Source: a virus. Taken from it: a DNA stretch of 64,000 nucleotides. Under the pieces are notes generated by a model. That model was not told the DNA's origin, did no database searches, and saw only the letters and a list, made by a program, of their open reading frames with translations. Both the position numbers and the translations under genes were made by a program. This document shows positions 1 to 64,000 of this stretch, piece by piece. Numbering within the stretch: position 1 is the first letter of the stretch; each line of letters starts with the position of its first letter. The stretch lies in IMG/VR virus record IMGVR_UViG_3300024289_000019, positions 1-64,000 of that record; one strand, given 5' to 3'.

Positions 1-1
1 A

Positions 2-28
2 ACTGGAGTTTGGGAGTCTCTTGAATGA
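2..28 (+). CDS. 3' end of an upstream gene (partial)
   Basis: This frame is open from the window edge to a TGA at 26-28, which overlaps the ATG at 25 as ATGA. That is the stop/start overlap used throughout this genome. Only about eight residues are visible, so no function can be given. Confidence 0.35.
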   Translation, partial: TGVWESLE

Positions 29-576
29 TATATTTTTTATATGATGTTGAAGATAGGAGCCCTTATATTAATGAGGTTGGAGAATATTCTAGTTGTTTAA
101 TTGGAGCTATTGATGAGGCTAACCTGCTATATATAAGATTACCAAAAGTTCTTATTGTTCCTAAAAACGTAGCCATGGCATGGAAATTTGCTGGAAAGTA
201 TAAAGGCTATATAAATGTTAGAGAAAAAACAAGAGTATATGATCAGATTGATCATGAATATTTGAATCCATATAAAGATAAATATCAATATTCTTTGACC
301 GAAGAAGACAAAGAAAATGCTTGTTTATTTCAAAAAGCATTTATGTGTTTCACATTAAACAAATATTATAAAAATAAAATTCGTATTTCTAACTCAACAC
401 CCGCATTTTTACGAGATGAAAATTGGTCTTCAGAACACGTACTTTTAGAAAAGAAAAAAATAGTAGAGTCTGAGATAAATGCTTGCCAAAATTGGATAGA
501 AACTGGTATACTATTAGATAAGAAATTTGGAGTTCAATATGACCCAAATATTGCATCACAAACTATCAATCTTTAA
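25..576 (+). CDS. hypothetical protein, 183 aa
   Basis: I do not recognise this protein. It is soluble-looking, mixed charge, with no signal peptide or membrane segment. Four scattered cysteines (near residues 24, 100, 108 and 154) form no obvious metal motif. The ATG follows an in-frame stop directly and overlaps the preceding stop. It lies 5 bases upstream of the U32/methyltransferase fusion, so it is probably co-transcribed with it and may share its accessory role; that is inference from position only. Confidence 0.75.
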   Translation: MIYFLYDVEDRSPYINEVGEYSSCLIGAIDEANLLYIRLPKVLIVPKNVAMAWKFAGKYKGYINVREKTRVYDQIDHEYLNPYKDKYQYSLTEEDKENACLFQKAFMCFTLNKYYKNKIRISNSTPAFLRDENWSSEHVLLEKKKIVESEINACQNWIETGILLDKKFGVQYDPNIASQTINL

Positions 577-581
577 GGAAA

Positions 582-2225
582 ATGTTTAGCGTACCTTTAA
601 ATCCAAAATTAAATGAAAATCAACTTAATGATTTTATAAATTTTTTAAAAGATTATAAACCATATATTTATGATTTTTATTTTACATGTAGGATCCCGCC
701 ATTTAATCAAGATGCTATGGGGGATGTTTTTTCTGCTGGGCCAGAAGACCATCAATACCTTATTGATTTAGCATTATATATTCAATCTGAGTTAGGAATT
801 ACTGCTTCTGCAGTTTTTAACAATATCGAGGTCAGGCCAAGTCAAGAAAACCTAGATTTGTTTATTGAAAATTTTAAACCACTATATGAATCTGGTATTA
901 GATCTGCAACAATACCACATACTCATTGGATGGCTACAGGACAAATTAAAAAACAGTTCCCAGAACTTTTTGTAAAAAATACAATATTGAGAAATGTTTC
1001 AGAACCAAGAGACATAGAAAAGCTTGCTAAGGCTGGATTTGATTATATAAATTTAGATCGTGACTTAATGAGGGATCACGAACGTTTAAAAAGGTTTAAT
1101 AAGGCAAAGCAACAGTTTGGCATAAAACTGTCTCTATTGGCCAATGAAGGCTGTTATGGCGGTTGTATAATGATGGACGAGCATTATCAATTTAATAACA
1201 CTAGAACAGATGGACCACAATATTTTAATGACCCAATAAGTAGGGTATCTTGCCCAAAATGGGATCACGAAGATTTTGCACATTCTCTTAAAACAGCCAA
1301 TTTTCCTCCATGGAGAAAGGATTGGCAAGAGTTTTTAGATGATCTTGGAATTGATGTAATTAAAATGCATGGTAGAGAATCTCATACAAGATTAAAAGAA
1401 ACTATGGATATAATTAGAAGGTATGCCAACAATGAAGAAATTTTATTTGATAATTTTAATGATTTTATTGAAGAAACTAATTTGGTTGATAAACCAATTG
1501 CCATCTGGCGCAATAAGATCAAAAATTGTAAATTTGATTGCTGGGATTGTGGGTATTGCGACAAAATAGTTGCAGCTAAATATGGCACTCATATCAATGA
1601 GAAAGTTGCTTTGGTTGCTAAAGAAATTGTTGATTCAGTAAATAATTTAATTGAAATAGATATCCCAGGATTAACTAGTACTCGTGTTCAATCTTTAATT
1701 AATGCAATTGCAAATAAAAGTAAAAAATATTTAGAGGTTGGATCTTATCAGGGTGCAACCGCAGCGGCTGCTTTAAAAGGTAATAGCATAGAAGCGTATT
1801 TTGTAGATAATTGGTCAAATGTTCCACAATCTTTACGAACAGATTGGGACACTCCTAAAAGTAATTCATTGGAAGAATTTAAAGATAATATAAGGCCATA
1901 TATTGGAAATAATAAAATTAAAATATGCAATTCTGATATGTTTAAGGTAAATTTAACAGACATTAAAGATATTGATTTTTTCTTTTATGATGGCCCACAC
2001 GACTTGCAGAATACGCAAAATATAGTAAAATATTACTCAGAGGTTTTTGCAAAAAACACCATTATGATATTTGATGACGCAAATTGGACTCAAGTAGTTC
2101 AAGGCTCTCATAAAGGAATTATTGAGTCTGGTTTAAAAATATTATATAGCAAAAAAATATTAAATAGTTCAGAATCAGATAAAGACTGGTGGAACGGTTT
2201 ATACATATTAGTTACGGAGAAATAA
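582..2225 (+). CDS. U32-like Fe-S TIM-barrel protein fused to a class I methyltransferase
   Basis: 547 residues in two parts. Residues 1-345 look like a peptidase-U32-type TIM barrel. Cysteines 191 and 195 (NEGCYGGC), 224 (SCPKW) and a cluster at 316, 320, 323 and 326 could hold an iron-sulfur cluster, as in the UbiU/UbiV/TrhP/RlhA branch, which acts in hydroxylation of RNA or quinones. KMHGRES near 261 resembles the K-x-GR segment of U32 proteins. Residues 375-547 look like a Methyltransf_24 domain: LEVGSYQG at 384-391 for SAM, an acidic residue at 409, YDGPHD at 469-474 and FDDA at 497-500. The SD before 582 is weak (AAGGAAA). Its stop overlaps the membrane protein start as TAATG. Substrate unknown; family assignment from motifs only. 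Confidence 0.65.
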   Translation: MFSVPLNPKLNENQLNDFINFLKDYKPYIYDFYFTCRIPPFNQDAMGDVFSAGPEDHQYLIDLALYIQSELGITASAVFNNIEVRPSQENLDLFIENFKPLYESGIRSATIPHTHWMATGQIKKQFPELFVKNTILRNVSEPRDIEKLAKAGFDYINLDRDLMRDHERLKRFNKAKQQFGIKLSLLANEGCYGGCIMMDEHYQFNNTRTDGPQYFNDPISRVSCPKWDHEDFAHSLKTANFPPWRKDWQEFLDDLGIDVIKMHGRESHTRLKETMDIIRRYANNEEILFDNFNDFIEETNLVDKPIAIWRNKIKNCKFDCWDCGYCDKIVAAKYGTHINEKVALVAKEIVDSVNNLIEIDIPGLTSTRVQSLINAIANKSKKYLEVGSYQGATAAAALKGNSIEAYFVDNWSNVPQSLRTDWDTPKSNSLEEFKDNIRPYIGNNKIKICNSDMFKVNLTDIKDIDFFFYDGPHDLQNTQNIVKYYSEVFAKNTIMIFDDANWTQVVQGSHKGIIESGLKILYSKKILNSSESDKDWWNGLYILVTEK

Positions 2226-3136
2226 TGCCTAGTTTAAATATTTTGTTTGAAGAGTGGTACTACATATTAATGCTTGGAACTGTAATGGTTCTTTCTTATT
2301 ATGCAAGAAAATTTGATGTCTTTCAACCACTTTATTCTTGGATTGCAAAAAAAATAAAATCAAAAAGAGCAGTAATTGCTATTACATCAGCCGTTTCTGG
2401 AGTGTTGCCAATTAATGGCAGAGTTGTTATTTCAGCTGGAATCTTAAATACAATGGCTCCACAAGATGAGCGTAGAAAAAAATATGGCGTCATAGACTAC
2501 TTGGCAACACATCACTTTTATTTTTGGTCTCCATTAGAAAAGACTGTATTGCTTCCGATGGCGGCATTAAATATTTCTTATGCTTCTTTTATAGGATCGG
2601 TATGGCCGCTGCTTGCAACTTTAGTAGTTTGTATTCTTTATTATATTTTTGGGGTTTTAAAAGAGTCTGATGTAGATATTGTTATTAGGAGTAAGAGAGA
2701 AAAACAATTATTAAACACAAAAAATATAATCAAGGATAATATATTTACATTATTTATAGTCACAGCCATCCTTGCTTTGGGCAACTTTGTGTCATACCAC
2801 AAAGACTATTTTTCAAAAATTGTAGATTCGGCTCACGATTCAGAGATGCTAGTATTAGTCTTACTTGGATCCTTTATCCTATCTTTTATCCTAGGAAGTA
2901 GTGGAAAATTTGCTGGAGTTCTAGCCGTATCCCTACCAATTTTTGGAGCCACCTACCTACCCATACTGTTTGCAGCAAATTGGGCTGGCTACATATTGTC
3001 TCCAATGCATAAATGCATGATAATTGGAAAGAGGATGTTTGGGTCTTCCTTTAAAGAATACTATAGGGTCCTATCAGCAGTAGTCCTATTTGTCTTTTTG
3101 GTATCGATAGTTCAGACTTATACCACAGGGCTTTAA
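2225..3136 (+). CDS. polytopic membrane protein, transporter-like
   Basis: 303 residues from the ATG that overlaps the upstream TAA, with GGAGA just before it; an upstream in-frame start at 2189 lies inside the previous gene and is less likely. I count about seven or eight hydrophobic segments, including residues 10-27, 47-68, 116-140, 170-188 and 205-260. The conserved-looking GVLPINGR (about 57-64) and GSSGKFAG (about 219-226) recall DUF401/citrate-transporter-type families, but it is shorter than those. It would sit in the host membrane. Translational coupling to the U32/methyltransferase gene suggests a shared function. Substrate cannot be inferred. Confidence 0.65.
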   Translation: MPSLNILFEEWYYILMLGTVMVLSYYARKFDVFQPLYSWIAKKIKSKRAVIAITSAVSGVLPINGRVVISAGILNTMAPQDERRKKYGVIDYLATHHFYFWSPLEKTVLLPMAALNISYASFIGSVWPLLATLVVCILYYIFGVLKESDVDIVIRSKREKQLLNTKNIIKDNIFTLFIVTAILALGNFVSYHKDYFSKIVDSAHDSEMLVLVLLGSFILSFILGSSGKFAGVLAVSLPIFGATYLPILFAANWAGYILSPMHKCMIIGKRMFGSSFKEYYRVLSAVVLFVFLVSIVQTYTTGL

Positions 3137-3147
3137 ACGCTTATATT

Positions 3148-3172
3148 CCAGTGGCTTCTAGAAGGTCGCTGG
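3148..3172 (+). terminator. stem-loop after the membrane protein gene
   Basis: CCAGTGGC pairs with GTCGCTGG (two G-U pairs), and the inside TTCTAGAA adds pairing. There is no good T-run after it, so it may be a weak terminator. A TATAAT at 3175-3180 follows at once, so it could also be a promoter-associated structure. Confidence 0.4.
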
Positions 3173-3225
3173 GGTATAATTAAGAATGTTATAGGGAAAA
3201 GCGGACCTTAACAAAAATGCATTCA

Positions 3226-3234
3226 TGCTATAAT
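3226..3234 (+). promoter_or_regulatory. extended -10 promoter of the fibre operon
   Basis: TGCTATAAT, an extended -10 box, lies 16 bases upstream of the ATG at 3251. A possible -35 (TTAACA at 3208-3213) is only 15 bases away. The predicted start near 3241 leaves a short leader containing AGGAG. A second TATAAT at 3175-3180 may be another promoter. Confidence 0.6.
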
Positions 3235-3250
3235 TTATACAGGAGAAAAT

Positions 3251-3583
3251 ATGCCTAGTTATGACAGTTTATCAAGTCAGATCACTACTTTTAAAGCTAA
3301 AGTAGATGCTCTGAGCAGCAGCACTCTAACTGCACAAGACCTAGTATTCCTTGCAAAAGCACTGGAGTCAATGGGCAATCTATTGGGAGTTAACGATATT
3401 GTTGCTGCAACTTCTAACAGCATCAATAGTATCCAAACTGCAGGAAGCGGACAAGTAACAACAGTTCAAACTGCAGGAGCAACACAAATTGCTGCTGTTA
3501 ATACAGCAGGAACACAAAACATTGCTAACCTTGCAGGTCAAATTAGCAATTATACTTTATATACAAACATGGGAGTGATTTAA
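3251..3583 (+). CDS. small fibre-locus protein, 110 aa
   Basis: I do not recognise a named family. The N-terminal half is helical-looking. Residues about 60-95 contain three degenerate repeats with the pattern TAG-x-x-QV/QI (QTAGSGQV, QTAGATQI, NTAGTQNI), the kind of short repeat seen in trimeric fibre shafts. It is the first gene after a promoter and has a clear AGGAG ribosome site. It heads the fibre locus, so a virion fibre or fibre-attachment role is likely by position. Confidence 0.6.
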   Translation: MPSYDSLSSQITTFKAKVDALSSSTLTAQDLVFLAKALESMGNLLGVNDIVAATSNSINSIQTAGSGQVTTVQTAGATQIAAVNTAGTQNIANLAGQISNYTLYTNMGVI

Positions 3584-3584
3584 T

Positions 3585-3902
3585 ATGCCAACAGTAAGCT
3601 TGCCAGCTCGATTTGCAGCAGGAACAGCAACTACATCTGAAGTTACAATATTAACAGTTCCTGGTGGAGAATCAGACATTATTACATCTGTTACATTTGA
3701 TAACATTACAGATGCAGCTAATCAGGTTACTTTAAAGATGGCAGGAGTCAACTTTGCAAAGAACCTTGATCTCGCACCAAGATCATTAGTAGTTTTAGAT
3801 TTTAAACAAGTTTTAAACACGGCAGAAACAATTACAGTTCAGGCATCAGTTAACAATGGTGTCACATACTTTGTTTCTGGCGTAAAAGTAATCAATACAT
3901 AA
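3585..3902 (+). CDS. beta-rich fibre-locus protein, copy 1
   Basis: 105 residues, almost all predicted beta strands. It is a paralogue of the protein at 7823-8182: both share the order hydrophobic strand, V-D-L/I-x-Q segment (DFKQVLNTAE versus DLNQVVYPGE), then ANV/SVNNG and an SGVK/EVIN/FN ending. This suggests a small sandwich domain that joins or caps fibre subunits. One base separates it from the upstream stop. No enzymatic motif is present. Confidence 0.6.
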   Translation: MPTVSLPARFAAGTATTSEVTILTVPGGESDIITSVTFDNITDAANQVTLKMAGVNFAKNLDLAPRSLVVLDFKQVLNTAETITVQASVNNGVTYFVSGVKVINT

Positions 3903-3918
3903 TTAGGAGATTTAAAAA

Positions 3919-4887
3919 ATGGCTGTAGCAAATTCAACTACACAAATTATAATGCCAGGACTAGATGCGTCTATTCAGTCAAATCTAAATACAGCATTAA
4001 ATACAAACACAACGTTGCAGAATGTTTTAGCATCAGTTGGAAATATTCCACTGAAAGTTGTTAAGCCTGTTACAGTCAAATTAACTTCAACACAGTATTG
4101 GACTCGTCCAGCTAATACACTGTCTTCAGTAGAGGTTACAATTGTTGGCGGCGGCGGAGGCGGCGGGGGATCTCATGGTTCTCACCATGGTGGCGGCGGT
4201 GGTGGTGGAGGACAGGTTATTCGTCGTCACGTAGATATTGCATCTGTTGCAGTAGGACAATCTGTTCTTGTTACAATTGGAACTGGTGGTTCAAGAGTTT
4301 GTGGAAGCACAAATACAAATGGCGGTAGCGGTGGTAATACTACATTTGGTTCATTCTTAACTGCATTTGGCGGCGGCGGAGGCGGCGCTTATGGACAGCA
4401 TGCACCACAATCTCCTGGAGGTTCAACTGGTGGCGGCGGTGGAAGAAACGCACACTCTGCAGGAGGCGGTGGCGGTGGCGCAGGTGGCGCAGGCGGAGGA
4501 GCTTGGGGACAAAATCAAGAACATAGCTGGAGAATGTATGCTGGACACGGTTCACATACACCAACAACAGATGAAGGATCTTCTTCTGGAGGACATGGAA
4601 TGGCTGGACAAAATTCAAGTTCACAGTCTACAACAGGTGGAACTGGCGGATTAGGTTTGTATGGCCTTGGCGGTGGCGGTGGCGGTTCAGGTCGTCACGC
4701 AATGGGCAACGGATCAAACGGTGGTGGCGCAGGTGGCGCAGGAAATGGAAGTCCGTATGGAACTGCTGGACAGCCTGGACAAAATGGTTCTGGCGGTGGC
4801 GGTGGCGGTGCAGATAATGGAGACTGCTCAGGACTTGGTGGAGACGGAGCATGTATTATTACTTATTGGTTAAAGGAGAATGCATAA
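3919..4887 (+). CDS. Gly-rich tail-tip adhesin, copy 1
   Basis: 322 residues. Residues 1-75 are a non-repetitive base with WTRPAN, followed by a long Gly-rich part holding about ten runs of Gly separated by short variable loops rich in His, Ser, Asn and Gln. This layout matches Gly-rich receptor-binding adhesins such as T-even-type gp38, where Gly runs form polyglycine II helices and the loops bind the receptor. That match is by composition and layout. The gene has AGGAGA upstream, and its stop overlaps the next start as TAATG. Its paralogue lies at 5700-6680, with the base conserved and the loops different. Confidence 0.75.
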   Translation: MAVANSTTQIIMPGLDASIQSNLNTALNTNTTLQNVLASVGNIPLKVVKPVTVKLTSTQYWTRPANTLSSVEVTIVGGGGGGGGSHGSHHGGGGGGGGQVIRRHVDIASVAVGQSVLVTIGTGGSRVCGSTNTNGGSGGNTTFGSFLTAFGGGGGGAYGQHAPQSPGGSTGGGGGRNAHSAGGGGGGAGGAGGGAWGQNQEHSWRMYAGHGSHTPTTDEGSSSGGHGMAGQNSSSQSTTGGTGGLGLYGLGGGGGGSGRHAMGNGSNGGGAGGAGNGSPYGTAGQPGQNGSGGGGGGADNGDCSGLGGDGACIITYWLKENA

Positions 4888-5249
4888 TGAGTGAACGCAG
4901 AAATATGGCGTTAGTAAAAGAAGGCACAGTTATAAATACTATTGTTTTTCCAGAAAAAGGAGAACTTTATGACAGCCTTTTGGTAGATGTAAAAGCACAA
5001 TTTTCAGACTGCGACTTAATTGATGCAACTGATTGGGTAGATGAATCACATCCATATGATGTTGTTTCTCCAGGATTTTCATGGGATGGAGAAAAATTTA
5101 TCGCTCCAGCTCCAGGAGTAGATACAGTAACAGAAGAAAGCTTAGAAGAAGCAAAATTAATGATGGAAGCAGATATCGCACGTAGGGCAGAAGAGGCAGC
5201 TAATGATCCTGCTGTAACTCCTGCACCAAAAACAGGAGGAAATGAATAA
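4887..5249 (+). CDS. tail-fibre-assembly-like protein
   Basis: 120 residues from the ATG overlapping the adhesin stop, with AAAGGAG upstream. The opening pattern (a short peptide leading to ALVKEGTVINTIVF) and the later SPGFSWDGEKFIAPAP resemble small fibre-assembly or chaperone proteins, which typically carry a V-x-N-x-I strand and a GW/F-x-WDG-x-F-x-PP segment. The C-terminal 35 residues are acidic, Ala-rich and probably disordered. Its place directly behind the adhesin supports a helper role. The assignment is by pattern, not by a family hit. Confidence 0.55.
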   Translation: MSERRNMALVKEGTVINTIVFPEKGELYDSLLVDVKAQFSDCDLIDATDWVDESHPYDVVSPGFSWDGEKFIAPAPGVDTVTEESLEEAKLMMEADIARRAEEAANDPAVTPAPKTGGNE

Positions 5250-5686
5250 TGCCGATTACATCAATTCCAGAAGCAGTTAGCCCTGCACTTTGGACATACA
5301 CATACTTACAGGCACCAATAAATGGACAAGGTTATACATATTTTAACATTCCTGTTGAATTTATTAATCTTGGAACAATTGCTGCTGGAGGAACTGCAAC
5401 ATGCAATATTGCCGAAGATGGAGTTTTTAGAATGCAAGCAAGCGGTAACATGACAGTAGCATTCACAAACATTCCTACTACAGGTAAAGCAGCATTTTGG
5501 CAGGTAGAAATTAAAGCTGGTGGCTCTTACACAGTTACTTGGCCAGCAGCAGTTAAATGGGATGGCGGTGGAGCTTCTAACGTAGCACCATTGCTTTCAA
5601 CCAATACAACAGTATTGAATTTTTTCACAAGAGACGGCGGTACCACAATTTATGGTGCGTACGCTTTTGCCGATCTTAACGTATAG
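5249..5686 (+). CDS. fibre-locus beta protein, 145 aa
   Basis: The start overlaps the previous stop as TAATG. The protein is beta-rich with a Gly/Ala/Thr bias and Trp residues at conserved-looking turns (WQVEIKAGG, WPAAVKWDGGG). It looks like a fibre tip or spike domain. I do not recognise a family. It sits between the two adhesin modules, so it is probably part of the same distal fibre complex. Confidence 0.55.
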   Translation: MPITSIPEAVSPALWTYTYLQAPINGQGYTYFNIPVEFINLGTIAAGGTATCNIAEDGVFRMQASGNMTVAFTNIPTTGKAAFWQVEIKAGGSYTVTWPAAVKWDGGGASNVAPLLSTNTTVLNFFTRDGGTTIYGAYAFADLNV

Positions 5687-5699
5687 GAGATAAATAAAA

Positions 5700-6680
5700 A
5701 TGGCTGTAAATTCCACCACAAAGTTACAAGTACTACCAGGACTAGATAGCACAATGCAATCAAATATGCAGATTGCTTTAAACTCAAATTCAACTTTAGC
5801 ATCTGTAATTTCTGCTACTGGTGGAGTTCAAACAAAGCTTTTAAAGCCAGTAACGGTTAAATTTAATTCAACTGGTAACTGGACACGTCCAGCAAACACA
5901 ATGTCTTCAGTAGAAGTAATTTTGGTCGGTGGCGGCGGAGGCGGCGGAGGTTGCCATTCATCTGGTCACGCTGGCGGTGGCGGTGGTGGTGGACAAGTTA
6001 TTAGAAGATTCGTAGATATTTCTTCGGTAGCAGTTGGTTCAAATATTCTTGTTACAATTGGTAACGGTGGTTCAAGAGTTTCTGGTAACAATAATACAAA
6101 TGGTGGAGACGGAGGACAATCAACCTTTGGTTCATTCTTGACTGCAGGCGGAGGCGGCGGAGGCGGCGCTTATGGACAGACTGGAAGACAAGGTAGCGGT
6201 GGATCTTCTGGCGGTGGCGGTGGCCAAGCTTCACACTCTGCTGGTGGCGGTGGCGGTGGCGCAGGTGGCGGAGGATTGCATGGTCGTTGCATGATGATGC
6301 ACCACTCTTGGTACACTTATGGTGGGCAGGGCTCACATAACGTTTCTGGACTTAATGGAGGAGAAGGAGCTTCTATGGGAGGTTCTGGAGAGTATAAGGC
6401 CTCGTCATCAGATCAGAATTGTTGCGGTGGAAATGGCGGACCTGGACTATATGGATTTGGCGGCGGCGGCGGAGGCGGCGGAGATTGGGGTATGGGAGCA
6501 GGTTCAAATGGCGGTGGAAATGGTGGCTCAAGAACTTCGTATAGCCCATATGGAACTGCTGGAGCATCTGGTATAGATGGAACTGGCGGCGGCGGCGGAG
6601 GTTGCCAAGAAGGAAACAGTTCTGGCTTAGGTGGCGCAGGGACCTGTTTAATTACTTACTACGTAAAAGAGAGCGCTTAA
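5700..6680 (+). CDS. Gly-rich tail-tip adhesin, copy 2
   Basis: 326 residues, a clear paralogue of 3919-4887. The base (about residues 1-75) matches through NSTT, PGLD, QSN, ALN, LKPVTVKFNS and NWTRPAN. The Gly-run framework is kept, including IRRFVDISSVAVG, VTIGNGGSRVSG and a LITYYVKES ending. The intervening loops differ strongly and here contain extra Cys and Met. This is what is expected when two receptor specificities are kept on one particle or swapped by recombination. GGAGA lies upstream. The same caution on function applies as for copy 1. Confidence 0.75.
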   Translation: MAVNSTTKLQVLPGLDSTMQSNMQIALNSNSTLASVISATGGVQTKLLKPVTVKFNSTGNWTRPANTMSSVEVILVGGGGGGGGCHSSGHAGGGGGGGQVIRRFVDISSVAVGSNILVTIGNGGSRVSGNNNTNGGDGGQSTFGSFLTAGGGGGGGAYGQTGRQGSGGSSGGGGGQASHSAGGGGGGAGGGGLHGRCMMMHHSWYTYGGQGSHNVSGLNGGEGASMGGSGEYKASSSDQNCCGGNGGPGLYGFGGGGGGGGDWGMGAGSNGGGNGGSRTSYSPYGTAGASGIDGTGGGGGGCQEGNSSGLGGAGTCLITYYVKESA

Positions 6681-6681
6681 T

Positions 6682-7086
6682 ATGTACGCCGTAATTGAAG
6701 ACAATAAGATTGTCGCATACGGCACAGCAGAGCAAATTCTAAATGTGTCTGTTGGCGAACAAGGTTTAAAATCTGTAATTAAAGAAAATAATCTTATTGA
6801 AGTTGTAACAAAAATAGATTATGACTCTGACACAGAAAAATTAATTTCAGTAGAACCTTATATTGAAGGCAAAAAAGTATATTCTGTTAAAAAAGAAAAG
6901 CTTAGTAAAGAAGAAATTAAGTCTAACATAGATGCACACGTAGATTTTGAACTAATGTCTGTTTCTGGAAGAACTGATAAAGCGGCAAAAGATTACATTA
7001 AAGCTTTGGAAAAAATTAAAGATTCGGCAGATTTGATTTCAAAAATTGAATGGCCAGAAAAACCAGCAGAGGAATCATCTAAATAA
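6682..7086 (+). CDS. possible fibre-assembly helper, 134 aa
   Basis: It begins YAVIEDNKIVAYG, a strand-turn-strand start like small fibre-assembly proteins, and ends in a charged helical tail (from about residue 80). It occupies the same position behind adhesin copy 2 as the 4887-5249 gene does behind copy 1, although sequence similarity between the two is slight. That positional parallel is the main reason for the call. Its stop overlaps the next start as TAATG. Confidence 0.45.
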   Translation: MYAVIEDNKIVAYGTAEQILNVSVGEQGLKSVIKENNLIEVVTKIDYDSDTEKLISVEPYIEGKKVYSVKKEKLSKEEIKSNIDAHVDFELMSVSGRTDKAAKDYIKALEKIKDSADLISKIEWPEKPAEESSK

Positions 7087-7814
7087 TGTTTGTTAATCAT
7101 CGTTCTATATTTAGAAGAAATCGTTTTACACAAAATGGACTACAACTTTGGGTAGACGCAGCCTTACCTGGAACAGTAACAAGAGATGGAAATAATAAAG
7201 TTTCTTTATGGAAAGACAAAACAATTAATGGAAGAAATTTTGTTCAAAATACAGCAGCGCAACAACCAACATTTTTACCTACAGGAATTAATGGTTTAGG
7301 TGCTGTATACTTTGACGGAACAGCATTTAATATGCCATTTTCAGATCAAACTCTTGGTTATATATCTGGATCATCTTTTACAATAGCATACGTTGCTACA
7401 AAAACTGCTGGATCAGCAAACCAATATGTAATTGGTGGTCAAGGAACAGGAACTAGAAATAATCTAATACTTGGATATGTTTCTTCTAACACATATAAAT
7501 TTGGTCTTGGAAATGATGACCAAAATGCAATTGTCAATGTAGTAAATGCTGGTGTTCCAGAGCTTTATTTAGTAACATTTGATTCTTCAACATTTGAAAG
7601 AAGAATTAGAAGAAATACCGCAGACGAAGGACTTGGAGCATCTTCTGGATTAATTTCTGGAATGTCTGGACAGTCCCTTGGAAAATATTTGTCCTCATTT
7701 GGAAACTTTGCAATAGGAGAACTTTTAATTTATAACAGAGTTTTGACTGCATCTGAAATTAATAGCGTTGAACGTGATTTAATGTCAAAGTGGTCAATTA
7801 CTTACGGTAGCTAG
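7086..7814 (+). CDS. concanavalin A/LamG-type fibre protein
   Basis: 242 residues. LQLWVDAALPGTV followed by a W-KD-x-NGRNF turn and NGLGAVYFDG is the usual start of LamG-like carbohydrate-binding domains. The C-terminal segment FAIGELLIYNRVLTASEI is the typical last strand and helix of that fold. A role in glycan binding on the host surface is likely. No catalytic residues of glycosidases are apparent. Confidence 0.7.
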   Translation: MFVNHRSIFRRNRFTQNGLQLWVDAALPGTVTRDGNNKVSLWKDKTINGRNFVQNTAAQQPTFLPTGINGLGAVYFDGTAFNMPFSDQTLGYISGSSFTIAYVATKTAGSANQYVIGGQGTGTRNNLILGYVSSNTYKFGLGNDDQNAIVNVVNAGVPELYLVTFDSSTFERRIRRNTADEGLGASSGLISGMSGQSLGKYLSSFGNFAIGELLIYNRVLTASEINSVERDLMSKWSITYGS

Positions 7815-7822
7815 GAGACATA

Positions 7823-8182
7823 ATGCCAATAACATATGAATATTATGCCCCACAAAGATTTGGAAACCCAACAACTCTAACTACAACACCACAAAATATT
7901 TATACATTTGATCAAAAATCAATAATGAAACAGTTATTGGTTGCTAATATTTTTAATGGACTTCTAACTTTCTCTATGTATCTTGTTCCCTCTGGACAAG
8001 TTCTTAAAGAACAATATAAAATTTTTGGAGATGTTCAGGTAGACGCAAACACAGTGTTAACTATTGATCTAAACCAGGTTGTATATCCTGGAGAAGCTAT
8101 TTATGCTCACGCTAATGTGGCAAACGGACTTAACTTTATTATCTCTGGAGTAGAAATATTCAATCCTGTTGAGACGGCATAG
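7823..8182 (+). CDS. beta-rich fibre-locus protein, copy 2
   Basis: 119 residues, paralogous to 3585-3902 (shared order TIDLNQVVYPGE, HANVANG, ISGVEIFN). It has an additional N-terminal stretch with aromatic residues. AGGAGA lies 6 bases before the ATG. Two copies flanking the adhesins suggest a repeated connector or cap. Confidence 0.6.
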   Translation: MPITYEYYAPQRFGNPTTLTTTPQNIYTFDQKSIMKQLLVANIFNGLLTFSMYLVPSGQVLKEQYKIFGDVQVDANTVLTIDLNQVVYPGEAIYAHANVANGLNFIISGVEIFNPVETA

Positions 8183-8198
8183 TTTAAGGTGATATGCA

Positions 8199-10490
8199 AT
8201 GGCATACAAACAGTATGGAAATGTAATAAATACTTTAAACATAAAAGCAAAAAATATATTTAATTGGAACACAAATTATATAAGTTCCTATGGTTTTCGA
8301 AATTTAAATTCTAAAAATGCCCACACCGCAATTTCAAGATCTACAATTAAAGTTTCAAGTGGAACTGGACAATTACTTGGCTATGTCCCTTCTTTAGTTG
8401 GTTTAAATTATGACACAGCATCATTATTGTTAAGAAATGCTGGATTTACTCCTGATCCAAATTATATTTATTCTAACAGCATTGGTTTTCAACAATATCT
8501 TTCTCAGGGAGGATATGTTTCAGCTCAAGCACCTGCACCTTCAGCATCTTCTGGAACACTACTGGCATTTGGTTCAAGCGTGAGGCTTGATGTTATTCTC
8601 TATACATCTACGCCAATTGATACAAGCACGGTTCCAAATGCCCCACTATGGTCTAATGCTACATCTACAGATTCTGCTGTTACACTAACCTTTTTGACTC
8701 CAAGTAATGGTGGGTCTCCAATTTTAAGATATGAGTATAGTATAACAAATGGTGCAACTTGGATAAATATTAATTTACCAGTAAACAATACATTTACTGT
8801 TTCTGGTTTAACAAATAATGTTAACTATACATTTTATATAAGAGCAGTAAATGCAAAAGGAAATTCTGCATCTTCATCTGGAGTTACAAAAGCGCCCGTT
8901 GCATCAGGAGGAGGCGGAACAGCAGTTGTTCCAGGAACTCCATCTTTTACAGTATCATTTATTACCAATACATCTTTTAGAATAGATCTTACTCCACCAG
9001 CAAGCGATGGCGGATCTCAAATTATAAGATATCAACATTCTCTTAATAATGGTGTTACTTGGACAAATGATTTTACAAATACTGGACCTATTACAGTTTC
9101 AAATTTAACTCCAGGTACATCTTATCAAGTAGCATTAAGAGCAGTAAATGCAATTGGAAATGGTATTGCAACTGCTAGTCAAAATATTTCTACTACTCAA
9201 ATTGTCCCAGAATTAATTGGTATTTCTGTAAATGCTGCAAAAGCAATTATAACTGCATCTGGCTATGTTTATGGAGACGGAACAATTTCAGCCTCAAATA
9301 ACCAGTTTTATTTAGACTATCCTGGAGGATATGTTACAGCACAATCTCCTACTGCTGGAGCAAATTTGGCTGGCGGAGGAACAGTTAGATTAGACTTTAC
9401 ACAATATCTTTCAGCACCATCATATGGAACGGTACCAAATGTTATTGGACTTACCTTATCTGAAGCGGTTACAAGACTACAACAGGCTGGATATTCAAAT
9501 ATAACTCAAATAACAACATCTGATCCAAACAAAACATATCAACAAATTTATGCACAAAATCCAGTTTCTGGAACGGCAGCTCTTGTCAATACAGAAATTA
9601 CAATTAGCTATTCAGATTATACAGGTACTATATCAACACCAACAAATACAGTTAAGCCTTCCATTACTTATGACAATTTGTATGTAGGTTCTGTCTTTAA
9701 AGCAAAAGTAGGTTCTTGGACCGACAGTCCTACATCTTATGCATACCAATGGTATGATACAAATGGAAACAATTTTTTTAATGGAACATCGGTAAATTAC
9801 ACTGCAAATTCTTCTGCAATTTCTAGATCTATAAGACTAAAAGTTTCTGCTACAAATGCTGCTGGTACAAGCTCGTTTGTTTCTGCAGACAACGCATATG
9901 GTCCCATCAAAGATCTTCTACAACCTTCTACAGTTACTACTGCTTCAGTTAATGGAAGACAGTCTACGCAATTAAATATGCAATGGTTTGGAGGAGACTC
10001 ACCATTTTATTTTATTGGTATATATAAACCAGGAACATCTGCATATGTAACTACAAAAATTGTGTCAACAGAGTCTACATCTTTAACTGGATTAACTGCT
10101 GGAACTAACTATTATATACAAATATTTGGCAACAACAATAATGAATATTCTGCTAATTCTAAAACAAGCGAAGTAATATCTACAGTATTTGCAGCAGCTC
10201 CATCAAGTATGGTAATTAATTCTACAACAAAAAGTGGAAACAATATAAACTTTACAGCAACAAAAGGATCAAATACTTCGGCAATTTCATTAATATTACA
10301 AACAACAGGTGGAGGTTCTGTGTCAAACGCCATTGAACAAAAATTTGGATATGACCAATCTACTAATAATGTTTCTGGCTCTTATGATATAACAAATATT
10401 GCTTCTGGTACATATAATTTGGTTGGATATGGTTGGAACCCAGATTACGGTAACTCCCTACTTGCCTCAATTGTTCAGGTTACGATATAA
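8199..10490 (+). CDS. tail fibre with PASTA and fibronectin type III domains
   Basis: 763 residues. Order: short N-terminus; PASTA-like repeat about 60-132 (YVPSLVGLNYDTA); fibronectin III about 144-231 and 244-334; PASTA about 335-404 (VPELIGISVNAA); PASTA about 410-476 (VPNVIGLTLSEAV); Ig-like about 480-570; fibronectin III about 575-664; a terminal beta domain. PASTA repeats normally bind peptidoglycan in penicillin-binding proteins and serine/threonine kinases of Gram-positive bacteria, so here they may hold the tail to the cell wall. AAGGTGA precedes the ATG. Confidence 0.8.
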   Translation: MAYKQYGNVINTLNIKAKNIFNWNTNYISSYGFRNLNSKNAHTAISRSTIKVSSGTGQLLGYVPSLVGLNYDTASLLLRNAGFTPDPNYIYSNSIGFQQYLSQGGYVSAQAPAPSASSGTLLAFGSSVRLDVILYTSTPIDTSTVPNAPLWSNATSTDSAVTLTFLTPSNGGSPILRYEYSITNGATWININLPVNNTFTVSGLTNNVNYTFYIRAVNAKGNSASSSGVTKAPVASGGGGTAVVPGTPSFTVSFITNTSFRIDLTPPASDGGSQIIRYQHSLNNGVTWTNDFTNTGPITVSNLTPGTSYQVALRAVNAIGNGIATASQNISTTQIVPELIGISVNAAKAIITASGYVYGDGTISASNNQFYLDYPGGYVTAQSPTAGANLAGGGTVRLDFTQYLSAPSYGTVPNVIGLTLSEAVTRLQQAGYSNITQITTSDPNKTYQQIYAQNPVSGTAALVNTEITISYSDYTGTISTPTNTVKPSITYDNLYVGSVFKAKVGSWTDSPTSYAYQWYDTNGNNFFNGTSVNYTANSSAISRSIRLKVSATNAAGTSSFVSADNAYGPIKDLLQPSTVTTASVNGRQSTQLNMQWFGGDSPFYFIGIYKPGTSAYVTTKIVSTESTSLTGLTAGTNYYIQIFGNNNNEYSANSKTSEVISTVFAAAPSSMVINSTTKSGNNINFTATKGSNTSAISLILQTTGGGSVSNAIEQKFGYDQSTNNVSGSYDITNIASGTYNLVGYGWNPDYGNSLLASIVQVTI

Positions 10491-10499
10491 TGGAGAGCA

Positions 10500-12236
10500 A
10501 TGTCATATCATCTTAATGTAATTAAAGACAACCCCATGGCTTTCTGGCCTTTGGACGAGTCTATATTTTCTAATACAATTGACATTTCTGGTTCTGGAAA
10601 TAATGGATCTTATGTAGGAACATTTTCTGGAAACATAATGCCTTTAGTATATGGAGGAAGTAACGCAACTAAAATAACTAATACTAGTTATGTGACTTGT
10701 CCAGTAACAAAAAATTTTTATAAAGAAGTAGGCAAAGGTGGTTTTGCTACTTCAGACTATTCAGACAATAGCTTTTCTTTAGAAATCTGGCTAAAGCAAA
10801 ATATATCATCTGGTTCAATGACACCTATATTTGCAGACTCTACCAACAACATAGGGCTATTTTATTTTAATGGAAACATTATTTTTAAAGTAAACTCTCA
10901 ATCTTTAATTTATAAGCTATCATTTGCAGAAAAAGCAATGCATATTGTTGCCTGCTACGGAACTAATTCTATGTCTATATATGTAGATGGTTCATTAGCC
11001 ACATCCCGTTTGCTTGAGTCTTTTAAATTTACCAATAATACTTTGTCAATTGCTTGCGGTCCAACCAATGATGCTCAGGACTATTTTTTAATAGATGCCC
11101 CAGCCATTTATAGATATAAGCTTTCTGCAGAACAAATAGCAGAACATTTTAACTCTGGCCTAGATCATACACAGCCCATACATATTGTTGCTCCAGACAA
11201 TGGCATTTTATTAGGTTTACATGGCCAAAATATTGCACCAGTTTTTATATATCAATACAACAAAGACGTGCAATGGCAATCTTTTATAGATGAAAATACA
11301 TACTATGATGAAGTAAATAAATATATTTCATTTAAAAAATCTACAGGTCCAAAAACATTTATAATTAATGACGTATTTAACGTTCCAACTTCAACCCCAA
11401 TTATTAGTTCAAAAATAGAGTGGAAGGGGGATAAGAATATAACTGTGGAATCATCCATAGACAATACAACATGGGTACAATGTATAAACGGATCTTCCCT
11501 TCCACAATTTAATAAAGAAAACTATACTGGAGATAGCTTGGTATATATTAGAATCACAATGACAACCGATGATTCTGAAATTGATTTTCCAAGACTCTCA
11601 TTATTTAGAGTTTTGTTTTATTCTAAAAAAGAATTATATGCACATAATTATGGATACTACGCTACATCAGAAAAAGAATATGATGCTGCCAATTTTAGTT
11701 ATCCAGTTTTAATTAGACATCCAAATGTTGGTTTAAAAACTTGTGGCACAGGAGGATTTAAGGTAGATATAGATTTGGACATAAGCACTGTAGAGTTTAT
11801 GTTTACCCCGACCAGCCTTGCTGACAATATGGTTTTTTATTGTCCAGATCCAGAGTCTAAATTTGGATGGGCTGGAAACACAGCAATAAAATCCAATATA
11901 TCCAAGGTTTACATAAATGAAGAGGATGTCACCTCTGTTACTAATATTAAATCTAAATTTGTATTAAATGAGCCACATCACGTAGTGCTTGTTTTAAGTT
12001 CACCAGCACAAAATGTATTACAGTTTAATTACTTATCTAATACAAATTATGGCCCCGTATGTAATTATCAAAATATAGGTTTATACCAATACCAGTTTGT
12101 TCCAGGAGATGTTGCCTTCCATTACGATACATATTGTGGCAAACCCTCTATTTCTGTTTCAGATTCGTCACTGGGCCTGACAGAATCTGGAGTAACAACC
12201 TATAATCAAGACTATTTAATAGTATCCAGTGCATAA
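10500..12236 (+). CDS. LamG-type fibre protein, 578 aa
   Basis: Residues 1-225 form a LamG/pentraxin-like domain: AFWPLDES, SGSGNNGSYVG, FSLEIWLK, then MSIYVDGSLA and DAPAIYRYKLSAEQI at its end. Residues about 230-420 are beta-rich and unassigned. Residues about 420-578 look like a second LamG-like unit (STVEFMFTP, HHVVLVLS). It closes the fibre locus and is followed by an inverted repeat and a promoter. Surface glycan binding is the likely role. Confidence 0.7.
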   Translation: MSYHLNVIKDNPMAFWPLDESIFSNTIDISGSGNNGSYVGTFSGNIMPLVYGGSNATKITNTSYVTCPVTKNFYKEVGKGGFATSDYSDNSFSLEIWLKQNISSGSMTPIFADSTNNIGLFYFNGNIIFKVNSQSLIYKLSFAEKAMHIVACYGTNSMSIYVDGSLATSRLLESFKFTNNTLSIACGPTNDAQDYFLIDAPAIYRYKLSAEQIAEHFNSGLDHTQPIHIVAPDNGILLGLHGQNIAPVFIYQYNKDVQWQSFIDENTYYDEVNKYISFKKSTGPKTFIINDVFNVPTSTPIISSKIEWKGDKNITVESSIDNTTWVQCINGSSLPQFNKENYTGDSLVYIRITMTTDDSEIDFPRLSLFRVLFYSKKELYAHNYGYYATSEKEYDAANFSYPVLIRHPNVGLKTCGTGGFKVDIDLDISTVEFMFTPTSLADNMVFYCPDPESKFGWAGNTAIKSNISKVYINEEDVTSVTNIKSKFVLNEPHHVVLVLSSPAQNVLQFNYLSNTNYGPVCNYQNIGLYQYQFVPGDVAFHYDTYCGKPSISVSDSSLGLTESGVTTYNQDYLIVSSA

Positions 12237-12260
12237 TTTTGTCAAACTAGTTGACAAAAT
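12236..12260 (+). repeat. 10-bp perfect inverted repeat
   Basis: ATTTTGTCAA, a 5-base spacer (ACTAG), then TTGACAAAAT. It begins at the last base of the fibre gene stop. There is no T-run, so termination is uncertain; it could be an operator for the promoter 22 bases downstream. Confidence 0.6.
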
Positions 12261-12281
12261 CTGGACTTATACACATCAAAA

Positions 12282-12290
12282 TGGTAAAAT
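12282..12290 (+). promoter_or_regulatory. extended -10 of the portal operon, predicted leaderless
   Basis: TGGTAAAAT ends six bases before the ATG at 12297, so transcription should begin at or next to the start codon. No Shine-Dalgarno is present. Confidence 0.55.
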
Positions 12291-12296
12291 GAAGTA

Positions 12297-12626
12297 ATGG
12301 AAATCAAAGGTATAAACAAGCAGATAATCGAAGAGACCACTCTTGGAATCTATGTCTGGGAAATGCCAGACGGAAGATGGATTGGCGACGACGATGGCAA
12401 TTTTTTGTCAGTTACATCAATGAAAGGCAATAAGTCTAGAATGGATGCTCTGGCAAGGGAAGTTAGGTCTTATGGCATTTATGAAGGCCGTCCGCTATTT
12501 TTGTCAGGCAGACGAAAAATTGATGACGAAGAGTTTGAATATCAAAAGCAAAGATTAGAATGGGGTTTAACGCCAGACCCTTTAGATATTGGCGTATACA
12601 AAGATGAGGTCAGGAAAAACAAATAA
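12297..12626 (+). CDS. hypothetical protein before the portal
   Basis: 109 residues, charged, no membrane segment. IYVWEMPDGRWIGDDDGNF at the start looks like a small beta unit, followed by helices (residues 45-60 and 75-92). I do not recognise a family. Its last base is the first base of the portal start (TAATG), so it is translated together with the portal. No SD precedes the ATG; see the leaderless promoter. Confidence 0.7.
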   Translation: MEIKGINKQIIEETTLGIYVWEMPDGRWIGDDDGNFLSVTSMKGNKSRMDALAREVRSYGIYEGRPLFLSGRRKIDDEEFEYQKQRLEWGLTPDPLDIGVYKDEVRKNK

Positions 12627-14218
12627 TGAAAGTTCAATACGAAGAAGATCCAGTATTTCAAGACAATGATGTACGTGTAAGCACATATGCTGATATGGTT
12701 AGATTTTCAAAGTCTCAAGATGAAGTTACATCTGATGAATTTAAAATGTCTGCAGAAGAATTGCAAAAGGTTGCTGGCATGTCTCCAGCTTTTAGACGCA
12801 AACTTAGCAGAGAACTTTCAAAAGCTTTTACTGGTAAAGAAGGAGCGCAAACTCAACAGAGCCTATTGGCCCAAGCAATCACTGGATACGCTTTCCTAGA
12901 TGTTATTGAGCCAGTTTATAATTTAGAATATTTATCAAGACTATACGAAATATCAACATATAATTATGCTGCATGCAACGCAAAGACTTCAAACATTGTT
13001 GGTCTAGGTTGGCAGTTTATTGAAACAAGAAAAACAAATGACGCATTAGATAGCATTACAGATGAAAAGCAATTAGAAAGAGCAAGAAGAAAACTTTCAA
13101 AGCTTAGATCGGATTTGCAAGACTGGCTAGATCAATGTAATAGCGAAGATACATTTCAAGAAACTCTTATTAAGGTTTGGACTGATTATGAGTCTACTGG
13201 AAATGGCTATATAGAAATAGGAAGAACTGTTCGTGGAGATATCGGATATATTGGACATATTCCTGCGAAGACAATGCGAGTACGTAGATTAAGAGACGGC
13301 TTTGTTCAACTTCTTTATGGAAAGTTAGTATTCTTTAGAAACTATGGGGACCAAGAAACTCCTAATCCAATTTTAGGTGGAAGCGATAGACCTAATGAAA
13401 TTATTCATCTTAAAAAATACACTCCAGTAAATCAATATTATGGAATACCAGACATTATTGCTGCACAGAACTCTGTTGCTGGAAATGAATTTGCCGCTAA
13501 ATATAATTTAGATTATTTTGAGAATAAGGCTGTGCCAAGATATATTATTACCGCAAAAGGCGCAAAGCTTTCTCCAGAATCAGAAAGAAAATTATTAGAG
13601 TTCTTTCAGGTTGGATTAAAAGGAAAGAACCATAGATCCCTTTATATTCCACTTCCAGCAGATACTCCAGAGGCTAAAGTTGAATTTAAGATGGAACCAA
13701 TTGAGGCTGGAACTCAGGAAGGCTCTTTTGACAAATATAGAAAAGCTAATAGAGACGAAATGCTTTTAGCACATCGTGTTCCAATTAATAAGGTTGGTAC
13801 ACCAGAAGGTGTCAATTTAGCAGTTGCTCGTGATGCTGATAAAACATTTAAAGAGCAAGTATGTAGACCAGCCCAAATGAGGCTTGAAAAGAAATTAAAT
13901 GCAATTATTGAAGAAAAAACAGATGCTTTGATAATTAAATTTAACGAATTAAGCCTTACAGATGAAGATACTCAATCTAAGATTGATGAAAGATATTTGA
14001 GAATGCAGGTAATTACTCCTAATGAAGTTAGAATCAGAAAGGGTATGATCCCAATTGATGGAGGCGACGAAGTCGTTGATTTAAAGGGTCAAGATGCTGC
14101 CGAGCAGGCCGCTCAAGCAGGTAATACTAGACAGCGTTCTCAAAATAGACAGGCTAATTCCCCCGATATTTCTGGGGAGGGCAGAAATGCAAAAGGTGAT
14201 GGAAGGCAGGCAGAATAG
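12626..14218 (+). CDS. phage portal protein (PBSX/HK97 type)
   Basis: 530 residues. The portal is the dodecameric ring at the head vertex through which DNA is packaged and ejected. Family pattern: NYAACNAKTSNIVGLGWQF after an N-terminal arm, GNGYIEIGR, HIPAKTMRVRR, a NQYYGIPDIIAAQNSV crown segment, YFENKAVPRYII, then KGKNHRSLYIPLP. The C-terminal 50 residues are Gln/Ala-rich and probably disordered. Size fits the family. It overlaps the upstream gene by one base. A terminator stem begins inside its last codons, so it ends the operon. Confidence 0.92.
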   Translation: MKVQYEEDPVFQDNDVRVSTYADMVRFSKSQDEVTSDEFKMSAEELQKVAGMSPAFRRKLSRELSKAFTGKEGAQTQQSLLAQAITGYAFLDVIEPVYNLEYLSRLYEISTYNYAACNAKTSNIVGLGWQFIETRKTNDALDSITDEKQLERARRKLSKLRSDLQDWLDQCNSEDTFQETLIKVWTDYESTGNGYIEIGRTVRGDIGYIGHIPAKTMRVRRLRDGFVQLLYGKLVFFRNYGDQETPNPILGGSDRPNEIIHLKKYTPVNQYYGIPDIIAAQNSVAGNEFAAKYNLDYFENKAVPRYIITAKGAKLSPESERKLLEFFQVGLKGKNHRSLYIPLPADTPEAKVEFKMEPIEAGTQEGSFDKYRKANRDEMLLAHRVPINKVGTPEGVNLAVARDADKTFKEQVCRPAQMRLEKKLNAIIEEKTDALIIKFNELSLTDEDTQSKIDERYLRMQVITPNEVRIRKGMIPIDGGDEVVDLKGQDAAEQAAQAGNTRQRSQNRQANSPDISGEGRNAKGDGRQAE

Positions 14219-14250
14219 TAATTTTTTAGGCGACTATTCTTTGCCTTTTT
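14209..14250 (+). terminator. intrinsic terminator after the portal
   Basis: GGCA-GAATAGT (14209-14219) pairs with ACTATTC-TT-TGCC (14233-14245), leaving a 2-base bulge. TTTTT follows at 14246-14250. The left arm overlaps the portal stop codon. Confidence 0.65.
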
Positions 14251-14260
14251 AATTACTGGT

Positions 14261-14269
14261 TGCTATACT
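14261..14269 (+). promoter_or_regulatory. extended -10 of the protease/capsid operon
   Basis: TGCTATACT ends nine bases before the ATG at 14279. With transcription starting 6-8 bases after the box, the mRNA would have a leader of at most three bases and no Shine-Dalgarno. Confidence 0.6.
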
Positions 14270-14278
14270 TTACTTAGT

Positions 14279-15604
14279 ATGGACATTAAAAAAACTAATT
14301 GGTCTAGTGACGGCACCCGTCTATCTATTGGTGTCCCATTTACCAAGGTCAATAAAGAGAACAGAACTGTTTCTGGATTTGCTACATTAAACAATGTAGA
14401 CCAAACAGGAGATGTTGTCACAGCAGAAGCGAGTCTTAAAGCATTTGATGGATTTAAAGGAAACATCCGTGAAATGCATCAACCTATTGCGGTTGGAAAA
14501 GTTGTTTCATTTAAACCAGAAACATTTTTTGATGCAGTAACAAAAAGTTTTTATGATGGCGTATGGGTTAGCGCATATATTTCAAAAGGCGCACAAGACA
14601 CTTGGGAAAAAGTTCTAGACGGCACACTTTCTGGTTTTTCAATTGGTGGAAGAATTAAGGATGCGGAAACAGAAGTAAATAAAGCCGATGGAACATCAGT
14701 AAGATTTATTAAAGATTATGATCTTGTAGAATTGTCTCTTGTAGATTCTCCTGCAAATCAATTATGCAATATTCTTTCAATTGAAAAAGTAGATGGCAAA
14801 TTGGTTCTTAAAGGAATTTCAGCAGGAGTTACAGCAGCAAACGTATTTTTCTGTCAAACAGATGATGTTGTTGTTTCAGACACAGAAGAAGCACGAGAGT
14901 GCACAGCCTGTGGAAAACCAATGCAAGTAATTGGTTGGGTTGAAAACAATGATGTTAATAAAGCAGATTCAGTACGTTATGTTTATGAAACACATGTAAA
15001 AAAGATTTCTAGTTCTGCAAATGAACTTGAAAACAACACCGAAATAAATAAAGGAGGTACAACTATGTCAGATGAAACAATGACAGAAGCAACAGTTGAA
15101 GCAACCCCAGAAACTCCTGCAGCAGAAGTTGTAGCAGAGGCTACACCAGAAGCTCCAGCAGTCGAAGAGGCAGCATCAGAAGTTGCAGAAGCTGCACCAG
15201 CAGCAGAAGTTGCCGCCGATAATGCAGGAGAGCCAGCACCAGCAGTTGCAGAAGAAACAGATTTTGCAAAAATGATTGGTGATCTTAAGGGCTTCTTGTC
15301 CGATACACTTACCAAGGCAGCAGAAACAAATGCGGCACAGGTTGCTGCAGTTAAAGAAACTGTAGAATCCTTTAGCAAGAGTGTTGAAGCAAGAATTATC
15401 GATTTGGCAGAACAACATAATACACTAAGCGAAACCGTAAAAGGTATTCGTGAAACAATCGGTTCCGTAGAAAAGAGAATCGAAGCAGTCGAGGGTGATA
15501 CTGCAATTAAGAAGTCTGCTGACCTTGGCGGGTCAACAGAGTTTGTAAAGAAATCAAAATGGAGCGGCGCTTTCCTCGGTTCCGTGAACGACATTCTAAA
15601 CTAA
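14279..15604 (+). CDS. prohead protease fused to a scaffold-like C-terminus
   Basis: 441 residues. Residues 1-175 are an HK97-family prohead serine protease: MHQP with His67, GTLSGFSIGG with Ser118 or Ser121, and LVELSLVDSPAN with Glu151, in the order and spacing of the HK97 His/Ser/Glu residues. Cys192, Cys208 and Cys211 (CTAC) could form a small metal site. Residues 263-441 are Ala/Glu/Pro-rich, then coiled-coil (about 340-410), like a scaffold or delta domain. The C-terminus would be removed on maturation. No SD precedes the ATG, matching a nearly leaderless mRNA. Confidence 0.88.
   Translation: MDIKKTNWSSDGTRLSIGVPFTKVNKENRTVSGFATLNNVDQTGDVVTAEASLKAFDGFKGNIREMHQPIAVGKVVSFKPETFFDAVTKSFYDGVWVSAYISKGAQDTWEKVLDGTLSGFSIGGRIKDAETEVNKADGTSVRFIKDYDLVELSLVDSPANQLCNILSIEKVDGKLVLKGISAGVTAANVFFCQTDDVVVSDTEEARECTACGKPMQVIGWVENNDVNKADSVRYVYETHVKKISSSANELENNTEINKGGTTMSDETMTEATVEATPETPAAEVVAEATPEAPAVEEAASEVAEAAPAAEVAADNAGEPAPAVAEETDFAKMIGDLKGFLSDTLTKAAETNAAQVAAVKETVESFSKSVEARIIDLAEQHNTLSETVKGIRETIGSVEKRIEAVEGDTAIKKSADLGGSTEFVKKSKWSGAFLGSVNDILN
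15065..15604 (+). CDS. internal-start scaffold protein within the protease gene
   Basis: An in-frame ATG at 15065 (protease residue 263) has AAGGAGGT at 15051-15058, six bases upstream, one of the strongest ribosome sites in the window. The product would be 179 residues: the acidic Ala/Pro-rich linker and the coiled coil without the protease. This is the arrangement of lambda C and Nu3, where the scaffold is made from an internal start in the protease frame. Actual use of the start is inferred from the SD. Confidence 0.65.
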   Translation: MSDETMTEATVEATPETPAAEVVAEATPEAPAVEEAASEVAEAAPAAEVAADNAGEPAPAVAEETDFAKMIGDLKGFLSDTLTKAAETNAAQVAAVKETVESFSKSVEARIIDLAEQHNTLSETVKGIRETIGSVEKRIEAVEGDTAIKKSADLGGSTEFVKKSKWSGAFLGSVNDILN

Positions 15605-15625
15605 AAGGCAGGTGAAAGAAATAAA

Positions 15626-16675
15626 ATGAGCAATGAACTATTAGAAAAAGCAGTAGCAGCAAATACTACTTTGACTACAGGTATGAATGGACAGACCATC
15701 ACTGGTGCTGGCATTCACGTTGGAGCTACTCAAACAGGTGGTCTCCTAAATCCAGAGCAGTCCGCAAGATTCCTTGACTATGTGTTCGACGCTACCGTTA
15801 TTGGTAAAGTCGCACGTACAGTTAGAATGAAGGCTGACACAACTGAGATTGATCGTATCGGAGTTGGCGAGAAGTTGATGAAAGTCGCTTCTGAAGCTAA
15901 CGATACAGCATCAAACGCAGGCGTTACATTCTCCAAGATTTCTCTGACCACTAAGAAGCTTCGTCTTGACTGGGAACTCTCAACAGAGTCTCTAGAAGAC
16001 AACATCGAAGGGCCAGATCTTGAGGACCATATCGCACGTTTGATGGCAACACAAGCAGGAAATGACATTGAGGACCTAGTTCTTAATGGAGATGCTTCTG
16101 CAACTTCAGATGACCTATATAAGGCATTTGATGGTGTTGTCAAGAAGTCAAAGGCTAACGGTCACGTTGTAGATGCAGCGGGAGCTAATATCTCTCGTGC
16201 AGTATTCAACAGTGCACTTAAGGCTCTTCCACGTAAGTACAAGCAACGTCGTACAGACCTTCGCTTCCTTGCTGGATCAAACCTTATTCAGGACTTCCTA
16301 TATACACAAAGCATTGGTACAAACCAGACAATCCCACAAGATATCGCTTCTAGCGTTATCCGTGGCGATGTTGCTCCACTCGGTGGACCAGCTGGTTACG
16401 TAGCACCATTCGCATTTGGTATTCCAATTGTTGAAGTCCCACTTCTAAAGGAAACTCAGACTGGTACCCATACTGGTGCATCAGGAGATCATGGTGACGT
16501 ACACCTCTCATTCCCAAATAACGTTGTTATTGGAATTAAGCGTGACGTAACTGTATACAGATTCTTCTGGCCACGTAAGGACTCAGTAGAGTATACACTT
16601 TATACTCGTGTTGGCGTTCAGATTGAACAAGCAGATGCTTGGGTAGTCGTAAAGAACGTTAAGGTAGCTTCTTAA
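15626..16675 (+). CDS. major capsid protein (HK97 fold)
   Basis: 349 residues. The main head subunit. Family-like segments are GGLLNPEQSARFLDYVFDAT, KLRLDWELSTESLEDNIEG (the spine-helix region), LATQAGNDIEDLVLNGD-type sequence near residue 150, a central A-domain, and the C-terminal VYRFFWPRKDSVEYTLYTRV. It lies directly behind the protease/scaffold and is followed by a strong terminator. Codon choice shifts to more C/G-ending codons than its neighbours, as expected for a highly expressed gene. The N-terminus is short because the scaffold is separate. Confidence 0.9.
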   Translation: MSNELLEKAVAANTTLTTGMNGQTITGAGIHVGATQTGGLLNPEQSARFLDYVFDATVIGKVARTVRMKADTTEIDRIGVGEKLMKVASEANDTASNAGVTFSKISLTTKKLRLDWELSTESLEDNIEGPDLEDHIARLMATQAGNDIEDLVLNGDASATSDDLYKAFDGVVKKSKANGHVVDAAGANISRAVFNSALKALPRKYKQRRTDLRFLAGSNLIQDFLYTQSIGTNQTIPQDIASSVIRGDVAPLGGPAGYVAPFAFGIPIVEVPLLKETQTGTHTGASGDHGDVHLSFPNNVVIGIKRDVTVYRFFWPRKDSVEYTLYTRVGVQIEQADAWVVVKNVKVAS

Positions 16676-16696
16676 TTAAATAAGAAGATCTTGTAG

Positions 16697-16742
16697 AGGC
16701 CTCTAAAATTTAATATTTTGGGGGCCTTTACCTTTTAATTTT
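16697..16742 (+). terminator. intrinsic terminator after the capsid gene
   Basis: AGGCCTCTAAAAT (16697-16709) pairs over 13 positions with ATTTTGGGGGCCT (16715-16727), including two G-U pairs, with loop TTAAT. A T-rich tail follows. This is the clearest intrinsic terminator in the window. Confidence 0.85.
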
Positions 16743-16746
16743 ACAA

Positions 16747-16755
16747 TGCTATAAT
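16747..16755 (+). promoter_or_regulatory. extended -10 of the connector operon
   Basis: TGCTATAAT lies 22 bases before the ATG at 16778, right behind the capsid terminator. AAAGGAG is in the short leader. Confidence 0.65.
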
Positions 16756-16777
16756 TGATAAGAACAAAGGAGAATGT

Positions 16778-17176
16778 ATGTCATTTTCGACATTAAAAAT
16801 TGCTGAATTACGTCAGGTTGCCGAAGACTTTGCGGTTGAACTACCAAATTCAAAAAACAAAACAGAAATAATTGCAGCCCTCGCTGAAGAAGGCGTAACA
16901 TGGGATGTATACCAAAAGACTATTGAAAATATTGAAGATTCAAAATTAGAGGCAGACGAAGTATTGCCAACTTTTGATCCAAAGAAGGAACAGCCAGAAG
17001 ACACTGTTCTAGTAAAAATGGAACGTGCTAACTTTAGGTATGACGCAATGGGATTCACATTTACCAAAGAACATCCTTTTGTAGCAATGCCTACAGAAAA
17101 AGCAGAAGAAATTTTTGAAAAAGAGGAGGGTTTTCGTTTAGCGACTCCCGTAGAGGTTAGAGAGTTCTACGCATAA
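16778..17176 (+). CDS. capsid-proximal protein with a Rho-N/SAP-like start
   Basis: 132 residues. Residues 4-40 (LKIAELRQVAEDFAVEL to EIIAAL) resemble a Rho-N/HeH helix-turn domain. Residues 70-132 carry RYDAMGFTFTKEHPFVAM and a GFRLATPVEVREFY ending, a pattern common in small proteins encoded behind actinophage capsid genes. It could be a neck or decoration protein. No enzyme motif is visible. AAAGGAG lies six bases before the ATG. Confidence 0.65.
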   Translation: MSFSTLKIAELRQVAEDFAVELPNSKNKTEIIAALAEEGVTWDVYQKTIENIEDSKLEADEVLPTFDPKKEQPEDTVLVKMERANFRYDAMGFTFTKEHPFVAMPTEKAEEIFEKEEGFRLATPVEVREFYA

Positions 17177-17188
17177 CGAAAATTTTAA

Positions 17189-18175
17189 ATGGCAGAATTA
17201 TATGTAAACAGTAATGGAGCAATCCGTCAAAAAATTTATTGGGGAGGTCAACCAGTAGATGCAGACGGAAATGTTACCGTTACTGTTTACGATGTAACAC
17301 AGGATCCAGCAGTTGTACCAAACTTAAACCCAACTACACCAATTGGAACTTATATTGCAACAAATCTAGAAACAGATAATGGTAATTATGAAATCGTTTT
17401 GCCTTTCAATATTACTTTTAGAAATAGAAAATTAAAACTTGTCTGGTCCTATCAAGTTTCTGGAAACTCTGCCAGTAACACATCATATGTAGATGTTGTA
17501 ACACCTTACGCAAATTTGTCGGAAGCAATAGATGCTCTTGGAATAGGCGTTGATCCAAGTGATGCAAATTATAAATCTTATGATGAAATAAAGATGGCTG
17601 AAAAATATGCCAGAAAATTAATTGAAAGTTACACAAACGATTACTACTATATATATGATGATTCTGTAACTATTTATGGTAACGGAGATGATTCAATTCA
17701 AACACTTTATAAGATTCAGGAATTGCATGAACTATATGCAGATGATATATTGCTTATAGACAATCCAAATCAAATAAATAATGTTGGTTATAGCGTTGTG
17801 CCAGTTTCAAGTGGATACGGTCTTAAAATTGATAGAAACCTTACAATAGACAACACCGTGTATTTGGCAAACGGCATGGTATCACCAACAGTATATGATA
17901 TTGGATATCAAGGGTTTTTTAGAAAAGGAGTTGCTTATAGAATTCAAGGAAAGTTTGGATGGTCAGATGTTCCAGATGCAATAGAAACAGCAACTATAGA
18001 ACTAATGAAAGACTTTTTCAATAAAGATACCCAATGGAAAAATAAATACGTAAAGAGTATATCTACCTTTGACTGGGACTTTGAATATGACCCACAAGTA
18101 TATAGCGGAACAGGAAACTTTTTTGTAGACAATATCCTCTCTGGATATGTTATTAAACAAATGTTGGTGATTTAA
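17189..18175 (+). CDS. head-tail connector with an added N-terminal beta domain
   Basis: 328 residues. Residues 1-105 are an Ig-like beta domain. Residues about 107-328 look like a gp6-type adaptor: ANLSEAIDALGI, KMAEKYARKLIESYTNDYY, KIQELHELY and the late RIQGKFGWSDVPDAIETAT followed by a helix. Such proteins bind under the portal ring. Order after portal, protease and capsid supports this. The start has only a weak ribosome site. Its stop overlaps the next start (TTTAATGA). Confidence 0.7.
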   Translation: MAELYVNSNGAIRQKIYWGGQPVDADGNVTVTVYDVTQDPAVVPNLNPTTPIGTYIATNLETDNGNYEIVLPFNITFRNRKLKLVWSYQVSGNSASNTSYVDVVTPYANLSEAIDALGIGVDPSDANYKSYDEIKMAEKYARKLIESYTNDYYYIYDDSVTIYGNGDDSIQTLYKIQELHELYADDILLIDNPNQINNVGYSVVPVSSGYGLKIDRNLTIDNTVYLANGMVSPTVYDIGYQGFFRKGVAYRIQGKFGWSDVPDAIETATIELMKDFFNKDTQWKNKYVKSISTFDWDFEYDPQVYSGTGNFFVDNILSGYVIKQMLVI

Positions 18176-18600
18176 TGAAAGATTTAGTTAATTCAATATT
18201 AACAATGAAAGCCGATATTTATTCTCAAGAAGATACGCAAGATGAAGATACTGGCGCATTAAAAAAGAATTGGATATTTACAGATACCGTTGATTGCTTT
18301 GCAAAGGGTTCGGTAAGCTCTGCTGGTTCTCGTGGTCAAGACAAACAACAATATACCACTAAATATAAAGATACGGAATCTATACAAATTCGTGTAGACA
18401 AATATATCAATCAAAGGCAAAAAATAACAAACATTAGAAATAAAAATGGAGAAGTTATTTGGTATGAATTAAATTACCCAACTAATACTCCAACAGTTTT
18501 TGAGATAGTGGGAAATACTCCAATAACAGACCCATTTGGAGAAATTCTTGGATGGAATTTATTGGCTCAAAGATCGGAGAATCAGACAATTGGCAACTAG
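18175..18600 (+). CDS. head closure (stopper)-like protein
   Basis: 141 residues, beta-rich. The pattern (an N-terminal MKADIYSQEDTQDEDTG strand, then a domain ending with a VFEIVGNTPI strand) fits the small head-closure proteins that follow the adaptor. The call rests mainly on gene order and size. It overlaps the next gene by 11 bases. Confidence 0.55.
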   Translation: MKDLVNSILTMKADIYSQEDTQDEDTGALKKNWIFTDTVDCFAKGSVSSAGSRGQDKQQYTTKYKDTESIQIRVDKYINQRQKITNIRNKNGEVIWYELNYPTNTPTVFEIVGNTPITDPFGEILGWNLLAQRSENQTIGN

Positions 18601-19384
18601 TGCTCAGGCTTTAGATGCAGCTTCTAGGGGTCTAGCAGGCCTTATGAGAGGCGTAAAGCCATCTGGAGTCATAGACGATGGCGGAATGGTACAAAAGATC
18701 TCAGCAGCCTTATATTATCAAGCACAGGTAATGACTCATATGGCAACAGAAGATTGTATTCAAGAAGGTTTTACAAATAAGGTGTTTAACAAGATTAATA
18801 CTGATCTAGGAAATTATATAGATATGCAGGCAAGATCTAAACCAAAATATTTACATCATGTTTATGAATGGGGAAAAACTGGAGACAGAACTGCAAGACT
18901 ATTTACTTTAACAAAAAAACAAGAAAAAGATTTTAATTTTACATTATCTTATAAATTTAAACTGTCAAAATCTACAGTTCCAAAAAACGATACTAACAAA
19001 AAATCTTACGTTTTTGCAAATAAAGCATTTGTAATGGAAACTGGAAACCCAGTAACAATTACTCCAAGAACACCACAAGGAAGACTTGCCTTTGCAATAG
19101 GAGATAAAAACATTATTTTGCAGTCTGGTAGATCTGTAAGAGTTTTAAACCCTGGAGGAAAGCAAACAAAAATGGGTTTTGCCAATACCTATAAGTTTTT
19201 TGTTGGAGGTAATCTAATTCAAAATTCAATTAGATCTTCTGGAATTGAAAGAGCATTTGAACTTGTTGTGAGAAGATCTATAATGCTTCCGCCATTGGTA
19301 AGAAGAAAATCATATAGTTATTCTGCTTCTGCAGTAAAAAGTTTAGCTCAAAATGCTGTTCAGTCTAACGGTAGGAATATGTGA
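18590..19384 (+). CDS. neck/tail-completion protein
   Basis: 264 residues from a TTG start at 18590, chosen because CGGAGA lies nine bases before it; an upstream ATG at 18536 is in frame but deep inside the previous gene. The N-terminal half is helical, followed by a basic beta-containing part. Position between stopper and tail terminator suggests an HK97 gp10-like neck role. I cannot recognise a family from sequence alone. Its TGA overlaps the next ATG as TGATG. Confidence 0.55.
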   Translation: MATSAQALDAASRGLAGLMRGVKPSGVIDDGGMVQKISAALYYQAQVMTHMATEDCIQEGFTNKVFNKINTDLGNYIDMQARSKPKYLHHVYEWGKTGDRTARLFTLTKKQEKDFNFTLSYKFKLSKSTVPKNDTNKKSYVFANKAFVMETGNPVTITPRTPQGRLAFAIGDKNIILQSGRSVRVLNPGGKQTKMGFANTYKFFVGGNLIQNSIRSSGIERAFELVVRRSIMLPPLVRRKSYSYSASAVKSLAQNAVQSNGRNM

Positions 19385-19893
19385 TGGCAAATTATAAATT
19401 AGATGCGGCTAACGAAGTTAGAAAATTTTTATGGGAAGAATTAAAGTCTCATGACATCTTTGATGCAGACGACTATTATTCTGACAATTTAAATGAAGCC
19501 ATAGTGCCAATTCTGCCAGTTCAACAGCTCCCAGAAATGAATCAGTTTTTAAGCGGTAAAAAGCATATAATTTATGACAAGAGCGGGATGACTTATGAGG
19601 ATAATTGGCTAGTATGTAGCGAACAAATGATGTTTACCCTGTATGCCGTAGACATTTCAGAGCTGAATGAAATGAGGAATTTTATAGTAGATTTGTTCAG
19701 AAGAGCAGACGAATCTGCCAGAGATATCAACAATTTCATAGGAAATAACAATAAATTTAGATTTCATACCTTTTATATAGCCGATATTACGCCAACTGGG
19801 CCTTCAGAAGAGGTTCAGGGCTTTCTTTCGTCAGACGTTATTATAGAAATGAAGTATTCTAGGGATGTTTCTGTCAGCGGCAGGTTTAATTAG
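19384..19893 (+). CDS. tail terminator-like protein
   Basis: 169 residues from ATG 19384 (an in-frame GTG lies just before it). Pattern: helix with NEVRKFLWEEL, IVPILPVQQLPEMNQF, DKSGMTYEDNWLVCSEQMMF, then a helix with DLFRRADESARD and a late beta strand. This alpha/beta order fits the proteins that cap the tail tube, and it directly precedes the major tail gene. The call is by position and shape. Confidence 0.55.
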   Translation: MANYKLDAANEVRKFLWEELKSHDIFDADDYYSDNLNEAIVPILPVQQLPEMNQFLSGKKHIIYDKSGMTYEDNWLVCSEQMMFTLYAVDISELNEMRNFIVDLFRRADESARDINNFIGNNNKFRFHTFYIADITPTGPSEEVQGFLSSDVIIEMKYSRDVSVSGRFN

Positions 19894-19994
19894 CCTTGCT
19901 TTATGAAGCATTTTGGCCTATTATTATACATAGAGGAAACGCCTAGCCAGCATTGATTTACAATTTTTAAAATTCCAGGAGGTGGAAATAAAAA

Positions 19995-20639
19995 ATGGCA
20001 TTTGAAGCTAAGAATATTATCGTCGGAGCAGCACCACTGTTCCTTTCAAAGAAAGATTCAACAGATTCAACTTATGCAACTGTTCTCCCAGAAGGAGCAG
20101 CAGTAACAGCTAATACATCAATTTATGATGCAGATACTCGTGAGCTTAAAGGCGCAACATTGTCTGGAGCATATGCAAACGTTGGTTACACAAACAATGG
20201 TCTTCAGATTACATATAACCCAACATACGGTTCTGTGACTGTGGATCAGCTTCTTGATACAGCAAAACTTTTCAAGGAGTCTATGGAAGTTATGCTTGCA
20301 ACTGAATTTACCGAAGCAACACTAGAAAACGTTCTTCGTGTATTTGGTCAGGGAGCATCAACTCTTTCAAACGATGCACTTGGTCTCGAAGCGGGAGCCT
20401 TGGGACAGGAGCCAACAGAGCGTCAGCTAATCGCTGTCGGTTTGGCACCACGTAACACAGCTAATAAGAAGCGTGAGCGTGTATATTATGCACGTCGTGT
20501 ACTTTCAGTACAGCAATCACAATTTACATTGGCTCGTAACAATCCAACTGTATTTCCAGTAACCTTCCGTCTTCTTCCTGATGCAGCATATGCAGGGGCA
20601 GAATACGGTAAGATTATTGACCGTGTAATTGAAGCTTAA
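19995..20639 (+). CDS. major tail protein
   Basis: 214 residues. The tube subunit. It is isolated between untranslated stretches and has a strong CAGGAGGTGG ribosome site 11-19 bases before the ATG. Its codon choice is more C-ending, like the capsid gene, which fits high expression. Beta-rich with a central helix and TFRLLPDAAYAG near the end. It sits just before the frameshifted chaperones and tape measure. Within 19894-19994, TTATACAT near 19925 could be a -10 box; nothing else is evident there. Confidence 0.82.
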   Translation: MAFEAKNIIVGAAPLFLSKKDSTDSTYATVLPEGAAVTANTSIYDADTRELKGATLSGAYANVGYTNNGLQITYNPTYGSVTVDQLLDTAKLFKESMEVMLATEFTEATLENVLRVFGQGASTLSNDALGLEAGALGQEPTERQLIAVGLAPRNTANKKRERVYYARRVLSVQQSQFTLARNNPTVFPVTFRLLPDAAYAGAEYGKIIDRVIEA

Positions 20640-20640
20640 T

Positions 20641-20662
20641 ACAATTTAATAACAATTTAATA
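20641..20662 (+). repeat. 11-bp tandem repeat, two copies
   Basis: ACAATTTAATA at 20641-20651 and again at 20652-20662, immediately behind the major tail gene stop. Purpose unknown. Confidence 0.6.
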
Positions 20663-20669
20663 ATATAAC

Positions 20670-20691
20670 AGGCCCTCAGAAATGGGGGCCT
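20670..20691 (+). terminator. terminator after the major tail gene
   Basis: AGGCCCTC pairs with GGGGGCCT (one G-U pair) around loop AGAAAT, extended outside by AAC/GTT with a bulge. The following tract (CGTTATTTG) is only moderately T-rich. The same AGGCC...GGCCT arms occur in the capsid terminator. Confidence 0.7.
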
Positions 20692-20716
20692 CGTTATTTG
20701 CTTATGCTAGTATTTT

Positions 20717-20725
20717 TGCTATAAT
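20717..20725 (+). promoter_or_regulatory. extended -10 of the tail operon
   Basis: TGCTATAAT, 27 bases before the TTG at 20753. AAGGAGG lies within the leader. Confidence 0.65.
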
Positions 20726-20752
20726 GATATGGAGTATCCAAGGAGGATAATT

Positions 20753-21085
20753 TTGGCAACAACAGTATATGACGTTCAAGAAATTGAATTGCAAAACGGA
20801 TCAAAGGTAAAACTAAAACCCCTTACCATTAAAGAACTTAGAAAGTTCATGACTGTCATTCAGAAGACAGCAGATGTTACAGGAGAAGAAGACACTCTAA
20901 ATATTTTAATTGAGGCTTGCGGAGTAGCTTTGGAAAAACAACTTCCAGAACTTGTTGCAAACAAAGATGCTTTTGAAGATGCGTTGGATGTTCCAACCAT
21001 TAATCGCATTCTTGAAGTTTGTGGCGGAATGAAGATGGACGACCCAAATCTACTGGCGGCAGCAGTTCTAGCTGGTCAGAACTAG
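20753..21085 (+). CDS. tail assembly chaperone, short form (G-like)
   Basis: 110 residues. The TTG at 20753 is chosen because AAGGAGG (20740-20746) lies six bases upstream; the in-frame ATG at 20729 has no such site. The N-terminal strand and helix (VQEIELQNGSKVKLKPLTI, then KELRKFMTVI) match the tail chaperones encoded before tape measures, which coat the tape measure during tail growth. The 3' end holds the frameshift site. Confidence 0.8.
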   Translation: MATTVYDVQEIELQNGSKVKLKPLTIKELRKFMTVIQKTADVTGEEDTLNILIEACGVALEKQLPELVANKDAFEDALDVPTINRILEVCGGMKMDDPNLLAAAVLAGQN

Positions 21086-21423
21086 ACTTAGCCGCCTTAG
21101 AAGCACAAGTTTTTTTATCTGGTAGATGGAAAAACTTTGAAGAACTAGAAGAAAATCTTTCAATGCCAGAACTTATACAATTGTTAAAGTCTATAAGTAA
21201 AAAGGAAGATGACAATAGAAGATTCCTAGCGTCTCTGCAGGGAATAAATCTAGGGGAGGATGAAGCAGAAGAGGATGAAAAATTACATCCAACTTTTGAA
21301 GAAATTCAAATGAGAGCGCAAGGCATCAACGGAATTAAAAATGACGTGATTGCACTTCGTGGAAATGCTGCTGCATCAAAAGGTTTCGGTATAAATCAAG
21401 GATTGGGGTATACCGAGGAGTAA
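20753..21423 (+). CDS. tail assembly chaperone, -1 frameshift fusion (G-T-like)
   Basis: Reading 20753-21049 (99 codons), then slipping back one base at CCCAAAT and continuing from 21049 to the stop at 21421-21423, gives a protein of 223 residues. The second part has no convincing ribosome site of its own; it contains LDLAALEAQVFLSGRWKNFEE and an acidic stretch. Overlapping chaperone frames joined by -1 slippage directly before the tape measure are a conserved siphovirus arrangement. The fusion itself is inferred. Confidence 0.78.
21043..21096 (+). promoter_or_regulatory. -1 ribosomal frameshift signal
   Basis: C CCA AAT at 21043-21049 has the X-XXY-YYZ form in the chaperone frame. A nested structure begins five bases later: GGCGGC (21055-21060) with GCCGCC (21091-21096), and inside it AGTTCT (21064-21069 region) with AGAACT (21078-21083). 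Spacer length and structure are typical of stimulated frameshifting. Confidence 0.75.
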
Positions 21424-21427
21424 ATAA

Positions 21428-24400
21428 GTGGCTGAAAATATAAATACTAATATAACCGCCAATGCTGATTTTTCTGGTTTAATAAGTCAGATACATAAAG
21501 CAGTATCACAACTTACTCTTTTACAGCAAAAATTAGGTTCTTCAAACGTTGCATTAACGCAACAAATAAATGCAACAAATAATGCTTTTTCAGATATATT
21601 AAGAAAAAGCAATCAATTCAATACGCACTTTGTATCTTTAGCAAGTGACACAGAAAAATTTGGTAAAGCCCTAGATCAGGGTAAACTTAAATTAAAAGAC
21701 TACTACCAACATTGGCAATCATACCATCGCCAAGCTGGCGGTATGATACGTGATCTCGCTAAACAACAAGTAGCATTACAAAATGCAATTGTTCAGCCAA
21801 TGGGAAGAAATGCCCAGGGTCAAATGATGTTCGATGTGCATGTCCCAACTGGCATAAATGAATTAGCAAATAAGACAAAGCTTGCAAGAATGGAAATGTC
21901 TATTCTGAACAAGGTAATGTCTGATGGTGCTAATCAGCTTATAAATTGGGGTAAAAATACTCAATGGGCTGGTCGTCAGTTAACAGTAGGATTAACTGTG
22001 CCGATGGCAGCATTTGGCGCTGCAGCATCAAAAGCGTTTAGAGAAGCAGATCAAGAACTTACAAGACTTACAAAGGTCTATGGCGGCTTGGCTCCTACAG
22101 CAACTGCAGAGCTACAAAAGGTTAGAGAAGAAACTGTAAAAACAGCAAAAGAATTGTCTGCTGCATATGGAGTTTCATTTAAAGATACAATTGGTTTAGC
22201 AGCGGATATTGCAGCAACTGGTAAACAGGGCGATGAATTACTTGGATCTCTTAAAGAAACAACACGCCTATCAGTACTTGGTGAAGTTGATAGACAAGAA
22301 GCAATGAAAGCCACTCTCGCTATTCAAAATGCTTTTAAAGAAAACACAGATCAACTAGCTAATTCAATCAACTTTTTGAACGCTGTTGAAAACCAAACAT
22401 CTACTACTTTACAGGATTTAGTAGAAGCAATTCCAAAAGCTGGTCCAGTTATAAAAGGTTTGGGCGGAAGCGTTAAAGATTTAGCACTTATGATGGTTGC
22501 CATGAAAGAAGGCGGAATAGATGCAGCACAAGGAGCTAACGCTCTTAAGTCTGCAATGGGTTCATTAATTAATCCAACTAAGGTTGCAGTTGCTCAGTTC
22601 TCTTCATTTGGCATTAATCTAAAACAAATTGTTGAAAGTAATGCTGGAAATATAACTGCAACAATATTAGAGTTGCAAAAAGCGATGGATAAATTAAACC
22701 CATTACAAAAACAACAGGCAATTGAAACTCTATTTGGTAAATACCAATTTGCGAGAATGGGTGCATTATTTGATAATCTGGGGCGAAAGGGATCTCAAAC
22801 ATTACAGGTAATAGATTTAATGAAAGCAAGTACCGACGAACTTGCAAATGTGGCTGGCCGAGAGTTGGCACAGGTAACAGAATCTGCTTCTGGTAGATAC
22901 AGAAGAGCTTTAGAGTCACTAAAGGCTGACCTTGCAACTGTTGGAGAACAATTCTTAGATATTGCAACAAAGATAATAACATTTGGCGACAAGATGCTTA
23001 AAACATTTAATAGTTTGCCAGAACCAGTTAAAAAGTTTGTTGCTTTACTTGGAGGAATAACTGCTTTAGCTGGTCCAATTATTATGTTGACTGGTGTATT
23101 TGCAAACTTCTTAGGATATGTACTTAAAGGCTTTGCTGGCATTAGAGCTTTCTTTAGCCAAGCAAAAGGATTTAAATTATTAACTCCAGAAATGAAAGCT
23201 GCTTCAGAAGCAGGAACTTTAGTAGAAAAAACATTTTATTCGGATGCCGCTGCAGCAAAAGTATTAACAACAGCATTAACTGGTTTAAGACTAGAAATGC
23301 AACAAATAGCAGCATTATCAAGAGCAGGAACAATAAGTGCTGCTCCAGTTATCCGTGGTGCAGGAGAAGGGGTTGGAATAGCACAATATGATTTTGCACA
23401 TTATAACCCTCAATCTAAGTTAAGCGAAGCAGATAGGTTAAAGCAAACCTTCCACACATCTGTTCCGCTTGACCCAATGACAAATAAAGCAATTGGAAGC
23501 AATCCACAAATGATGGCTATGCCAGGATCAAAAGTTCCAACAGTTCCTGGACTTACAATGATCAATGGTGCAAGCACAGCAATAAATGCTTCAGAAGCAG
23601 CAAGATGGCATACAATGATGACTGCTATGGCAATGCGTTCTAAATCTGAAATGGCAAACATTGAAAGAATTATTGATACAACTGGTAAACTTCCAGCAGA
23701 ATTTTTAAATGATTTTAATGTAATACTTCCTAAAATGGAAGCAATTACACAAACTGCAGCTCAATCTTCTGCACGAGTTGCAGCAGCAGCAGAAAGAGGA
23801 ATTATATCTGTTGAAAGAGCTCAAGCTGCATTAACAGCAATTAATGCAAAAATGATTGAAAGAATGAATGCTCTTTCGGTAGCATCTGGAGTCCCAATTG
23901 ATAAAATGACATTGGTTCCAGGAACTAATACGACTATAGCCACAGGAAACGCTATTGATAAAAATCAAGAATACAACATGAGATCCGCTTTGCGTTCTGG
24001 AGAAGGAAGAGCTGGATCTATTACAAGCAAAATAGCTAGAGCAGTTGGATCATCTGTAAGAAGAATTAAATTTGCAGGTGGAGTAACTGCTTTAGGAAAG
24101 TTTTTGCCTAAATTTACAAATATGAAAAAAGCAAAACAAGCTGCAGAAATGCTCAGAAGATTTGCTGAAGAATCAAGAAAGTTTAGCGGAACTAGAACTC
24201 CTAATTTAAGACCTGGTAGCACAAGTGGTTCTTCTACAAATACTACAGCAGAGGCAGATGTAGCGGCAGCTTATGGAAAACTTGCACGTAGAAAAAATAA
24301 AATTTGGGAAGATCCATGGCTAAAAGAAGCTGGTATGACTCCAACATCAGGAGACGATTATTTAGTACATGCATACGGCCCAGGCTATGCTGCCAGAACA

Positions 24401-27400
24401 AAGGGTCTTGAGTTTAGTAAAAATGCTGCAAGAGTTCCTGCTGATAGATTATCAGAATTTGGTTTGGGACATGTCACTACAAAAGCTCCATATTTAGAAG
24501 TATTGCCATCACAATTTATAAAAAATAAAAAAGCTTTCAATGAAGTTTTTGGCACTACAAAATCTGTACAGGATGCATTTAGAAGAGTAGAAGCTGAAGA
24601 CATGGTTAGCCTTATGCTTTTCTTAAAGTCTCAAGGCGTTAAACCTCATACTGCAAAAGAGTTAGCAGGACGTGCTGCAGATCTTCTTAATAAACAAATG
24701 AAAGCATGGGGAAATAAACCTATGACAGAGGCTGATTTTGGTAAAATGTTAAATCAAGTTTCTGTTAGAGCGATAAGAAGTGGTTTCCACCCAAGGATGA
24801 GAGAAGTAATTAATCCATTTGGATATGATGCACATACAAAAAGACGTGGATATGAAGCAATGCCATATCAAGGTGGAGTTACTAAACTTCCAGGATATGG
24901 CGGCGGAGATACAATTCCAGCTTTGCTTGAACCAGGAGAATCTGTTATAACAAAAACAGCAACTGCTGCCAATGAAGGTGCAATTGCATTTATGAATGCT
25001 GGAGGAAAAATTCCAGGATTTGCTTTTGGCGTAACTAAAGTTGGCGCAAAGGTACGTGCTGCAAGAGCCGCTAGACAAGAAAATCTTGCTGCAAATCCAT
25101 ATTATCAGCCAATGGGAATTGGAGCAAACATTGGAGCTTCAATTGGTGGAGGAATAGTTGGAAAAATGACTGGACTTCCAGGCGGAGAACTTATAGGGTC
25201 TTTAATTGGTCCTGCTGTTCTTTCTAGAATTATTGGTGTTTCAAAAGCTTTAGCTCAAGGAATTAAAACTGGAGCAGGCTTTGTAAATATTATAAAGAAT
25301 ATGTCTATGGCTTTAAGATTAACTCCATGGGGACTTGCTGCAACTGGAGTTGCAATGCTTGGGCTTAAAATATTTAATATGTGGAAAACTGCAAAAGCAC
25401 AATCAGATGCCGCAGCACAATCATTTAAAGCAAATGAAAAAATTGCTGGCCAACTTGGAATTAAATACACAACTCTTTCTGGTAAAATTAAAGCGGCACA
25501 GGAAGATGCAAAGAGACAAAAAGCCATCCTTGATGCCGTGCTTGAAACAAATAGAAAGGCTGGCGGCACAGGCGGACTTTCAATAACAATTAAAGAGTTA
25601 AAAGATCTTCAGGACAAGGCAAAGAAAACACAACCAGATGTCATTAAACTATTTGATGCTATGGATAGAAAAGATGTTGTTGCAAATGCAGCGGCATTAA
25701 AAGCGCAAATGGTTGCAAGCGGCATAGCTGCTGAAGATGCAACTAAGCAAATATTTGCAATTATGACTCAGTCAAATAAGGCTGGGCAAGCAGTTGCTGC
25801 AATATCTTCTAAACCATTTATGGAAATAAAAGACAAGGTTTCTGCTGCAACAGTTTCGGTAAATACATTCAATAAGGCGTTAGGCATTTATGGCATTAAT
25901 GGAAACGAGTTAGCGGCAGCTTTTGAAGGATCAATGGATGCAATTGATTCTTATTATAATAGTCTTGTTGGAACAAAAGATGAGACTGGAAAGATTATTA
26001 CTGAAACAGAAGCATTAAAGATGACCATGGATAAATTAAATGGTTCCGCTTCTACCAATAGACAGCTAGGACAGTACAATCTTGATTTAATATTAAAACA
26101 AAAACCAGAATTAAAAGGCATACTATCTGCAACAGATTCAACAGCAGATGCATATGCCAAGATTAAACTTTATACTTCTGGAGTAGTAGATGATTTAAGT
26201 AAGATTAGCGGTCTACAAGCTCAAGCAATGTTGGCAGTACAAAATGCTTTAAATCAATCAGCAACAGGATTGACAACGGATGTAGAAGGTAATAAGAGTC
26301 CATTAGCTGCACTAGCTAAACTTGGTTCTGCTGCAGCAAAAGCTGCAGCAGCCTCAGCAGCCGCATCTTCTAGAGCTTCTCAGGCTGCACAAAGAGATAT
26401 TGATAAAGAGTCTAAAGCAATTGATAAAAAGATTGCTGCAATTAAAAAAGAAGCAGATGCTAGAAAGAAAGCTTTACAGGTACAACAAGATGCTGCTGAT
26501 GTTGGATTACAAATTCAAGAAGCACAACTTAAATATCAAAATGCTATAGCAACTGGTAACATGACAGAGGCAGCCAGTGCCCAGCTTGAAATACAAAGAC
26601 TTACATCAGCTCATCAGACAAAACTTGCACAAGAAGCTATTGAAAATAAAGCAGATAAAGATACTGAAGCTTTGCAGGCTAAAAAAGAAGGACTAGCGGA
26701 CTCTTTAGCTGCTGCACAAAAAGCAGCTGCCGCTGCTGCAAAGAAAGCGGCTGATACTGCAGCAACTTCAGATAGCATTAAAACAATTCAATCTACAATT
26801 GCTACAATTATAACAAATGCTGGTCTGACGACAGATAAAAATAAAATTGAAGCATACGGATATCAATTAAAAGATCAGCTTGAGGCATTAAGAAAGCTTG
26901 GCAAAGAAGGTGTAGCAGCAGCAAATGCTATTGCTCCAGCACCTACTACAGCATATGAAGGTTCGCAATTAGTTACTAAGACTCCAGACTATAGCAAGAT
27001 TGTTTCAGATTTAGCTAAAAAGAATATTGAAGCAGCAGCCGCTACTGGTAAATTTACTGGATCAGTTGAAGAATTTAAAAAAGCAGTTGCTGATTTTGCA
27101 AGAGAAGCTGGCGGAGGAAAAACTAAATCTTCTGCAATTCAAGTTGGATATAATGCAAAGTATAAATTAGATGCAAATAAAACAAATATTTTAGACAATG
27201 ATTCCAAAAAGGCTATTGTAAAAGATTATGGATTTAAAGCAGGAGAATTTTTTGAATATAATGGAAGGGTATATAGAGTAAAAAGTTCAACAGATATTGT
27301 TGCTCAAAATTATTCTGACGGCGGTACAGTTTTTGGTGCAGGAACTGCAACTTCTGATTCAATTCCAGCTATGTTATCAAATGGAGAATATGTAGTTAGA

Positions 27401-27691
27401 GCTTCTGCTGTTCAAAAATATGGGACAGCAACAATGGATGCAATAAATTCAATGAAGTATGCTACTGGCGGAATGATATCTTCATATGGTAACATTAATA
27501 GGTATTCCACAGGCGGAAGATTAAAATATCATGATGGTGGAATGGCTGGAAATGCTATAGGAACAAACGTTGTTATTAATAACGATATTCAAGTAAATGG
27601 AACTAATTTAAGTGGCGAAGAAATTGCAAGAGCAATTATGATTGAACAAAATCGTCAGATTTCAATGTCTGGAAAGAGTAGGAGCTATTAA
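21428..27691 (+). CDS. tail tape measure protein (TP901 type)
   Basis: 2087 residues from GTG 21428, just behind GAGGAG. It sets tail length and is ejected with the DNA. Residues about 198-490 are the TP901 core (EADQELTRLTKVYGG, SFKDTIGLAADIAATG, GGIDAAQGANALKSAMGS). Hydrophobic stretches lie at about 531-574, 1226-1275 and 1298-1315. A long Ala/Lys/Gln coiled coil spans about 1634-1780. Two related Gly-Asp motifs, GGGDTIPALLEPGESVI near 1155 and TSDSIPAMLSNGEYVV near 1970, are typical of tape measures. Residues about 944-1150 look like a separate folded insert. At about 0.15 nm per residue the tail would be near 300 nm; this is a rough family rule. Confidence 0.92.
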   Translation: MAENINTNITANADFSGLISQIHKAVSQLTLLQQKLGSSNVALTQQINATNNAFSDILRKSNQFNTHFVSLASDTEKFGKALDQGKLKLKDYYQHWQSYHRQAGGMIRDLAKQQVALQNAIVQPMGRNAQGQMMFDVHVPTGINELANKTKLARMEMSILNKVMSDGANQLINWGKNTQWAGRQLTVGLTVPMAAFGAAASKAFREADQELTRLTKVYGGLAPTATAELQKVREETVKTAKELSAAYGVSFKDTIGLAADIAATGKQGDELLGSLKETTRLSVLGEVDRQEAMKATLAIQNAFKENTDQLANSINFLNAVENQTSTTLQDLVEAIPKAGPVIKGLGGSVKDLALMMVAMKEGGIDAAQGANALKSAMGSLINPTKVAVAQFSSFGINLKQIVESNAGNITATILELQKAMDKLNPLQKQQAIETLFGKYQFARMGALFDNLGRKGSQTLQVIDLMKASTDELANVAGRELAQVTESASGRYRRALESLKADLATVGEQFLDIATKIITFGDKMLKTFNSLPEPVKKFVALLGGITALAGPIIMLTGVFANFLGYVLKGFAGIRAFFSQAKGFKLLTPEMKAASEAGTLVEKTFYSDAAAAKVLTTALTGLRLEMQQIAALSRAGTISAAPVIRGAGEGVGIAQYDFAHYNPQSKLSEADRLKQTFHTSVPLDPMTNKAIGSNPQMMAMPGSKVPTVPGLTMINGASTAINASEAARWHTMMTAMAMRSKSEMANIERIIDTTGKLPAEFLNDFNVILPKMEAITQTAAQSSARVAAAAERGIISVERAQAALTAINAKMIERMNALSVASGVPIDKMTLVPGTNTTIATGNAIDKNQEYNMRSALRSGEGRAGSITSKIARAVGSSVRRIKFAGGVTALGKFLPKFTNMKKAKQAAEMLRRFAEESRKFSGTRTPNLRPGSTSGSSTNTTAEADVAAAYGKLARRKNKIWEDPWLKEAGMTPTSGDDYLVHAYGPGYAARTKGLEFSKNAARVPADRLSEFGLGHVTTKAPYLEVLPSQFIKNKKAFNEVFGTTKSVQDAFRRVEAEDMVSLMLFLKSQGVKPHTAKELAGRAADLLNKQMKAWGNKPMTEADFGKMLNQVSVRAIRSGFHPRMREVINPFGYDAHTKRRGYEAMPYQGGVTKLPGYGGGDTIPALLEPGESVITKTATAANEGAIAFMNAGGKIPGFAFGVTKVGAKVRAARAARQENLAANPYYQPMGIGANIGASIGGGIVGKMTGLPGGELIGSLIGPAVLSRIIGVSKALAQGIKTGAGFVNIIKNMSMALRLTPWGLAATGVAMLGLKIFNMWKTAKAQSDAAAQSFKANEKIAGQLGIKYTTLSGKIKAAQEDAKRQKAILDAVLETNRKAGGTGGLSITIKELKDLQDKAKKTQPDVIKLFDAMDRKDVVANAAALKAQMVASGIAAEDATKQIFAIMTQSNKAGQAVAAISSKPFMEIKDKVSAATVSVNTFNKALGIYGINGNELAAAFEGSMDAIDSYYNSLVGTKDETGKIITETEALKMTMDKLNGSASTNRQLGQYNLDLILKQKPELKGILSATDSTADAYAKIKLYTSGVVDDLSKISGLQAQAMLAVQNALNQSATGLTTDVEGNKSPLAALAKLGSAAAKAAAASAAASSRASQAAQRDIDKESKAIDKKIAAIKKEADARKKALQVQQDAADVGLQIQEAQLKYQNAIATGNMTEAASAQLEIQRLTSAHQTKLAQEAIENKADKDTEALQAKKEGLADSLAAAQKAAAAAAKKAADTAATSDSIKTIQSTIATIITNAGLTTDKNKIEAYGYQLKDQLEALRKLGKEGVAAANAIAPAPTTAYEGSQLVTKTPDYSKIVSDLAKKNIEAAAATGKFTGSVEEFKKAVADFAREAGGGKTKSSAIQVGYNAKYKLDANKTNILDNDSKKAIVKDYGFKAGEFFEYNGRVYRVKSSTDIVAQNYSDGGTVFGAGTATSDSIPAMLSNGEYVVRASAVQKYGTATMDAINSMKYATGGMISSYGNINRYSTGGRLKYHDGGMAGNAIGTNVVINNDIQVNGTNLSGEEIARAIMIEQNRQISMSGKSRSY

Positions 27692-28146
27692 TGCCAACAG
27701 TATATTTACCTCAAGGGTCTTTGCTATATTTTGACATATCTACAACAAGTACTCCAGACTGGAAAAAGATTTCAGAACATAACAGGTCCGCCCTTGCCCT
27801 AGATACACAAAGATTTGAAAAGGTTCAGAGAATGTCTAATGGAACCCTGAGAAAGATATTTATTGCAGATAAGAAAACATTTTCTACTTCATGGAATATG
27901 ATTCCTTCATATAGCACAATGACTTTAGATGGCGGATGGGGAGCAGAAGATATTAGATCCTTTTATCATGGGATAGGTCAAAAAACATTTAAAATAAAAA
28001 TTGCATATAGTGCCACAAGAACAGAAGAGTTTGTAGTCTCATTTACATCTGCTAATTTTAACATTTTAAAAAGAAATGTTAAGGCTAAAACATCTGATTC
28101 AGCACAAGAGTTTTGGGATGTAAATATTTCACTGGAAGAAGTATAA
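27691..28146 (+). CDS. distal tail-like protein
   Basis: 151 residues. Start overlaps the tape measure stop (TAATG). Beta-rich with KKTFSTSWNMIPSYSTMTLDGG in the middle. Immediately after the tape measure, a distal tail or tail-tip adaptor role is likely. I do not recognise a named family. Confidence 0.6.
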   Translation: MPTVYLPQGSLLYFDISTTSTPDWKKISEHNRSALALDTQRFEKVQRMSNGTLRKIFIADKKTFSTSWNMIPSYSTMTLDGGWGAEDIRSFYHGIGQKTFKIKIAYSATRTEEFVVSFTSANFNILKRNVKAKTSDSAQEFWDVNISLEEV

Positions 28147-30134
28147 TGATTCAAATATCTTCATTAGAAGCAGTTAAGGACATTTTTAAAAAGAATTCTT
28201 CTATTAAAATGGGCGTGGGCGCAACCATGTCTATTAATGTTAATAGCATGGTTACATTTTCTGAAAGTTCAATAACTGGAACTCCATACCAAACCATAAA
28301 CGGACGTCAACCATTTAAAAAATTGTTTCCATTAGATACAATTGTTAGACCATATAGGCCCCAATTAGCAGGAATTAAATACGGAATTTCTGGTGATGTT
28401 GCTACTAAAACTTATGCAGATCCAAGATCAGTTGATTATAAGCCAGAATCTCAATCTGGAAATGTTGTTAAGTATAGAACTTATTATCCAGGAAATTCTG
28501 TATATTATAAGTATTGGTTAACTCCTCAAGGTGAAGCTGCCTCAATAAATATTACATATCCTAAAACGGTTTATGCAAATAAAGTTGTTGTCAAGTTTGA
28601 GATATCACATGCTAAACCATCAGCTTGGTCTTTAAATATTGGAGGCAAAACTGCAAGTGGTAGTTCTTTAGACATAGGATCTTTTACAAGCACATCTTAT
28701 GATGCTGGAGTTTTAACTCTTTATTATAATGGTACTTCCTGGTCAACAAATAAAAATGATTTAAATTTAAATCAATATCATTCGTTTACTTCGCTATCTT
28801 TAAATGCTACAAATCCTGGCGGTTATATTGGAGTTATTGAAGTAGCTCCACATATAGTTAGAGACTTAACTCCATATATAGTAGATTTTGATTTAAGAAA
28901 AGAGTCTAGTGCAAGCACAGAAGGACTTGTTCCAGTTGGAAACATTACTGCTAATTCTCTTTCTCTTAACCTAAATTGTTATAAAGATAAAGTTGAAGGA
29001 AACTCAATAACTTTTAAGTCCTACTTAAAAACAGATGTAATTGATTTAAACAATATGTATTTGTATAAAAATGCAGAAGTTGATTTATTTATTAAGGTTT
29101 ATGATTCTGCTGGAGAATCAGAAGATATTGCGGGCAAATATTATAAAGTTCCACAAGGACTATTCTATCTAGATTCTTGGGACATATCTGAATTTGGAGA
29201 TGTATCTTTAAACATGTTAGATTCTGCAAAGGTTCTTCAAGATACTTTATCCCCAGACCTTCTATGTGAAAACTATTCTTCCGTTGCAATTATTAGAAGA
29301 ATGTTAGATTCGGTTGGGTTTACTAAATACAATTTTAATTATGTTCAAAATGATAATTCAATCATATCTCCAAATTATTGGTGGTCAGATAGCACAGCAA
29401 CGGTATGGGAAAATCTTCAATCTTTATGTAGAGACTCTCAAATGAGTGCCTTTGTAGATGAATTTGGTGTGTTACAGTTCTATACAAGGGAATATCTATT
29501 TGGAACAAAGTCTTCTGTTTGGACATTTAGATATGATCCATTAAAAGATGCACAAAATAATATAACTGAACAGTCTAATATAATTCAATTAAGCAAAGTT
29601 GATTTACCATCTTCAAATCAAGTTAAGGTTGTTTACTACAGCACTGTAACATCCTCATACGAACAAAGTAGTGCTCCGCTGTGGTCTTCTGGAAATTCCT
29701 GGCTTGCCGCCGCATCTCTTAGCGAAAATCTTTTATCCAATGAGGTTCCTACAGAAAACAATAAAGTTTATTTATCTTTAACTCCAATCACTATAAATAC
29801 TTTATCTCAAGAACAAATTGTATACAGCTTTGCTGGACATTTCCTATTGGGATCAGAAATAATAGAATACGATGCAATTGAGTATCAGTATACAGATATT
29901 TCAACTGGAAGTTCTGTAAAGGTTGATGTTACTGGAGAATCAGATTTGTTAAAATATAGAGGCAAGGCTTTAATAATTCAACAAGGTCCAAAGATGTCGA
30001 CAACATTTATTCCTAGTGGTAGATATAGAATTAAAAAAAGAGGAGCCTTTGGAACTACCCCACAAAATCATTTAGTTAATGCTCAAAATGAAATTTCTGG
30101 GTGGAATGGAAAAGTAGGGGCGGTGTGGAAGTAA
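28146..30134 (+). CDS. minor tail (tail-tip) protein, 662 aa
   Basis: The ATG at 28146 overlaps the upstream TAA; an in-frame ATG at 28113 lies inside the previous gene. The protein is beta-rich with an internal carbohydrate-module-like part (residues about 90-240). A later part with SVAIIRRMLDSVGFTKYNF and VWENLQSLCRDSQMSAFVDE resembles the tail-tip hub proteins of actinophages. No peptidase or lysozyme motif was seen. Probably a hub or baseplate component. Confidence 0.65.
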   Translation: MIQISSLEAVKDIFKKNSSIKMGVGATMSINVNSMVTFSESSITGTPYQTINGRQPFKKLFPLDTIVRPYRPQLAGIKYGISGDVATKTYADPRSVDYKPESQSGNVVKYRTYYPGNSVYYKYWLTPQGEAASINITYPKTVYANKVVVKFEISHAKPSAWSLNIGGKTASGSSLDIGSFTSTSYDAGVLTLYYNGTSWSTNKNDLNLNQYHSFTSLSLNATNPGGYIGVIEVAPHIVRDLTPYIVDFDLRKESSASTEGLVPVGNITANSLSLNLNCYKDKVEGNSITFKSYLKTDVIDLNNMYLYKNAEVDLFIKVYDSAGESEDIAGKYYKVPQGLFYLDSWDISEFGDVSLNMLDSAKVLQDTLSPDLLCENYSSVAIIRRMLDSVGFTKYNFNYVQNDNSIISPNYWWSDSTATVWENLQSLCRDSQMSAFVDEFGVLQFYTREYLFGTKSSVWTFRYDPLKDAQNNITEQSNIIQLSKVDLPSSNQVKVVYYSTVTSSYEQSSAPLWSSGNSWLAAASLSENLLSNEVPTENNKVYLSLTPITINTLSQEQIVYSFAGHFLLGSEIIEYDAIEYQYTDISTGSSVKVDVTGESDLLKYRGKALIIQQGPKMSTTFIPSGRYRIKKRGAFGTTPQNHLVNAQNEISGWNGKVGAVWK

Positions 30135-31571
30135 ATGTTGCCACCAGAGGATAGAGAGCCAGGTACACAGCCAAATGGACTTCCGTGGCCTTCAGGATCA
30201 CCACAAGCAGAGGCTGCAGGTTCTGCTGGAAATGATTCGCTTAAAGCAATTGGAGTTGTAGACGCAAGTAATGAAAAGTATGACGGTGTAGAAGTTTTAT
30301 CGTATACTTTAAACAAAGAATTTACAGTTGAAAAGTCTTTGTTGACAATAAATACTGACCAAAGCGACAATACAGTTTCAATTATTAGCAAAGATTCTGG
30401 AATGTCAACAACGGGATCATACTATGCTTTTGGAACCACCATGTTTTTTAAACCAACATTAGAAGATTTAAAGCAAAATGCTGGCATAGGATTCTTTTTG
30501 TCTGGGGAAGGTTCTACTGGATACTATGTTCAAATTAGAACCACTTCAACAGCAGCTGCTCAGGGTGGTAATGAGTTTAAATTTTTAAAAATTAAAAATG
30601 GAAATATGACAGCCTTAGAAGATTCTCAAGGAGTTTCTGATGCAGCTAAATTAACTGCTGTTTATTCTGGGTCATCATATAAAATTGATGTTTATGTAAA
30701 AGTTTCCGCAAATAGAGTAGACTTAATTGGATATGTAAATGGATTTAAAATTACAGCATCTGACACTGGAACAAAATATGGTAACACAACAACTCCAAAA
30801 CTTTCAACAACAAGTAATATTGGACTGTATGCAAGAAGAGGTACCGTAGCTTTTGACTATGTATATGCAATTCCAATTACTAAAGACCAATACGATAGCG
30901 CTGAACTTTTTAATGTTTATAAAAGACAGTTTGCTAATACTGCCGTAACCACTTCTTATGGAGATGTTTTTATATCTGGATTGGAAAAGGTAGAACAAAA
31001 TTCAAATGGATACATAGAAGAATTTGGTCCAGTTGCTAGAGAAATAAGAAGCATTAAAATTAGATATGATGCTGCACCAGCATATCCAAAGTATCCAACT
31101 ACTGGAGTTAATCAGGCAGTTTCAATTGTTGCTTCTAATCTATCTACGTTTACTGGAGAGGTTTATGTGTTAAATAATGCGGGAACTTATATTCCGTTAG
31201 ATGATTCAGCAGGAACATCTTTTGCAATTATTGGTAACAGCGTTATTCAGTCAAGCCCTTTAACCTATACAGAAGATCCAACAGACCCATACTCTCCAAC
31301 AGAACCAGTTTCCTTTGATTCTCAATGGATACAAAGAGCTGATGACGCTAAAAATCTTTATGATTGGATTGTAAATCAATGGAAAAATAAACAAATGGTT
31401 ATTAAAGTAGATACATTCGCAAACCCTTTAATTTCAGTAGGAGATGTTATATCTGCAAAACACGAATACCTTGGAGTTACAGATAATATAAAATTTGTTG
31501 TTACAAACGTTAATCAATCTTGGGGGGATGGACTAAGTACTCAAATAGTCGCTAGATCAATTTATAGTTGA
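30135..31571 (+). CDS. minor tail protein, 478 aa
   Basis: The start follows the previous stop directly, with GGAAG before it. Residues 1-40 are Pro/Gly-rich. Residues about 50-260 form a beta-sandwich-like part with YYVQIRTTS and SNIGLYARRGTVAFDYVYA, which resembles a LamG or similar carbohydrate-binding domain. The C-terminal 220 residues continue a tail-tip fold (PVAREIRSIKIRYDAAP, VDTFANPLISVGDVIS). A structural tail-tip role follows from position. Confidence 0.62.
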   Translation: MLPPEDREPGTQPNGLPWPSGSPQAEAAGSAGNDSLKAIGVVDASNEKYDGVEVLSYTLNKEFTVEKSLLTINTDQSDNTVSIISKDSGMSTTGSYYAFGTTMFFKPTLEDLKQNAGIGFFLSGEGSTGYYVQIRTTSTAAAQGGNEFKFLKIKNGNMTALEDSQGVSDAAKLTAVYSGSSYKIDVYVKVSANRVDLIGYVNGFKITASDTGTKYGNTTTPKLSTTSNIGLYARRGTVAFDYVYAIPITKDQYDSAELFNVYKRQFANTAVTTSYGDVFISGLEKVEQNSNGYIEEFGPVAREIRSIKIRYDAAPAYPKYPTTGVNQAVSIVASNLSTFTGEVYVLNNAGTYIPLDDSAGTSFAIIGNSVIQSSPLTYTEDPTDPYSPTEPVSFDSQWIQRADDAKNLYDWIVNQWKNKQMVIKVDTFANPLISVGDVISAKHEYLGVTDNIKFVVTNVNQSWGDGLSTQIVARSIYS

Positions 31572-31576
31572 CCAAA

Positions 31577-31585
31577 TGGTATAAT
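31577..31585 (+). promoter_or_regulatory. extended -10, predicted leaderless start at 31592
   Basis: TGGTATAAT ends six bases before the ATG at 31592. It lies just past the upstream stop and would create an internal promoter for the distal tail genes. Confidence 0.5.
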
Positions 31586-31591
31586 AAAAAA

Positions 31592-32056
31592 ATGGCAAAA
31601 GATAATATTGCAACGAATGAAGTTAGTAAAAATGCTCCTATATTTTTAGCTGTTGGACAATACGAGCTTGCAGACCTAGATCCTTTATTTGCTAGAATTC
31701 TAGGTTCTGGTAAATTTAGTGGCTATGGAGCCGCAGGACTTTTTGGTTCTGGAGATGGTTTAGGTAATTGGGGAGGCAGCAGTGGAACTGGTACGGGAAC
31801 TGGAACGGGAACTGGTACGGGAACTGGAACGGGTCCTGGAGGAACATTAACTGTCCCACAAGGTCCAGGCAAACCATTCTTTCCAGAAGTTACTTTAACA
31901 TTTGATTACCCAGCTCCAGATTTATCAAGCATTGAAATTTATAAACAAGAAATGAATTATAGTACAAATCCGCCAACAGTAGATATTACTTTTAGAGTAA
32001 GAAATACAACTGGGTATCCAGTGGTTGGTTTAAATGCAAAGGTGCCAAAACAATGA
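31592..32056 (+). CDS. minor tail protein with a Gly-Thr repeat linker
   Basis: 154 residues from ATG 31592, which sits six bases after a TATAAT; a TTG at 31568 overlapping the previous stop is an alternative. Residues about 65-82 are a perfect Gly-Thr alternation encoded by a DNA repeat, separating an N-terminal helix-rich part from a C-terminal beta part (FPEVTLTFDYPAPDLSS). It is probably a flexible link at the tail tip. ATGA overlap with the next gene. Confidence 0.6.
   Translation: MAKDNIATNEVSKNAPIFLAVGQYELADLDPLFARILGSGKFSGYGAAGLFGSGDGLGNWGGSSGTGTGTGTGTGTGTGTGPGGTLTVPQGPGKPFFPEVTLTFDYPAPDLSSIEIYKQEMNYSTNPPTVDITFRVRNTTGYPVVGLNAKVPKQ
31784..31831 (+). repeat. 12-bp tandem repeat coding for Gly-Thr
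   Basis: Four units of 12 bases, alternating GGAACTGGTACG and GGAACTGGAACG, so effectively two copies of a 24-base unit. It stays in frame, so a length change in multiples of 12 would alter only the linker. Confidence 0.85.
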
Positions 32057-32928
32057 TAACTAAATTTGGAAGAAGATTTATAGCTCAATACTTAGCTGGA
32101 CAAACATCTTTTCCAGCCCAAGATCTTGCGGTTGGGATAGATAGTACTCCTACAAATGTAAATGGAAACGATACAAGGCTTGGTTTTGAGTTTTATAGAA
32201 TTCCTATAACATTGGGAACAATTGATATTCAAACTGATCAAAATGGTAACAGCACATATGCGGTAGTTTATAAAACTACTTTGCCACAAGATGTTGCTGG
32301 CAAAATAAAAGAGATAGGATTGTATCCTTCTTCAAGATTATCAGTTAATAATTATGATAGCAAATTTATTTCAGATTTTGAAAACAATTTGCTTTGGACA
32401 GATTCAAATGGGAACAATCCAGAATTGGTTACAAGTCCATCGGCAAGAATTGGTGCTACTTTAGCTAAATGCAATGTTGTAAGTTCTCAAACAAGAGAAT
32501 TTATAACAAAAATTAATTCCTTAGATATGTCTGGATACAGCGCAAATGACACGCTTACATTTGCATTAAATCAATCAGACATAAATTTAAATTCAATAAA
32601 GATTAAATTTTATAGCTCAGATACATCCTATTCCTACATTAACTTTACTTCATTGTCTGGAACTGGAGAAAAAATCTTATCAGCTAATTTGTCTCAAATT
32701 CAAACATTTGGAAGCCCAGATGTTTCATCAATAAACAAAGTTGGTGTAGAAGTGGTTGCAAAAAATACTGGAGATACCGTAGTTTATTTTGATGGAATAC
32801 GAATAAATGATGAAGACACATTTGATCCTAGATTTGGCCTAATTGCTCGTTCTGTTTTAAGCGAAACATTAGACAAAAAAGCTGGAAGGCCAGCTGATAT
32901 TGAATTTAGATTAGGAATTAATTTCTAA
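32053..32928 (+). CDS. minor tail protein, 291 aa
   Basis: ATGA overlap with the previous gene. N-terminal TKFGRRFIAQYLAGQTSFPAQ followed by a FYRIPITLGTID strand and KIKEIGLYPS resembles tail proteins that pass from the tip to the fibre. The C-terminal half contains a carbohydrate-module-like beta sandwich (VSSINKVGVEVVAKNTG). No catalytic motif. Role by position. Confidence 0.6.
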   Translation: MITKFGRRFIAQYLAGQTSFPAQDLAVGIDSTPTNVNGNDTRLGFEFYRIPITLGTIDIQTDQNGNSTYAVVYKTTLPQDVAGKIKEIGLYPSSRLSVNNYDSKFISDFENNLLWTDSNGNNPELVTSPSARIGATLAKCNVVSSQTREFITKINSLDMSGYSANDTLTFALNQSDINLNSIKIKFYSSDTSYSYINFTSLSGTGEKILSANLSQIQTFGSPDVSSINKVGVEVVAKNTGDTVVYFDGIRINDEDTFDPRFGLIARSVLSETLDKKAGRPADIEFRLGINF

Positions 32929-35300
32929 TGGCAGATCCAAATGTTCTAATTCCAGCAGATCTTAACTTTAATGGCTATCCAGATCCCAGCGATAAAAATT
33001 ATTGGGACGTAAAGATAACTGGATTAAAACCAAATACTGGCTACGGAATACAATTCCAATGGGTATTTGAAGGTGGAAAGCTTGGCCTTTGGTCTGCAAC
33101 AAGATATATTTTAACTAATGCAGTTCCAGCTCCAGGTGAACCAGAATTATCTTTAAGCAATGTTCAAGGTGGACAAGGTGTAATTAAAGTTACATGGAGT
33201 GGAAAAGATTCTGGTGGAAATACAATTCCAAATGTTAAACGTGTCAACATTCATATATCTGGCGGAAAGTTTGGGGATGGATCTACTCCAGCAGATTATT
33301 TTTTAGAGCCTGGAACCAAAATAATTGCAGCAGAAGCTGGCGTTTATATGGTTCAGTTAAAAGCTTTAGCTGCAGATGAAAAAACATATTCGGTATTTAG
33401 TCAAGTAAGAACAGTTACAGTTACTGGAACTTCTGTAATTGTAGAAACCCCAACTCTTCCAACTGGTCTATCCGTTTCTCAAAGTGCTTTTGCGGTTGCT
33501 GTTAACTGGGGAGGAACATATTCTGGAAATAATTTTGAAGGATTTAAATCAATAGATGTTCATGTAAGCGGATCCGATCTTGGAGCAACGACTACTTCTG
33601 GATTTAGTGCATCAACTCAAGTAGCAACGTTAACTGTTAATTCAACTACAAACAGACAAAATGTTGGGCTAGATAATTTAAGAGTTGCTTTAGGCTTAGC
33701 TTCAAATAATGATGCTTATACTGCGCCAATGTTTTTTTATTACATTGCAAGAAACTCTAAAGACGAATTGTATAGTGTAAATGGAAATCCAACTTACACT
33801 AGAATAAACTCTACTTCAGTTAATCCTAAAAAAGCTAATTTAATAGATTTAGAAAACGGATTAATATCTATTCAAAATCTTGTTGCTGGTAATGGCCAGT
33901 TTGCTTCTTGGCTACGTGCAGGCGGAGATGGCGGAGCAAGGATAGAATTAAGTGGAACAGATACAACAACTCCATCAGGATCAAGCTATCCAGTTAAAAA
34001 GGGTTTGGTTGCATATTCTACTGGCAATGTAGAAATATTTAATTTAGATATTGGAACTTCTCCAAAACTTACAATTAGGGGAGATGGGGAATTTAGCGGT
34101 AGCCTTGCAATTGGTGCTGGAAATAATATTTTTAAGGCTGAACCAAATGCTGGTTCAAGTGTAAGAGGAATTTGGCTCGGACACGCTGATTTTGGTTCTG
34201 CCCCATTTAGCGTTGCCAACACTGGAATTATAAAAGCAGAGTCTGGAACAGTAGGTGGACTTACTCTTTCAGCTCAATCAATTGGAAATACTGGAAATAC
34301 TTTTAAAATTGATAAAGACGGAATAATAACTTTAGGTGCAACTAGTGGAAATCATATAAGAATTGCTTCTGATGGAACTGAAGCTGGAATTTATCATAAA
34401 CTAAATAATAATACTGTTGGAAATTTTAAAATAACAACTTCAGGAACTATGCAATTAGGCAATGACATTGGAACTCAAAACTTTTTAACTTGGAATGGCA
34501 ACTCTTTAACCATGCGAGGAAATATTGAAATTATTGGTGGAGTTACAAAGCAAGCAATTGATGAAGCGGCTCAAAAAGCACAACAAGCAAAAGATGCACA
34601 AGAAGGTTTTGCAGGATCTCTTGCAGGACTATCGATTACTGTTAGCGGAAATACAAGTAGTATTGGTCAATTAAATACATTTAAAGAAGGTGTAGCGGAT
34701 CCAAATACAAACTATACCACTATTAATGGTGGTAAAATATCAACTGGAGTTATAGCTTCAAATGCACAACTTGGAGGTCTTCCGTATACAGCAATAGATT
34801 TAGATTCAGGAGACCTCTATCTTGCTGGAGGTGCATTAACATTTGATTCAAATCCATTAAATAATTCGTTTATTATGACAATTGGAAATATGAAAATTGG
34901 TAGAAATTTATTTCCTTCAAGTGGCACAAGTACTGAAGGTATATGGATTAATACTACAAATTATTGGCAAAGCGATGGAAAATTTGCTCTTGGGGATAAT
35001 ATACTTTCATTTGGCGGAGGAACAGCTGTAAGAGGGAATCCTCTTTTTATTAATAGTGGATATATAAGATTTACTAATTTTACTAATTCTATTTTAGAAA
35101 GTGATGGAAATAATTATGCTGGAGATAATACTGTAGTATTAAATACCAGTGGAGAATTAACTAGAGGTAGAGCTTTTTATTATGGATCTACAACAACTCC
35201 AACATCTGCAAATACTTCAAGACAGGTCTACGATTCCTATACTGGAGGTTATGTAAGTGTAGCTTTTAGGGCAGGAGATATATGGATGACGGTGGATTAA
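32928..35300 (+). CDS. fibre-like minor tail protein with fibronectin domains
   Basis: 790 residues; the start overlaps the previous stop. Residues about 20-170 contain two fibronectin III-like units (TGLKPNTGYGIQFQWVF; GVIKVTWSGKDSGG). Residues about 300-560 are a repetitive beta shaft with many IGNTGNTF/TASGN-like turns. Residues about 545-570 (AIDEAAQKAQQAKDAQEG) are a coiled coil. It resembles the host-specificity or central-fibre proteins placed after tail-tip proteins. Confidence 0.7.
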   Translation: MADPNVLIPADLNFNGYPDPSDKNYWDVKITGLKPNTGYGIQFQWVFEGGKLGLWSATRYILTNAVPAPGEPELSLSNVQGGQGVIKVTWSGKDSGGNTIPNVKRVNIHISGGKFGDGSTPADYFLEPGTKIIAAEAGVYMVQLKALAADEKTYSVFSQVRTVTVTGTSVIVETPTLPTGLSVSQSAFAVAVNWGGTYSGNNFEGFKSIDVHVSGSDLGATTTSGFSASTQVATLTVNSTTNRQNVGLDNLRVALGLASNNDAYTAPMFFYYIARNSKDELYSVNGNPTYTRINSTSVNPKKANLIDLENGLISIQNLVAGNGQFASWLRAGGDGGARIELSGTDTTTPSGSSYPVKKGLVAYSTGNVEIFNLDIGTSPKLTIRGDGEFSGSLAIGAGNNIFKAEPNAGSSVRGIWLGHADFGSAPFSVANTGIIKAESGTVGGLTLSAQSIGNTGNTFKIDKDGIITLGATSGNHIRIASDGTEAGIYHKLNNNTVGNFKITTSGTMQLGNDIGTQNFLTWNGNSLTMRGNIEIIGGVTKQAIDEAAQKAQQAKDAQEGFAGSLAGLSITVSGNTSSIGQLNTFKEGVADPNTNYTTINGGKISTGVIASNAQLGGLPYTAIDLDSGDLYLAGGALTFDSNPLNNSFIMTIGNMKIGRNLFPSSGTSTEGIWINTTNYWQSDGKFALGDNILSFGGGTAVRGNPLFINSGYIRFTNFTNSILESDGNNYAGDNTVVLNTSGELTRGRAFYYGSTTTPTSANTSRQVYDSYTGGYVSVAFRAGDIWMTVD

Positions 35301-35301
35301 T

Positions 35302-38300
35302 ATGGGCATGTATAGAAAAACAGATCCAGACACAGCATCTGGTGCAGCCAGTAATTATACAGATTCTGGTAAAAATTGGAGAAAGCATTCAAATTTTTTT
35401 AGAAAAACAAATGATAATGAGACTGCATCTTTAACTGCAGTACCAGGAAGATATACAGATAATACTAGAACTTGGAGAAGAATAAATTCTTTATGGATGT
35501 ATAATTTTTGGTACGATTCATTATCTTGGGGATGGAAAAGAATACATTATAAAAATGCTAACGTACCATATGCAACAACTGCACCAACGCTTAGATACAA
35601 TTCTTATAATGGCAAAATAATAGATACTTATGAAACTGATGCGGTAGCATGGTGGGCATCAGATCCTTACCAGCCTCAATGGGCTCAAATGGGTCCAGGT
35701 CCAGCAGGAATTGGTCAAGATGTATGGTATTTAGACAGCAATGGTAATCAAGTTGGATCATCAACTCCAACATTTTTATGGGGAAAAGATGGGGTATGGT
35801 TTAATTCTTCTACTGCAACAACTGATGGAACAATTGTTTATAATAGCGAATTTGCTACGCCAGAACTTGCTGCATATTCTTATGATGACGAAGGAAACTA
35901 TAATGGCGACAAGTTAAGAAATTCTCAAGCGGTGCTAGAAGCATATGATAGATATTATATTTGGTACAAGGTAAGCAAAAGTCGTACAGTTGGAGGAAAT
36001 ACATTAACTGGACAAGCATTTAGTCAGGCGGTATATATTACCAGACAAGAACCTGTAGTAACATCTTTTGTAATGCAATCTCCAGAAACAGTTGCAGTAG
36101 GTACCGCAAAAACTGTAACATTTAATATTAGAAATGAATGGTGGAGAAAGGCAAGTCAAACACAATCATATATTGAGTGGCACGAACTTGATACACCTAC
36201 ACAAACTCCAACATACTCTACTTTAAAAAAATCAGATTTATTATATCTAACAACAATAACAACAGAAAATTCTACCTCTTTACAAGGATCGTACTCTTAC
36301 ACGCCAGTAGGCGTTGGTAAATACGTGCTTGCTAAACTTGTTGTAAAAAATAGTTATACAGATAAACCTCCAGTAACCGATATAGTTAGAACTCAAATAA
36401 CTTCTGTTGCAACTGCAGCAACAAGTGGTCCATTTACAATTAGTGGTGTAACTAAAAATTATCCATCTTATGATTCCACTTATGGATACCAAAGATCTGT
36501 ATCTGTTAACATAGGTCAATCTGCAAATGCAACAAAATATGAAGTACAGATAGAAGGGCAATATCCGTTTGATGGTAGCGGGTATGGAGGAGGATCCTAT
36601 TCCACATGGACTGTTTTACAAAGTTATGCTAGTGCTCCTTATGTAAACGAGTCTAGTCGTTCTGGAGGAATATTAACATATTCAAAAAATGTTGCAGATT
36701 ATCAATTTTATAGGGTTACAGTAAGAGCAAGTGTTGACGGAAATAGTGCTACTTATGCATATAGTAATAATGGAACAAGTAGTACTCCATCTTATGTTTA
36801 TGCAGAAGGATTTGGCCCATCTACACCTTATATTTCAAACATAACCACCAGTTCTAATACAATTGGAACATACATTAATTTTGATGTAAGTTTATCAAGT
36901 GAGGGAAGTAATAGATTATCTTATTGGCAATACTCAATGGATGGCGGATATAGCTGGAATACCCCAAGCGGTTATGATTACATAGCGTTTAATGGAGCAA
37001 GGTTTTATGTGTCTTCTGGAACATATTATTCTTTTATGATTAGGGCAAATAATATGGATGGATTTACATCTTCATCTAGTAATCAGCTTTCAATAACATC
37101 TTTTCAAAAACCAGGAGACCCTACAAATGTTGTTTTCCATACGTACAACAATTATGAAGGAACAATATACTTTACGACTGGAAGTAATACTCAATCAGTT
37201 CAGTACTATTTAGATTATGAATCTGGACTACAATATGAAAGCAAAGATACTTATATAAATATTGGTTCTAACGATTATGGAAGTATGACAATTTCTGGAA
37301 TGTCTTCTCTTAGCAGATCTTATACGCCGTACCTTCTTGCTTATTCTGGTACAAATAAAACTGGTGGACAAGGAAACTCTTTATCATATTCACCTAGATC
37401 TTTAAATGGTACAAATAAACCAACGGCAACTTTTAGTGGTACTCCTACAGTTTCTAATCAAAGGACCGTAACAGCTTCTTGGACGGGCGGAGGAGCAGCA
37501 AACGAATATTATGTTCAGCTTTATGATTACTATGGAGGTTATGTTGTAGCCTCAACAACCACAACTTCAACTTCAGCATCTTTTGGACCATCAGATGGAA
37601 CCGATTATGCAAAAACATATTATTTCTTTATTACGCCAAGATATAGATATGCTGGAAGCATTTATACTGATGGACAACCAGCGGCGTCTAGTAACGTTAC
37701 AACATATGCAAATTTGACTGCTCCCACAATTACTGATGTTCAAACATCTGATGGTAATAATTGGACAATTACTGTAAGTGGTGGAGGGCCATACTATCAA
37801 GTTTATTGGTTATCATCAACCCCTGGCCCATCAAATACACTAACCAATTATGATGCCGCAAGTACATCTACTACAATTTCTGAAACTTATTCAACTACAG
37901 GAAGCGTTTATTGGTGGGCCAGATCTTCTACAGAAAATAGAGGAAATACAACAACTAGTGGTAATGCAACAATTGGAACATTTTCAGACTGGTCTTCATA
38001 TTATTTGGCGCATCAAGTTACGTATAATTATAATGGCGGGTCTGGAAGTACTTCTAGAGCAACAGTAAAAGATTCAACATACACACAATTACCAACCCCA
38101 AATAATAGATCAGGATATACATTTAATGGCTGGTATACAGCATCTTCAGGAGGCACCTATCTTGGAGGAAGTGGAAGTTATGTATATATAACTTCAACCC
38201 AAACAATATATGCCCAATGGACTTTAAACCTTTCTTCTCCAACAATTTCAAGTGTTACTTTTAATTCATCTAATAATACATGGACTGTTAATTATTCTGG

Positions 38301-39612
38301 AGGATCTGGTCCATACTATCACATATGGTATCAAACAACTTCATCAACAACTACAGTGCCATCTTTATCTGGTACTAAAAATAGTGTTGCAGATCAAACT
38401 TCTAGCTCTGCTTCTTCAACAGATAAAGTTTTGTCTCCATCAGCTGGATACGCATATTATTGGTGGGTGAGATCATCAACTACGTTAAATGGAACTGGTG
38501 ATGGAGTTGTAAGCGATTGGAATGGTCCAGTAACAATGTCCCCAATGAATACATCTGCCCCTACATTATCTGGAACAACAAAAGTTGGACAGACACTCAC
38601 ATTTGGTGTTGGCTCGTGGGTTAATGCTACGTATTACGATCTTGAATTATATAGAGGAACCGCAGGAGTTATTACGTCTGAAACACAGTCAAAAGATGCT
38701 GGAAATTCAACAAGCAGCACTTATGTTATTCCTTCTTCAGATTTTACAGATCCCAATAATAGAAAGTATTATAGATCGTTTGCTAAAGGATTTAATCCAT
38801 CATATACAAACACCTCATTTGTTGCTGGTACTGAACTTGGACCACTTGTAAACCTTACCTTGTATACAATTTCATTTGATAGCAAGGGTGGTTCTGCTGT
38901 ATCTGATTTAACTCAGTCTACAGAAGGTGGGTCAATTGCAAAGCCATCAGATCCAACATTGAGTGGTCAAAATTTTGGTGGCTGGTCTACAACCAATGGC
39001 GGTACCACAGCGGTATCTTGGCCAAGAACTCCATCCTCAAATGAAACACTATATGCTATTTGGACTTCAGCAGCATCATATTCTATTACATATAATGGAA
39101 ATGGAAACACTGGTGGAAGTACTACAGCAACAACTGGTAATGGTTCTGTTACTGTAAGAGCAAACGGGTTTACGAGAACAAATTGTACATTTTCAAGTTG
39201 GAATACTTCAGCGGATGGTAGTGGAACAACCTACTCACCTAATGATAGTTATAATTTAACAGCCAACGTTACCTTCTATGCTATCTGGACTGCTGTTACA
39301 AACTCAGCTACTGCACCTACTGGATTTAAATTTGATGGAAATAACCTTCCAACTTCGGGAAGAAAACGATGGTCTTGGACTGGTGTTGGAACAGTTACTG
39401 GTGGAACAGCAACTGGTATTAGGGTACAGATAAGTTCAACAAGTTCTACTTCTGGATTTTCCATAGCAACTGGCTCACCACTCGCTCTAACTGCAAGATC
39501 TTATGATATTGCAGTTAGCCCAGTTACCAGTGCCAGATGGTTAAGAATAGCAATGGAGTATACTGATGGTCTTGGAGTAACTAGGGTTGGAACATATACA
39601 AGTGCACTATAA
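35302..39612 (+). CDS. large tail fibre with InlB-type repeats
   Basis: 1436 residues. The Trp-rich N-terminus (1-110, NWRKHSNFF, TWRRINSLW, SLSWGWKRI) probably anchors it. The middle is a chain of fibronectin/Ig-like units. Three Listeria-Bacteroides (InlB B) repeats follow: about 904-970 (GYTFNGWYTASSGG, then QTIYAQWT), 1186-1255 (NFGGWSTTNGG, ETLYAIWT) and 1258-1330 (TFSSWNTSADGSG, VTFYAIWT). The C-terminal 100 residues are a further beta domain. Such repeats are common in surface adhesins. Likely the long adsorption fibre. Confidence 0.78.
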   Translation: MGMYRKTDPDTASGAASNYTDSGKNWRKHSNFFRKTNDNETASLTAVPGRYTDNTRTWRRINSLWMYNFWYDSLSWGWKRIHYKNANVPYATTAPTLRYNSYNGKIIDTYETDAVAWWASDPYQPQWAQMGPGPAGIGQDVWYLDSNGNQVGSSTPTFLWGKDGVWFNSSTATTDGTIVYNSEFATPELAAYSYDDEGNYNGDKLRNSQAVLEAYDRYYIWYKVSKSRTVGGNTLTGQAFSQAVYITRQEPVVTSFVMQSPETVAVGTAKTVTFNIRNEWWRKASQTQSYIEWHELDTPTQTPTYSTLKKSDLLYLTTITTENSTSLQGSYSYTPVGVGKYVLAKLVVKNSYTDKPPVTDIVRTQITSVATAATSGPFTISGVTKNYPSYDSTYGYQRSVSVNIGQSANATKYEVQIEGQYPFDGSGYGGGSYSTWTVLQSYASAPYVNESSRSGGILTYSKNVADYQFYRVTVRASVDGNSATYAYSNNGTSSTPSYVYAEGFGPSTPYISNITTSSNTIGTYINFDVSLSSEGSNRLSYWQYSMDGGYSWNTPSGYDYIAFNGARFYVSSGTYYSFMIRANNMDGFTSSSSNQLSITSFQKPGDPTNVVFHTYNNYEGTIYFTTGSNTQSVQYYLDYESGLQYESKDTYINIGSNDYGSMTISGMSSLSRSYTPYLLAYSGTNKTGGQGNSLSYSPRSLNGTNKPTATFSGTPTVSNQRTVTASWTGGGAANEYYVQLYDYYGGYVVASTTTTSTSASFGPSDGTDYAKTYYFFITPRYRYAGSIYTDGQPAASSNVTTYANLTAPTITDVQTSDGNNWTITVSGGGPYYQVYWLSSTPGPSNTLTNYDAASTSTTISETYSTTGSVYWWARSSTENRGNTTTSGNATIGTFSDWSSYYLAHQVTYNYNGGSGSTSRATVKDSTYTQLPTPNNRSGYTFNGWYTASSGGTYLGGSGSYVYITSTQTIYAQWTLNLSSPTISSVTFNSSNNTWTVNYSGGSGPYYHIWYQTTSSTTTVPSLSGTKNSVADQTSSSASSTDKVLSPSAGYAYYWWVRSSTTLNGTGDGVVSDWNGPVTMSPMNTSAPTLSGTTKVGQTLTFGVGSWVNATYYDLELYRGTAGVITSETQSKDAGNSTSSTYVIPSSDFTDPNNRKYYRSFAKGFNPSYTNTSFVAGTELGPLVNLTLYTISFDSKGGSAVSDLTQSTEGGSIAKPSDPTLSGQNFGGWSTTNGGTTAVSWPRTPSSNETLYAIWTSAASYSITYNGNGNTGGSTTATTGNGSVTVRANGFTRTNCTFSSWNTSADGSGTTYSPNDSYNLTANVTFYAIWTAVTNSATAPTGFKFDGNNLPTSGRKRWSWTGVGTVTGGTATGIRVQISSTSSTSGFSIATGSPLALTARSYDIAVSPVTSARWLRIAMEYTDGLGVTRVGTYTSAL

Positions 39613-39621
39613 GGAGAAAAT

Positions 39622-39834
39622 ATGATAACAAAAGATGATAAAATACAAATTGTGAATAATAAAATAAGCATACTTGAGGGTGTGATTTATAATTTAGACA
39701 TTGAGATGGCTGCAGAATCAGCCAAATCTAATCCAAATAATGAACATATTGAAAATCTTTTATCTGAAAAAAACGACAATTTACTAGCGTTAAACGCTAT
39801 TAATGAGATCCTAGACATTCTAGTTTTAGAATGA
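39622..39834 (+). CDS. small coiled-coil protein, copy 1
   Basis: 70 residues, all helical. Paralogue of the 39857-40087 product (shared ILEGVIYNLDIEM versus SLEYNIYGLELDL, and a later NAIN/NAKR helix). AAGGAG precedes the ATG. Function unknown; it follows the big fibre, so it may be a helper or a small structural part. Confidence 0.65.
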   Translation: MITKDDKIQIVNNKISILEGVIYNLDIEMAAESAKSNPNNEHIENLLSEKNDNLLALNAINEILDILVLE

Positions 39835-39840
39835 TATAAT
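39832..39840 (+). promoter_or_regulatory. extended -10 inside the coiled-coil pair
   Basis: TGATATAAT overlaps the first copy's stop codon and lies 16 bases before the ATG at 39857, with AAAGGAGG between. Confidence 0.55.
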
Positions 39841-39856
39841 ATGAAAGGAGGAAACA

Positions 39857-40087
39857 ATGACAGAAACAACAGAAACACTGCTTACCACTGAGGATAAGCA
39901 TGCTATTTTAAATCAACATATTAAAAGCCTAGAATATAATATATATGGTCTTGAGCTTGACCTTATGGTTGAGAATGCTGGAACACCAGATCCAGATAGA
40001 GTTACATCTATTAATGCACAGATATCAACTGCTAATGCAAAAAGAGATGTACTGGTTGCAGAACGAGCAGAAGTATTAGGATTGTAG
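39857..40087 (+). CDS. small coiled-coil protein, copy 2
   Basis: 76 residues, two helices. Homologous to copy 1, with AAAGGAGG before the ATG and its own predicted promoter. Function unknown. Confidence 0.65.
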   Translation: MTETTETLLTTEDKHAILNQHIKSLEYNIYGLELDLMVENAGTPDPDRVTSINAQISTANAKRDVLVAERAEVLGL

Positions 40088-40093
40088 GATACA

Positions 40094-40282
40094 ATGGCTG
40101 AAAAAGCAGAATTAATAATTACAGCACTGCAACAAAGAATGGGTGAAATAGTAGCAAACTATGAAACTCAAATTGCAGTATTGAGAGCAGAAATAACTAT
40201 TCTTATGGAGCAGTCAAAGAAGCAGGATGCCCTTGCGGAATATGCAAATTCATTAGAAGAAAAAATTAGTGGGGTAGAGTAA
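40094..40282 (+). CDS. small coiled-coil protein, 62 aa
   Basis: One long heptad-like helix (residues 5-58, MGEIVANYETQIAVLRAEI). Six bases behind copy 2. It could be a membrane-free chaperone or a fibre helper; the sequence gives no more. Confidence 0.6.
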   Translation: MAEKAELIITALQQRMGEIVANYETQIAVLRAEITILMEQSKKQDALAEYANSLEEKISGVE

Positions 40283-40283
40283 A

Positions 40284-40718
40284 ATGGCAGATACAAGTTT
40301 TAATTTTGAAGATGGGGCACCAATTTCTGCTTCAGAGTTAAGAAAACTTGTCGAGTATATTAACAAGGTAAATGCACAGGCCATATCCTTGCCAAGTCAG
40401 TTTGGTACTTTAGCTGATAAAGCTATTGCACAAAAAATGACTGCTGGATCTGTTTCTGTTCCAAGCCTAAGTTTAACGGCAGCAAAAGAAGTGCCAATTG
40501 TATTTACCCCACCACTTACTTCGGTTCCAGCAGGAGTCCAATTAACTGTAGAGACAAGTTCTGTTGACTCAGAAATAATTGTTTTTTTGAAAGCAAATAC
40601 TGCAACTTCTACAGGATGCACTGCAGTTTTAACCAGAGCCGCTAACGCTATTGGAAAATCTATAACAAGCCCAGGTTCTGTAAAAATACATTATTTTGCC
40701 ATAGCAAAATCTTCTTGA
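40284..40718 (+). CDS. small structural-like protein, 144 aa
   Basis: Residues 1-35 include DGAPISASELRKLVEYINKV, a short helix arm like N-terminal anchors of fibres. Residues 55-144 form a beta sandwich ending in SVKIHYFAIAKSS. Last gene of the tail block. The next promoter's -35 overlaps its stop codon. Confidence 0.6.
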   Translation: MADTSFNFEDGAPISASELRKLVEYINKVNAQAISLPSQFGTLADKAIAQKMTAGSVSVPSLSLTAAKEVPIVFTPPLTSVPAGVQLTVETSSVDSEIIVFLKANTATSTGCTAVLTRAANAIGKSITSPGSVKIHYFAIAKSS

Positions 40719-40742
40719 CAAAATATAAAGTAATAGTAAAAT
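40715..40742 (+). promoter_or_regulatory. promoter of the replication block
   Basis: TTGACA at 40715-40720, 16 bases, TAAAAT at 40737-40742. The -35 overlaps the stop of the last tail gene. The predicted start is near 40749, directly before a stem-loop. Confidence 0.6.
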
Positions 40743-40751
40743 TATACAACC

Positions 40752-40774
40752 AAAGTCACTGACGTGACTTTTTT
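40752..40774 (+). terminator. stem-loop with T-run between tail and replication blocks
   Basis: AAAGTCAC (40752-40759), loop TGAC, GTGACTTT (40764-40771), ending in six T (40769-40774). It has the form of an intrinsic terminator for the tail operon. It also lies within the first bases of the transcript from the promoter at 40715, so it could act as an attenuator or a 5' hairpin. Confidence 0.7.
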
Positions 40775-40789
40775 CATGTTAGGATTTAA

Positions 40790-41590
40790 ATGACAAATGA
40801 TTTAAAATGGATGCTGTCGTCAGACCAGCAGTTCCCTTATCAAGATGATAAGATGATTGAATTATGGTTTAAGGTTTTAAAATGGTTTAAGCCAGATGTA
40901 GTAGACTATTTAGGTGACACAGACGATCAGGCATGCTATAGCAAATATACTGAAGGTCGTTCAGCAGAGTTTTTAAATCTTCACAAAACAGACAGCGCTG
41001 ACCTTATTGTTCCTATGATGAGACACGAAGCTAAAGGTGCAAGAGATTTTTATGCTAAGACTCGTGAGATGCTTCCAGACGCACAATTATTTTCTGCATT
41101 AGGAAACCATGACATACGTATCTTTGATTATATAGATAAAAAACTTCCAGAGTATGCAGCACAAGTAACACCAGAAGCGCTATGGTCTTTGGATTCATTA
41201 GGGTATGAATATATTTATTATAACGAACTCCCTAAGCGCCGTTTTGGCGATATACATGTTCATCATGGAATTTCTATTGCCGCAACTGGGTCAGTTCGCA
41301 AGGATATGGAAGATCTTCAAGTTTCATTAATACGTGGTCATTCACATAGAATTGCATCACATTTAGTTACATATGAATTAAGAAACAATGGAGAAGGAGA
41401 AACTCTTCGTGGTTATGAAATTGGACATATGTGTGATGAAAAGGGTCCAGGCATGAAGTATACCCAACATCACGATTGGCAAAAAGGATTTGCAATTGCA
41501 CATATTGTCAACGATTATCCTCATATTCAAATGATTCACGTAGCACCAGATTATTCATGTGTTGTAGATGGGAAAGTATTTAAACTATGA
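40790..41590 (+). CDS. calcineurin-like metallophosphoesterase
   Basis: 266 residues. Metal-binding motifs in order: SSDQQ (Asp12), YLGDTDD (Asp43), ALGNHD (Asn106, His107), HVHHG and RGHSHR. This is the metallophosphoesterase fold. Substrate could be DNA ends, nucleotides or proteins; phage members often lie next to replication genes. AGGA lies six bases before the ATG. Stop overlaps the next start (ATGATG). Confidence 0.85.
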   Translation: MTNDLKWMLSSDQQFPYQDDKMIELWFKVLKWFKPDVVDYLGDTDDQACYSKYTEGRSAEFLNLHKTDSADLIVPMMRHEAKGARDFYAKTREMLPDAQLFSALGNHDIRIFDYIDKKLPEYAAQVTPEALWSLDSLGYEYIYYNELPKRRFGDIHVHHGISIAATGSVRKDMEDLQVSLIRGHSHRIASHLVTYELRNNGEGETLRGYEIGHMCDEKGPGMKYTQHHDWQKGFAIAHIVNDYPHIQMIHVAPDYSCVVDGKVFKL

Positions 41591-41775
41591 TGCATTGTAG
41601 AAGATGTGGCGGACGAGTTTTTATAGATAGAGTCTTTTCACAAAAACTACATATTGAATTGTATTGTCTGCTTTGTGGAAGACGTTGGATGATTAATAAA
41701 GAAATGAGTATATTTGGAAGATGGCTAGACGAAAAAGAGCTAGAACAAAGAAAAACTTTCGGTATTTCTTCTTAA
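41587..41775 (+). CDS. small zinc-ribbon protein
   Basis: 62 residues. CRRCGG at 4-9 and CLLCGR at 28-33 (approximate) form a four-cysteine ribbon. A second ATG follows directly at 41590, so the exact start is uncertain. Probable nucleic acid or protein binding. Overlaps the next gene by 55 bases. Confidence 0.65.
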   Translation: MMHCRRCGGRVFIDRVFSQKLHIELYCLLCGRRWMINKEMSIFGRWLDEKELEQRKTFGISS

Positions 41776-42209
41776 ATGAAAAATTACATAAAGTTTTAAA
41801 ATCTTCTAGAGTAAAAGATCAGATCATTGCCTGGTCTTATTTAGATAAAAAAAGAGTTTTATACTCATATGCTGAAGTAATCAAATATATGGAAAGAGCG
41901 TATTCTCTTAAAGAAGTGTGCTTTATTTTAGATAAACATGTTGTAACTGTAAAAGACTATATTGGTGAAGGCAAAATTAGACAGCCACAAAAAATATATC
42001 CTATAGGAAATTCTGAAAGCACAAAATGGTCTCAATATATGTTTAATCAAAAAGACATATTAGAGTTACATGATTACATATTGAGCAGCGGTAGAAATAC
42101 TGAGAACCTGCCAACAAAAACTGAATTACTGGCCTTGCTAAATCATAATGTCATATTGTATACTAAGACATCCGAAGGCACCTTTGTCCCAGTATGGAAA
42201 GCAGAATGA
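41721..42209 (+). CDS. helix-turn-helix DNA-binding protein
   Basis: 162 residues with a strongly basic start (ARRKRARTKK). SLKEVCFILDKHVVTVKDYI near residues 58-78 is an excisionase/MerR-like helix-turn-helix, followed by a GEGKIRQPQ wing. Could be a transcription regulator or a replication-origin binder. The start is the only reasonable ATG; its ribosome site is weak and it overlaps the zinc-ribbon gene by 55 bases, so translational coupling is likely. Confidence 0.65.
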   Translation: MARRKRARTKKNFRYFFLNEKLHKVLKSSRVKDQIIAWSYLDKKRVLYSYAEVIKYMERAYSLKEVCFILDKHVVTVKDYIGEGKIRQPQKIYPIGNSESTKWSQYMFNQKDILELHDYILSSGRNTENLPTKTELLALLNHNVILYTKTSEGTFVPVWKAE

Positions 42210-42499
42210 GAAAAAAACAAGAAGAAGAATTTGAAAAGCTTGACAGTTCTACGGCTTTTACTAGAATTGCAGGCAACCTAGATCTTGCATCTATGCATGC
42301 AAATAAAAAGAAAGATGTGCAAGGGCTAATCACAGTCGCAGTTGCTTGGATGCAATTTTCTGATTTTATTGCTAATGGAGAGATGCCAAAAAAGAAATTT
42401 ACAATAGGATTTGGACCAGAAGAGGAGGAGCAAGATGAAAGACCAATCAACCGTCGTAAAGGTAGATCTTCAATTCACAAGAAATCTAGGGAACTATGA
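42206..42499 (+). CDS. hypothetical protein, 97 aa
   Basis: Start at 42206 gives an ATGA overlap with the HTH gene; an in-frame ATG at 42194 is also possible. Helical, with acidic EEEEQDERP and basic C-terminal parts. No known family. Overlaps the next gene by 65 bases. Confidence 0.6.
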   Translation: MRKKQEEEFEKLDSSTAFTRIAGNLDLASMHANKKKDVQGLITVAVAWMQFSDFIANGEMPKKKFTIGFGPEEEEQDERPINRRKGRSSIHKKSREL

Positions 42500-42659
42500 A
42501 AGTATTAAGATTGGTATAGGCGTAGAAGATATTGTTCGTGACGGCGAAAATGTTGATTCTGCCACAAATAGAGTTTATAAATTTGTTGAAGATAAATTAA
42601 TTCAAAAAGCTTCCGAGATAGAAGAGGAATTGAAAGTTGGCAAGCAAGGAAAACAGTAA
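42435..42659 (+). CDS. hypothetical protein, 74 aa
   Basis: ATG at 42435 chosen for AGGAGG six bases upstream, rather than 42411. Beta strands (KVDLQFTRNLGNYESIKIGIGV) followed by a helix (NRVYKFVEDKLIQKASEIEEEL). It resembles small phage proteins of unknown role in replication operons. Confidence 0.62.
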   Translation: MKDQSTVVKVDLQFTRNLGNYESIKIGIGVEDIVRDGENVDSATNRVYKFVEDKLIQKASEIEEELKVGKQGKQ

Positions 42660-43014
42660 ACAGGCTCACGCTCTGCTTACACATTATATTTATTTGTTTA
42701 AGGATAAATATAATCGTGACCCAATTTTAAATAGGTATAGAGAAAAATGGGGTATGCAAGACGTTATAGATACTGTTGGATATGAACGTGCCAAAGATTT
42801 GATAGAATATTATTTTACTTTTAATAGATATAATCATCCCTTACAATGGTTTTTTTATAATTTTGATAAATTAGATAAGCTTTGGAAAGATATAGAGGAT
42901 GACAAAGTGCATAGAGATATGCTAAGATTAAAGACCAAAGAAATGGTGGAAGAGAGAGAAAGGCGGTTAGATGAACACGGAAGCAACGCTGATATCAGCA
43001 GTATGCAAAAATAA
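42637..43014 (+). CDS. hypothetical protein upstream of the helicase
   Basis: 125 residues from TTG 42637, overlapping the previous gene. Helical, rich in aromatic residues (HYIYLFKDKYNRDPILNRYREKWG; WFFYNFDKLDKLW). It overlaps the helicase gene by 44 bases. The position fits a helicase loader or replisome adaptor, but no family is recognised. Confidence 0.6.
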   Translation: MASKENSKQAHALLTHYIYLFKDKYNRDPILNRYREKWGMQDVIDTVGYERAKDLIEYYFTFNRYNHPLQWFFYNFDKLDKLWKDIEDDKVHRDMLRLKTKEMVEERERRLDEHGSNADISSMQK

Positions 43015-44197
43015 AGATATAGCCACTTTACTTGCCGATAATGTTGACGATTTATTTACCTCCCATAAAGATGTTTGGGAAGGCTTAAAGTCTTATTATT
43101 ATAAATTTAAAGCAGTTCCAGATATCGGAATCCTTACGGATAGGTTCAGAGACTTTGACCCATCAGAGGTTAAAGGTGAAACTGGATATTATTTAGACCA
43201 ACTTAAAGCAGAATATCTTTCTAGCAAATTAAAGGGCATTATATTACGTGGAGGGTCTGCGTTAAAAGAAGATGCTCCTTCTAGAATTATTGCTAATATG
43301 CAAGCGGAGCTTGCAAGCCTTTCTAAATTTACTAGCAACGTAAGAGATTTAGATGTTACCGATTTTGAATCTGCAGAAAAATATTTTGAGCAAGTCAGAA
43401 AACGTTCTGGCATTATGGGTGGAAGTCCAGGAATTCCTACTGGCTTTAAAGCAATTGATACAGCATATGCAACTGGAATGGCTCCAGGACATTTAATTGT
43501 TGCTATTGGTTGGCCAGGTAGAGGAAAGACTTGGTTTACTTCCTACCTTGCATGCAAAGCATGGGAACAAGGTTTTAAACCCATGATTATATCTCTTGAA
43601 ATGTCTCCAGAAGATATGCGTAATCGTATTTACACAATGATGGGATCTGGATTGTTTAAGGCAAGTGATTTTTCTAGAGGCGATGTAAATGTTGATGACT
43701 TCAGGTCCTGGAGTAAAAAGAATTTTGAAAACAAGAATGGTTTCATACTTGTTTCAAATGAAGGAATGGGTTCGGTAAATGCAAATACTGTTCAAGCTAA
43801 AATTGACCAGCATAAACCAGATATTGTAATCCTTGATTACCACCAGTTGTTTGCTGATACAAAAGGAAGCACTGGGGCTACTGAGAGAAATATGAACGTT
43901 TCTCGTGAATTTAAAATGTTGGCAATGAACAATAATATTCCTATTATTGACATTACCGCTGCAACTATGGATGATGTATCAGATCAAGACAATCCGCCTA
44001 TGCTGTCACAAGTGGCATGGTCAAAAGCTATTGAGTATGATGCTGATATGGCAATAGCCATTCATAAATATAATGACACAAACATGATTGAAATTGTGTC
44101 CAGAAAGAACCGCCACGGCAGCGACTTTGGCTTCTATTTGGACTGGGATATTAATAGGGGTATAATTAAGGAGATATATGAAAATATACCTAAATGA
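42971..44197 (+). CDS. replicative DNA helicase, DnaB type
   Basis: 408 residues. Residues 1-130 match a short DnaB N-terminal helical domain (TEATLISAVCKNKDIATLLADN). Residues 155-405 are the RecA-like motor: GWPGRGKTW with Walker A at 180-187, IISLEMSPEDMRNRI, and DIVILDYHQLF with the Walker B Asp near 289, then SREFKMLAMNNNIPIIDI. Opens the fork ahead of the polymerase and works with the primase two genes later. ATGA overlap with the next gene. Confidence 0.9.
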   Translation: MNTEATLISAVCKNKDIATLLADNVDDLFTSHKDVWEGLKSYYYKFKAVPDIGILTDRFRDFDPSEVKGETGYYLDQLKAEYLSSKLKGIILRGGSALKEDAPSRIIANMQAELASLSKFTSNVRDLDVTDFESAEKYFEQVRKRSGIMGGSPGIPTGFKAIDTAYATGMAPGHLIVAIGWPGRGKTWFTSYLACKAWEQGFKPMIISLEMSPEDMRNRIYTMMGSGLFKASDFSRGDVNVDDFRSWSKKNFENKNGFILVSNEGMGSVNANTVQAKIDQHKPDIVILDYHQLFADTKGSTGATERNMNVSREFKMLAMNNNIPIIDITAATMDDVSDQDNPPMLSQVAWSKAIEYDADMAIAIHKYNDTNMIEIVSRKNRHGSDFGFYLDWDINRGIIKEIYENIPK

Positions 44198-44496
44198 CCC
44201 ATCAACGTATACAACGATTTCAGGTCAGAGCAGAATTCAATAGTGATGCAGATATCATCCGAGTTCGTGCTCAGTACGAGTCACTTCTAATACAGGAAAT
44301 GAGAGACAAAGGATTTGTAAGAGTCCTAGATATTGATCCATCATTTTCAACATCATATGAAAACAACATATGGTCTTTTATATTAACAATGCATAGCGTA
44401 TACGTAGGAAAGAAGAAAGCATGGGAATCAGAGGGAATCTCGCAAGGAAAGTTGATTCCACGAGATACACGTCGTCACACATTAAATCAATTCTAA
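44194..44496 (+). CDS. hypothetical protein between helicase and primase
   Basis: 100 residues, alpha/beta, basic C-terminus. ATGA overlap with helicase and 76-base overlap with primase, so co-translated with both. No family recognised. Confidence 0.65.
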   Translation: MTHQRIQRFQVRAEFNSDADIIRVRAQYESLLIQEMRDKGFVRVLDIDPSFSTSYENNIWSFILTMHSVYVGKKKAWESEGISQGKLIPRDTRRHTLNQF

Positions 44497-45413
44497 AGTC
44501 ATTAAATGTTTCTGTAGTTGGAGAGACTGGCAATGACTTCCTGTGCTATTGTCCATTCCATTCCAATAGACATAGTGCCAGCTTTAGCGTTTCTAAAGAA
44601 ATAGGTGCTTGGCTATGTTTTAATCCTGCTTGTGGCGAGAGCGGAACATTAATTGATTTAGTTAAAAAAATAACTAAAAGAAATGATTTTGAGGCTTTAA
44701 GATTTGTATCTCTTAAAGAAGCAGAAGTTCTTTCAAATTTTGATGAACTTTTAGAAAGTGCCGTGGAGGAAAAAGAAGATTTTATTGAGTTTGATTCAAG
44801 CACACTTGACAAACTATCTTTAGAAATGAAAGAATATTCTGAAGGAAAAGAGTATATGTATACTCGTGGATTTAAAGATGAGACATTGGAGTACTTTAAT
44901 GTTGGATATTCTAAAAACCGTAATATGGTTACAGTTCCTGTTCATAGCCCAGACGGCATTTGTGTTGGCGTTGTTGGGCGCAGTGTTACACAAAAAGAAT
45001 TTAAAAACTCACCAGGGCTACCTCGCAATTCTACTCTTTTTAACATTCACCGTGCTAAGCGTGTGGGGGCAAATTGTATTATTGTTGAATCTTCGTTCGA
45101 TGCAATGAGAGTGCATCAGGCTGGATTTCCAAATGTTGTTGCTACTTTAGGCGGACATATATCTTCAAATAATTTATCTTTATTGAATAGATATTTCAAT
45201 AGACTTATAATTATGACAGATAATGATGAGGCTGGCAGATCTTTGGGAAATAATATTTTTAATAAATTAAGAAACAAAGACATCTTGTGGGCATCCTATG
45301 AATATGGTAAGATATACCCACATAACGCAAAAGATGCTGGTGATATGACTGACGAAGAGATAAAGCTTTGTATAAATAACTCTGCATCACATATTGAATA
45401 TATCAACTGGTAG
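44421..45413 (+). CDS. DnaG-type DNA primase
   Basis: 330 residues. CHC2-type zinc finger at 42-75 (CYCPFHSNR, then WLCFNPACGESG; Cys44, His47, Cys66, Cys71). TOPRIM domain from about 215: IIVESSFDAMRVHQAG with Glu223, and MTDNDEAGR with Asp267 and Asp269. It lacks the long C-terminal helicase-binding domain of bacterial DnaG, usual for phage primases. Makes RNA primers for the encoded polymerase. Confidence 0.9.
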   Translation: MGIRGNLARKVDSTRYTSSHIKSILKSLNVSVVGETGNDFLCYCPFHSNRHSASFSVSKEIGAWLCFNPACGESGTLIDLVKKITKRNDFEALRFVSLKEAEVLSNFDELLESAVEEKEDFIEFDSSTLDKLSLEMKEYSEGKEYMYTRGFKDETLEYFNVGYSKNRNMVTVPVHSPDGICVGVVGRSVTQKEFKNSPGLPRNSTLFNIHRAKRVGANCIIVESSFDAMRVHQAGFPNVVATLGGHISSNNLSLLNRYFNRLIIMTDNDEAGRSLGNNIFNKLRNKDILWASYEYGKIYPHNAKDAGDMTDEEIKLCINNSASHIEYINW

Positions 45414-45448
45414 TGATATAATAATAATACAGATGGATATATACCATC
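45414..45448 (+). promoter_or_regulatory. extended -10 and 5' stem-loop before the ssDNA-binding gene
   Basis: TGATATAAT at 45414-45422 directly behind the primase stop. GATGG (45432-45436) pairs with CCATC (45444-45448) at the predicted 5' end of the RNA. AAAGGA follows before the ATG at 45471. Confidence 0.55.
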
Positions 45449-45470
45449 ACCTATATAGCAAAGGAATAAA

Positions 45471-46145
45471 ATGGGAATAGTAAAAGGTCTAAAAGACCTA
45501 AATAAAACATTAGACAAGCCGCAATCTTCTGGCGGAGACTCAGCAAAAGGTCGCTGGCTCAAACTTGAAGATGGAGAAAGCATCAAAGTAAGATTTCTTC
45601 AAGAGTTGGATCCAGATTCTCCAACGTACAACGATAAGCTTGGACTGGGCTTTATTGCAGTCGAACACACAAATCCAAAAGATTATCGCCGTAAAGCGCT
45701 ATGCTCTATTGACGACCAAGGAAAGTGTTGGGGTTGTGAGCAACACCGCAAAGATTATAAGGCTGGCTGGAAAGGTCGTTCACGACTTTACATCAATGTT
45801 CTTGTTGATGATGGCAAAGAAGAGCCATATGTAGCAATCCTTTCTCAGGGCAGTAGTGGGAAAACAATTACTCCAACTCTTATTGAGTATGCTGGAGAAA
45901 TGGGATCCATTACAAATCTCATGTGGAGAATTAAGCGCTCTGGCACAAAAACAGACACCAGTTATACAATCATTCCTCTTGCTAAAGACGAGGTAGAATT
46001 TGATGCGTCAAAGCTTGAGATTTTTGAATTGGAAAAGACAGCAATTCGTGATCTTCCATATTCAGAACAAGAAACATTTTATCTATTCGGAGATAATGAA
46101 AAGAGCGAAGGCTCAGAAAATACCACCAGTAATTTAGAGTGGTAA
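45471..46145 (+). CDS. single-stranded DNA-binding protein (phage type)
   Basis: 224 residues. A Lys/Gly-rich start, an OB-like central part with RWLKLEDGESIKVRFLQEL, a metal-type set (LCSIDDQGKCWGCEQHR), and an acidic tail ending in NLEW. The tail resembles the interaction tails of SSB and gp32 proteins. It stands alone between a promoter and a terminator and uses preferred codons, fitting high abundance. Common in actinophage replication blocks. Confidence 0.75.
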   Translation: MGIVKGLKDLNKTLDKPQSSGGDSAKGRWLKLEDGESIKVRFLQELDPDSPTYNDKLGLGFIAVEHTNPKDYRRKALCSIDDQGKCWGCEQHRKDYKAGWKGRSRLYINVLVDDGKEEPYVAILSQGSSGKTITPTLIEYAGEMGSITNLMWRIKRSGTKTDTSYTIIPLAKDEVEFDASKLEIFELEKTAIRDLPYSEQETFYLFGDNEKSEGSENTTSNLEW

Positions 46146-46160
46146 CTATTGACAGTTCAT

Positions 46161-46196
46161 GGGGGAAAGTGTTAAGCTTTCCCCCTATAACTTTTT
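46161..46196 (+). terminator. intrinsic terminator after the ssDNA-binding gene
   Basis: GGGGGAAAG (46161-46169) pairs perfectly with CTTTCCCCC (46177-46185), loop TGTTAAG, with CTTTTT a few bases later. A TTGACA at 46149-46154 upstream has no good -10 partner. Confidence 0.75.
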
Positions 46197-46205
46197 AGGA
46201 GTAAT

Positions 46206-46700
46206 ATGCAAACTTTTTTACCTTATCCGTCTAAGCGTGAAAGCTTAGATGCTTTAGACAATAAACGACTTAATAAACAAATCTTAGAGTGCTATCAGAT
46301 ACTTAATATATTAACTGGCAACTCAAAATCAAATGCTTGGCGTCATCACCCTGCCGTTTTAATGTGGGAAGGCGCTGAATCAGAATTGTATCGCTATGCT
46401 ATGACTGCTGTTGTTTTAGCCGATATGCGTGGTATCAAAACAGATAAAAATAAGGAAAACCTAGAACGTCTATCTCGTTCTCGTGCTTCTTTAATATGGG
46501 AAGATAATACTCCTTTATGGGCTATTAATCCAACTACAATTAAACGTGTAAATGCTACACACAAGGCCAACCTATATCGTAAAGATCCTATATTCTATGT
46601 AGATTTTGCAGATTCAGTTGATAGCGAATACAACAAGCCTTGTTGCGATAAATGCTTGTACTATTGGCCAACACATGTTTTGAGGTCAATTGCAGCATGA
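46206..46700 (+). CDS. pyrimidine dimer DNA glycosylase-like protein
   Basis: 164 residues. Starts MQTFLPYPSKRESLDALDNK, then RLNKQILECYQILNILTG and NAWRHHPAVLMWEGAE. This set is characteristic of the endonuclease V/pyrimidine-dimer glycosylase family found in actinobacteria and their phages. It would cut at UV dimers, useful in sunlit water; that habitat is inference. The C-terminus has two Cys pairs (CCDKC). AGGAG precedes the ATG. ATGA overlap with the polymerase. Confidence 0.78.
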   Translation: MQTFLPYPSKRESLDALDNKRLNKQILECYQILNILTGNSKSNAWRHHPAVLMWEGAESELYRYAMTAVVLADMRGIKTDKNKENLERLSRSRASLIWEDNTPLWAINPTTIKRVNATHKANLYRKDPIFYVDFADSVDSEYNKPCCDKCLYYWPTHVLRSIAA

Positions 46701-49700
46701 GTTTTGCACACCTTCACGTACATTCGTACTACTCTTTAATGGATGGATACAATTCTCCAAAAGAGTTATTGGAGGCTGCAAAAAATGTAGGGCAAACGGC
46801 ATTAGCAATTACAGACCATGGAACCCTGTCTTCTCACAGAGAAATGCAAATTGCTGCAAAAGAATTAGGAATCAAACCAATACTTGGAGTAGAAGCATAC
46901 ATTTCTCCAACAGATAGGTTTGATAGATCTTCTGGAACAGATAAAAGCATACAGGCATATAACCATATTATTTTGTTAGCTAAAAATGACGTAGGCCTTA
47001 AAAATATAAATAGATTACAAGAAATTGCTTGGACTGAAGGATTTTATTCTAAGCCACGTATTGATAGAGAAATATTAAAAGAGTTTTCTAAAGATATTAT
47101 AATCCTTTCTGGATGCTTGAATGGTCTTATTTCAAAATGTATTGAAAAGAATGAATTTGCTGATGCCAAAATGATGGTCAAATGGTTTAAAACAAATTTT
47201 GGAGACAACTTTTTTATTGAAGTTCAGCCTGCTAATCCACCAGAAATTAATAAAAAGCTTTTAGAATTGGCTGATGAATTTAATGTCAGGCCAGTAGCAA
47301 CTGCCGATGCTCATTTTTCTAAAGAAGAAGAAAGGGCATTAGAAGAAGCAATGCTTATTCTTTCAACTTCTCCAAAAGTAAACAAGGATCTTGATTTTGA
47401 TAAATCTCGCAAGTTTGACAATATGTTCGATAGATTCAACTACCTTTGGCCAGATAGAAGAATCTCGTTTGAGCATTTAGACCTGTTTATTATGAGCAGA
47501 GAACAGATGTCTGAAAGATTTAATAAACAAGGAATTAGTAGAACCGATATTTATGACAACACCATGTATATTGCAGACATGGTTGAAGAATATACCTTTA
47601 AAGAGAATCTAGACCTTCTGCCAGTCCCAAAGACTAATGCTGATAAGAAGCTTAAGGAGATGGCTGAAGAGGGTCTTAAAAGGCTTGGAAGGGCTTCTGA
47701 TGGGGTCTACAGAGAGCGCCTAGAGGAAGAACTTGGGGTTATCAAGGATAAAAATTTTGCCTCCTACTTTCTTATTGTTTCAGACATGATCAATTGGGCC
47801 AAAGACAATGGCATAAGAGTTGGACCAGGTCGTGGCTCTGCAGCAGGATCTTTAGTTTGTTATACATTGGGAATTACAGATGTAGACCCAATTAAATATG
47901 ATCTACTGTTTTTCCGATTTATTAATCCAGAACGTAATGACTTTCCAGATATTGATACGGATTTTGAAGACCGCCGCAGAAAAGAAGTTAAAGATTATCT
48001 AAAAAAGAAGTTTAAACACGTAGCGTCTATTTCTACATTTACTTACTTTAAAGATAAAGGTGTAGTTCGTGATGCTGCTCGTGTATTTATGATTCCACTG
48101 CAAGAAGTTAATCGTGCATTAAAAACCGTAGACACGTTTGAAGATTATATGGAGTCTCCAAATACAAAAGAGTTTAGAATGAAATACCCAGAGGTCGGTT
48201 GGCTTGCTGAAAATTGGAGAGGCCGAATTAGAAGTACTGGTGTTCATGCCGCTGGAGTTGTTGTTGCTAAAGATGAATTAAGAAACTATGCACCAATTGA
48301 AACTCGTGAAGATCCAAAAGATAAGGTATCTGGAAGAATTCCAGTGGTTGGTTATGAAATGGAAACCGTTGCAGACATAGGTTTGATTAAGATGGATGCT
48401 CTTGGACTCAAGGCATTGTCTATTCTCTCAGACACTTTGTCATCAATTAAAGATAGATACGATAAAGACATTGTTCTTTCTGATTTAGACTTAGAAGATA
48501 AAAAGGTTTATGAAAGTTTAAACCAAGGCTACACCAAAGGCATATTTCAGGCTGAAGCAACTCCGTATACAAACCTTCTAATTAAAATGGGCATAGATAA
48601 GTTTGAGGATTTGGTAGCTTCAAATGCTTTGGTTAGACCTGGTGCAATGAATACTGTTGGAGCTTCCTATATTAACAGAAAAAACGGTAAAGAAGCAGTT
48701 GAATATACGCATCCAATACTAGAGCCTTTTACAAAAAATACCTACGGTGTTATTATATATCAAGAGCAAGTTATGCAGGCTTGCGTACATTTGGGAGGCA
48801 TGACTTGGTCTGAGGCTGATAAAGTTCGTAAGATCATTGGTAAGAAAAAAGATGCAAAAGAATTTGACCAATTCAAGGATAAGTTTGTTACTGGGGCTTC
48901 AAAACACATTTCTAAGAAACAGGCAGAGGAACTCTGGCATACTTTTGAGGCTCATGCTGGCTATTCCTTTAATCGTTCTCACGCTGTTGCTTATTCCATG
49001 GTATCTTATTACACTGCTTGGCTTAAGACTTACTATCCCCTTGAGTTTATGTTTGCGGTTCTTAAAAACGAAACTGATAAAGATGCTAGGACGGAATATT
49101 TAATTGAGTCTAAAAGATTAGGCTTAAAGGTATTGTTGCCACATATTAACGAATCGGAAGTTGATTTTTGTTTGCAAAAAGACTCTATGCGATTTGGACT
49201 AGCAGACATTAAATATATTTCAAATAATATTGCTAATAAGATTATAAAACATCGTCCATACATGAATTATGCAGATTTTACTCAAAAAGCTGCAATGAAG
49301 AACAGTGGAATTAATAGTCGTGCAATTTCAGCATTAAATTCAATTGGTGGCGCTGCATTTAAAGATAATGAGCGTAGAGGAAATGAACAAGAAAACTTTT
49401 ATGAATATCTAGGTATTCCTCAGTTTAATCTGCAAGATTTACCTCCAAGAATTAAAGCTCAAGCAAAACCAATAGAGGATTTTGATGACCTAGGTTCTTT
49501 TGTAATGTTTGGTATGGTTAAAAACATTAAGCGTGGCACTGGCTGGGCTAGAGTTGAACTAGTAGATGAAACTGGTTCTATTGGGTTATTTCATAACGAA
49601 CAAACGCAAATAGAGACTGGACAGATGTACTTTGTGCTTGTTGGAGACAATCGCATTGCTAGATACGTAAAGGTTTCAGAAATAAATAAAGAAAATGACG

Positions 49701-49969
49701 ACGTATTTGTTGACTATTTGTATAGAAAAGAGTACGAAGATTTAGATGAAGACAAGTATCTGGTATTAAATTTTACTCCATATAAGACAAAGGCTGGGAA
49801 AATGATGGCCCACATTGTTTTAACAAATAAAAATAAAGAGTTAAAAAGAGCTATTGTTTTCTCTACTATGTATAAAATTGCTTTGGCAAAAATGAGAGAG
49901 GGAATGGTATGCGACGTTGTTATCAATAAACTTGACGATGGAACACTAATGATAAAGGAAATAAAATGA
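46697..49969 (+). CDS. DNA polymerase III alpha subunit, DnaE type
   Basis: 1090 residues. ATG 46697 overlaps the upstream TGA; it places the PHP motif at the N-terminus as in DnaE. PHP domain: AHLHVHS (His5, 7, 9), ITDHGTL (Asp40, His41), GVEAYI, TADAHF. All these residues look intact, so the domain may be an active proofreading nuclease as in actinobacterial DnaE1. Palm: PDIDTDFEDRRR (Asp418, 420, 422) and KMDALGLK (Asp567). GPGRGSAAGS is the nucleotide-binding loop. The C-terminus holds helix-hairpin-helix and OB-like parts (about 850-1060). Family length is 1100-1200. Confidence 0.95.
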   Translation: MSFAHLHVHSYYSLMDGYNSPKELLEAAKNVGQTALAITDHGTLSSHREMQIAAKELGIKPILGVEAYISPTDRFDRSSGTDKSIQAYNHIILLAKNDVGLKNINRLQEIAWTEGFYSKPRIDREILKEFSKDIIILSGCLNGLISKCIEKNEFADAKMMVKWFKTNFGDNFFIEVQPANPPEINKKLLELADEFNVRPVATADAHFSKEEERALEEAMLILSTSPKVNKDLDFDKSRKFDNMFDRFNYLWPDRRISFEHLDLFIMSREQMSERFNKQGISRTDIYDNTMYIADMVEEYTFKENLDLLPVPKTNADKKLKEMAEEGLKRLGRASDGVYRERLEEELGVIKDKNFASYFLIVSDMINWAKDNGIRVGPGRGSAAGSLVCYTLGITDVDPIKYDLLFFRFINPERNDFPDIDTDFEDRRRKEVKDYLKKKFKHVASISTFTYFKDKGVVRDAARVFMIPLQEVNRALKTVDTFEDYMESPNTKEFRMKYPEVGWLAENWRGRIRSTGVHAAGVVVAKDELRNYAPIETREDPKDKVSGRIPVVGYEMETVADIGLIKMDALGLKALSILSDTLSSIKDRYDKDIVLSDLDLEDKKVYESLNQGYTKGIFQAEATPYTNLLIKMGIDKFEDLVASNALVRPGAMNTVGASYINRKNGKEAVEYTHPILEPFTKNTYGVIIYQEQVMQACVHLGGMTWSEADKVRKIIGKKKDAKEFDQFKDKFVTGASKHISKKQAEELWHTFEAHAGYSFNRSHAVAYSMVSYYTAWLKTYYPLEFMFAVLKNETDKDARTEYLIESKRLGLKVLLPHINESEVDFCLQKDSMRFGLADIKYISNNIANKIIKHRPYMNYADFTQKAAMKNSGINSRAISALNSIGGAAFKDNERRGNEQENFYEYLGIPQFNLQDLPPRIKAQAKPIEDFDDLGSFVMFGMVKNIKRGTGWARVELVDETGSIGLFHNEQTQIETGQMYFVLVGDNRIARYVKVSEINKENDDVFVDYLYRKEYEDLDEDKYLVLNFTPYKTKAGKMMAHIVLTNKNKELKRAIVFSTMYKIALAKMREGMVCDVVINKLDDGTLMIKEIK

Positions 49970-50214
49970 TAGAAGTTATATTAACAGAGGATGAGGCAAA
50001 AGATCTAGAAGATACACTGATTCATCACATGGAGCAGTGCTATAACACTCTTTATGATTTAGAAGGAGTAGAAGAAAATTTTGAGCCGTATAATCCCTTT
50101 GACGGTTGCTCAAATTGTGAAACAAGAGAATTTTTGATGAAAACTGTAGAATGGTTTAGAAATAACAAAGACCTAGCAATTTGGGTCGGAGAAAAGGAAA
50201 TAAAGCATGACTGA
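49966..50214 (+). CDS. hypothetical protein, 82 aa
   Basis: Acidic and helical, one possible metal-type CSNC. ATGA overlaps with the polymerase and short overlap with the next gene. No family recognised. Confidence 0.62.
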   Translation: MIEVILTEDEAKDLEDTLIHHMEQCYNTLYDLEGVEENFEPYNPFDGCSNCETREFLMKTVEWFRNNKDLAIWVGEKEIKHD

Positions 50215-50407
50215 AACAACAGAAATGTCGCAAGAGATAAACGTAACTAGCCTTCTCGTGGCTATATTAAAAACACTTAAGTCTGTAGAAGTTTCTTCAG
50301 AACTGATTTTAAATCCAGCAAATGAAGATACTGGCTTAATGGTTACATACAATGAAGAAAATAGAACTTTTATTATATCGCTAGGAGAGATAAATGGGAG
50401 TAATTAA
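50207..50407 (+). CDS. hypothetical protein, 66 aa
   Basis: Begins MTETTE like the second small coiled-coil protein at 39857, probably by chance. A helix (LLVAILKTLKSVE) then beta strands (GLMVTYNEENRTFIISLGEI). Overlaps both neighbours by a few bases. Function unknown. Confidence 0.58.
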   Translation: MTETTEMSQEINVTSLLVAILKTLKSVEVSSELILNPANEDTGLMVTYNEENRTFIISLGEINGSN

Positions 50408-50798
50408 GACAGATAATTTTAGAACACCACCAAATACAGAAAAAACTACTCAAACTGCATCAAGTGTGCTTTTAGATTATGGTTTAGATGCATTATCTGC
50501 AATTTTGCATGAATCTGCAGTAGAAAAAGGTTTTTGGGATGGAGAATATGATTATGATAAGTTTGGAAATAAATTAGCATTAATTCATTCAGAAGTAACA
50601 GAAATGCTTGAGGCTATCAGAAAACAAAAGGGTAGCCGTGAAATTACTGAAGAAGCAGCCGATATTCTAATTAGACTTTTAGATCTATATGCGGCTCTAA
50701 GAAATGCTGGATTAATTGAAGATTCACTAGACGATATATTAGACTATAAAGTTGATAAAAATAGAGGTCGTCCAAGACTTCACGGCAATTTATTTTAA
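50394..50798 (+). CDS. MazG-like nucleotide pyrophosphohydrolase
   Basis: 134 residues. EKGFWDGEYD, NKLALIHSEVTEMLEAIRK and EEAADILIRLLDLYAAL carry the E-x-x-E and E-x-x-D metal-binding pattern of the MazG/all-alpha NTP pyrophosphatase family. Phage members may lower (p)ppGpp or clean nucleotide pools; the substrate is not known here. CTAGGAGA lies before the ATG. Confidence 0.8.
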   Translation: MGVIKTDNFRTPPNTEKTTQTASSVLLDYGLDALSAILHESAVEKGFWDGEYDYDKFGNKLALIHSEVTEMLEAIRKQKGSREITEEAADILIRLLDLYAALRNAGLIEDSLDDILDYKVDKNRGRPRLHGNLF

Positions 50799-50807
50799 TG
50801 CTATACT
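50799..50807 (+). promoter_or_regulatory. extended -10 before the recombinase
   Basis: TGCTATACT, 24 bases before the ATG at 50832, with AAGGAAAA in the leader. Confidence 0.6.
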
Positions 50808-50831
50808 ATGTAAACAAAAGAAGGAAAATCA

Positions 50832-51830
50832 ATGGATATAGAAGAAATTTTAGCGGGACTGGATCCCAAAACTCGTAAAAGAGTTCAAATAGCAGTAGAA
50901 GTAGAAAATCATAAACAAAAAACTCCTAGCATAGGCCTATCGCTTGCGCTTAAAGGTGGATTTGGTTATGGCAGACAAGTCCTTGTATGGGGAAATAAAT
51001 CTGCAGGAAAGTCTTCATTTTGTTTACAAATGATTGGTATGGCACAAAAAGAAGGAAAAACTTGTGCATGGATTGATTCTGAAGAGTCTTATGACCCACA
51101 GTGGGCAGAAAAACTAGGAGTTGATTCATCAAAGCTTATATATTCTACAGCTAAATCTGTAAACGATATGGTAGATGTTGCTACTCAATTAATGAATGCT
51201 AATGTGGATGTTATAGTAGTAGACTCAATATCAGCGTTGCTACCAGCCATTTACTTTGAAAAAGATAGCGATGAATTGAAAAAGCTTGAAGATACTAAGC
51301 AAATTGGTGCTGAGGCAAAAGACATGACTCATGCAGTCAAAATGCTTAATTACGCAAATAAAAACACGCTGCTTGTTCTTATATCACAACAGCGTAATCA
51401 ATTTGGAAGTATGCATGCTTCACACATTCCAACTGGTGGAATGGCAGTCAAGTTCTTTTCTTCAACAGTTGTAAAGCTTTGGTCTTCTGAAGCTGAGGCT
51501 AATGCTATCAAGTCTGGGGTTAAGGTTGGAGATAAAATTATTGAGCAAAGAGTAGGCAGACCAGTTAATTGGATTATTGACTATAATAAACAAGGTCCTC
51601 CAAATCTTTCTGGTCAATACGATTTTTACTTCCAGGGAGACGTACTTGGTATAGATCAAGTTGGAGAAACTTTAGACGTTGCAGAAATGTATGGCATCAT
51701 AGAAAAAGGCGGAGCATGGTATACAATTGGAAAAGAACGTTTTCAAGGTAGAGCAAAAGCAGTCGAATATTTAAAGTCTAATCCAGATGTAGTTTCTGAG
51801 TTACAGGAGAAAATATATGCCAGATCTTAA
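50832..51830 (+). CDS. RecA/UvsX-like recombinase
   Basis: 332 residues. Walker A GNKSAGKSS at 54-62, the catalytic-type CAWIDSEESYDP, Walker B DVIVVDSISALLP, and LVLISQQRNQFG in the loop region. Forms filaments on ssDNA and drives strand exchange. It differs from cellular RecA in length and loops, as phage versions do. It is followed by several nucleases of recombination, so the region looks like a recombination-dependent replication or repair set. 14-base overlap with the next gene. Confidence 0.88.
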   Translation: MDIEEILAGLDPKTRKRVQIAVEVENHKQKTPSIGLSLALKGGFGYGRQVLVWGNKSAGKSSFCLQMIGMAQKEGKTCAWIDSEESYDPQWAEKLGVDSSKLIYSTAKSVNDMVDVATQLMNANVDVIVVDSISALLPAIYFEKDSDELKKLEDTKQIGAEAKDMTHAVKMLNYANKNTLLVLISQQRNQFGSMHASHIPTGGMAVKFFSSTVVKLWSSEAEANAIKSGVKVGDKIIEQRVGRPVNWIIDYNKQGPPNLSGQYDFYFQGDVLGIDQVGETLDVAEMYGIIEKGGAWYTIGKERFQGRAKAVEYLKSNPDVVSELQEKIYARS

Positions 51831-52020
51831 TGATTTTTTAAATAATCAAAAAGAAGAAGTTGTTGAAAATTACATTGATTCTGATATTCCAACTATGGGT
51901 GGTTCTTTTATGTGCCAAGAGTGTGGAACTGAGGTTAATAATGCATTCTTTAGACACAAGGAGGAAAGACTTACTTGGACATGTCCAATTGGTCATGTTT
52001 CATCAGTCCCATTTAAATAA
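51817..52020 (+). CDS. small zinc-ribbon protein
   Basis: 67 residues. MCQECGTEV and TCPIGHVS give a Cys3/His-type ribbon. AGGAG precedes the start. Overlaps RecA gene end and has a TAATG overlap with the next gene. Probably nucleic-acid or protein binding. Confidence 0.65.
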   Translation: MPDLNDFLNNQKEEVVENYIDSDIPTMGGSFMCQECGTEVNNAFFRHKEERLTWTCPIGHVSSVPFK

Positions 52021-52328
52021 TGTCGGAAATATCGGAAGCAAAAAGAGACGGCGCAAGACAACATAAAAACAGCGGACGTGGTAATTATCAGAAGGGTGAC
52101 GCTACGTGGAAAGATTTCGTGGTGGATTATAAAGAGTACGAAAAATCAATCTCTATTTCGCAAGATATCTGGGCTAAGATTTGTACAGACACTTTTAAAG
52201 TTAGTAGGGATAAATATCCAGTACTTAAACTCATCCTTGGCGGAGCTAGTAGCAAAACAAGGTTGGCGGTAATAGAATGGTCTTTGTTAGAACAATTAGT
52301 AGAAGAATGGGAGAAACGAAATGTCTAG
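52020..52328 (+). CDS. PD-(D/E)XK Holliday-junction-resolvase-like nuclease
   Basis: 102 residues. AKRDGARQHKNSGRGNYQKG followed by D-x-x-x-x-DFVVDYKE matches the small Hjc-like/PD-(D/E)XK pattern: a G-x-R-x-x-x-NSG motif, an Asp in KGDA, then D-Y-K as the D/E-x-K pair. Would cut branched DNA after recombination. The assignment is by motif; experimental activity unknown. Confidence 0.68.
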   Translation: MSEISEAKRDGARQHKNSGRGNYQKGDATWKDFVVDYKEYEKSISISQDIWAKICTDTFKVSRDKYPVLKLILGGASSKTRLAVIEWSLLEQLVEEWEKRNV

Positions 52329-52461
52329 CGGACAATATAAACCACATTATGGATTTAATAGTGTTCAAATTAAAAATGGAAGAATTGTAAGAATGAGAAA
52401 AGATGGAACAATCAAGGCGGATCTTGGTCCATATCCTAAAGAGAAAAGAGATAAAAAGTGA
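52321..52461 (+). CDS. small basic protein, 46 aa
   Basis: ATG at 52321 with GGGAGAAACG just before it; overlaps the previous stop by eight bases. Sequence begins MSSGQYKPHYGF and ends with a Lys-rich tail. No family. GTGA overlap with the next gene supports translation. Confidence 0.55.
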   Translation: MSSGQYKPHYGFNSVQIKNGRIVRMRKDGTIKADLGPYPKEKRDKK

Positions 52462-52616
52462 GAGATGTTTTGTTGACCACTCTTGTTGGAGCAGTTGTTG
52501 GCGCAGTATTCAGTGCATTTAAATTGCCAATTCCTGCCCCGCCAGTATTTGCAGGACTAATGGGAATTGTTGGTTTGTGGATTGGATACGCTTTAATTAC
52601 TAAGGTATTGGCATGA
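52458..52616 (+). CDS. XapX-domain (DUF1427) small membrane protein
   Basis: 52 residues from GTG 52458 (GTGA overlap). Two hydrophobic helices separated by FKLPIPAPPVFAG, followed by LMGIVGLWIGYALI. Proline-rich PAPP between helices is characteristic of XapX. Function of the family is unknown. Confidence 0.7.
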   Translation: MRDVLLTTLVGAVVGAVFSAFKLPIPAPPVFAGLMGIVGLWIGYALITKVLA

Positions 52617-52717
52617 TTCAATTTTTGTTTGGCGTAATGCTTGGGTTTATTGTAGGATACCCCATGGGACTTTGGGCAATAGGATATACAAGGAGATTTA
52701 ATGAGCGACAAAAGTAG
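52613..52717 (+). CDS. small single-span membrane protein, 34 aa
   Basis: ATGA overlap with the XapX gene. One hydrophobic helix (FLFGVMLGFIVGYPMGLWAIGY) and a basic tail (TRRFNERQK). Probably a partner of the XapX protein. The TAG at 52715 lies inside the next gene's start region. Confidence 0.55.
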   Translation: MIQFLFGVMLGFIVGYPMGLWAIGYTRRFNERQK

Positions 52718-53036
52718 TCTGGAATTAATTAGTGATATAACAGAGTTTAACGATCTTCATGACTTTATGAAGGACGAACAACTTGATAGGGCCATGGCAG
52801 TAATAATTAATATTATTGCTAAGCCAGATATTCCTGCAGCAAAAGCACATTTATTGATTGTTGAGTTGCAGGGTATCTCTGCAAAATTCGGTGTTCTTGC
52901 AGCATACTACACAACAATAGCTAAAGACAAAGCTGGCACTATCAACAATAATAAAAAAAATATTTATTATTCAGTAAAGGAGTCGATAGACAAACTTGTA
53001 GACGCTCTCAAGTATGTTGTTCGTTATAATGGCTAG
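52701..53036 (+). CDS. hypothetical protein, 111 aa
   Basis: Helical throughout. AAGGAG upstream. ISDITEFNDLHDFMKDEQLDRA looks like a conserved phage helix, and LIVELQGISAKFGVLAAYYT follows. Directly before the Cas4-like nuclease (overlap eight bases). I do not recognise the family; position suggests DNA metabolism. Confidence 0.65.
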   Translation: MSDKSSLELISDITEFNDLHDFMKDEQLDRAMAVIINIIAKPDIPAAKAHLLIVELQGISAKFGVLAAYYTTIAKDKAGTINNNKKNIYYSVKESIDKLVDALKYVVRYNG

Positions 53037-53823
53037 AGAAATAGTTAAAAATCTTAAATTTAAAAAATATGAAGGAAGCTTTGACGTTCAAGAGTTTTCC
53101 AGTCTTTTAGACGAGGCGTACCTTTCTACTAAACGACCAGATGGAGAGATGACAAAAAAATCTTTTAGCCCAAGCTCATTTGGTTATGGTCAAGGGAACT
53201 GTCCTAGGTATTGGTATATGGCTTTTAGTGGGGCTTATTTTATAGACAATAATGATGCTCAAGCCGTTGCAAATATGTCTCAAGGAACTCAAGCACACGA
53301 AAGATTGCAAAAATTAATATCTAGTCAATCTAGCGATTTATTTAAATCTACTAAAATAAACTCAGTTAGTACTGAAATTGAGATTACTAACGAGTATCCA
53401 CCAATTAGAGGTTTTATAGATCTATCAATTGATTGGGATGGCACACCAGTATTGGGAGAAATTAAAACAGCAAAACAAGAAGTCTGGGATACTAGACAGG
53501 CAGAAATGTCAGCATCATCCAATCACATTTTACAACTCCTTACATATATGAAATTAAAAAATGTTAAAGAGGGCTTCTTCTTGTATGAAAATAAAAATAC
53601 GCAAGAGATTCTTATAATTCCAATTTATATGACACCAAAAAATGAAAAATTAATTGATGATTTATTTAATTGGCTATGCAAAGTTTATGACAATTTTAAA
53701 GCAGGATTACTCCCAGAAAGACCTTTTCAAAAGACATCCTATGCTTGCAAAAACTGCCCTATTAGAAAAGAATGCTGGAAAGGCAAAGACGGAGATGTTG
53801 TGATAGAGGCATATCAAACATGA
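53029..53823 (+). CDS. Cas4/RecB-like exonuclease with Fe-S cluster
   Basis: 264 residues from ATG 53029; an earlier in-frame start at 53014 is less likely. His90 (QAHERL), Asp131 (GFIDLSI), Glu144-x-Lys146 (GEIKTAK) and a QLLTYM helix make the PD-(D/E)XK core. Cys58 (GNCPRYW) and a C-terminal CKNCPIRKEC (Cys240, 243, 249) supply the four cysteines of a 4Fe-4S cluster, as in Cas4 and AddB. Probable 5'-3' exonuclease for recombination. ATGA overlap with the next gene. Confidence 0.85.
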   Translation: MAREIVKNLKFKKYEGSFDVQEFSSLLDEAYLSTKRPDGEMTKKSFSPSSFGYGQGNCPRYWYMAFSGAYFIDNNDAQAVANMSQGTQAHERLQKLISSQSSDLFKSTKINSVSTEIEITNEYPPIRGFIDLSIDWDGTPVLGEIKTAKQEVWDTRQAEMSASSNHILQLLTYMKLKNVKEGFFLYENKNTQEILIIPIYMTPKNEKLIDDLFNWLCKVYDNFKAGLLPERPFQKTSYACKNCPIRKECWKGKDGDVVIEAYQT

Positions 53824-54095
53824 TATGTTCAAATAAAGATTGCAAAAAAGAGTTCGAGAAGAAAACTCATAATCAAAAATATTGCTCTGATGAATGTTGT
53901 AGGGTTGCTACTAATAAACGAATCATGGAAAAATATTATGAGAAAAAAGCAATCCGAAATGGTGCTGTAAGGCTATGTAAATGTGGCAATAGGCTTAGTA
54001 GATATACAGAAAAAACAGTATGTGTCATGTGTGTTGCTAAAAGTAAAAAAGAAACCAGGAAAAAATTAAAGGAAATGATTGATGGGATTAGCTGA
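53820..54095 (+). CDS. zinc-finger protein, 91 aa
   Basis: Start at ATG 53820 overlaps the upstream TGA. CSNKDCKKEF then KYCSDECC is a treble-clef-like finger, and LCKCGNRL with VCVMC gives a second. Basic C-terminus. Likely DNA or RNA binding. Overlaps the RuvC-like gene by 14 bases. Confidence 0.7.
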   Translation: MICSNKDCKKEFEKKTHNQKYCSDECCRVATNKRIMEKYYEKKAIRNGAVRLCKCGNRLSRYTEKTVCVMCVAKSKKETRKKLKEMIDGIS

Positions 54096-54648
54096 TCTAG
54101 TAAAAACAAAAGCTCATAGAGTTTTAGGTATAGATGCCTCAACAAACTCTGTGGCTTTCTGTTTAATGGAAAATGATATTCCAATTAAGTGGGGAAAAAT
54201 TGAATTTACTGGATCAGATATATATGAAAAAATATATGACGCAAAAATTAAAACCCATGCAATGCTTAATGAATTAAAGGCAGATTATATTGTTGTAGAG
54301 GGGGCAGTGTTTGTCAAATCCCCAGATGCTGTGATAAAATTGTCCTATGTATATGGTGTCATCATTGCTGAGCTTATGTCTACTGGGGCTAGTGTTATTA
54401 CTATATCTCCTACATCTTGGCAGGCTTATATTGGAAATAAAAACCCAACAAAGCTGGAGAAAGACAAACTTAGGTTTGAAAATCCAGGACATGCTGACTC
54501 TTGGTACAAAGCAAAAATGCGGGAGATCAGAAAGCAAAGGACTGTAGATTATTTTAATAAAAAGTATAACTTACAGTTAGACGATTTTGACGTAGCAGAT
54601 GCATTCGGCATCGCTCATTATTCGAATACGGTGTTAACACAAAGATGA
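54082..54648 (+). CDS. RuvC-like Holliday junction resolvase
   Basis: 188 residues from ATG 54082, with AAAGGA eight bases before. RNase-H fold motifs: LGIDASTNSVAF (Asp18), YIVVEGAVF (Glu), and DFDVADAFGIAH with the late Asp pair. A second junction-cutting enzyme besides the gene at 52020. Stop overlaps the next start as ATGA. Confidence 0.8.
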   Translation: MGLADLVKTKAHRVLGIDASTNSVAFCLMENDIPIKWGKIEFTGSDIYEKIYDAKIKTHAMLNELKADYIVVEGAVFVKSPDAVIKLSYVYGVIIAELMSTGASVITISPTSWQAYIGNKNPTKLEKDKLRFENPGHADSWYKAKMREIRKQRTVDYFNKKYNLQLDDFDVADAFGIAHYSNTVLTQR

Positions 54649-54791
54649 AATTGTATCAAAGCCAGACATGGTTATATAGAAGATATGTAGTTCAGAAAAA
54701 AACTGTTACGGAAATTGCTGATGAGTGTAAAGTTTCAGCAATGACTATACAGAGATATTTAGAAAAATTTGGAATGATAAAGAGGAGATAG
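54645..54791 (+). CDS. small helix-turn-helix protein, 48 aa
   Basis: ATGA overlap with the RuvC-like gene. KKTVTEIADECKVSAMTIQR followed by YLEKFGMIKRR is a helix-turn-helix of the kind found in terminase small subunits and recombinases. Too short for the general scan. Possible DNA-binding partner or regulator. Confidence 0.65.
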   Translation: MKLYQSQTWLYRRYVVQKKTVTEIADECKVSAMTIQRYLEKFGMIKRR

Positions 54792-54792
54792 T

Positions 54793-55116
54793 ATGCTAGA
54801 GCCAGTATTTGCAGACATGAAGGAATTTAAGTGTGACGACCTTTATTTATTAACTGTTGGAACGGAAGCGGGTAGAGAAATTTATAATGCTTGCCACGAA
54901 ATTGCTCACATGCTAATTAAAAAGAACATTGCTTATGGCAACTCCGCCCTTGACCCAGTTAGAGTATTTTCAAAAGCGGGGCCACGAGAGCAGTTATATG
55001 TTCGTATTGATGATAAATTAAATAGGTTAATGAAGGGTACAGAATACCCAGGCGACAACGATATTGATGATTTGATTGGATATCTAATTCTGCTAAAAAT
55101 AGCTAAATCGATTTGA
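54793..55116 (+). CDS. Nmad1/DUF1599-like protein
   Basis: 107 residues. KKNIAYGNSALDPVRVFSKA, RIDDKLNRLMKG and NDIDDLIGYLILLKIA form the pattern of the nucleotide modification-associated domain 1 family, mostly alpha-helical, with a D-x-x-x-DL metal-like site. The family is linked to modified nucleotide metabolism; role here unproven. Its end is followed by a palindrome and the terminase promoter. Confidence 0.6.
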   Translation: MLEPVFADMKEFKCDDLYLLTVGTEAGREIYNACHEIAHMLIKKNIAYGNSALDPVRVFSKAGPREQLYVRIDDKLNRLMKGTEYPGDNDIDDLIGYLILLKIAKSI

Positions 55117-55120
55117 TTTT

Positions 55121-55141
55121 TTAGTCGACTAAGATTATAAT
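55121..55141 (+). promoter_or_regulatory. 12-bp palindrome and -10 box before the terminase genes
   Basis: TTAGTCGACTAA (55121-55132) is a perfect palindrome. TATAAT follows at 55136-55141 and ends six bases before the ATG at 55148, so a leaderless terminase mRNA is predicted. A protein bound to the palindrome would cover the promoter spacer. Confidence 0.6.
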
Positions 55142-55147
55142 ATTAAT

Positions 55148-55687
55148 ATGGAAATAGAATTAGCAGACCATTTTGATAAAATGAACAAGGTGGTTTCAGA
55201 ACTACTAAAGGGTAATAACCCAACTCAAATTGCTACAATAACTGGATACAAAAGAGCAGAAGTACTGGACTTAATAGACGAATGGAAGAGCGTTGTCCAT
55301 AACGACTCAAGCGCAAGAGAACGTGCTAAAGAGGCTGTCTCTGGTGCTGATCAACATTATGCAATGCTTATTAAAGAGGCATGGAGCACTGTAGAGGCTG
55401 CCGATGCTCAAGGTCAACTTAATGTTAAGGCTAATACATTAAAGCTAATTGCTGATATTGAAACAAAAAGAATTGGCATGCTTCAGCAGGTAGGGCTATT
55501 AGACAATGCAGAGTTGGCAAATCAAATTGCAGAAACTGAAAAGAAACAAGAAATTCTTGTAGGCATATTAAAAGAAGTTACTGCTGGTTGTCCAAAATGT
55601 AAACTAGATGTTGCAAAAAGATTGTCGCAGATTACTGGAGTGGTAGAACCAGTTGTAATTGATACAGAGGAAGCAAGTGGATCTTAA
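55148..55687 (+). CDS. terminase small subunit
   Basis: 179 residues. N-terminal helix-turn-helix (LLKGNNPTQIATITGYKRAEVLDLIDEW), a helical middle with ARERAKEAVSGADQHY and LKLIADIETKRIGML, and a C-terminal CPKC-containing region. It recognises the packaging site and recruits the large subunit, whose gene overlaps it. No SD before the ATG; see the leaderless promoter. Confidence 0.8.
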   Translation: MEIELADHFDKMNKVVSELLKGNNPTQIATITGYKRAEVLDLIDEWKSVVHNDSSARERAKEAVSGADQHYAMLIKEAWSTVEAADAQGQLNVKANTLKLIADIETKRIGMLQQVGLLDNAELANQIAETEKKQEILVGILKEVTAGCPKCKLDVAKRLSQITGVVEPVVIDTEEASGS

Positions 55688-57473
55688 TTTTAATGATCTT
55701 ATTGATATCCTAGACGGAGAGGAATTTGATGAAAGACCAGTCGATTTACGAACATTCGTTACAAGCCAAGATTTCCTTGGACTCCCTGAACTTTCGGAGT
55801 ACCAGTATACACTCATTGAGAAGAGCAGCCAGATCTACAAAGAATCCACACTTATCAAACTATTTGGACAAGAAGAAGGAACCCGCAGATACAAGCAAAC
55901 TTGCAATGAAGTAATTGCACAATTGGGCAAGGGTAGTGGTAAAGATTATTGCTCAACAATATCTGTAGCGTATATAGTTTATTTACTATTATGCTTAAAA
56001 GATCCAGCAACATATTATGGAAAACCAGCTGGAGACTCAATTGATATTATTAATATTGCTATTAACGCACAGCAAGCAAACAATGTTTTCTTCAAGGGAT
56101 TTAGAACTAGAATTACTAGATGCGGGTGGTTTGCTGGGAAATATACAGAAAAAGCTTCCGAAATAAAATTTGATAAAAATGTAAATGTTTATTCTGGCCA
56201 TTCAGAGAGAGAAGCATTTGAAGGATATAACGTTATAGTTGTTGTTCTAGACGAGATAGCAGGCTTTGCGGTAGAAAATACAACTGGACACGATCAGGCT
56301 AAAACAGCAGATGCAATATATGAAATGTATAGAGGATCAGTTGACTCTCGTTTTCCAGATTATGGAAAAGTAATTCTTTTGTCTTTTCCAAGATTTAAGG
56401 GTGATCCAATTCAAAAGTTCTACGATCAAGCAATTGCTGAAAAAACTGTAACAATAAGAAAACATAAGTTTAAAATAGACCAAGACCTTCCAGATGGAAT
56501 TACTGGCAATGAATTTGAAATAGAATGGGAAGAAGACAATATAATTTCTTATAGAGTGCCTAAAGTATATGCTTTAAAAAGACCAACTTGGGAAATTAAT
56601 CCAACAAGATCTTTAGAAGATTTTAAAATTCCTTTTTACAAAAATGCTTTAGACGCACTAGGGAGATTTGCATGTATGCCGCCAGAAATGGTTGATGCAT
56701 TTTTTAAGTCTAGAGAAAAAGTAGAAAAAGCTTTCAACAAGGCACACCTTGCTGTGGATGGATTTGGAAGGATCGAAGAGTGGTTTATACCAGATCCAGA
56801 CAAAGATTATTTCATACACGTAGACCTTGCACAAAAACATGACCATTGCGCTGTTGCAATGTCTCATGTTAATAAATGGGTTAACGTAAAGGTTACAGAT
56901 AATTATTCTCAGCCAGCACCAGTAATTGAAGTTGATGCAATTAGATATTGGACGCCTACACCAGATAAGTCTGTAGATTTTACTGAGGTAAAAGATTTTA
57001 TATTGGCTTTAAAAACTCGTGGATTTAAAATTCGTGTGTGCACATTTGATAGATGGAACTCTCATGACATGATGCAACAGTTAAAAACTTATGGCATCAA
57101 TACAGAAATATTATCTGTTGCCAAAAAACATTATGACGATATGGCTATGGTAGTTTTAGAAGAAAGATTAAATGGTCCGCACATCCCTTTACTCATTGAT
57201 GAATTATTACAGTTAAAAATTATGAGAGATAAAGTTGACCATCCAAGAAAAGGTTCTAAGGACTTGGCGGATGCTGTATGTGGATCAATATTTAATTGTA
57301 TAAGCATGAGCAGATTTGACACCAATCAAGAAGTAGAAATTCACACATACGAATCAATGAATTATAAAGCTGACTTTGGAGAAGAAAAAGAGGAATCTAT
57401 TAATCTTATTAAGCCTCCAAAAGCAATGCCAAATGACTTACAAGACGCTATAGGAAGAATGATGGTTTTATGA
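55677..57473 (+). CDS. terminase large subunit
   Basis: 598 residues from GTG 55677, chosen for GAGGAA upstream; TTG 55659 is an alternative. Walker A LGKGSGKD at 83-90 (a variant without the classical first Gly pair), Walker B VVVLDEIAGF with Asp192 and Glu193. Nuclease domain: HVDLAQKHDHCAVA with Asp383, FDRWNSHDM, and KDLADAVCG with Asp529 and Asp532. Packages DNA into the head. Unusually, it lies about 43 kb from the portal gene in this window. Confidence 0.93.
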   Translation: MDLNFNDLIDILDGEEFDERPVDLRTFVTSQDFLGLPELSEYQYTLIEKSSQIYKESTLIKLFGQEEGTRRYKQTCNEVIAQLGKGSGKDYCSTISVAYIVYLLLCLKDPATYYGKPAGDSIDIINIAINAQQANNVFFKGFRTRITRCGWFAGKYTEKASEIKFDKNVNVYSGHSEREAFEGYNVIVVVLDEIAGFAVENTTGHDQAKTADAIYEMYRGSVDSRFPDYGKVILLSFPRFKGDPIQKFYDQAIAEKTVTIRKHKFKIDQDLPDGITGNEFEIEWEEDNIISYRVPKVYALKRPTWEINPTRSLEDFKIPFYKNALDALGRFACMPPEMVDAFFKSREKVEKAFNKAHLAVDGFGRIEEWFIPDPDKDYFIHVDLAQKHDHCAVAMSHVNKWVNVKVTDNYSQPAPVIEVDAIRYWTPTPDKSVDFTEVKDFILALKTRGFKIRVCTFDRWNSHDMMQQLKTYGINTEILSVAKKHYDDMAMVVLEERLNGPHIPLLIDELLQLKIMRDKVDHPRKGSKDLADAVCGSIFNCISMSRFDTNQEVEIHTYESMNYKADFGEEKEESINLIKPPKAMPNDLQDAIGRMMVL

Positions 57474-57721
57474 CAAATATATATCAAGAGAGAGCAAAAG
57501 AGTGTAAATGTTGTGGAAAACATGTGCCACTACCAACTGTTTTACGTGAATATAATGGAGTAATGATGTGCCCAACTACCTATGCAAACGTTTTGGAGTA
57601 TACTAGGATATGGAAGCAAATAGGTTCTAGACCAGCTGGGAGTATTAGAAAACATTTTTCTGAATATGTCCAACAAGTTGTTGAAACAACTATTGACATA
57701 TCTGATCAGACAAAGATATAA
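57470..57721 (+). CDS. zinc-binding-like protein, 83 aa
   Basis: ATGA overlap with the terminase. ECKCCGKHVPLP and MMCPTTYANV give three or four ligand cysteines. Similar small proteins often follow phage terminases. Function unknown. Its 3' end holds the tRNA-Met promoter. Confidence 0.65.
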   Translation: MTNIYQERAKECKCCGKHVPLPTVLREYNGVMMCPTTYANVLEYTRIWKQIGSRPAGSIRKHFSEYVQQVVETTIDISDQTKI

Positions 57722-57722
57722 T
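57693..57722 (+). promoter_or_regulatory. promoter of tRNA-Met
   Basis: TTGACA (57693-57698), 18 bases, TATAAT (57717-57722). Consensus boxes; predicted start near 57729, just before the tRNA at 57731. Confidence 0.75.
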
Positions 57723-57730
57723 ATTCCAAC

Positions 57731-57804
57731 GTGGCAGTAGCTTAGTTGGTTAGAGCCCCGAACTCATAATTCGGTAGTCGTAGGTTCGAGTCCTACCTGC
57801 CGCA
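57731..57804 (+). tRNA. tRNA-Met (anticodon CAU)
   Basis: Acceptor GTGGCAG with CTGCCGC (one G-U), D-arm GCTTAG...GAGC, anticodon stem CCGAA/TTCGG with loop CTCATAA (CAT at 57765-57767), T-arm GTAGG-TTCGAGT-CCTAC, discriminator A. CCA is not encoded. From sequence it could be elongator Met or a modified Ile(CAU) tRNA. Confidence 0.92.
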
Positions 57805-57817
57805 CAAGGAGAAAGAA

Positions 57818-58126
57818 GTGGAAAACATGAATAACATGGAACACTATATTGAAATAGGCGCTATTGAAATAGAGGGCGTTGATGAAACTGGTGAATTAGT
57901 TCTTTCAATTAGTGAAAGGGCAAAAGATATTGCTCCAGAACTATGGGCTGCTCATGTTCAACATATTGACGAAACTCTTCTTGAGCTGTATAAGTCTGGT
58001 TACATGGATGTAGAATACGATGAAGATCTTGAACCAAACTTTAAATTAAGTGATGAAGGAATAAAAATTGCAAAAGAAATGGGGTTAATTCCTATGGATA
58101 AACAAAGGAATATCCCAAATAATTAG
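57818..58126 (+). CDS. hypothetical protein, 102 aa
   Basis: Starts at GTG 57818, six bases after AAGGAG. Acidic, helical, with a winged-helix-like layout (LLELYKSGYMDVEYDED, FKLSDEGIKIAKEMG). Function unknown. 13 bases behind the tRNA. Confidence 0.65.
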   Translation: MENMNNMEHYIEIGAIEIEGVDETGELVLSISERAKDIAPELWAAHVQHIDETLLELYKSGYMDVEYDEDLEPNFKLSDEGIKIAKEMGLIPMDKQRNIPNN

Positions 58127-58134
58127 GAGGAATT

Positions 58135-58380
58135 ATGCCTTGGAAAGTTGAAAAAGGTGCAGCAGGTTGTAATGGGTATGCAGTAGTAAAAGAAGATACT
58201 GGTGAGCTTGTTGGGTGTCATCCAACAAAAACAGCAGCAACAGCACATCTAAAAGCTTTATATGCAAATGAGGTAGAAAAGGCAAACCCTTGTTGGGACG
58301 GGTATGAAATGATTGGGTGGAAAACCCAAAATGGAAAAAGAGTTCCAAACTGTGTAAAAACAAAAAAAGTTTTTTCATAA
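58135..58380 (+). CDS. small Cys-containing protein of phage-repeat type
   Basis: 81 residues. CNGYAVVKEDTGELVGCHPT followed by AAATAHLKALYANE is a module also seen at the start of some actinophage protease or portal-region proteins. The end, NPCWDGYEMIGWKTQNGKR followed by VPNC, is a second motif common in phage proteins. Both parts may be small ligand modules. GGAGGA precedes the ATG. Confidence 0.6.
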   Translation: MPWKVEKGAAGCNGYAVVKEDTGELVGCHPTKTAATAHLKALYANEVEKANPCWDGYEMIGWKTQNGKRVPNCVKTKKVFS

Positions 58381-58392
58381 TTGATTTAGTAA

Positions 58393-58488
58393 TATAATTA
58401 TCCTGTAGGCGCTAACCCCCCTACGCATTCGGGCTCGCTACCTTGGGATGATTATGGTTACGTAAAGGCTAACTTCGGTTAGCCTTTA
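58393..58488 (+). ncRNA. candidate small structured RNA or tRNA leader
   Basis: TATAAT at 58393-58398 would start an RNA near 58405. It contains GTAGG/CCTAC (58405-58409 with 58420-58424) and ends in an 11-bp stem (see next entry). No open frame is present. GCTAACC (58411-58417) could pair with GGTTAGC (58477-58483), competing with the terminal stem. It may be a free small RNA or a leader of tRNA-Arg. Not recognised as a known family. Confidence 0.4.
58463..58488 (+). terminator. 11-bp UUCG stem-loop before tRNA-Arg
   Basis: TAAAGGCTAAC, loop TTCG, GTTAGCCTTTA: a perfect stem with a stable tetraloop. The following bases (CTTATG) are not T-rich, so it may be processing or stability structure rather than a terminator. 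Confidence 0.6.
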
Positions 58489-58493
58489 CTTAT

Positions 58494-58566
58494 GCCCTTG
58501 TAGCTCAGTGGATAGAGCGAGACTCTTCTAAGGTCTGCGTCGGAGGTTCGATTCCTTTCAGGGGCG
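58494..58566 (+). tRNA. tRNA-Arg (anticodon UCU)
   Basis: Acceptor GCCCTTG with CAGGGGC (one G-U), D-arm GCTC...GAGC, anticodon stem AGACT/GGTCT with loop CTTCTAA (TCT at 58527-58529), T-arm GGAGG-TTCGATT-CCTTT with G-U pairs. Reads AGA, which the phage genes use very often for Arg. Confidence 0.9.
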
Positions 58567-58571
58567 CTTTT

Positions 58572-58606
58572 TGGTATAATAGCTTTGGATCGCCATTAGG
58601 GGTCCA
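58572..58606 (+). promoter_or_regulatory. promoter and 5' stem-loop before hsp20
   Basis: TGGTATAAT (58572-58580). TGGATC (58586-58591) pairs with GGTCCA (58601-58606) at the predicted RNA 5' end. AAAGGAGG stands before the ATG at 58641. Confidence 0.6.
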
Positions 58607-58640
58607 TTAATTAACTTATTCGCTTAAAAGGAGGAATAAA

Positions 58641-59066
58641 ATGGTAACACAATTCGCAATGGATTTTTTTAATGATCCATTTTTTATCGGGTTCAATCGT
58701 GATTTTGACAAATTGTCAAGAATTCACACCCATGCAGCAGGAACAAATTATCCACCATACAATGTAATCACAACAGACAATGAAGATAAATTCTTTATTG
58801 AAATTGCGGTTGCTGGATTTTCAAGAGAAGACCTTGATGTATCTGTAAAAGAACAGGTATTGACCGTAAAGGGAGAAATCAAGGATTCTAAAGAAGAGAC
58901 AAAGTATGCTCACCGTGGAATTGCAGCACGTAAGTTTGTTCGTGAATTTGCCCTAGGTGAATTTATTGAAGTAACTGGTGCTACAGCGGAAAACGGAATG
59001 CTAAAAATTTCGTTGGAACGTATTGTTCCTGAAGACAAAAAGCCAAAATCAATTAGAATCAAGTAA
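58641..59066 (+). CDS. small heat shock protein HSP20
   Basis: 141 residues. Alpha-crystallin domain from about residue 40: PPYNVITTDNEDKFFIEIAV, GFSREDLDVSVKEQVLTVKG, FVREFALG and a late GMLKISLERIVPEDKKPKSI. Binds unfolding proteins. Phage copies are known from marine and freshwater viruses and may help assembly of virion proteins; role here is inference. It has its own promoter, a strong AAAGGAGG and a terminator, so it is regulated alone. Confidence 0.92.
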   Translation: MVTQFAMDFFNDPFFIGFNRDFDKLSRIHTHAAGTNYPPYNVITTDNEDKFFIEIAVAGFSREDLDVSVKEQVLTVKGEIKDSKEETKYAHRGIAARKFVREFALGEFIEVTGATAENGMLKISLERIVPEDKKPKSIRIK

Positions 59067-59086
59067 TAGGTCTAGACAGACCTATT
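59065..59086 (+). terminator. stem-loop terminator after hsp20
   Basis: AATAGGTCT, loop AGAC, AGACCTATT, overlapping the stop codon, then TGTTTG. Perfect 9-bp stem; modest T-run. Confidence 0.6.
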
Positions 59087-59095
59087 TGTTTGAGG

Positions 59096-59181
59096 TATAA
59101 TTATATTGTGTACCGCCTAAGTTGCGGACATAAGGGCCCTGGGCATGGCCAAGTAAACTGCCCATTTTATAATGGAGAGCC
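59096..59181 (+). promoter_or_regulatory. promoter and structured leader before the oxygenase
   Basis: TATAAT at 59096-59101. The following 80 bases hold CCGC/GCGG (59113-59116 with 59124-59127), GGGCCC, and TGGGCA/TGCCCA (59140-59145 with 59159-59164) followed by TTTT. A second TATAAT lies at 59168-59173, close to the ATG at 59182. The layout suggests an attenuated long RNA plus a short one. Confidence 0.45.
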
Positions 59182-59916
59182 ATGGAGATTATTGATTTAG
59201 AGCAACCAAATGTATTAATCATTAAAAATTTCTTTTCTAAAGAAGAAGTTGAAAAAGTTTTAATTCCAATGAAAGAAACTTCTGAAGAAATTTGGAATCT
59301 TCAGGGTGAAGCCAAAAAAGAAGATTCTACTAGAATTAAAAGAATGTCAGAAAGACTTATTGAATCTGATAACATGAATTGGTATGGAATGACTATGGAT
59401 ATTACAAGTCGTGTTGATGCCTATAGAATGTATTCACATCTCCCACATGCTTTTTTAATAGAAAAAGAGCAACAAATAAAAAAAATAATAACAAATAAAT
59501 TTAAACAAAATGTTGTTTTACAGCTCTCTGGTCTTCATAGGTGGAGGCCAGGAAGAGAGCAAAAGCCTCATATAGATTATTATGATTCTAGTGAACAGCA
59601 TGATTTTGATATGTTAGAAAAATATAATCTGACAAAAGATCGTTTAGAAGAATTTGAGCATTCTTTTAATGACAAACATTATTCTTCATTAGTTTATTTT
59701 AATGAAGATTATATGGGTGGAGAACTATATATGCCTCAATGGGATTGGGAAATAAAACCTGAGACAGGTATGTTAATTGCTTTTGAGGGAAATCAAAATC
59801 ATTTACACGGAGTAAAGATGATGGAAGAAGGAATAAGATATACTTGGTCTATTTTTTGGACAAGATTTGAGTGGGCTATGAAAAACAAAATTAAAGATAG
59901 TAAAGTGAGCATGTAA
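59182..59916 (+). CDS. 2-oxoglutarate/Fe(II) oxygenase
   Basis: 244 residues. HxD at His130-Asp132 (KPHIDYYDS), distal His at 209 (NHLHGV), Arg219 and WSIFWTRF at the end make the prolyl-4-hydroxylase-like facial triad and 2-oxoglutarate site. Phages carry many such enzymes, acting on DNA, proteins or surface molecules. Substrate is unknown here. Ribosome site GGAGAG stands close to the ATG. Confidence 0.82.
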   Translation: MEIIDLEQPNVLIIKNFFSKEEVEKVLIPMKETSEEIWNLQGEAKKEDSTRIKRMSERLIESDNMNWYGMTMDITSRVDAYRMYSHLPHAFLIEKEQQIKKIITNKFKQNVVLQLSGLHRWRPGREQKPHIDYYDSSEQHDFDMLEKYNLTKDRLEEFEHSFNDKHYSSLVYFNEDYMGGELYMPQWDWEIKPETGMLIAFEGNQNHLHGVKMMEEGIRYTWSIFWTRFEWAMKNKIKDSKVSM

Positions 59917-59920
59917 TCTT

Positions 59921-60103
59921 ATGCCTATTTATGAATACAAATGTATTATTTGTGAACATATCAAAGAAATAAACAAATCAATTGATGAAGCAACAATGAC
60001 AGAGATTTGTGAAAAATGTGGTGCCGCAATGGTTAAGCAATATGGATCTTTTGGTATTCAGTTCAAAGGTTCTGGTTTCTATAAAACAGATAACGCTAAG
60101 TAG
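59921..60103 (+). CDS. FmdB-type zinc-ribbon protein
   Basis: 60 residues. MPIYEYKCIICEH with a second ICEKCG pair is the CxxC/CxxC ribbon of the FmdB family, and a GFYKTDNAK tail follows. Small regulatory or RNA/protein-binding protein. It has no good ribosome site, so translation may be coupled to the oxygenase gene five bases upstream. Confidence 0.85.
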   Translation: MPIYEYKCIICEHIKEINKSIDEATMTEICEKCGAAMVKQYGSFGIQFKGSGFYKTDNAK

Positions 60104-60108
60104 TCCAA

Positions 60109-60142
60109 TGATATAATTAATTAAGCAAACATAGTTTGCTTA
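60109..60142 (+). promoter_or_regulatory. promoter and 5' stem-loop before the PA14 gene
   Basis: TGATATAAT (60109-60117). TAAGCAAAC (60122-60130), loop ATA, GTTTGCTTA (60134-60142) forms a perfect 9-bp stem at the predicted 5' end; AGGAG (60142-60146) follows at once. Confidence 0.6.
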
Positions 60143-60153
60143 GGAGATTATAG

Positions 60154-62115
60154 TTGACTAGAACTAAGTTATGGAGATTATCTTTAGCCGCCATTTTAGG
60201 ATTTGGTTGGCTATTTCTCACACCCGCTTCTTATAGCGACGATCCACTTGGAACTGCCGCTCAGCAGATAGATCAACTTGAGGTGGATGTTCAAAAACTC
60301 AATGATAAGGTTTCAACACAGGCTAAGATAGATATAGCCAATTCAAAATATGATTCCGCCGTTGCTGCAAAGTCTGACATGGATTCTAAACAGGCAATTA
60401 AAGCAACGAAACAAACTGAATATGATAACGCAGTTTCTGCATTAGCAACAGCATTATCAGAAAAAAATGCAGCACAATCGGCAGTAGATGGACAAACTGT
60501 TGTAGTTGCTACAGCAAATACTAATAAGCAAAATAAAAAAGATACCTTAGATGCTGCTAACATAAATTTACAAACTCAAGCATCTGGCAATAGCTCACAA
60601 ACAAATACGCTAGATGCTTATTTATACGACTGTTACACTTGGTATAACAAATATAATTCTGCACCAGATCTTGAATGTCCAGATGGAAGAGGTGGCGGAA
60701 ATGCTATAGCAATGGGTCCTTGGTCAGGTATTAATTTTAATTTTGGTAGTGGTGGTCCAGCAGGGTTGTACGATGACTATCAAATTAAATGGGTAGGATA
60801 TATTAAAACTACACAGCATTGGACTCCACAATTTAGATTATGTTCTGATGATGGAATGATATTAAAAATTAGTGGACTTACTGTTGTTAATAATTGGTAT
60901 GATCGTGGTGGTCAATGTGGAGCGTCAAACGGATACTATATGGCATCAAATGGGTGGGAGCCTATAGAAGTATGGTGGTATGAAAATGGTGGAGGAGCCA
61001 ATGGAAGCCTACAATGGAATATAGGTAATGGATGGACAGTTATTCCTGCTAATGTATTTTCAATTACATTACCACAAAATAGTCCAGAATATGAAGCAGC
61101 GTTAGCTGCACAAATTACTGCACAACAAGAGTATGCCGCTGCTCTTGCTACATATAATACTGAAAATGATAAATTAACTCAATATAATCAAACTCTTTCT
61201 AGTAAAACAACTGCATATAATACTGCTGTTACAGATAAAAATACTGCACAGACTTCTTTGGCTACTGCTACAACAAATTATAATAATTCAGTAACTACAT
61301 ATAATACGTCAATTACTGAATTAAATACTGCAATTACTGATGCACAAAATGAATATAATAGTCAATGGAATTTAGAAGAGCAGCAGAGAATTCAAGCAGC
61401 TATTGCACAGGCTTTAGCAAATCAACCACAGCCTACTCCAGAGCCAACTACTGAATCTACTCCAGAGCCATCGCCTGAGCAAACAACACCAGTCGATCCC
61501 ACTCCAACTCCAGATTCTGAAACCACAGATGAACCGAAGCCAGATATAACTGCTGATCCTGAGCCCACTGTTGAGCCTTCACCAGAACCTTCACCTCTGC
61601 CATCGGATATAAATCCAGATCCAACTCCTGAACCAGAGCCAACTCCTGCTGAACCTTCTTCAAAACCATCTGCTAATACTATCACAGAAGAGACAGCAAA
61701 TCTAATTGCAGATTTAACAAGTAAAGATACATTAACTAAATTAACTCCAGAACAAAAGCAGGCGGTAGCACAGGGTCTTGGAATTAAAACAGAAGAATTA
61801 GCAAAGGTAGCAGCATTGGCAGCTACTGATAAAAATTTAGCAACAGCCTTACAAGAATTTGGCGATAGAATTAAAGAAAATACTAATGCTCCTATGCCAT
61901 ATACATTAGCAGATGCAACAACAGAGGTTGCCACAGAAGCATTTTTATCAGACCCAATTGGAGCCATTACAGATATTGATTTTAAAAAATTACTTAGCCC
62001 ATCAGAATGGGGTAAGGATATGACAGATGACCAAAGAGAAAAAGCGCAGGAAGTAATTGTTCCTGTAGTTATTGCAGCAAATATTGTGGCAGCAGCCATG
62101 ACAAGGAGGATATAA
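60154..62115 (+). CDS. secreted PA14-domain protein
   Basis: 653 residues from TTG 60154, with AGGAG about seven bases upstream. Residues 1-28 form a signal peptide (basic start, LSLAAILGFGWLFL, then TPASYS). Coiled coils span 30-145 and 315-425. Residues about 156-308 carry a PA14-like domain (GLYDDYQIKWVGYI, RLCSDDGMILKISG, VWWYENGGG) with two added Cys. Residues about 428-515 are Pro/Glu/Thr-rich. The C-terminus has a hydrophobic helix (VIVPVVIAANIVAAA) and RRI, like a membrane anchor. PA14 domains bind glycans. Placed before the lysis genes; it may display on the cell surface, or be released. Confidence 0.72.
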   Translation: MTRTKLWRLSLAAILGFGWLFLTPASYSDDPLGTAAQQIDQLEVDVQKLNDKVSTQAKIDIANSKYDSAVAAKSDMDSKQAIKATKQTEYDNAVSALATALSEKNAAQSAVDGQTVVVATANTNKQNKKDTLDAANINLQTQASGNSSQTNTLDAYLYDCYTWYNKYNSAPDLECPDGRGGGNAIAMGPWSGINFNFGSGGPAGLYDDYQIKWVGYIKTTQHWTPQFRLCSDDGMILKISGLTVVNNWYDRGGQCGASNGYYMASNGWEPIEVWWYENGGGANGSLQWNIGNGWTVIPANVFSITLPQNSPEYEAALAAQITAQQEYAAALATYNTENDKLTQYNQTLSSKTTAYNTAVTDKNTAQTSLATATTNYNNSVTTYNTSITELNTAITDAQNEYNSQWNLEEQQRIQAAIAQALANQPQPTPEPTTESTPEPSPEQTTPVDPTPTPDSETTDEPKPDITADPEPTVEPSPEPSPLPSDINPDPTPEPEPTPAEPSSKPSANTITEETANLIADLTSKDTLTKLTPEQKQAVAQGLGIKTEELAKVAALAATDKNLATALQEFGDRIKENTNAPMPYTLADATTEVATEAFLSDPIGAITDIDFKKLLSPSEWGKDMTDDQREKAQEVIVPVVIAANIVAAAMTRRI

Positions 62116-62312
62116 TGAAAATAATTAAAGGTTTCTTTAATTGGATATGGGAAGCGATCAAGGAAAGTATAGCCCAGCTATGGACCCTCCTCGGATTTTT
62201 CATAGCCTGGTTGACCCTTACAGGGACAGCACAGGATGTAGTGGGCCTAGCAACAGTGATAGTTACTGTAATTTGGCTAATAACCATCCCTTTAAGAAAA
62301 AATGAGGAATAA
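62115..62312 (+). CDS. small membrane protein, holin-like
   Basis: 65 residues. Two hydrophobic segments (about 22-38 and 42-58) and a charged C-terminus (RKNEE). It overlaps the PA14 stop by one base (TATAATG; AAGGAGG lies before it). The size and place, upstream of endolysin, fit a holin or an antiholin. A Leu-rich N-terminus (MKIIKGFFNWIWEAI) is amphipathic. Confidence 0.55.
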   Translation: MKIIKGFFNWIWEAIKESIAQLWTLLGFFIAWLTLTGTAQDVVGLATVIVTVIWLITIPLRKNEE

Positions 62313-62314
62313 GG

Positions 62315-62320
62315 TATAAT
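62315..62320 (+). promoter_or_regulatory. -10 box, predicted leaderless lipoprotein mRNA
   Basis: TATAAT ends six bases before the ATG at 62327. It is preceded by AAGG rather than TGN. No SD. Confidence 0.5.
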
Positions 62321-62326
62321 AGTGGT

Positions 62327-62545
62327 ATGAAAAGAATAATTGCTATTGCTTTATCAGGTCTATTAATGCTATCATTAAGTAGCTGTGGCTTTCAGGGTTC
62401 ATACAGATACCCATGCCAAGACCCTGCGAATTGGGAGAAGGCGGAATGCAATCCTCCAATTTGTGAAGCAACAGGAACATGCACTAAAGATATAATTGGT
62501 AAAGCATCAACTACTACTACTGAAACAGGTACAACAAATGGCTAG
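62327..62545 (+). CDS. small lipoprotein
   Basis: 72 residues. Signal peptide with lipobox LSSC (Cys20) after a hydrophobic stretch (AIALSGLLMLSL). The mature part has five further Cys and a Thr-rich tail. It would attach to the outer face of the membrane. Roles for phage lipoproteins include lysis help and blocking a second infection; neither is shown here. Overlaps the next gene by eight bases. Confidence 0.78.
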   Translation: MKRIIAIALSGLLMLSLSSCGFQGSYRYPCQDPANWEKAECNPPICEATGTCTKDIIGKASTTTTETGTTNG

Positions 62546-62978
62546 AGAAAGATTAAGTCCACAGGATTTGGACGCTAGATTAAAATTTATTTTAGGAATT
62601 ACATTAGGGTCTATTCTATTCCTTACAGCAGTAGGAATTTTATACGGACTTTTGTTTGTAACGCAACCAATCGGAGCACAGTCAGAAAATGATAAAATGT
62701 TTTTTAATGTGCTTGGATCTGTAGCAACTTTTATTACAGGAACGTTGGCTGGCCTACTAATTGGTCAATCAGGTGCTAAAGATATTATGAAAGCACAACT
62801 TGATAATAAAGAAATGGATGCTAAAAATACCCAAGCAGATAAAAAGCTTGAATCAGAATTATCAATTAATGAATTAAAGGCTGATGTAGAAGCAGACGCA
62901 GTTCGTGCTCGTCTTGCAGCAAAACCTGATGGTGCAATGCCAGCAGAGCAACCAGTTGATACAGAATGGGATAAATAA
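62538..62978 (+). CDS. membrane protein, holin candidate
   Basis: 146 residues from ATG 62538 (an ATG at 62496 is in frame but lies inside the lipoprotein gene). Two membrane segments at about 16-36 (FILGITLGSILFLTAVGILY) and 55-75 (FFNVLGSVATFITGTLAGLL). A long charged helical tail (80-130) follows. Directly before the endolysin, so a two-span holin with a cytosolic tail is likely. Confidence 0.6.
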   Translation: MARERLSPQDLDARLKFILGITLGSILFLTAVGILYGLLFVTQPIGAQSENDKMFFNVLGSVATFITGTLAGLLIGQSGAKDIMKAQLDNKEMDAKNTQADKKLESELSINELKADVEADAVRARLAAKPDGAMPAEQPVDTEWDK

Positions 62979-62980
62979 TT

Positions 62981-63571
62981 ATGACAGATTTTCCAGTCCC
63001 AGCAGAAACATCTAAAGCGCCAGCAGGTACTGCTGCACGTTTAATCCAAGTTGCTAAATCCCAGGTAGGTTATATCGAGGGACCAAAAGACAACGAGACA
63101 AAATATGGAGCGTACACCAAGGCAAATTTCCAACCTTGGTGTGGAAGTTTTGTAATGTGGTGTGCAAACGAAGCAGGCGTCAAAGTTCCAAATACAGTTT
63201 ATACTCCAGGTGGTGCAGCGGCATTTAAAAAAGCTGGATCTTGGATTGACGGAGACATTGCTGATCCTGAGCCAGGAGATATTGCCTATTTTGATTTTCC
63301 CTCAGATGGCGTTGATCGTATATCTCATGTCGGAATTGTTATTGAAGATAATGAAGACGGGACCGTTTGGTGTGTTGAAGGAAATACTACTGGAGACGGT
63401 AAAAAAGGAAGTCAAAGGAATGGCGGAGAAGCCTGCAAAAAATTACGTGCATATAAGAAAAATAAGAAAAATGTACAAGTTTCAATTGTAGGTTTTGGAA
63501 GGCCAAAATTTAAATCTGGATTATCAACAACTAATGCATCTGGGGCAAAATGCCCTACTTGTGGAAAGTAA
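62981..63571 (+). CDS. endolysin, CHAP domain
   Basis: 196 residues. CHAP amidase/peptidase motif: QPWCGSFVMWCANEAG with Cys54, ISHVGIVIED with His116, and CVEGNTTGDG with Glu133. Cuts host peptidoglycan. No signal peptide, so release through the holin pore is expected. The C-terminal tail ends in CPTCGK, an unusual Cys pair. Follows the holin candidate by two bases. Confidence 0.85.
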   Translation: MTDFPVPAETSKAPAGTAARLIQVAKSQVGYIEGPKDNETKYGAYTKANFQPWCGSFVMWCANEAGVKVPNTVYTPGGAAAFKKAGSWIDGDIADPEPGDIAYFDFPSDGVDRISHVGIVIEDNEDGTVWCVEGNTTGDGKKGSQRNGGEACKKLRAYKKNKKNVQVSIVGFGRPKFKSGLSTTNASGAKCPTCGK

Positions 63572-63584
63572 TATAAAAATAGTA

Positions 63585-63627
63585 TTGACAATGCCCTGTG
63601 GGAATATGTATAATGTATACCACAGGG
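63585..63627 (+). promoter_or_regulatory. tRNA-Asn promoter enclosed by an inverted repeat
   Basis: TTGACA (63585-63590), 18 bases, TATAAT (63609-63614). CCCTGTGG (63594-63601) and CCACAGGG (63620-63627) are perfect inverted arms around the -10 box. The right arm lies at the predicted start. This looks like an operator. Confidence 0.65.
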
Positions 63628-63636
63628 TTTCCCCTT

Positions 63637-63709
63637 TGATCCATAGCTCAGTCGGCAGAGCGGGAAGCTGTTAACTTCTAGGTCCCTGGTTCGAGTCCAG
63701 GTGGATCAG
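63637..63709 (+). tRNA. tRNA-Asn (anticodon GUU)
   Basis: Acceptor TGATCCA with TGGATCA, perfect. D-arm GCTC...GAGC, anticodon stem GGAAG/CTTCT with loop CTGTTAA (GTT at 63670-63672), T-arm CCTGG-TTCGAGT-CCAGG, discriminator G. CCA not encoded. Confidence 0.92.
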
Positions 63710-63725
63710 CGAGAGAAAGAAAAAA

Positions 63726-63956
63726 ATGATTGCTCAAGAAAACAAAGTAAACAAGTTAATTAAAAACTTTAAAACAGATTACCAAGAAGCATTTTGGGAC
63801 GGGTATACACTTGTAGTGTGGAAACGTGATCCTTCTGGCTTTTCAAATAAACGTGGAATGTTTAGAAATGAAACTTGGGGCTTAACAACTAGATTTAATA
63901 TGACAGACGGCGGAGTTTGGGATTTGCCTGAGCGTTATGTCAAATATATTAAATGA
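63726..63956 (+). CDS. hypothetical protein, 76 aa
   Basis: Starts behind a purine-rich leader (GAGAAAG). Contains FWDGYTLVVWKRDPSGFSNKR, NETWGLTTRFNM and WDLPERYVKYI, a Trp/Tyr-rich layout seen in small actinophage proteins. Function unknown. Confidence 0.65.
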   Translation: MIAQENKVNKLIKNFKTDYQEAFWDGYTLVVWKRDPSGFSNKRGMFRNETWGLTTRFNMTDGGVWDLPERYVKYIK

Positions 63957-64000
63957 TCTAGGCGTAGACTCAGATGATTTTGAATGGTGGCATCTAGCGG
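63937..64000 (+). CDS. start of a possible WhiB-like regulator (cut by the window end)
   Basis: An ATG at 63937 overlaps the previous gene by 20 bases and stays open to the window end. The visible residues include DSDDFEWWHLA, which resembles the first part of WhiB iron-sulfur regulators before their first Cys. The Cys residues would lie beyond the window. Tentative. Confidence 0.3.
   Translation, partial: MSNILNDLGVDSDDFEWWHLA

What the first reader, a model, noticed from the sequence alone, without database searches (positions are those of the whole stretch)
582..2225. U32-type iron-sulfur barrel fused to a methyltransferase in a phage
The sequence shows a TIM-barrel part with seven cysteines in U32-like spacing (191, 195, 224, 316, 320, 323, 326), joined in frame to a methyltransferase with clear SAM motifs. 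U32 relatives such as TrhP, RlhA and UbiU/UbiV hydroxylate RNA bases or quinones. A fused methyltransferase would allow hydroxylation then methylation of one substrate, for example a tRNA, rRNA or small molecule. I know of no described phage system of this form.
Basis: partly seen in the sequence, partly recalled or inferred. Interest (0 to 1): 0.68.

Follow-up and report, generated by a model that had tools for sequence, protein, structure and literature searches.

The report
Phage iron-sulfur-type barrel fused to methyltransferase
This phage gene fuses a distant relative of oxygen-independent hydroxylases to an O-methyltransferase, and in every testable genome it travels with the same tail-region protein and two helper genes, which suggests an unstudied way for phages to chemically finish a virion protein.

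Summary
The finding is real. Window 582-2225 encodes 547 aa. Residues 1-335 form a barrel of U32 fold and remote U32 ancestry; residues 350-547 form a cation-dependent-type O-methyltransferase. The seven cysteines sit exactly where stated and are invariant in all 36 aligned phage homologues. Their spacing (CX3C, C, CX3CX2CX2C) is not the published U32 motif (CX6CX15CX3/4C). There is no direct Pfam U32 match; ancestry rests on fold and an intermediate family.

It is not rare: 123 cyanophage records carry the fused gene. The main new result is context. Wherever flank allowed a test, the fusion follows a conserved protein (phrog_1417, annotated 'sericin-like', downstream of tail-fibre genes) and two unknown proteins (T4-GC 352, 353): 66 of 66 IMG/VR loci, 6 of 6 phages, and 57 of 57 loci starting from phrog_1417. 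All four have 123 matching records with the same tallies. Window 25-576 is the GC352 homologue; the other two lie at the record's far end.

Best explanation: two-step modification, hydroxylation then O-methylation, of a protein of this module, most likely phrog_1417. Activity, cluster and substrate are inferred. A tRNA wobble analogue (TrhP plus TrmR) is one rival.

The parts
582..2225 (+). fusion gene, 547 aa (T4-GC 354 / phrog_1458 family)
   Evidence: ORF; phrog_1458 E 2.5e-164 over residues 46-547; 123 cyanophage records
582..1586 (+). U32-type barrel, residues 1-335
   Evidence: AF2 barrel-only model pTM 0.85; 5d88 Z 16.1, rmsd 3.3, 225 of 247 aligned
1152..1166 (+). C191 and C195 (N-E-x-C-x3-C), first cysteine group
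   Evidence: 36 of 36 invariant
1251..1253 (+). C224
   Evidence: 36 of 36 invariant
1362..1376 (+). K261-x-x-G264-R265, equivalent of the U32 K-I-E-G-R signature
   Evidence: invariant in 36; aligned with KIEGR of UbiU/TrhP/RlhA relatives
1527..1559 (+). C316-x3-C320-x2-C323-x2-C326, second cysteine group
   Evidence: 36 of 36 invariant; also in Chloroflexota cousins
1629..2222 (+). class I O-methyltransferase domain, residues 350-547
   Evidence: Pfam Methyltransf_24 at residues 384-499; VIA-align matches to cation-dependent O-methyltransferases
1989..2078 (+). D470 ... D498-D499, candidate metal triad
   Evidence: each 36 of 36; D470 and D498 align with Asp, D499 with Asn, of TrmR
25..576 (+). 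homologue of cyanophage T4-GC 352, module member, unknown function
   Evidence: linked through intermediate ORFs and iterative hmmsearch
2225..3136 (+). DUF401/CitMHS-like membrane protein, overlaps the fusion stop codon; frequent but not constant neighbour
   Evidence: Pfam DUF401 E 1.9e-10; in 28 of 46 dereplicated loci

Best explanation
The gene encodes a two-step modifying enzyme. The barrel is a distant, seven-cysteine branch of the U32 superfamily and probably holds one or two Fe-S clusters and hydroxylates an aromatic C-H without O2. The fused cation-dependent-type methyltransferase then caps the new hydroxyl. The substrate is most likely a protein of the obligate four-gene module: phrog_1417 (a tail-region, adhesin-like protein), GC353, GC352 and this enzyme. 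By chemistry a tyrosine is the simplest target (Tyr to DOPA-like to methoxy-Tyr; two tyrosines of phrog_1417 are invariant). Shown here: fusion, fold, remote U32 ancestry, Cys conservation, obligate gene linkage. Inferred: cluster, hydroxylation, methylation, substrate and site.
For: Fold: 5d88 (U32 Mk0906) is rank 1 for the barrel alone (Z 16.1; next, MTHFR, 14.0). Ancestry: the barrel profile finds Chloroflexota proteins, one of which matches PF01136 at 1.2e-15; profile comparisons give 98% on both sides of that family. Known U32 members with clusters are O2-independent hydroxylases (UbiU/UbiV, PMC6747719, passages); TrhP is a U32 protein needed for prephenate-dependent hydroxylation (PMC6599085, two sections). 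Methyltransferase: only PDB sequence match at E<=0.01 is TrmR/YrrM (2.4e-5); structural ties with COMT-class enzymes. Linkage: phrog_1417, GC353 and GC352 in 46 of 46 dereplicated loci, 66 of 66 and 6 of 6, 57 of 57 from the phrog_1417 side; 123 records each with equal tallies. Stand-alone viral barrels (9 of 9) lack the methyltransferase and all three partners. phrog_1417: Tyr38 and Tyr70 69 of 69, G334 and S337 71 of 71.
Against: No direct Pfam U32 match; direct profile comparison with canonical U32 gave only 47%. Cys spacing is unlike known U32. Foldseek by E-value puts class II aldolases first and 5d88 24th. The His at the usual catalytic-base position (473) is kept in 30 of 36 (79 of 157 in a larger, cyanophage-rich set), so methyl transfer may not be alike in all. 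The tail role of phrog_1417 rests on position downstream of annotated tail-fibre genes; GC351 of P-SSM4 has no Pfam match and the family profile no PDB match. Nothing shows which molecule is modified. Many loci share descent, and contigs of the forward and reverse tests overlap.
Confidence: 0.42

Rival explanations
1. Phage analogue of the B. subtilis TrhP plus TrmR pathway: the barrel hydroxylates U34 of tRNA and the methyltransferase makes mo5U34, fused into one protein.
For: Same two chemistries in one operon in B. subtilis (PMC6599085 section 7); TrmR is the only PDB sequence match of the methyltransferase profile at E<=0.01; the window carries three tRNA genes.
Against: Gene neighbourhood is a tail-region module in every testable locus, not tRNA genes; no Peptidase_U32_C domain found; Cys motif differs; structural ranking ties TrmR with many small-molecule O-methyltransferases.
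Confidence: 0.1
2. The enzyme modifies or makes a small molecule (for example an aromatic or quinone-like cofactor) that is then bound or attached by the module proteins.
For: Chloroflexota cousins sit by metabolic genes, and in three of the six loci of the closest group a 343-347 aa gene lies directly upstream; the one tested (L240) is Methyltransf_2. Known UbiU/UbiV act on a quinone precursor.
Against: Obligate pairing with phrog_1417 and two proteins without known enzyme domains suggests the proteins themselves are involved; no ligase or transferase is constant in the module.
Confidence: 0.22
3. The barrel has lost or never had hydroxylase activity and serves as a cluster-bearing binding scaffold; only the methyltransferase acts.
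For: Distant from every characterised U32; unusual cysteine layout.
Against: The barrel is the better conserved half (71% against 49% mean column identity), with all seven Cys, E189, H201 and KxxGR invariant; a mere scaffold would rarely be kept so tightly.
Confidence: 0.14
4. The enzyme acts on GC352 or GC353, or is needed for folding of the module, and phrog_1417 is only a neighbour.
For: GC352 and GC353 are as constant as phrog_1417.
Against: GC352 has no invariant column in 30 sequences and GC353 only eight in 33, whereas phrog_1417 keeps 13 invariant columns in 21 divergent sequences.
Confidence: 0.12

Closest known systems
Peptidase_U32 superfamily (PF01136; UbiU, UbiV, TrhP, RlhA, Mk0906)
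   Same: Barrel fold (5d88 Z 16.1), K-x-x-G-R signature, first Cys pair after the same strand, remote homology through Chloroflexota intermediates.
   Different: No direct Pfam match; Cys layout CX3C, C, CX3CX2CX2C in place of CX6CX15CX3/4C; fused to a methyltransferase.
B. subtilis yrrMNO (TrmR, TrhP1, TrhP2), mo5U34 synthesis
   Same: U32-type protein plus COMT-like O-methyltransferase working in series (PMC6599085 section 7).
   Different: Separate proteins on tRNA there; one fused protein in a tail-region module here.
Cation-dependent O-methyltransferases (COMT, SafC, MycF, TomG, TrmR; Pfam Methyltransf_24 for the domain)
   Same: Fold Z 15-17 and D470/D498/D499 triad.
   Different: Catalytic-base position 473 not constant; no assignment to any one of them.
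T4-GC 354 / phrog_1458 of cyanophages (P-SSM4 PSSM4_035 and others)
   Same: Full-length homologues, 42-45% identity among the rows listed.
   Different: None in kind; those are annotated only as hypothetical proteins in the six records read.
Seven-Cys stand-alone barrels of Chloroflexota and of some viral contigs (L102-L108, L149-L157)
   Same: Same barrel and cysteine layout.
   Different: No methyltransferase domain and no module partners.

Membership tests
Peptidase U32 superfamily | U32 barrel fold | tested here: met
   5d88 rank 1 by VIA-align, Z 16.1, rmsd 3.3, 225 of 247; Foldseek ranks it 24th
Peptidase U32 superfamily | curated PF01136 match | tested here: not met
   no match to the window protein or anywhere in its record; so it is filed as a distant relative, not as a PF01136 member
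Peptidase U32 superfamily | homology through an intermediate | tested here: met
   A3 finds L107 at 2.2e-11; L107 matches PF01136 at 1.2e-15; hhalign 98% and 98%; direct A3-A8 only 47%
Peptidase U32 superfamily | K-x-E-G-R signature | tested here: met
   K261, G264, R265 36 of 36; the Glu is replaced by His263 in the phage family
U32 [4Fe-4S] hydroxylases | CX6CX15CX3/4C or UbiU/UbiV variants | tested here: not met
   CX3C-X28-C plus CX3CX2CX2C (motif from PMC6747719)
U32 [4Fe-4S] hydroxylases | bound cluster and hydroxylase activity | not testable with these tools
   needs purified protein
Methyltransf_24 (PF13578) | profile match over cut-off | tested here: met
   34.8 bits against 26.3
cation-dependent O-methyltransferases | Asp, Asp, Asp/Asn metal triad | tested here: met
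   D470, D498, D499 36 of 36, aligned with TrmR; the triad's role is recalled, from no call
cation-dependent O-methyltransferases | constant catalytic base | tested here: inconclusive
   His473 30 of 36, 79 of 157 in the larger set
TrhP/TrmR tRNA pathway | Peptidase_U32_C domain of TrhP | tested here: not met
   no match; YrrN also lacks the C-terminal motif
TrhP/TrmR tRNA pathway | tRNA substrate | not testable with these tools
   needs tRNA mass spectrometry

The most novel reading that the evidence does not exclude
Phages of at least two unrelated lineages share a self-contained maturation cassette in which a fused, oxygen-independent hydroxylase and O-methyltransferase installs a methoxylated aromatic residue on a tail receptor-binding-like protein: a protein-targeting branch of the U32 enzymes and a new kind of virion post-translational modification.
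Probability: 0.3. Interest if true: 0.86.

Novelty: new variant of a known kind. Interest (0 to 1): 0.7.

Why it matters
U32 enzymes known so far (in the papers read) hydroxylate RNA bases or quinone precursors. A fused hydroxylase-methyltransferase tied without exception to one tail-region protein would be the first sign, in the papers searched, of U32 chemistry on a protein, and would explain four families of hypothetical proteins found in 123 cyanophage records and hundreds of environmental contigs. It is directly testable on cultured cyanophages such as P-SSM4 or Syn33 by virion mass spectrometry.

Tried and rejected
Glycine-rich tail proteins as the constant partner: suggested by the window (3919-4887, 5700-6680; Gly_rich_2) and by stand-alone barrels (L154, L155), but a strict count found them near only 22 of 80, 4 of 6, 3 of 8 and 33 of 80 loci and in 16 of 47 by a second count, so this was dropped in favour of phrog_1417.

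Direct Pfam, NCBIfam and PDB sequence matches of the barrel to U32: none. PADLOC defence families: none for the enzyme and three module proteins. Cellular fused homologues: the genome scan gave two contigs, both short MAG contigs (3.0 and 10.2 kb), probably phage sequence binned in, which I did not test; none on a long chromosome contig. Barrel profile in 292 genomes of the phylum of G002: 1 of 292, the seed itself; in the phylum of G001: 7 of 301, seed included. A cysteine cage could not be measured. VIA-align and Foldseek disagree on rank, told above. A propeller or kelch nature of phrog_1417 was suspected from its repeats but not tested and is not claimed. The set of 123 records was compared by counts and tallies, not accession by accession.

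Full report
OBSERVATION. The ORF 582-2225 is real, complete and conserved. It is one of the common unknown genes of aquatic phages: 316 IMG/VR stretches encode relatives of the window protein (best 80 kept), 419 of the P-SSM4 protein (best 80 kept), and 123 of 50,697 INPHARED records, all cyanophages. The phage of the window is not a cyanomyovirus: its capsid and terminase are closest to Streptomyces phages (57% and 62%). The fusion therefore occurs in at least two unrelated phage lineages; the host of the window phage is not known.

BARREL. Residues 1-335 have no direct Pfam, NCBIfam or PDB sequence match. Predicted alone from 46 viral sequences the model has pTM 0.85 and mean pLDDT 84. VIA-align ranks the U32 protein Mk0906 (5d88) first, Z 16.1, rmsd 3.3, 225 of 247 aligned, with MTHFR next at 14.0; in the full-length model it scores Z 16.0. 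Foldseek orders by E-value differently, class II aldolases first and 5d88 24th. Sequence ancestry is shown in two steps: the barrel profile finds proteins in 7 of 301 genomes of a sample of the phylum of a Dehalococcoidia MAG, seed included, of which L107 matches PF01136 at 1.2e-15 and 5d88 at 1.2e-12. hhalign gives 98% for phage barrel against the L107 group, 98% for the L107 group against canonical UbiU/UbiV/TrhP/RlhA relatives, and 47%, E 2e-4, directly. The shared landmarks are the Cys pair after the same strand and the K-x-x-G-R signature.

CYSTEINES. All seven are invariant in 36 of 36, in 159 of 159 full-length viral copies by pattern, and in the 46-row alignment with six stand-alone viral barrels. 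Chloroflexota cousins share the layout, with one sequence (L110) missing one cysteine. Published U32 motifs are CX6CX15CX3/4C with UbiU and UbiV variants (PMC6747719, passages and section 15). This layout, CX3C-X28-C then CX3CX2CX2C, differs. One or two clusters are possible; neither is shown. Cys224 lies in a stretch of pLDDT under 50 (segments 212-223 and 225-229).

METHYLTRANSFERASE. Pfam Methyltransf_24 over its cut-off. The domain profile's only PDB sequence match at E<=0.01 is TrmR/YrrM of B. subtilis (2.4e-5; alignment). Structurally it ties with many cation-dependent O-methyltransferases (TomG 16.9, COMT 16.7, MycF 16.4, SafC 16.2, TrmR 15.7). G387, G391, D409, D470, D498 and D499 are 36 of 36; H473 is 30 of 36, and 79 of 157 in the cyanophage-rich set.

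CONTEXT. Of 166 enzyme loci (80 + 6 + 80), 101 reach 9 kb, and 46 remain after removing near-identical enzymes. Among gene families in these, only four are in 46 of 46: the enzyme, GC353, GC352 and a tail-protein component; the next are the DUF401-like membrane protein (28 of 46) and a family whose tested member is a 2OG-oxygenase (22 of 46; L054). An iterative profile search defined the tail-region component as phrog_1417, 71 copies in 46 of 46 (PHROG confirmation for six of six tested). With at least 5 kb upstream, 66 of 66 IMG/VR loci (of 160; 94 were not counted, for want of flank) and 6 of 6 phages carry all three partners, while 9 of 9 stand-alone viral barrels and 10 of 10 Chloroflexota loci carry none in the flank held. 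Starting instead from phrog_1417, 57 of 57 loci with at least 4.5 kb after it (of 105 new loci) have the fused enzyme, GC352 and GC353; many of these contigs were also found from the enzyme side. In INPHARED the enzyme, GC353, GC352 and the phrog_1417 main domain each match 123 records with the same organism tally, 77/38/8; the full protein with its N-terminal part matches 147. In L229 the module occurs twice. In the window's own record, phrog_1417 and GC353 lie at 110467-111393 and 111415-112137, GC352 at 25-576, so the linear record was opened inside the module; L001 shows the genes side by side with gaps of 15, -4 and 5 bases, stop codons included. In P-SSM4 and Syn33 the module lies downstream of annotated tail-fibre genes.

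MECHANISM. Gene linkage without exception, across unrelated phages and with changed gene order (352-353-354 in cyanophages, 353-352-354 here), is best explained by the enzyme acting on a module protein. phrog_1417 keeps Gly37, Tyr38, Tyr70 (69 of 69 with letters, 2 gapped) and Gly275, Gly283, Gln290, Gly334, Ser337 (71 of 71; numbering of L041:3403-4434). Hydroxylation of an aromatic ring followed by O-methylation is the chemistry of TrhP plus TrmR (PMC6599085 sections 7 and 12), there on tRNA. That a tyrosine is the target is a guess from chemistry and conservation.

NOVELTY. Full-text searches for U32 with cyanophage, with phage and fusion, for tail-fibre modification with oxygenases or hydroxylases, and for sericin with cyanophage listed no paper whose title or abstract start describes this; of those lists I read only passages of PMC3909814, which reports Fe(II)-dependent oxygenases among host-recognition islands. 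The library holds open-licence papers only.

Noticed in passing
L154 3751-12054, L155 3782-11855: Stand-alone seven-Cys barrels beside glycine-rich proteins, a tryptophan-halogenase gene (L154, 7.1e-105) and a run of about eight small genes; three of those in L154 were tested and match 2OG-Fe(II) oxygenase models, two of them over the cut-off: looks like a larger toolkit for modifying tail proteins.
   Followed up: partly
window 59182-59916: 2OG-Fe(II) oxygenase (PF13640, 1.3e-7) in the same phage; a family with a 2OG-oxygenase member follows the fusion in 22 of 46 loci.
   Followed up: partly
window 2225-3136: DUF401/CitMHS-like membrane protein starting inside the stop codon of the fusion; in 28 of 46 loci, and a relative in metaG-MbCM1. 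A possible carboxylate carrier beside a U32 enzyme is curious, as TrhP needs prephenate.
   Followed up: partly
L238-L243: Chloroflexota cousins lie near genes with a twin-arginine-like start that look like reductive dehalogenases (by eye, not tested); in three of six a 343-347 aa gene lies directly upstream of the barrel, and the one tested is Methyltransf_2.
   Followed up: partly
L229 9125-11685: Second, divergent copy of the whole module on one contig.
   Followed up: no
L152 4188-5993, L149 2714-3310: Carbamoyltransferase and weak sulfotransferase matches beside stand-alone viral barrels.
   Followed up: no
window 3919-4887 and 5700-6680: Two glycine-rich (Gly_rich_2) tail-type proteins downstream of the fusion; not a constant partner.
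   Followed up: yes
window 57731-57805, 58494-58567, 63637-63710: tRNA-Met, tRNA-Arg and tRNA-Asn genes.
   Followed up: no

Follow-up and report, generated by a model that had tools for sequence, protein, structure and literature searches.

Host-type promoters placed directly in front of the start codon very probably yield leaderless or near-leaderless mRNAs at several genes of the virus described here. The window, by which we mean the whole stretch of DNA that was analysed, covers the first 64 kb of an IMG/VR virus record of freshwater origin that is 112,301 bases long. An earlier note on this DNA had proposed leaderless translation, and comparison strongly supports this reading in the form of leaderless or near-leaderless mRNAs (0–3 nt of leader), through the boxes of orthologs, the cultured phages and a peak of boxes at gap 6 in three genomes. 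The gap is given throughout as the number of bases between the end of the −10 box and the ATG.

In the proposed mechanism, ordinary promoters of the sigma-A/sigma-70 type would make the transcript begin on the A of the start codon or no more than about three bases from it. With six bases between box and ATG, the usual transcription start falls on this A, and with 7–9 bases it falls on the A or up to about three bases upstream. The resulting leaderless or near-leaderless mRNAs would be translated without a Shine-Dalgarno (SD) sequence by the actinobacterial host, like the leaderless genes of the host itself. The transcript ends, the use of the housekeeping sigma factor of the host and initiation by 70S ribosomes are steps that we infer. 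A phage sigma factor was sought and no Sigma70_r2 domain was found in the record, which may be incomplete; the host housekeeping sigma factor is therefore the simplest inference. The geometry of the boxes here agrees with that of mapped promoters of M. tuberculosis, which have TANNNT centred 7–12 bp before the start site (PMC3898074), and for mycobacteria a 5′-terminal ATG or GTG has been found both necessary and sufficient (PMC4633059).

The virus and its probable host

The window has a GC content of 36%, and its plus strand carries most of the genes. The portal protein is about 60% identical to its counterpart in the Streptomyces phage BillNye (Stanwilliamsviridae), and the gene order around the portal, the neighbourhood that was compared, resembles that of Stanwilliamsviridae phages. 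The phage records matching the proteins encoded at 12297 and 55148 all belong to Streptomyces or Rhodococcus phages (133 of 133 and 134 of 134, respectively). A WhiB-like gene (record positions 63985–64158; Pfam PF02467, 43.9 bits, above the cut-off) crosses the window end, with 63985–64000 lying inside the window. WhiB is described as exclusive to Actinobacteriota and has been proposed as an actinophage marker (PMC10202952). Because the relatives infect Streptomyces and Rhodococcus and a WhiB-like gene is present, the actinobacterial host suggested by the earlier note is well supported. Lsr2 was also looked for, and none was found. The portal encoded on contig CAILUB010000281.1 (L279) is 76% identical to that of this actinophage; the contig was binned as a Cytophagaceae genome, probably in error.

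Predicted promoter boxes at the named starts and in their orthologs

The five starts named before all have ATG as start codon. At 12297, 31592, 55148 and 62327 the −10 box ends exactly six bases ahead of the ATG, the coordinates proving exact, and the gap of nine reported for 14279 was confirmed, with TATACT at 14264–14269. The four starts at gap 6 had been described as lacking an SD, and no usable one is present at any of the five: a scan returned none at 12297, 14279, 31592 and 55148, and the AAGG that it picked up at 62327 shares bases with the −10 region. Hexamers resembling a −35 element lie exactly 17 bp upstream of the box at 12297 (TGGACT), 14279 (TTGCCT) and 55148 (TTGATT), and an extended −10 (TGG preceding the box) is present at 12297 and 31592. 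The constant six-base gap did not hold as a general rule, the orthologs of 12297, 14279 and 55148 ranging from 6 to 9. A strict gap of six is a rule only for the 62327 family, but the close box-to-ATG spacing as such is conserved. The gaps of 8–9 bases in many orthologs of 12297, 14279 and 55148 leave room for a short leader of a few bases. For these comparisons, ortholog upstream regions came from related viral contigs, with redundancy removed at 85%.

At 62327, the −10 box TATAAT (62315–62320, plus strand) lies within an intergenic gap of 14 nt and is followed by AGTGGT and the ATG. The gene (62327–62545, plus strand), predicted to be leaderless, encodes a 72-aa putative lipoprotein, and this earlier designation agrees with the translation, which reads as a signal peptide ending in LSSC. 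Its start is conserved in relatives. All 28 non-redundant orthologs have TATAAT, 27 of them at gap 6 and the remaining one at gap 7, although the 45-nt upstream regions average only 47% identity. No box precedes the deposited starts of the lipoprotein homologs in DSL-LC01 and MW202675. Since the gene begins 14 nt past the preceding stop, coupled re-initiation on a longer mRNA could contribute too.

The gene at 12297 (12297–12626, plus strand) had been taken for the portal gene, which in fact occupies 12626–14218; the former belongs to phrog_9394 (E 1.1e-38), a conserved protein without assigned function, and is predicted to be leaderless and the first gene of the portal operon. Its extended −10 box TAAAAT (12285–12290, plus strand) is followed by GAAGTA and the ATG, and around its −35-like TGGACT (12262–12267, plus strand) CTGGACTT is kept in most orthologs. 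Gaps of 6, 7, 8 and 9 occur in 2, 1, 16 and 4 of 24 non-redundant orthologs, respectively, and one has no box. The stop codon of this gene overlaps the portal start (TAATG), and the same arrangement is seen in the cultured phages. The portal start, coupled to the preceding gene, served as a control and has no such box in 18 of 18 orthologs. A near-perfect palindrome, TTTTGTCAAACTAGTTGACAAAA, at 12237–12259 follows closely on the stop codon of the gene before 12297 and lies ahead of the promoter; it may be a terminator or an operator.

The gene at 14279 (14279–15604, plus strand; phrog_9427, E 1.7e-128) encodes the head maturation protease and is predicted to be near-leaderless. TATTTGC is kept in orthologs at its −35-like TTGCCT (14241–14246, plus strand), and its −10 box TATACT also lies on the plus strand. 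Sixteen of 19 non-redundant orthologs have a gap of 7 and three a gap of 9. This gene and that at 12297 each begin 60 nt past the preceding stop.

The gene at 55148 (55148–55687, plus strand; phrog_9507), likewise predicted to be leaderless, adjoins the large terminase gene downstream. It had been called the terminase small subunit, a name that several deposited homologs also bear (small subunit-like). The −35-like TTGATT (55113–55118, plus strand) precedes a −10 box TATAAT (55136–55141, plus strand), which is followed by ATTAAT and the ATG. The gap is 6 in two, 7 in two and 8 in seven of 11 non-redundant orthologs. This arrangement was not found at the homologs in BillNye or Weasels2, whose terminase small-subunit start, unlike that predicted here for 55148, is not leaderless. 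The spacer between −35 and −10 contains the palindrome TTAGTCGACTAA (55120–55131), of which AGTYRACT is kept in many relatives; as a genome-wide operator AGTYRACT was rejected, with 13 copies in the record against 9.3 expected and thus no enrichment. In BillNye, the deposited GTG of the terminase small-subunit homolog (L278 7941) lies about 20 codons upstream of the point where similarity to the family starts, and ATGAGTAAG nearer in looks like the better start.

The candidate at 31592 is the weakest of the leaderless candidates and is unproven, because its box sits in frame within a longer ORF from TTG 31568 and the only relatives found are 100% identical. The −10-like TATAAT (31580–31585, plus strand), followed by AAAAAA and the ATG, may be coding rather than promoter. 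The gene (31592–32056, plus strand) encodes a 154-aa protein with a Gly-Thr repeat, and its description as a tail-tip gene could not be upheld, as the protein matched no family.

The comparison with cultured phages covered eight Streptomyces phages and two Rhodococcus phages. At the protease gene the gap is 6 in BillNye, Moab, Faust, Annadreamy, Braelyn and Coruscant and 9 in both Rhodococcus phages, as in the window, while in Wofford and Tomas a gap of 6 points to the second ATG, which matches the family N-terminus. At the phrog_9394 gene BillNye, Wofford, Coruscant, Dorin and Weasels2 have a gap of 6, and Moab, Faust and Annadreamy one of 7; Braelyn and Tomas have an ATG six bases past a weaker box, a few codons from the deposited start. 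Judged by the ATG six bases past the box (deposited starts at L285 6334, L291 6355 and 4022, and L282 4001), the deposited starts of the protease in Wofford and Tomas and of the phrog_9394 gene in Tomas and Braelyn are probably a few codons off. Many boxes of the cultured phages are not exact TATAAT, and what they share is the spacing and the general −10 pattern. As for control genes, the cultured phages have no box at the portal or major capsid starts, and in every one of them an SD (GGAGGTGA and similar) precedes the major capsid gene.

Spacing counts, further sites and other explanations

In the whole 112-kb record, an exact TATAAT at gap 6 precedes 5 of 141 predicted starts, against 0.13 expected from 1000 dinucleotide shuffles. 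The five are 31592, 55148, 62327, 89922 (minus strand) and 102974, the 31592 start having been shifted from the longer TTG ORF, a choice that favours this count. None of the 1000 shuffles reaches five at gap 6, and a count of five is not attained by any gap in any shuffle; the constant gap had been thought unlikely to arise by chance, and this test against shuffled sequence agrees. For BillNye and Weasels2, deposited starts were used, which avoid the choice made at 31592, and up to one mismatch was allowed in the box. The boxes at gap 6 then number 7 in BillNye, where 0.29 are expected, and 9 in Weasels2, where the expectation is 0.84; in each case 0 of 300 shuffles reach the count. No box at gap 6 was found at the deposited starts in the first 50 kb of T4 and of SPO1.

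A further count was made in 267 related viral loci (2.1 Mb), leaving out the query genes and de-duplicating start peptides. To be counted, TATAAT had to precede an ATG that had an in-frame stop upstream of it and a reading frame of 60 codons or more. Gap 6 accounts for 17 cases, every other gap beyond 0 has at most 3, and permuted hexamers gave 1, 1 and 0 at gap 6. A looser count in related contigs produced a secondary peak at gap 9, which was mostly in-frame coding and fell to background once the upstream in-frame stop was required. Orthologs and contigs are kin by descent, so these counts do not represent independent events.

At least two more candidate leaderless sites, 89922 (minus strand) and 102974, were missed by the earlier note, and 10500 is a probable additional one. 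The box at 10500 (TATAAT, 10486–10491, plus strand) lies eight bases ahead of the ATG with GGAGAGCA between them, and the GGAG in this interval makes the SD status ambiguous. Relatives of 10500 mostly have gaps of 6–8, and some are without the box and have an SD instead. In the cultured phages the homolog (LamG-like in Coruscant), upstream of the phrog_9394 gene, stands at gap 6 in Braelyn, Wofford, Coruscant, Tomas and Dorin, with gaps of 7–10 in others. Most relatives of 102974, itself at gap 6, have gaps of 6–8, and two distant ones have a box 22 bases upstream together with an SD-like sequence. For 89922, also at gap 6, no relatives were found in the related loci examined, and a gap of 9 is found at 64965. 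The variation within the 10500 and 102974 families looks like switches between leaderless and SD-led starts, and such changes have been described for actinobacterial genes (PMC3160421).

Other starts were set aside. The ATG at 20729, an apparent gap-3 site, is probably a false start, and its relatives have a TTG behind AGGAGG that equals 20753 here. The start at 59182 (TATAATGGAGAGCC) is more likely SD-led, as its relatives keep TTGGAGA and lose the box. Just ahead of the ATG, 10486–10499 and 59168–59181 share TATAATGGAGAGC, a −10 box fused with an SD-like GGAG; the box is kept by the relatives of 10500, and only TTGGAGA by those of 59182. The TATATT at gap 6 of 41721 had no supporting evidence and was left out of the counts.

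The boxes could in principle have arisen by chance, the genome being AT-rich, and their distance of six bases from the ATG would then be a coincidence: TATAAT is frequent, with 106 copies on one strand of the record and 102 on the other, and some ATGs will follow it at any gap. Such a chance origin is hardly credible in view of the shuffles, none of which reaches five, and of the box being kept in orthologs despite diverged flanks; furthermore, the gap-6 peak recurs in two other genomes and in unrelated genes of related contigs, and T4, of similar base composition, is without gap-6 boxes. It would be equally surprising if the constrained element were the binding site of a regulator and not a −10 box. 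The conserved palindrome upstream of the box in the 55148 promoter could speak for such a site, but its core is not enriched in the record, and the hexamer itself fits the −10 consensus, shows the kind of variation usual for such boxes (TAAAAT, TAGAAT, TACAAT, TATTAT) and stands 17 bp from the −35-like hexamers.

Alternatively, the promoters may be real and the true translation starts further downstream, so that the mRNAs have leaders, as in the one window case of 20729, where the real start is probably the TTG at 20753 behind AGGAGG. For the genes at issue this is very improbable: the orthologs align from the first residues, the first residues of 62327 are needed for the signal peptide, and the protease ATG six bases from the box in Wofford and Tomas fits the family N-terminus. 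Translation mainly from long readthrough mRNAs by coupling, with the promoter as a minor internal start, would suit the dense packing of genes on one strand and the 14 nt between 62327 and the upstream stop. It is nevertheless unlikely, given the 60 nt that separate 12297 and 14279 from the preceding stops, the lack of an SD at any of the starts and the constraint on the box while its flanks diverge. Host-type promoters yielding leaderless or near-leaderless mRNAs remain the preferred reading. An extension of it, which we put forward as speculation with a low probability, is that leaderless initiation constitutes a selected and conserved expression class, in which the first genes of the head and packaging operons would be held leaderless across Streptomyces, Rhodococcus and freshwater actinophages so as to have precedence in translation during one particular phase of infection, such as a time at which 70S ribosomes accumulate.

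Relation to known leaderless systems and significance

Actinobacteria, and a few phage genes, are already known to use this mechanism. Leaderless genes of M. tuberculosis, M. smegmatis and Streptomyces coelicolor have the same close −10 box and no SD; about a quarter of the M. tuberculosis genes with a primary start site are leaderless (PMC3898074), and more than 20% of genes are predicted to be leaderless in Actinobacteria (PMC3160421). In contrast to these, the present genes belong to a phage, and the arrangement, as read from the sequence, is kept at particular virion genes. The "−10 region adjacent to ORF" of Deinococcus-Thermus is likewise a −10 motif beside an ORF that acts as a promoter for leaderless mRNA, in a different phylum and tested there with reporters, whereas here the evidence is sequence comparison (PMC12340547). 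Leaderless mRNAs of lambda and P2 in E. coli are also phage genes transcribed from the start codon (PMC4633059), but they are isolated cases, while here several genes per genome are concerned, mostly for the virion and packaging. The Stanwilliamsviridae BillNye, Faust, Wofford and Coruscant and the Rhodococcus phages Weasels2 and Dorin share with this virus the gene order in the portal region and, at two or three of the corresponding genes, the distance from promoter to ATG; the GC content of relatives is higher in the two measured (41–53%) than in this virus. The open-access literature searched yielded no account of leaderless virion genes as a family-wide trait of these actinophages.

For this widespread actinophage lineage, the comparative evidence points to expression of several genes of the virion and of packaging as leaderless mRNAs. 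The box-to-ATG spacing offers a practical rule to correct start codons, for example those of the protease in Wofford and Tomas. The culturable Streptomyces and Rhodococcus phages, in turn, allow the direct study of leaderless translation during infection.
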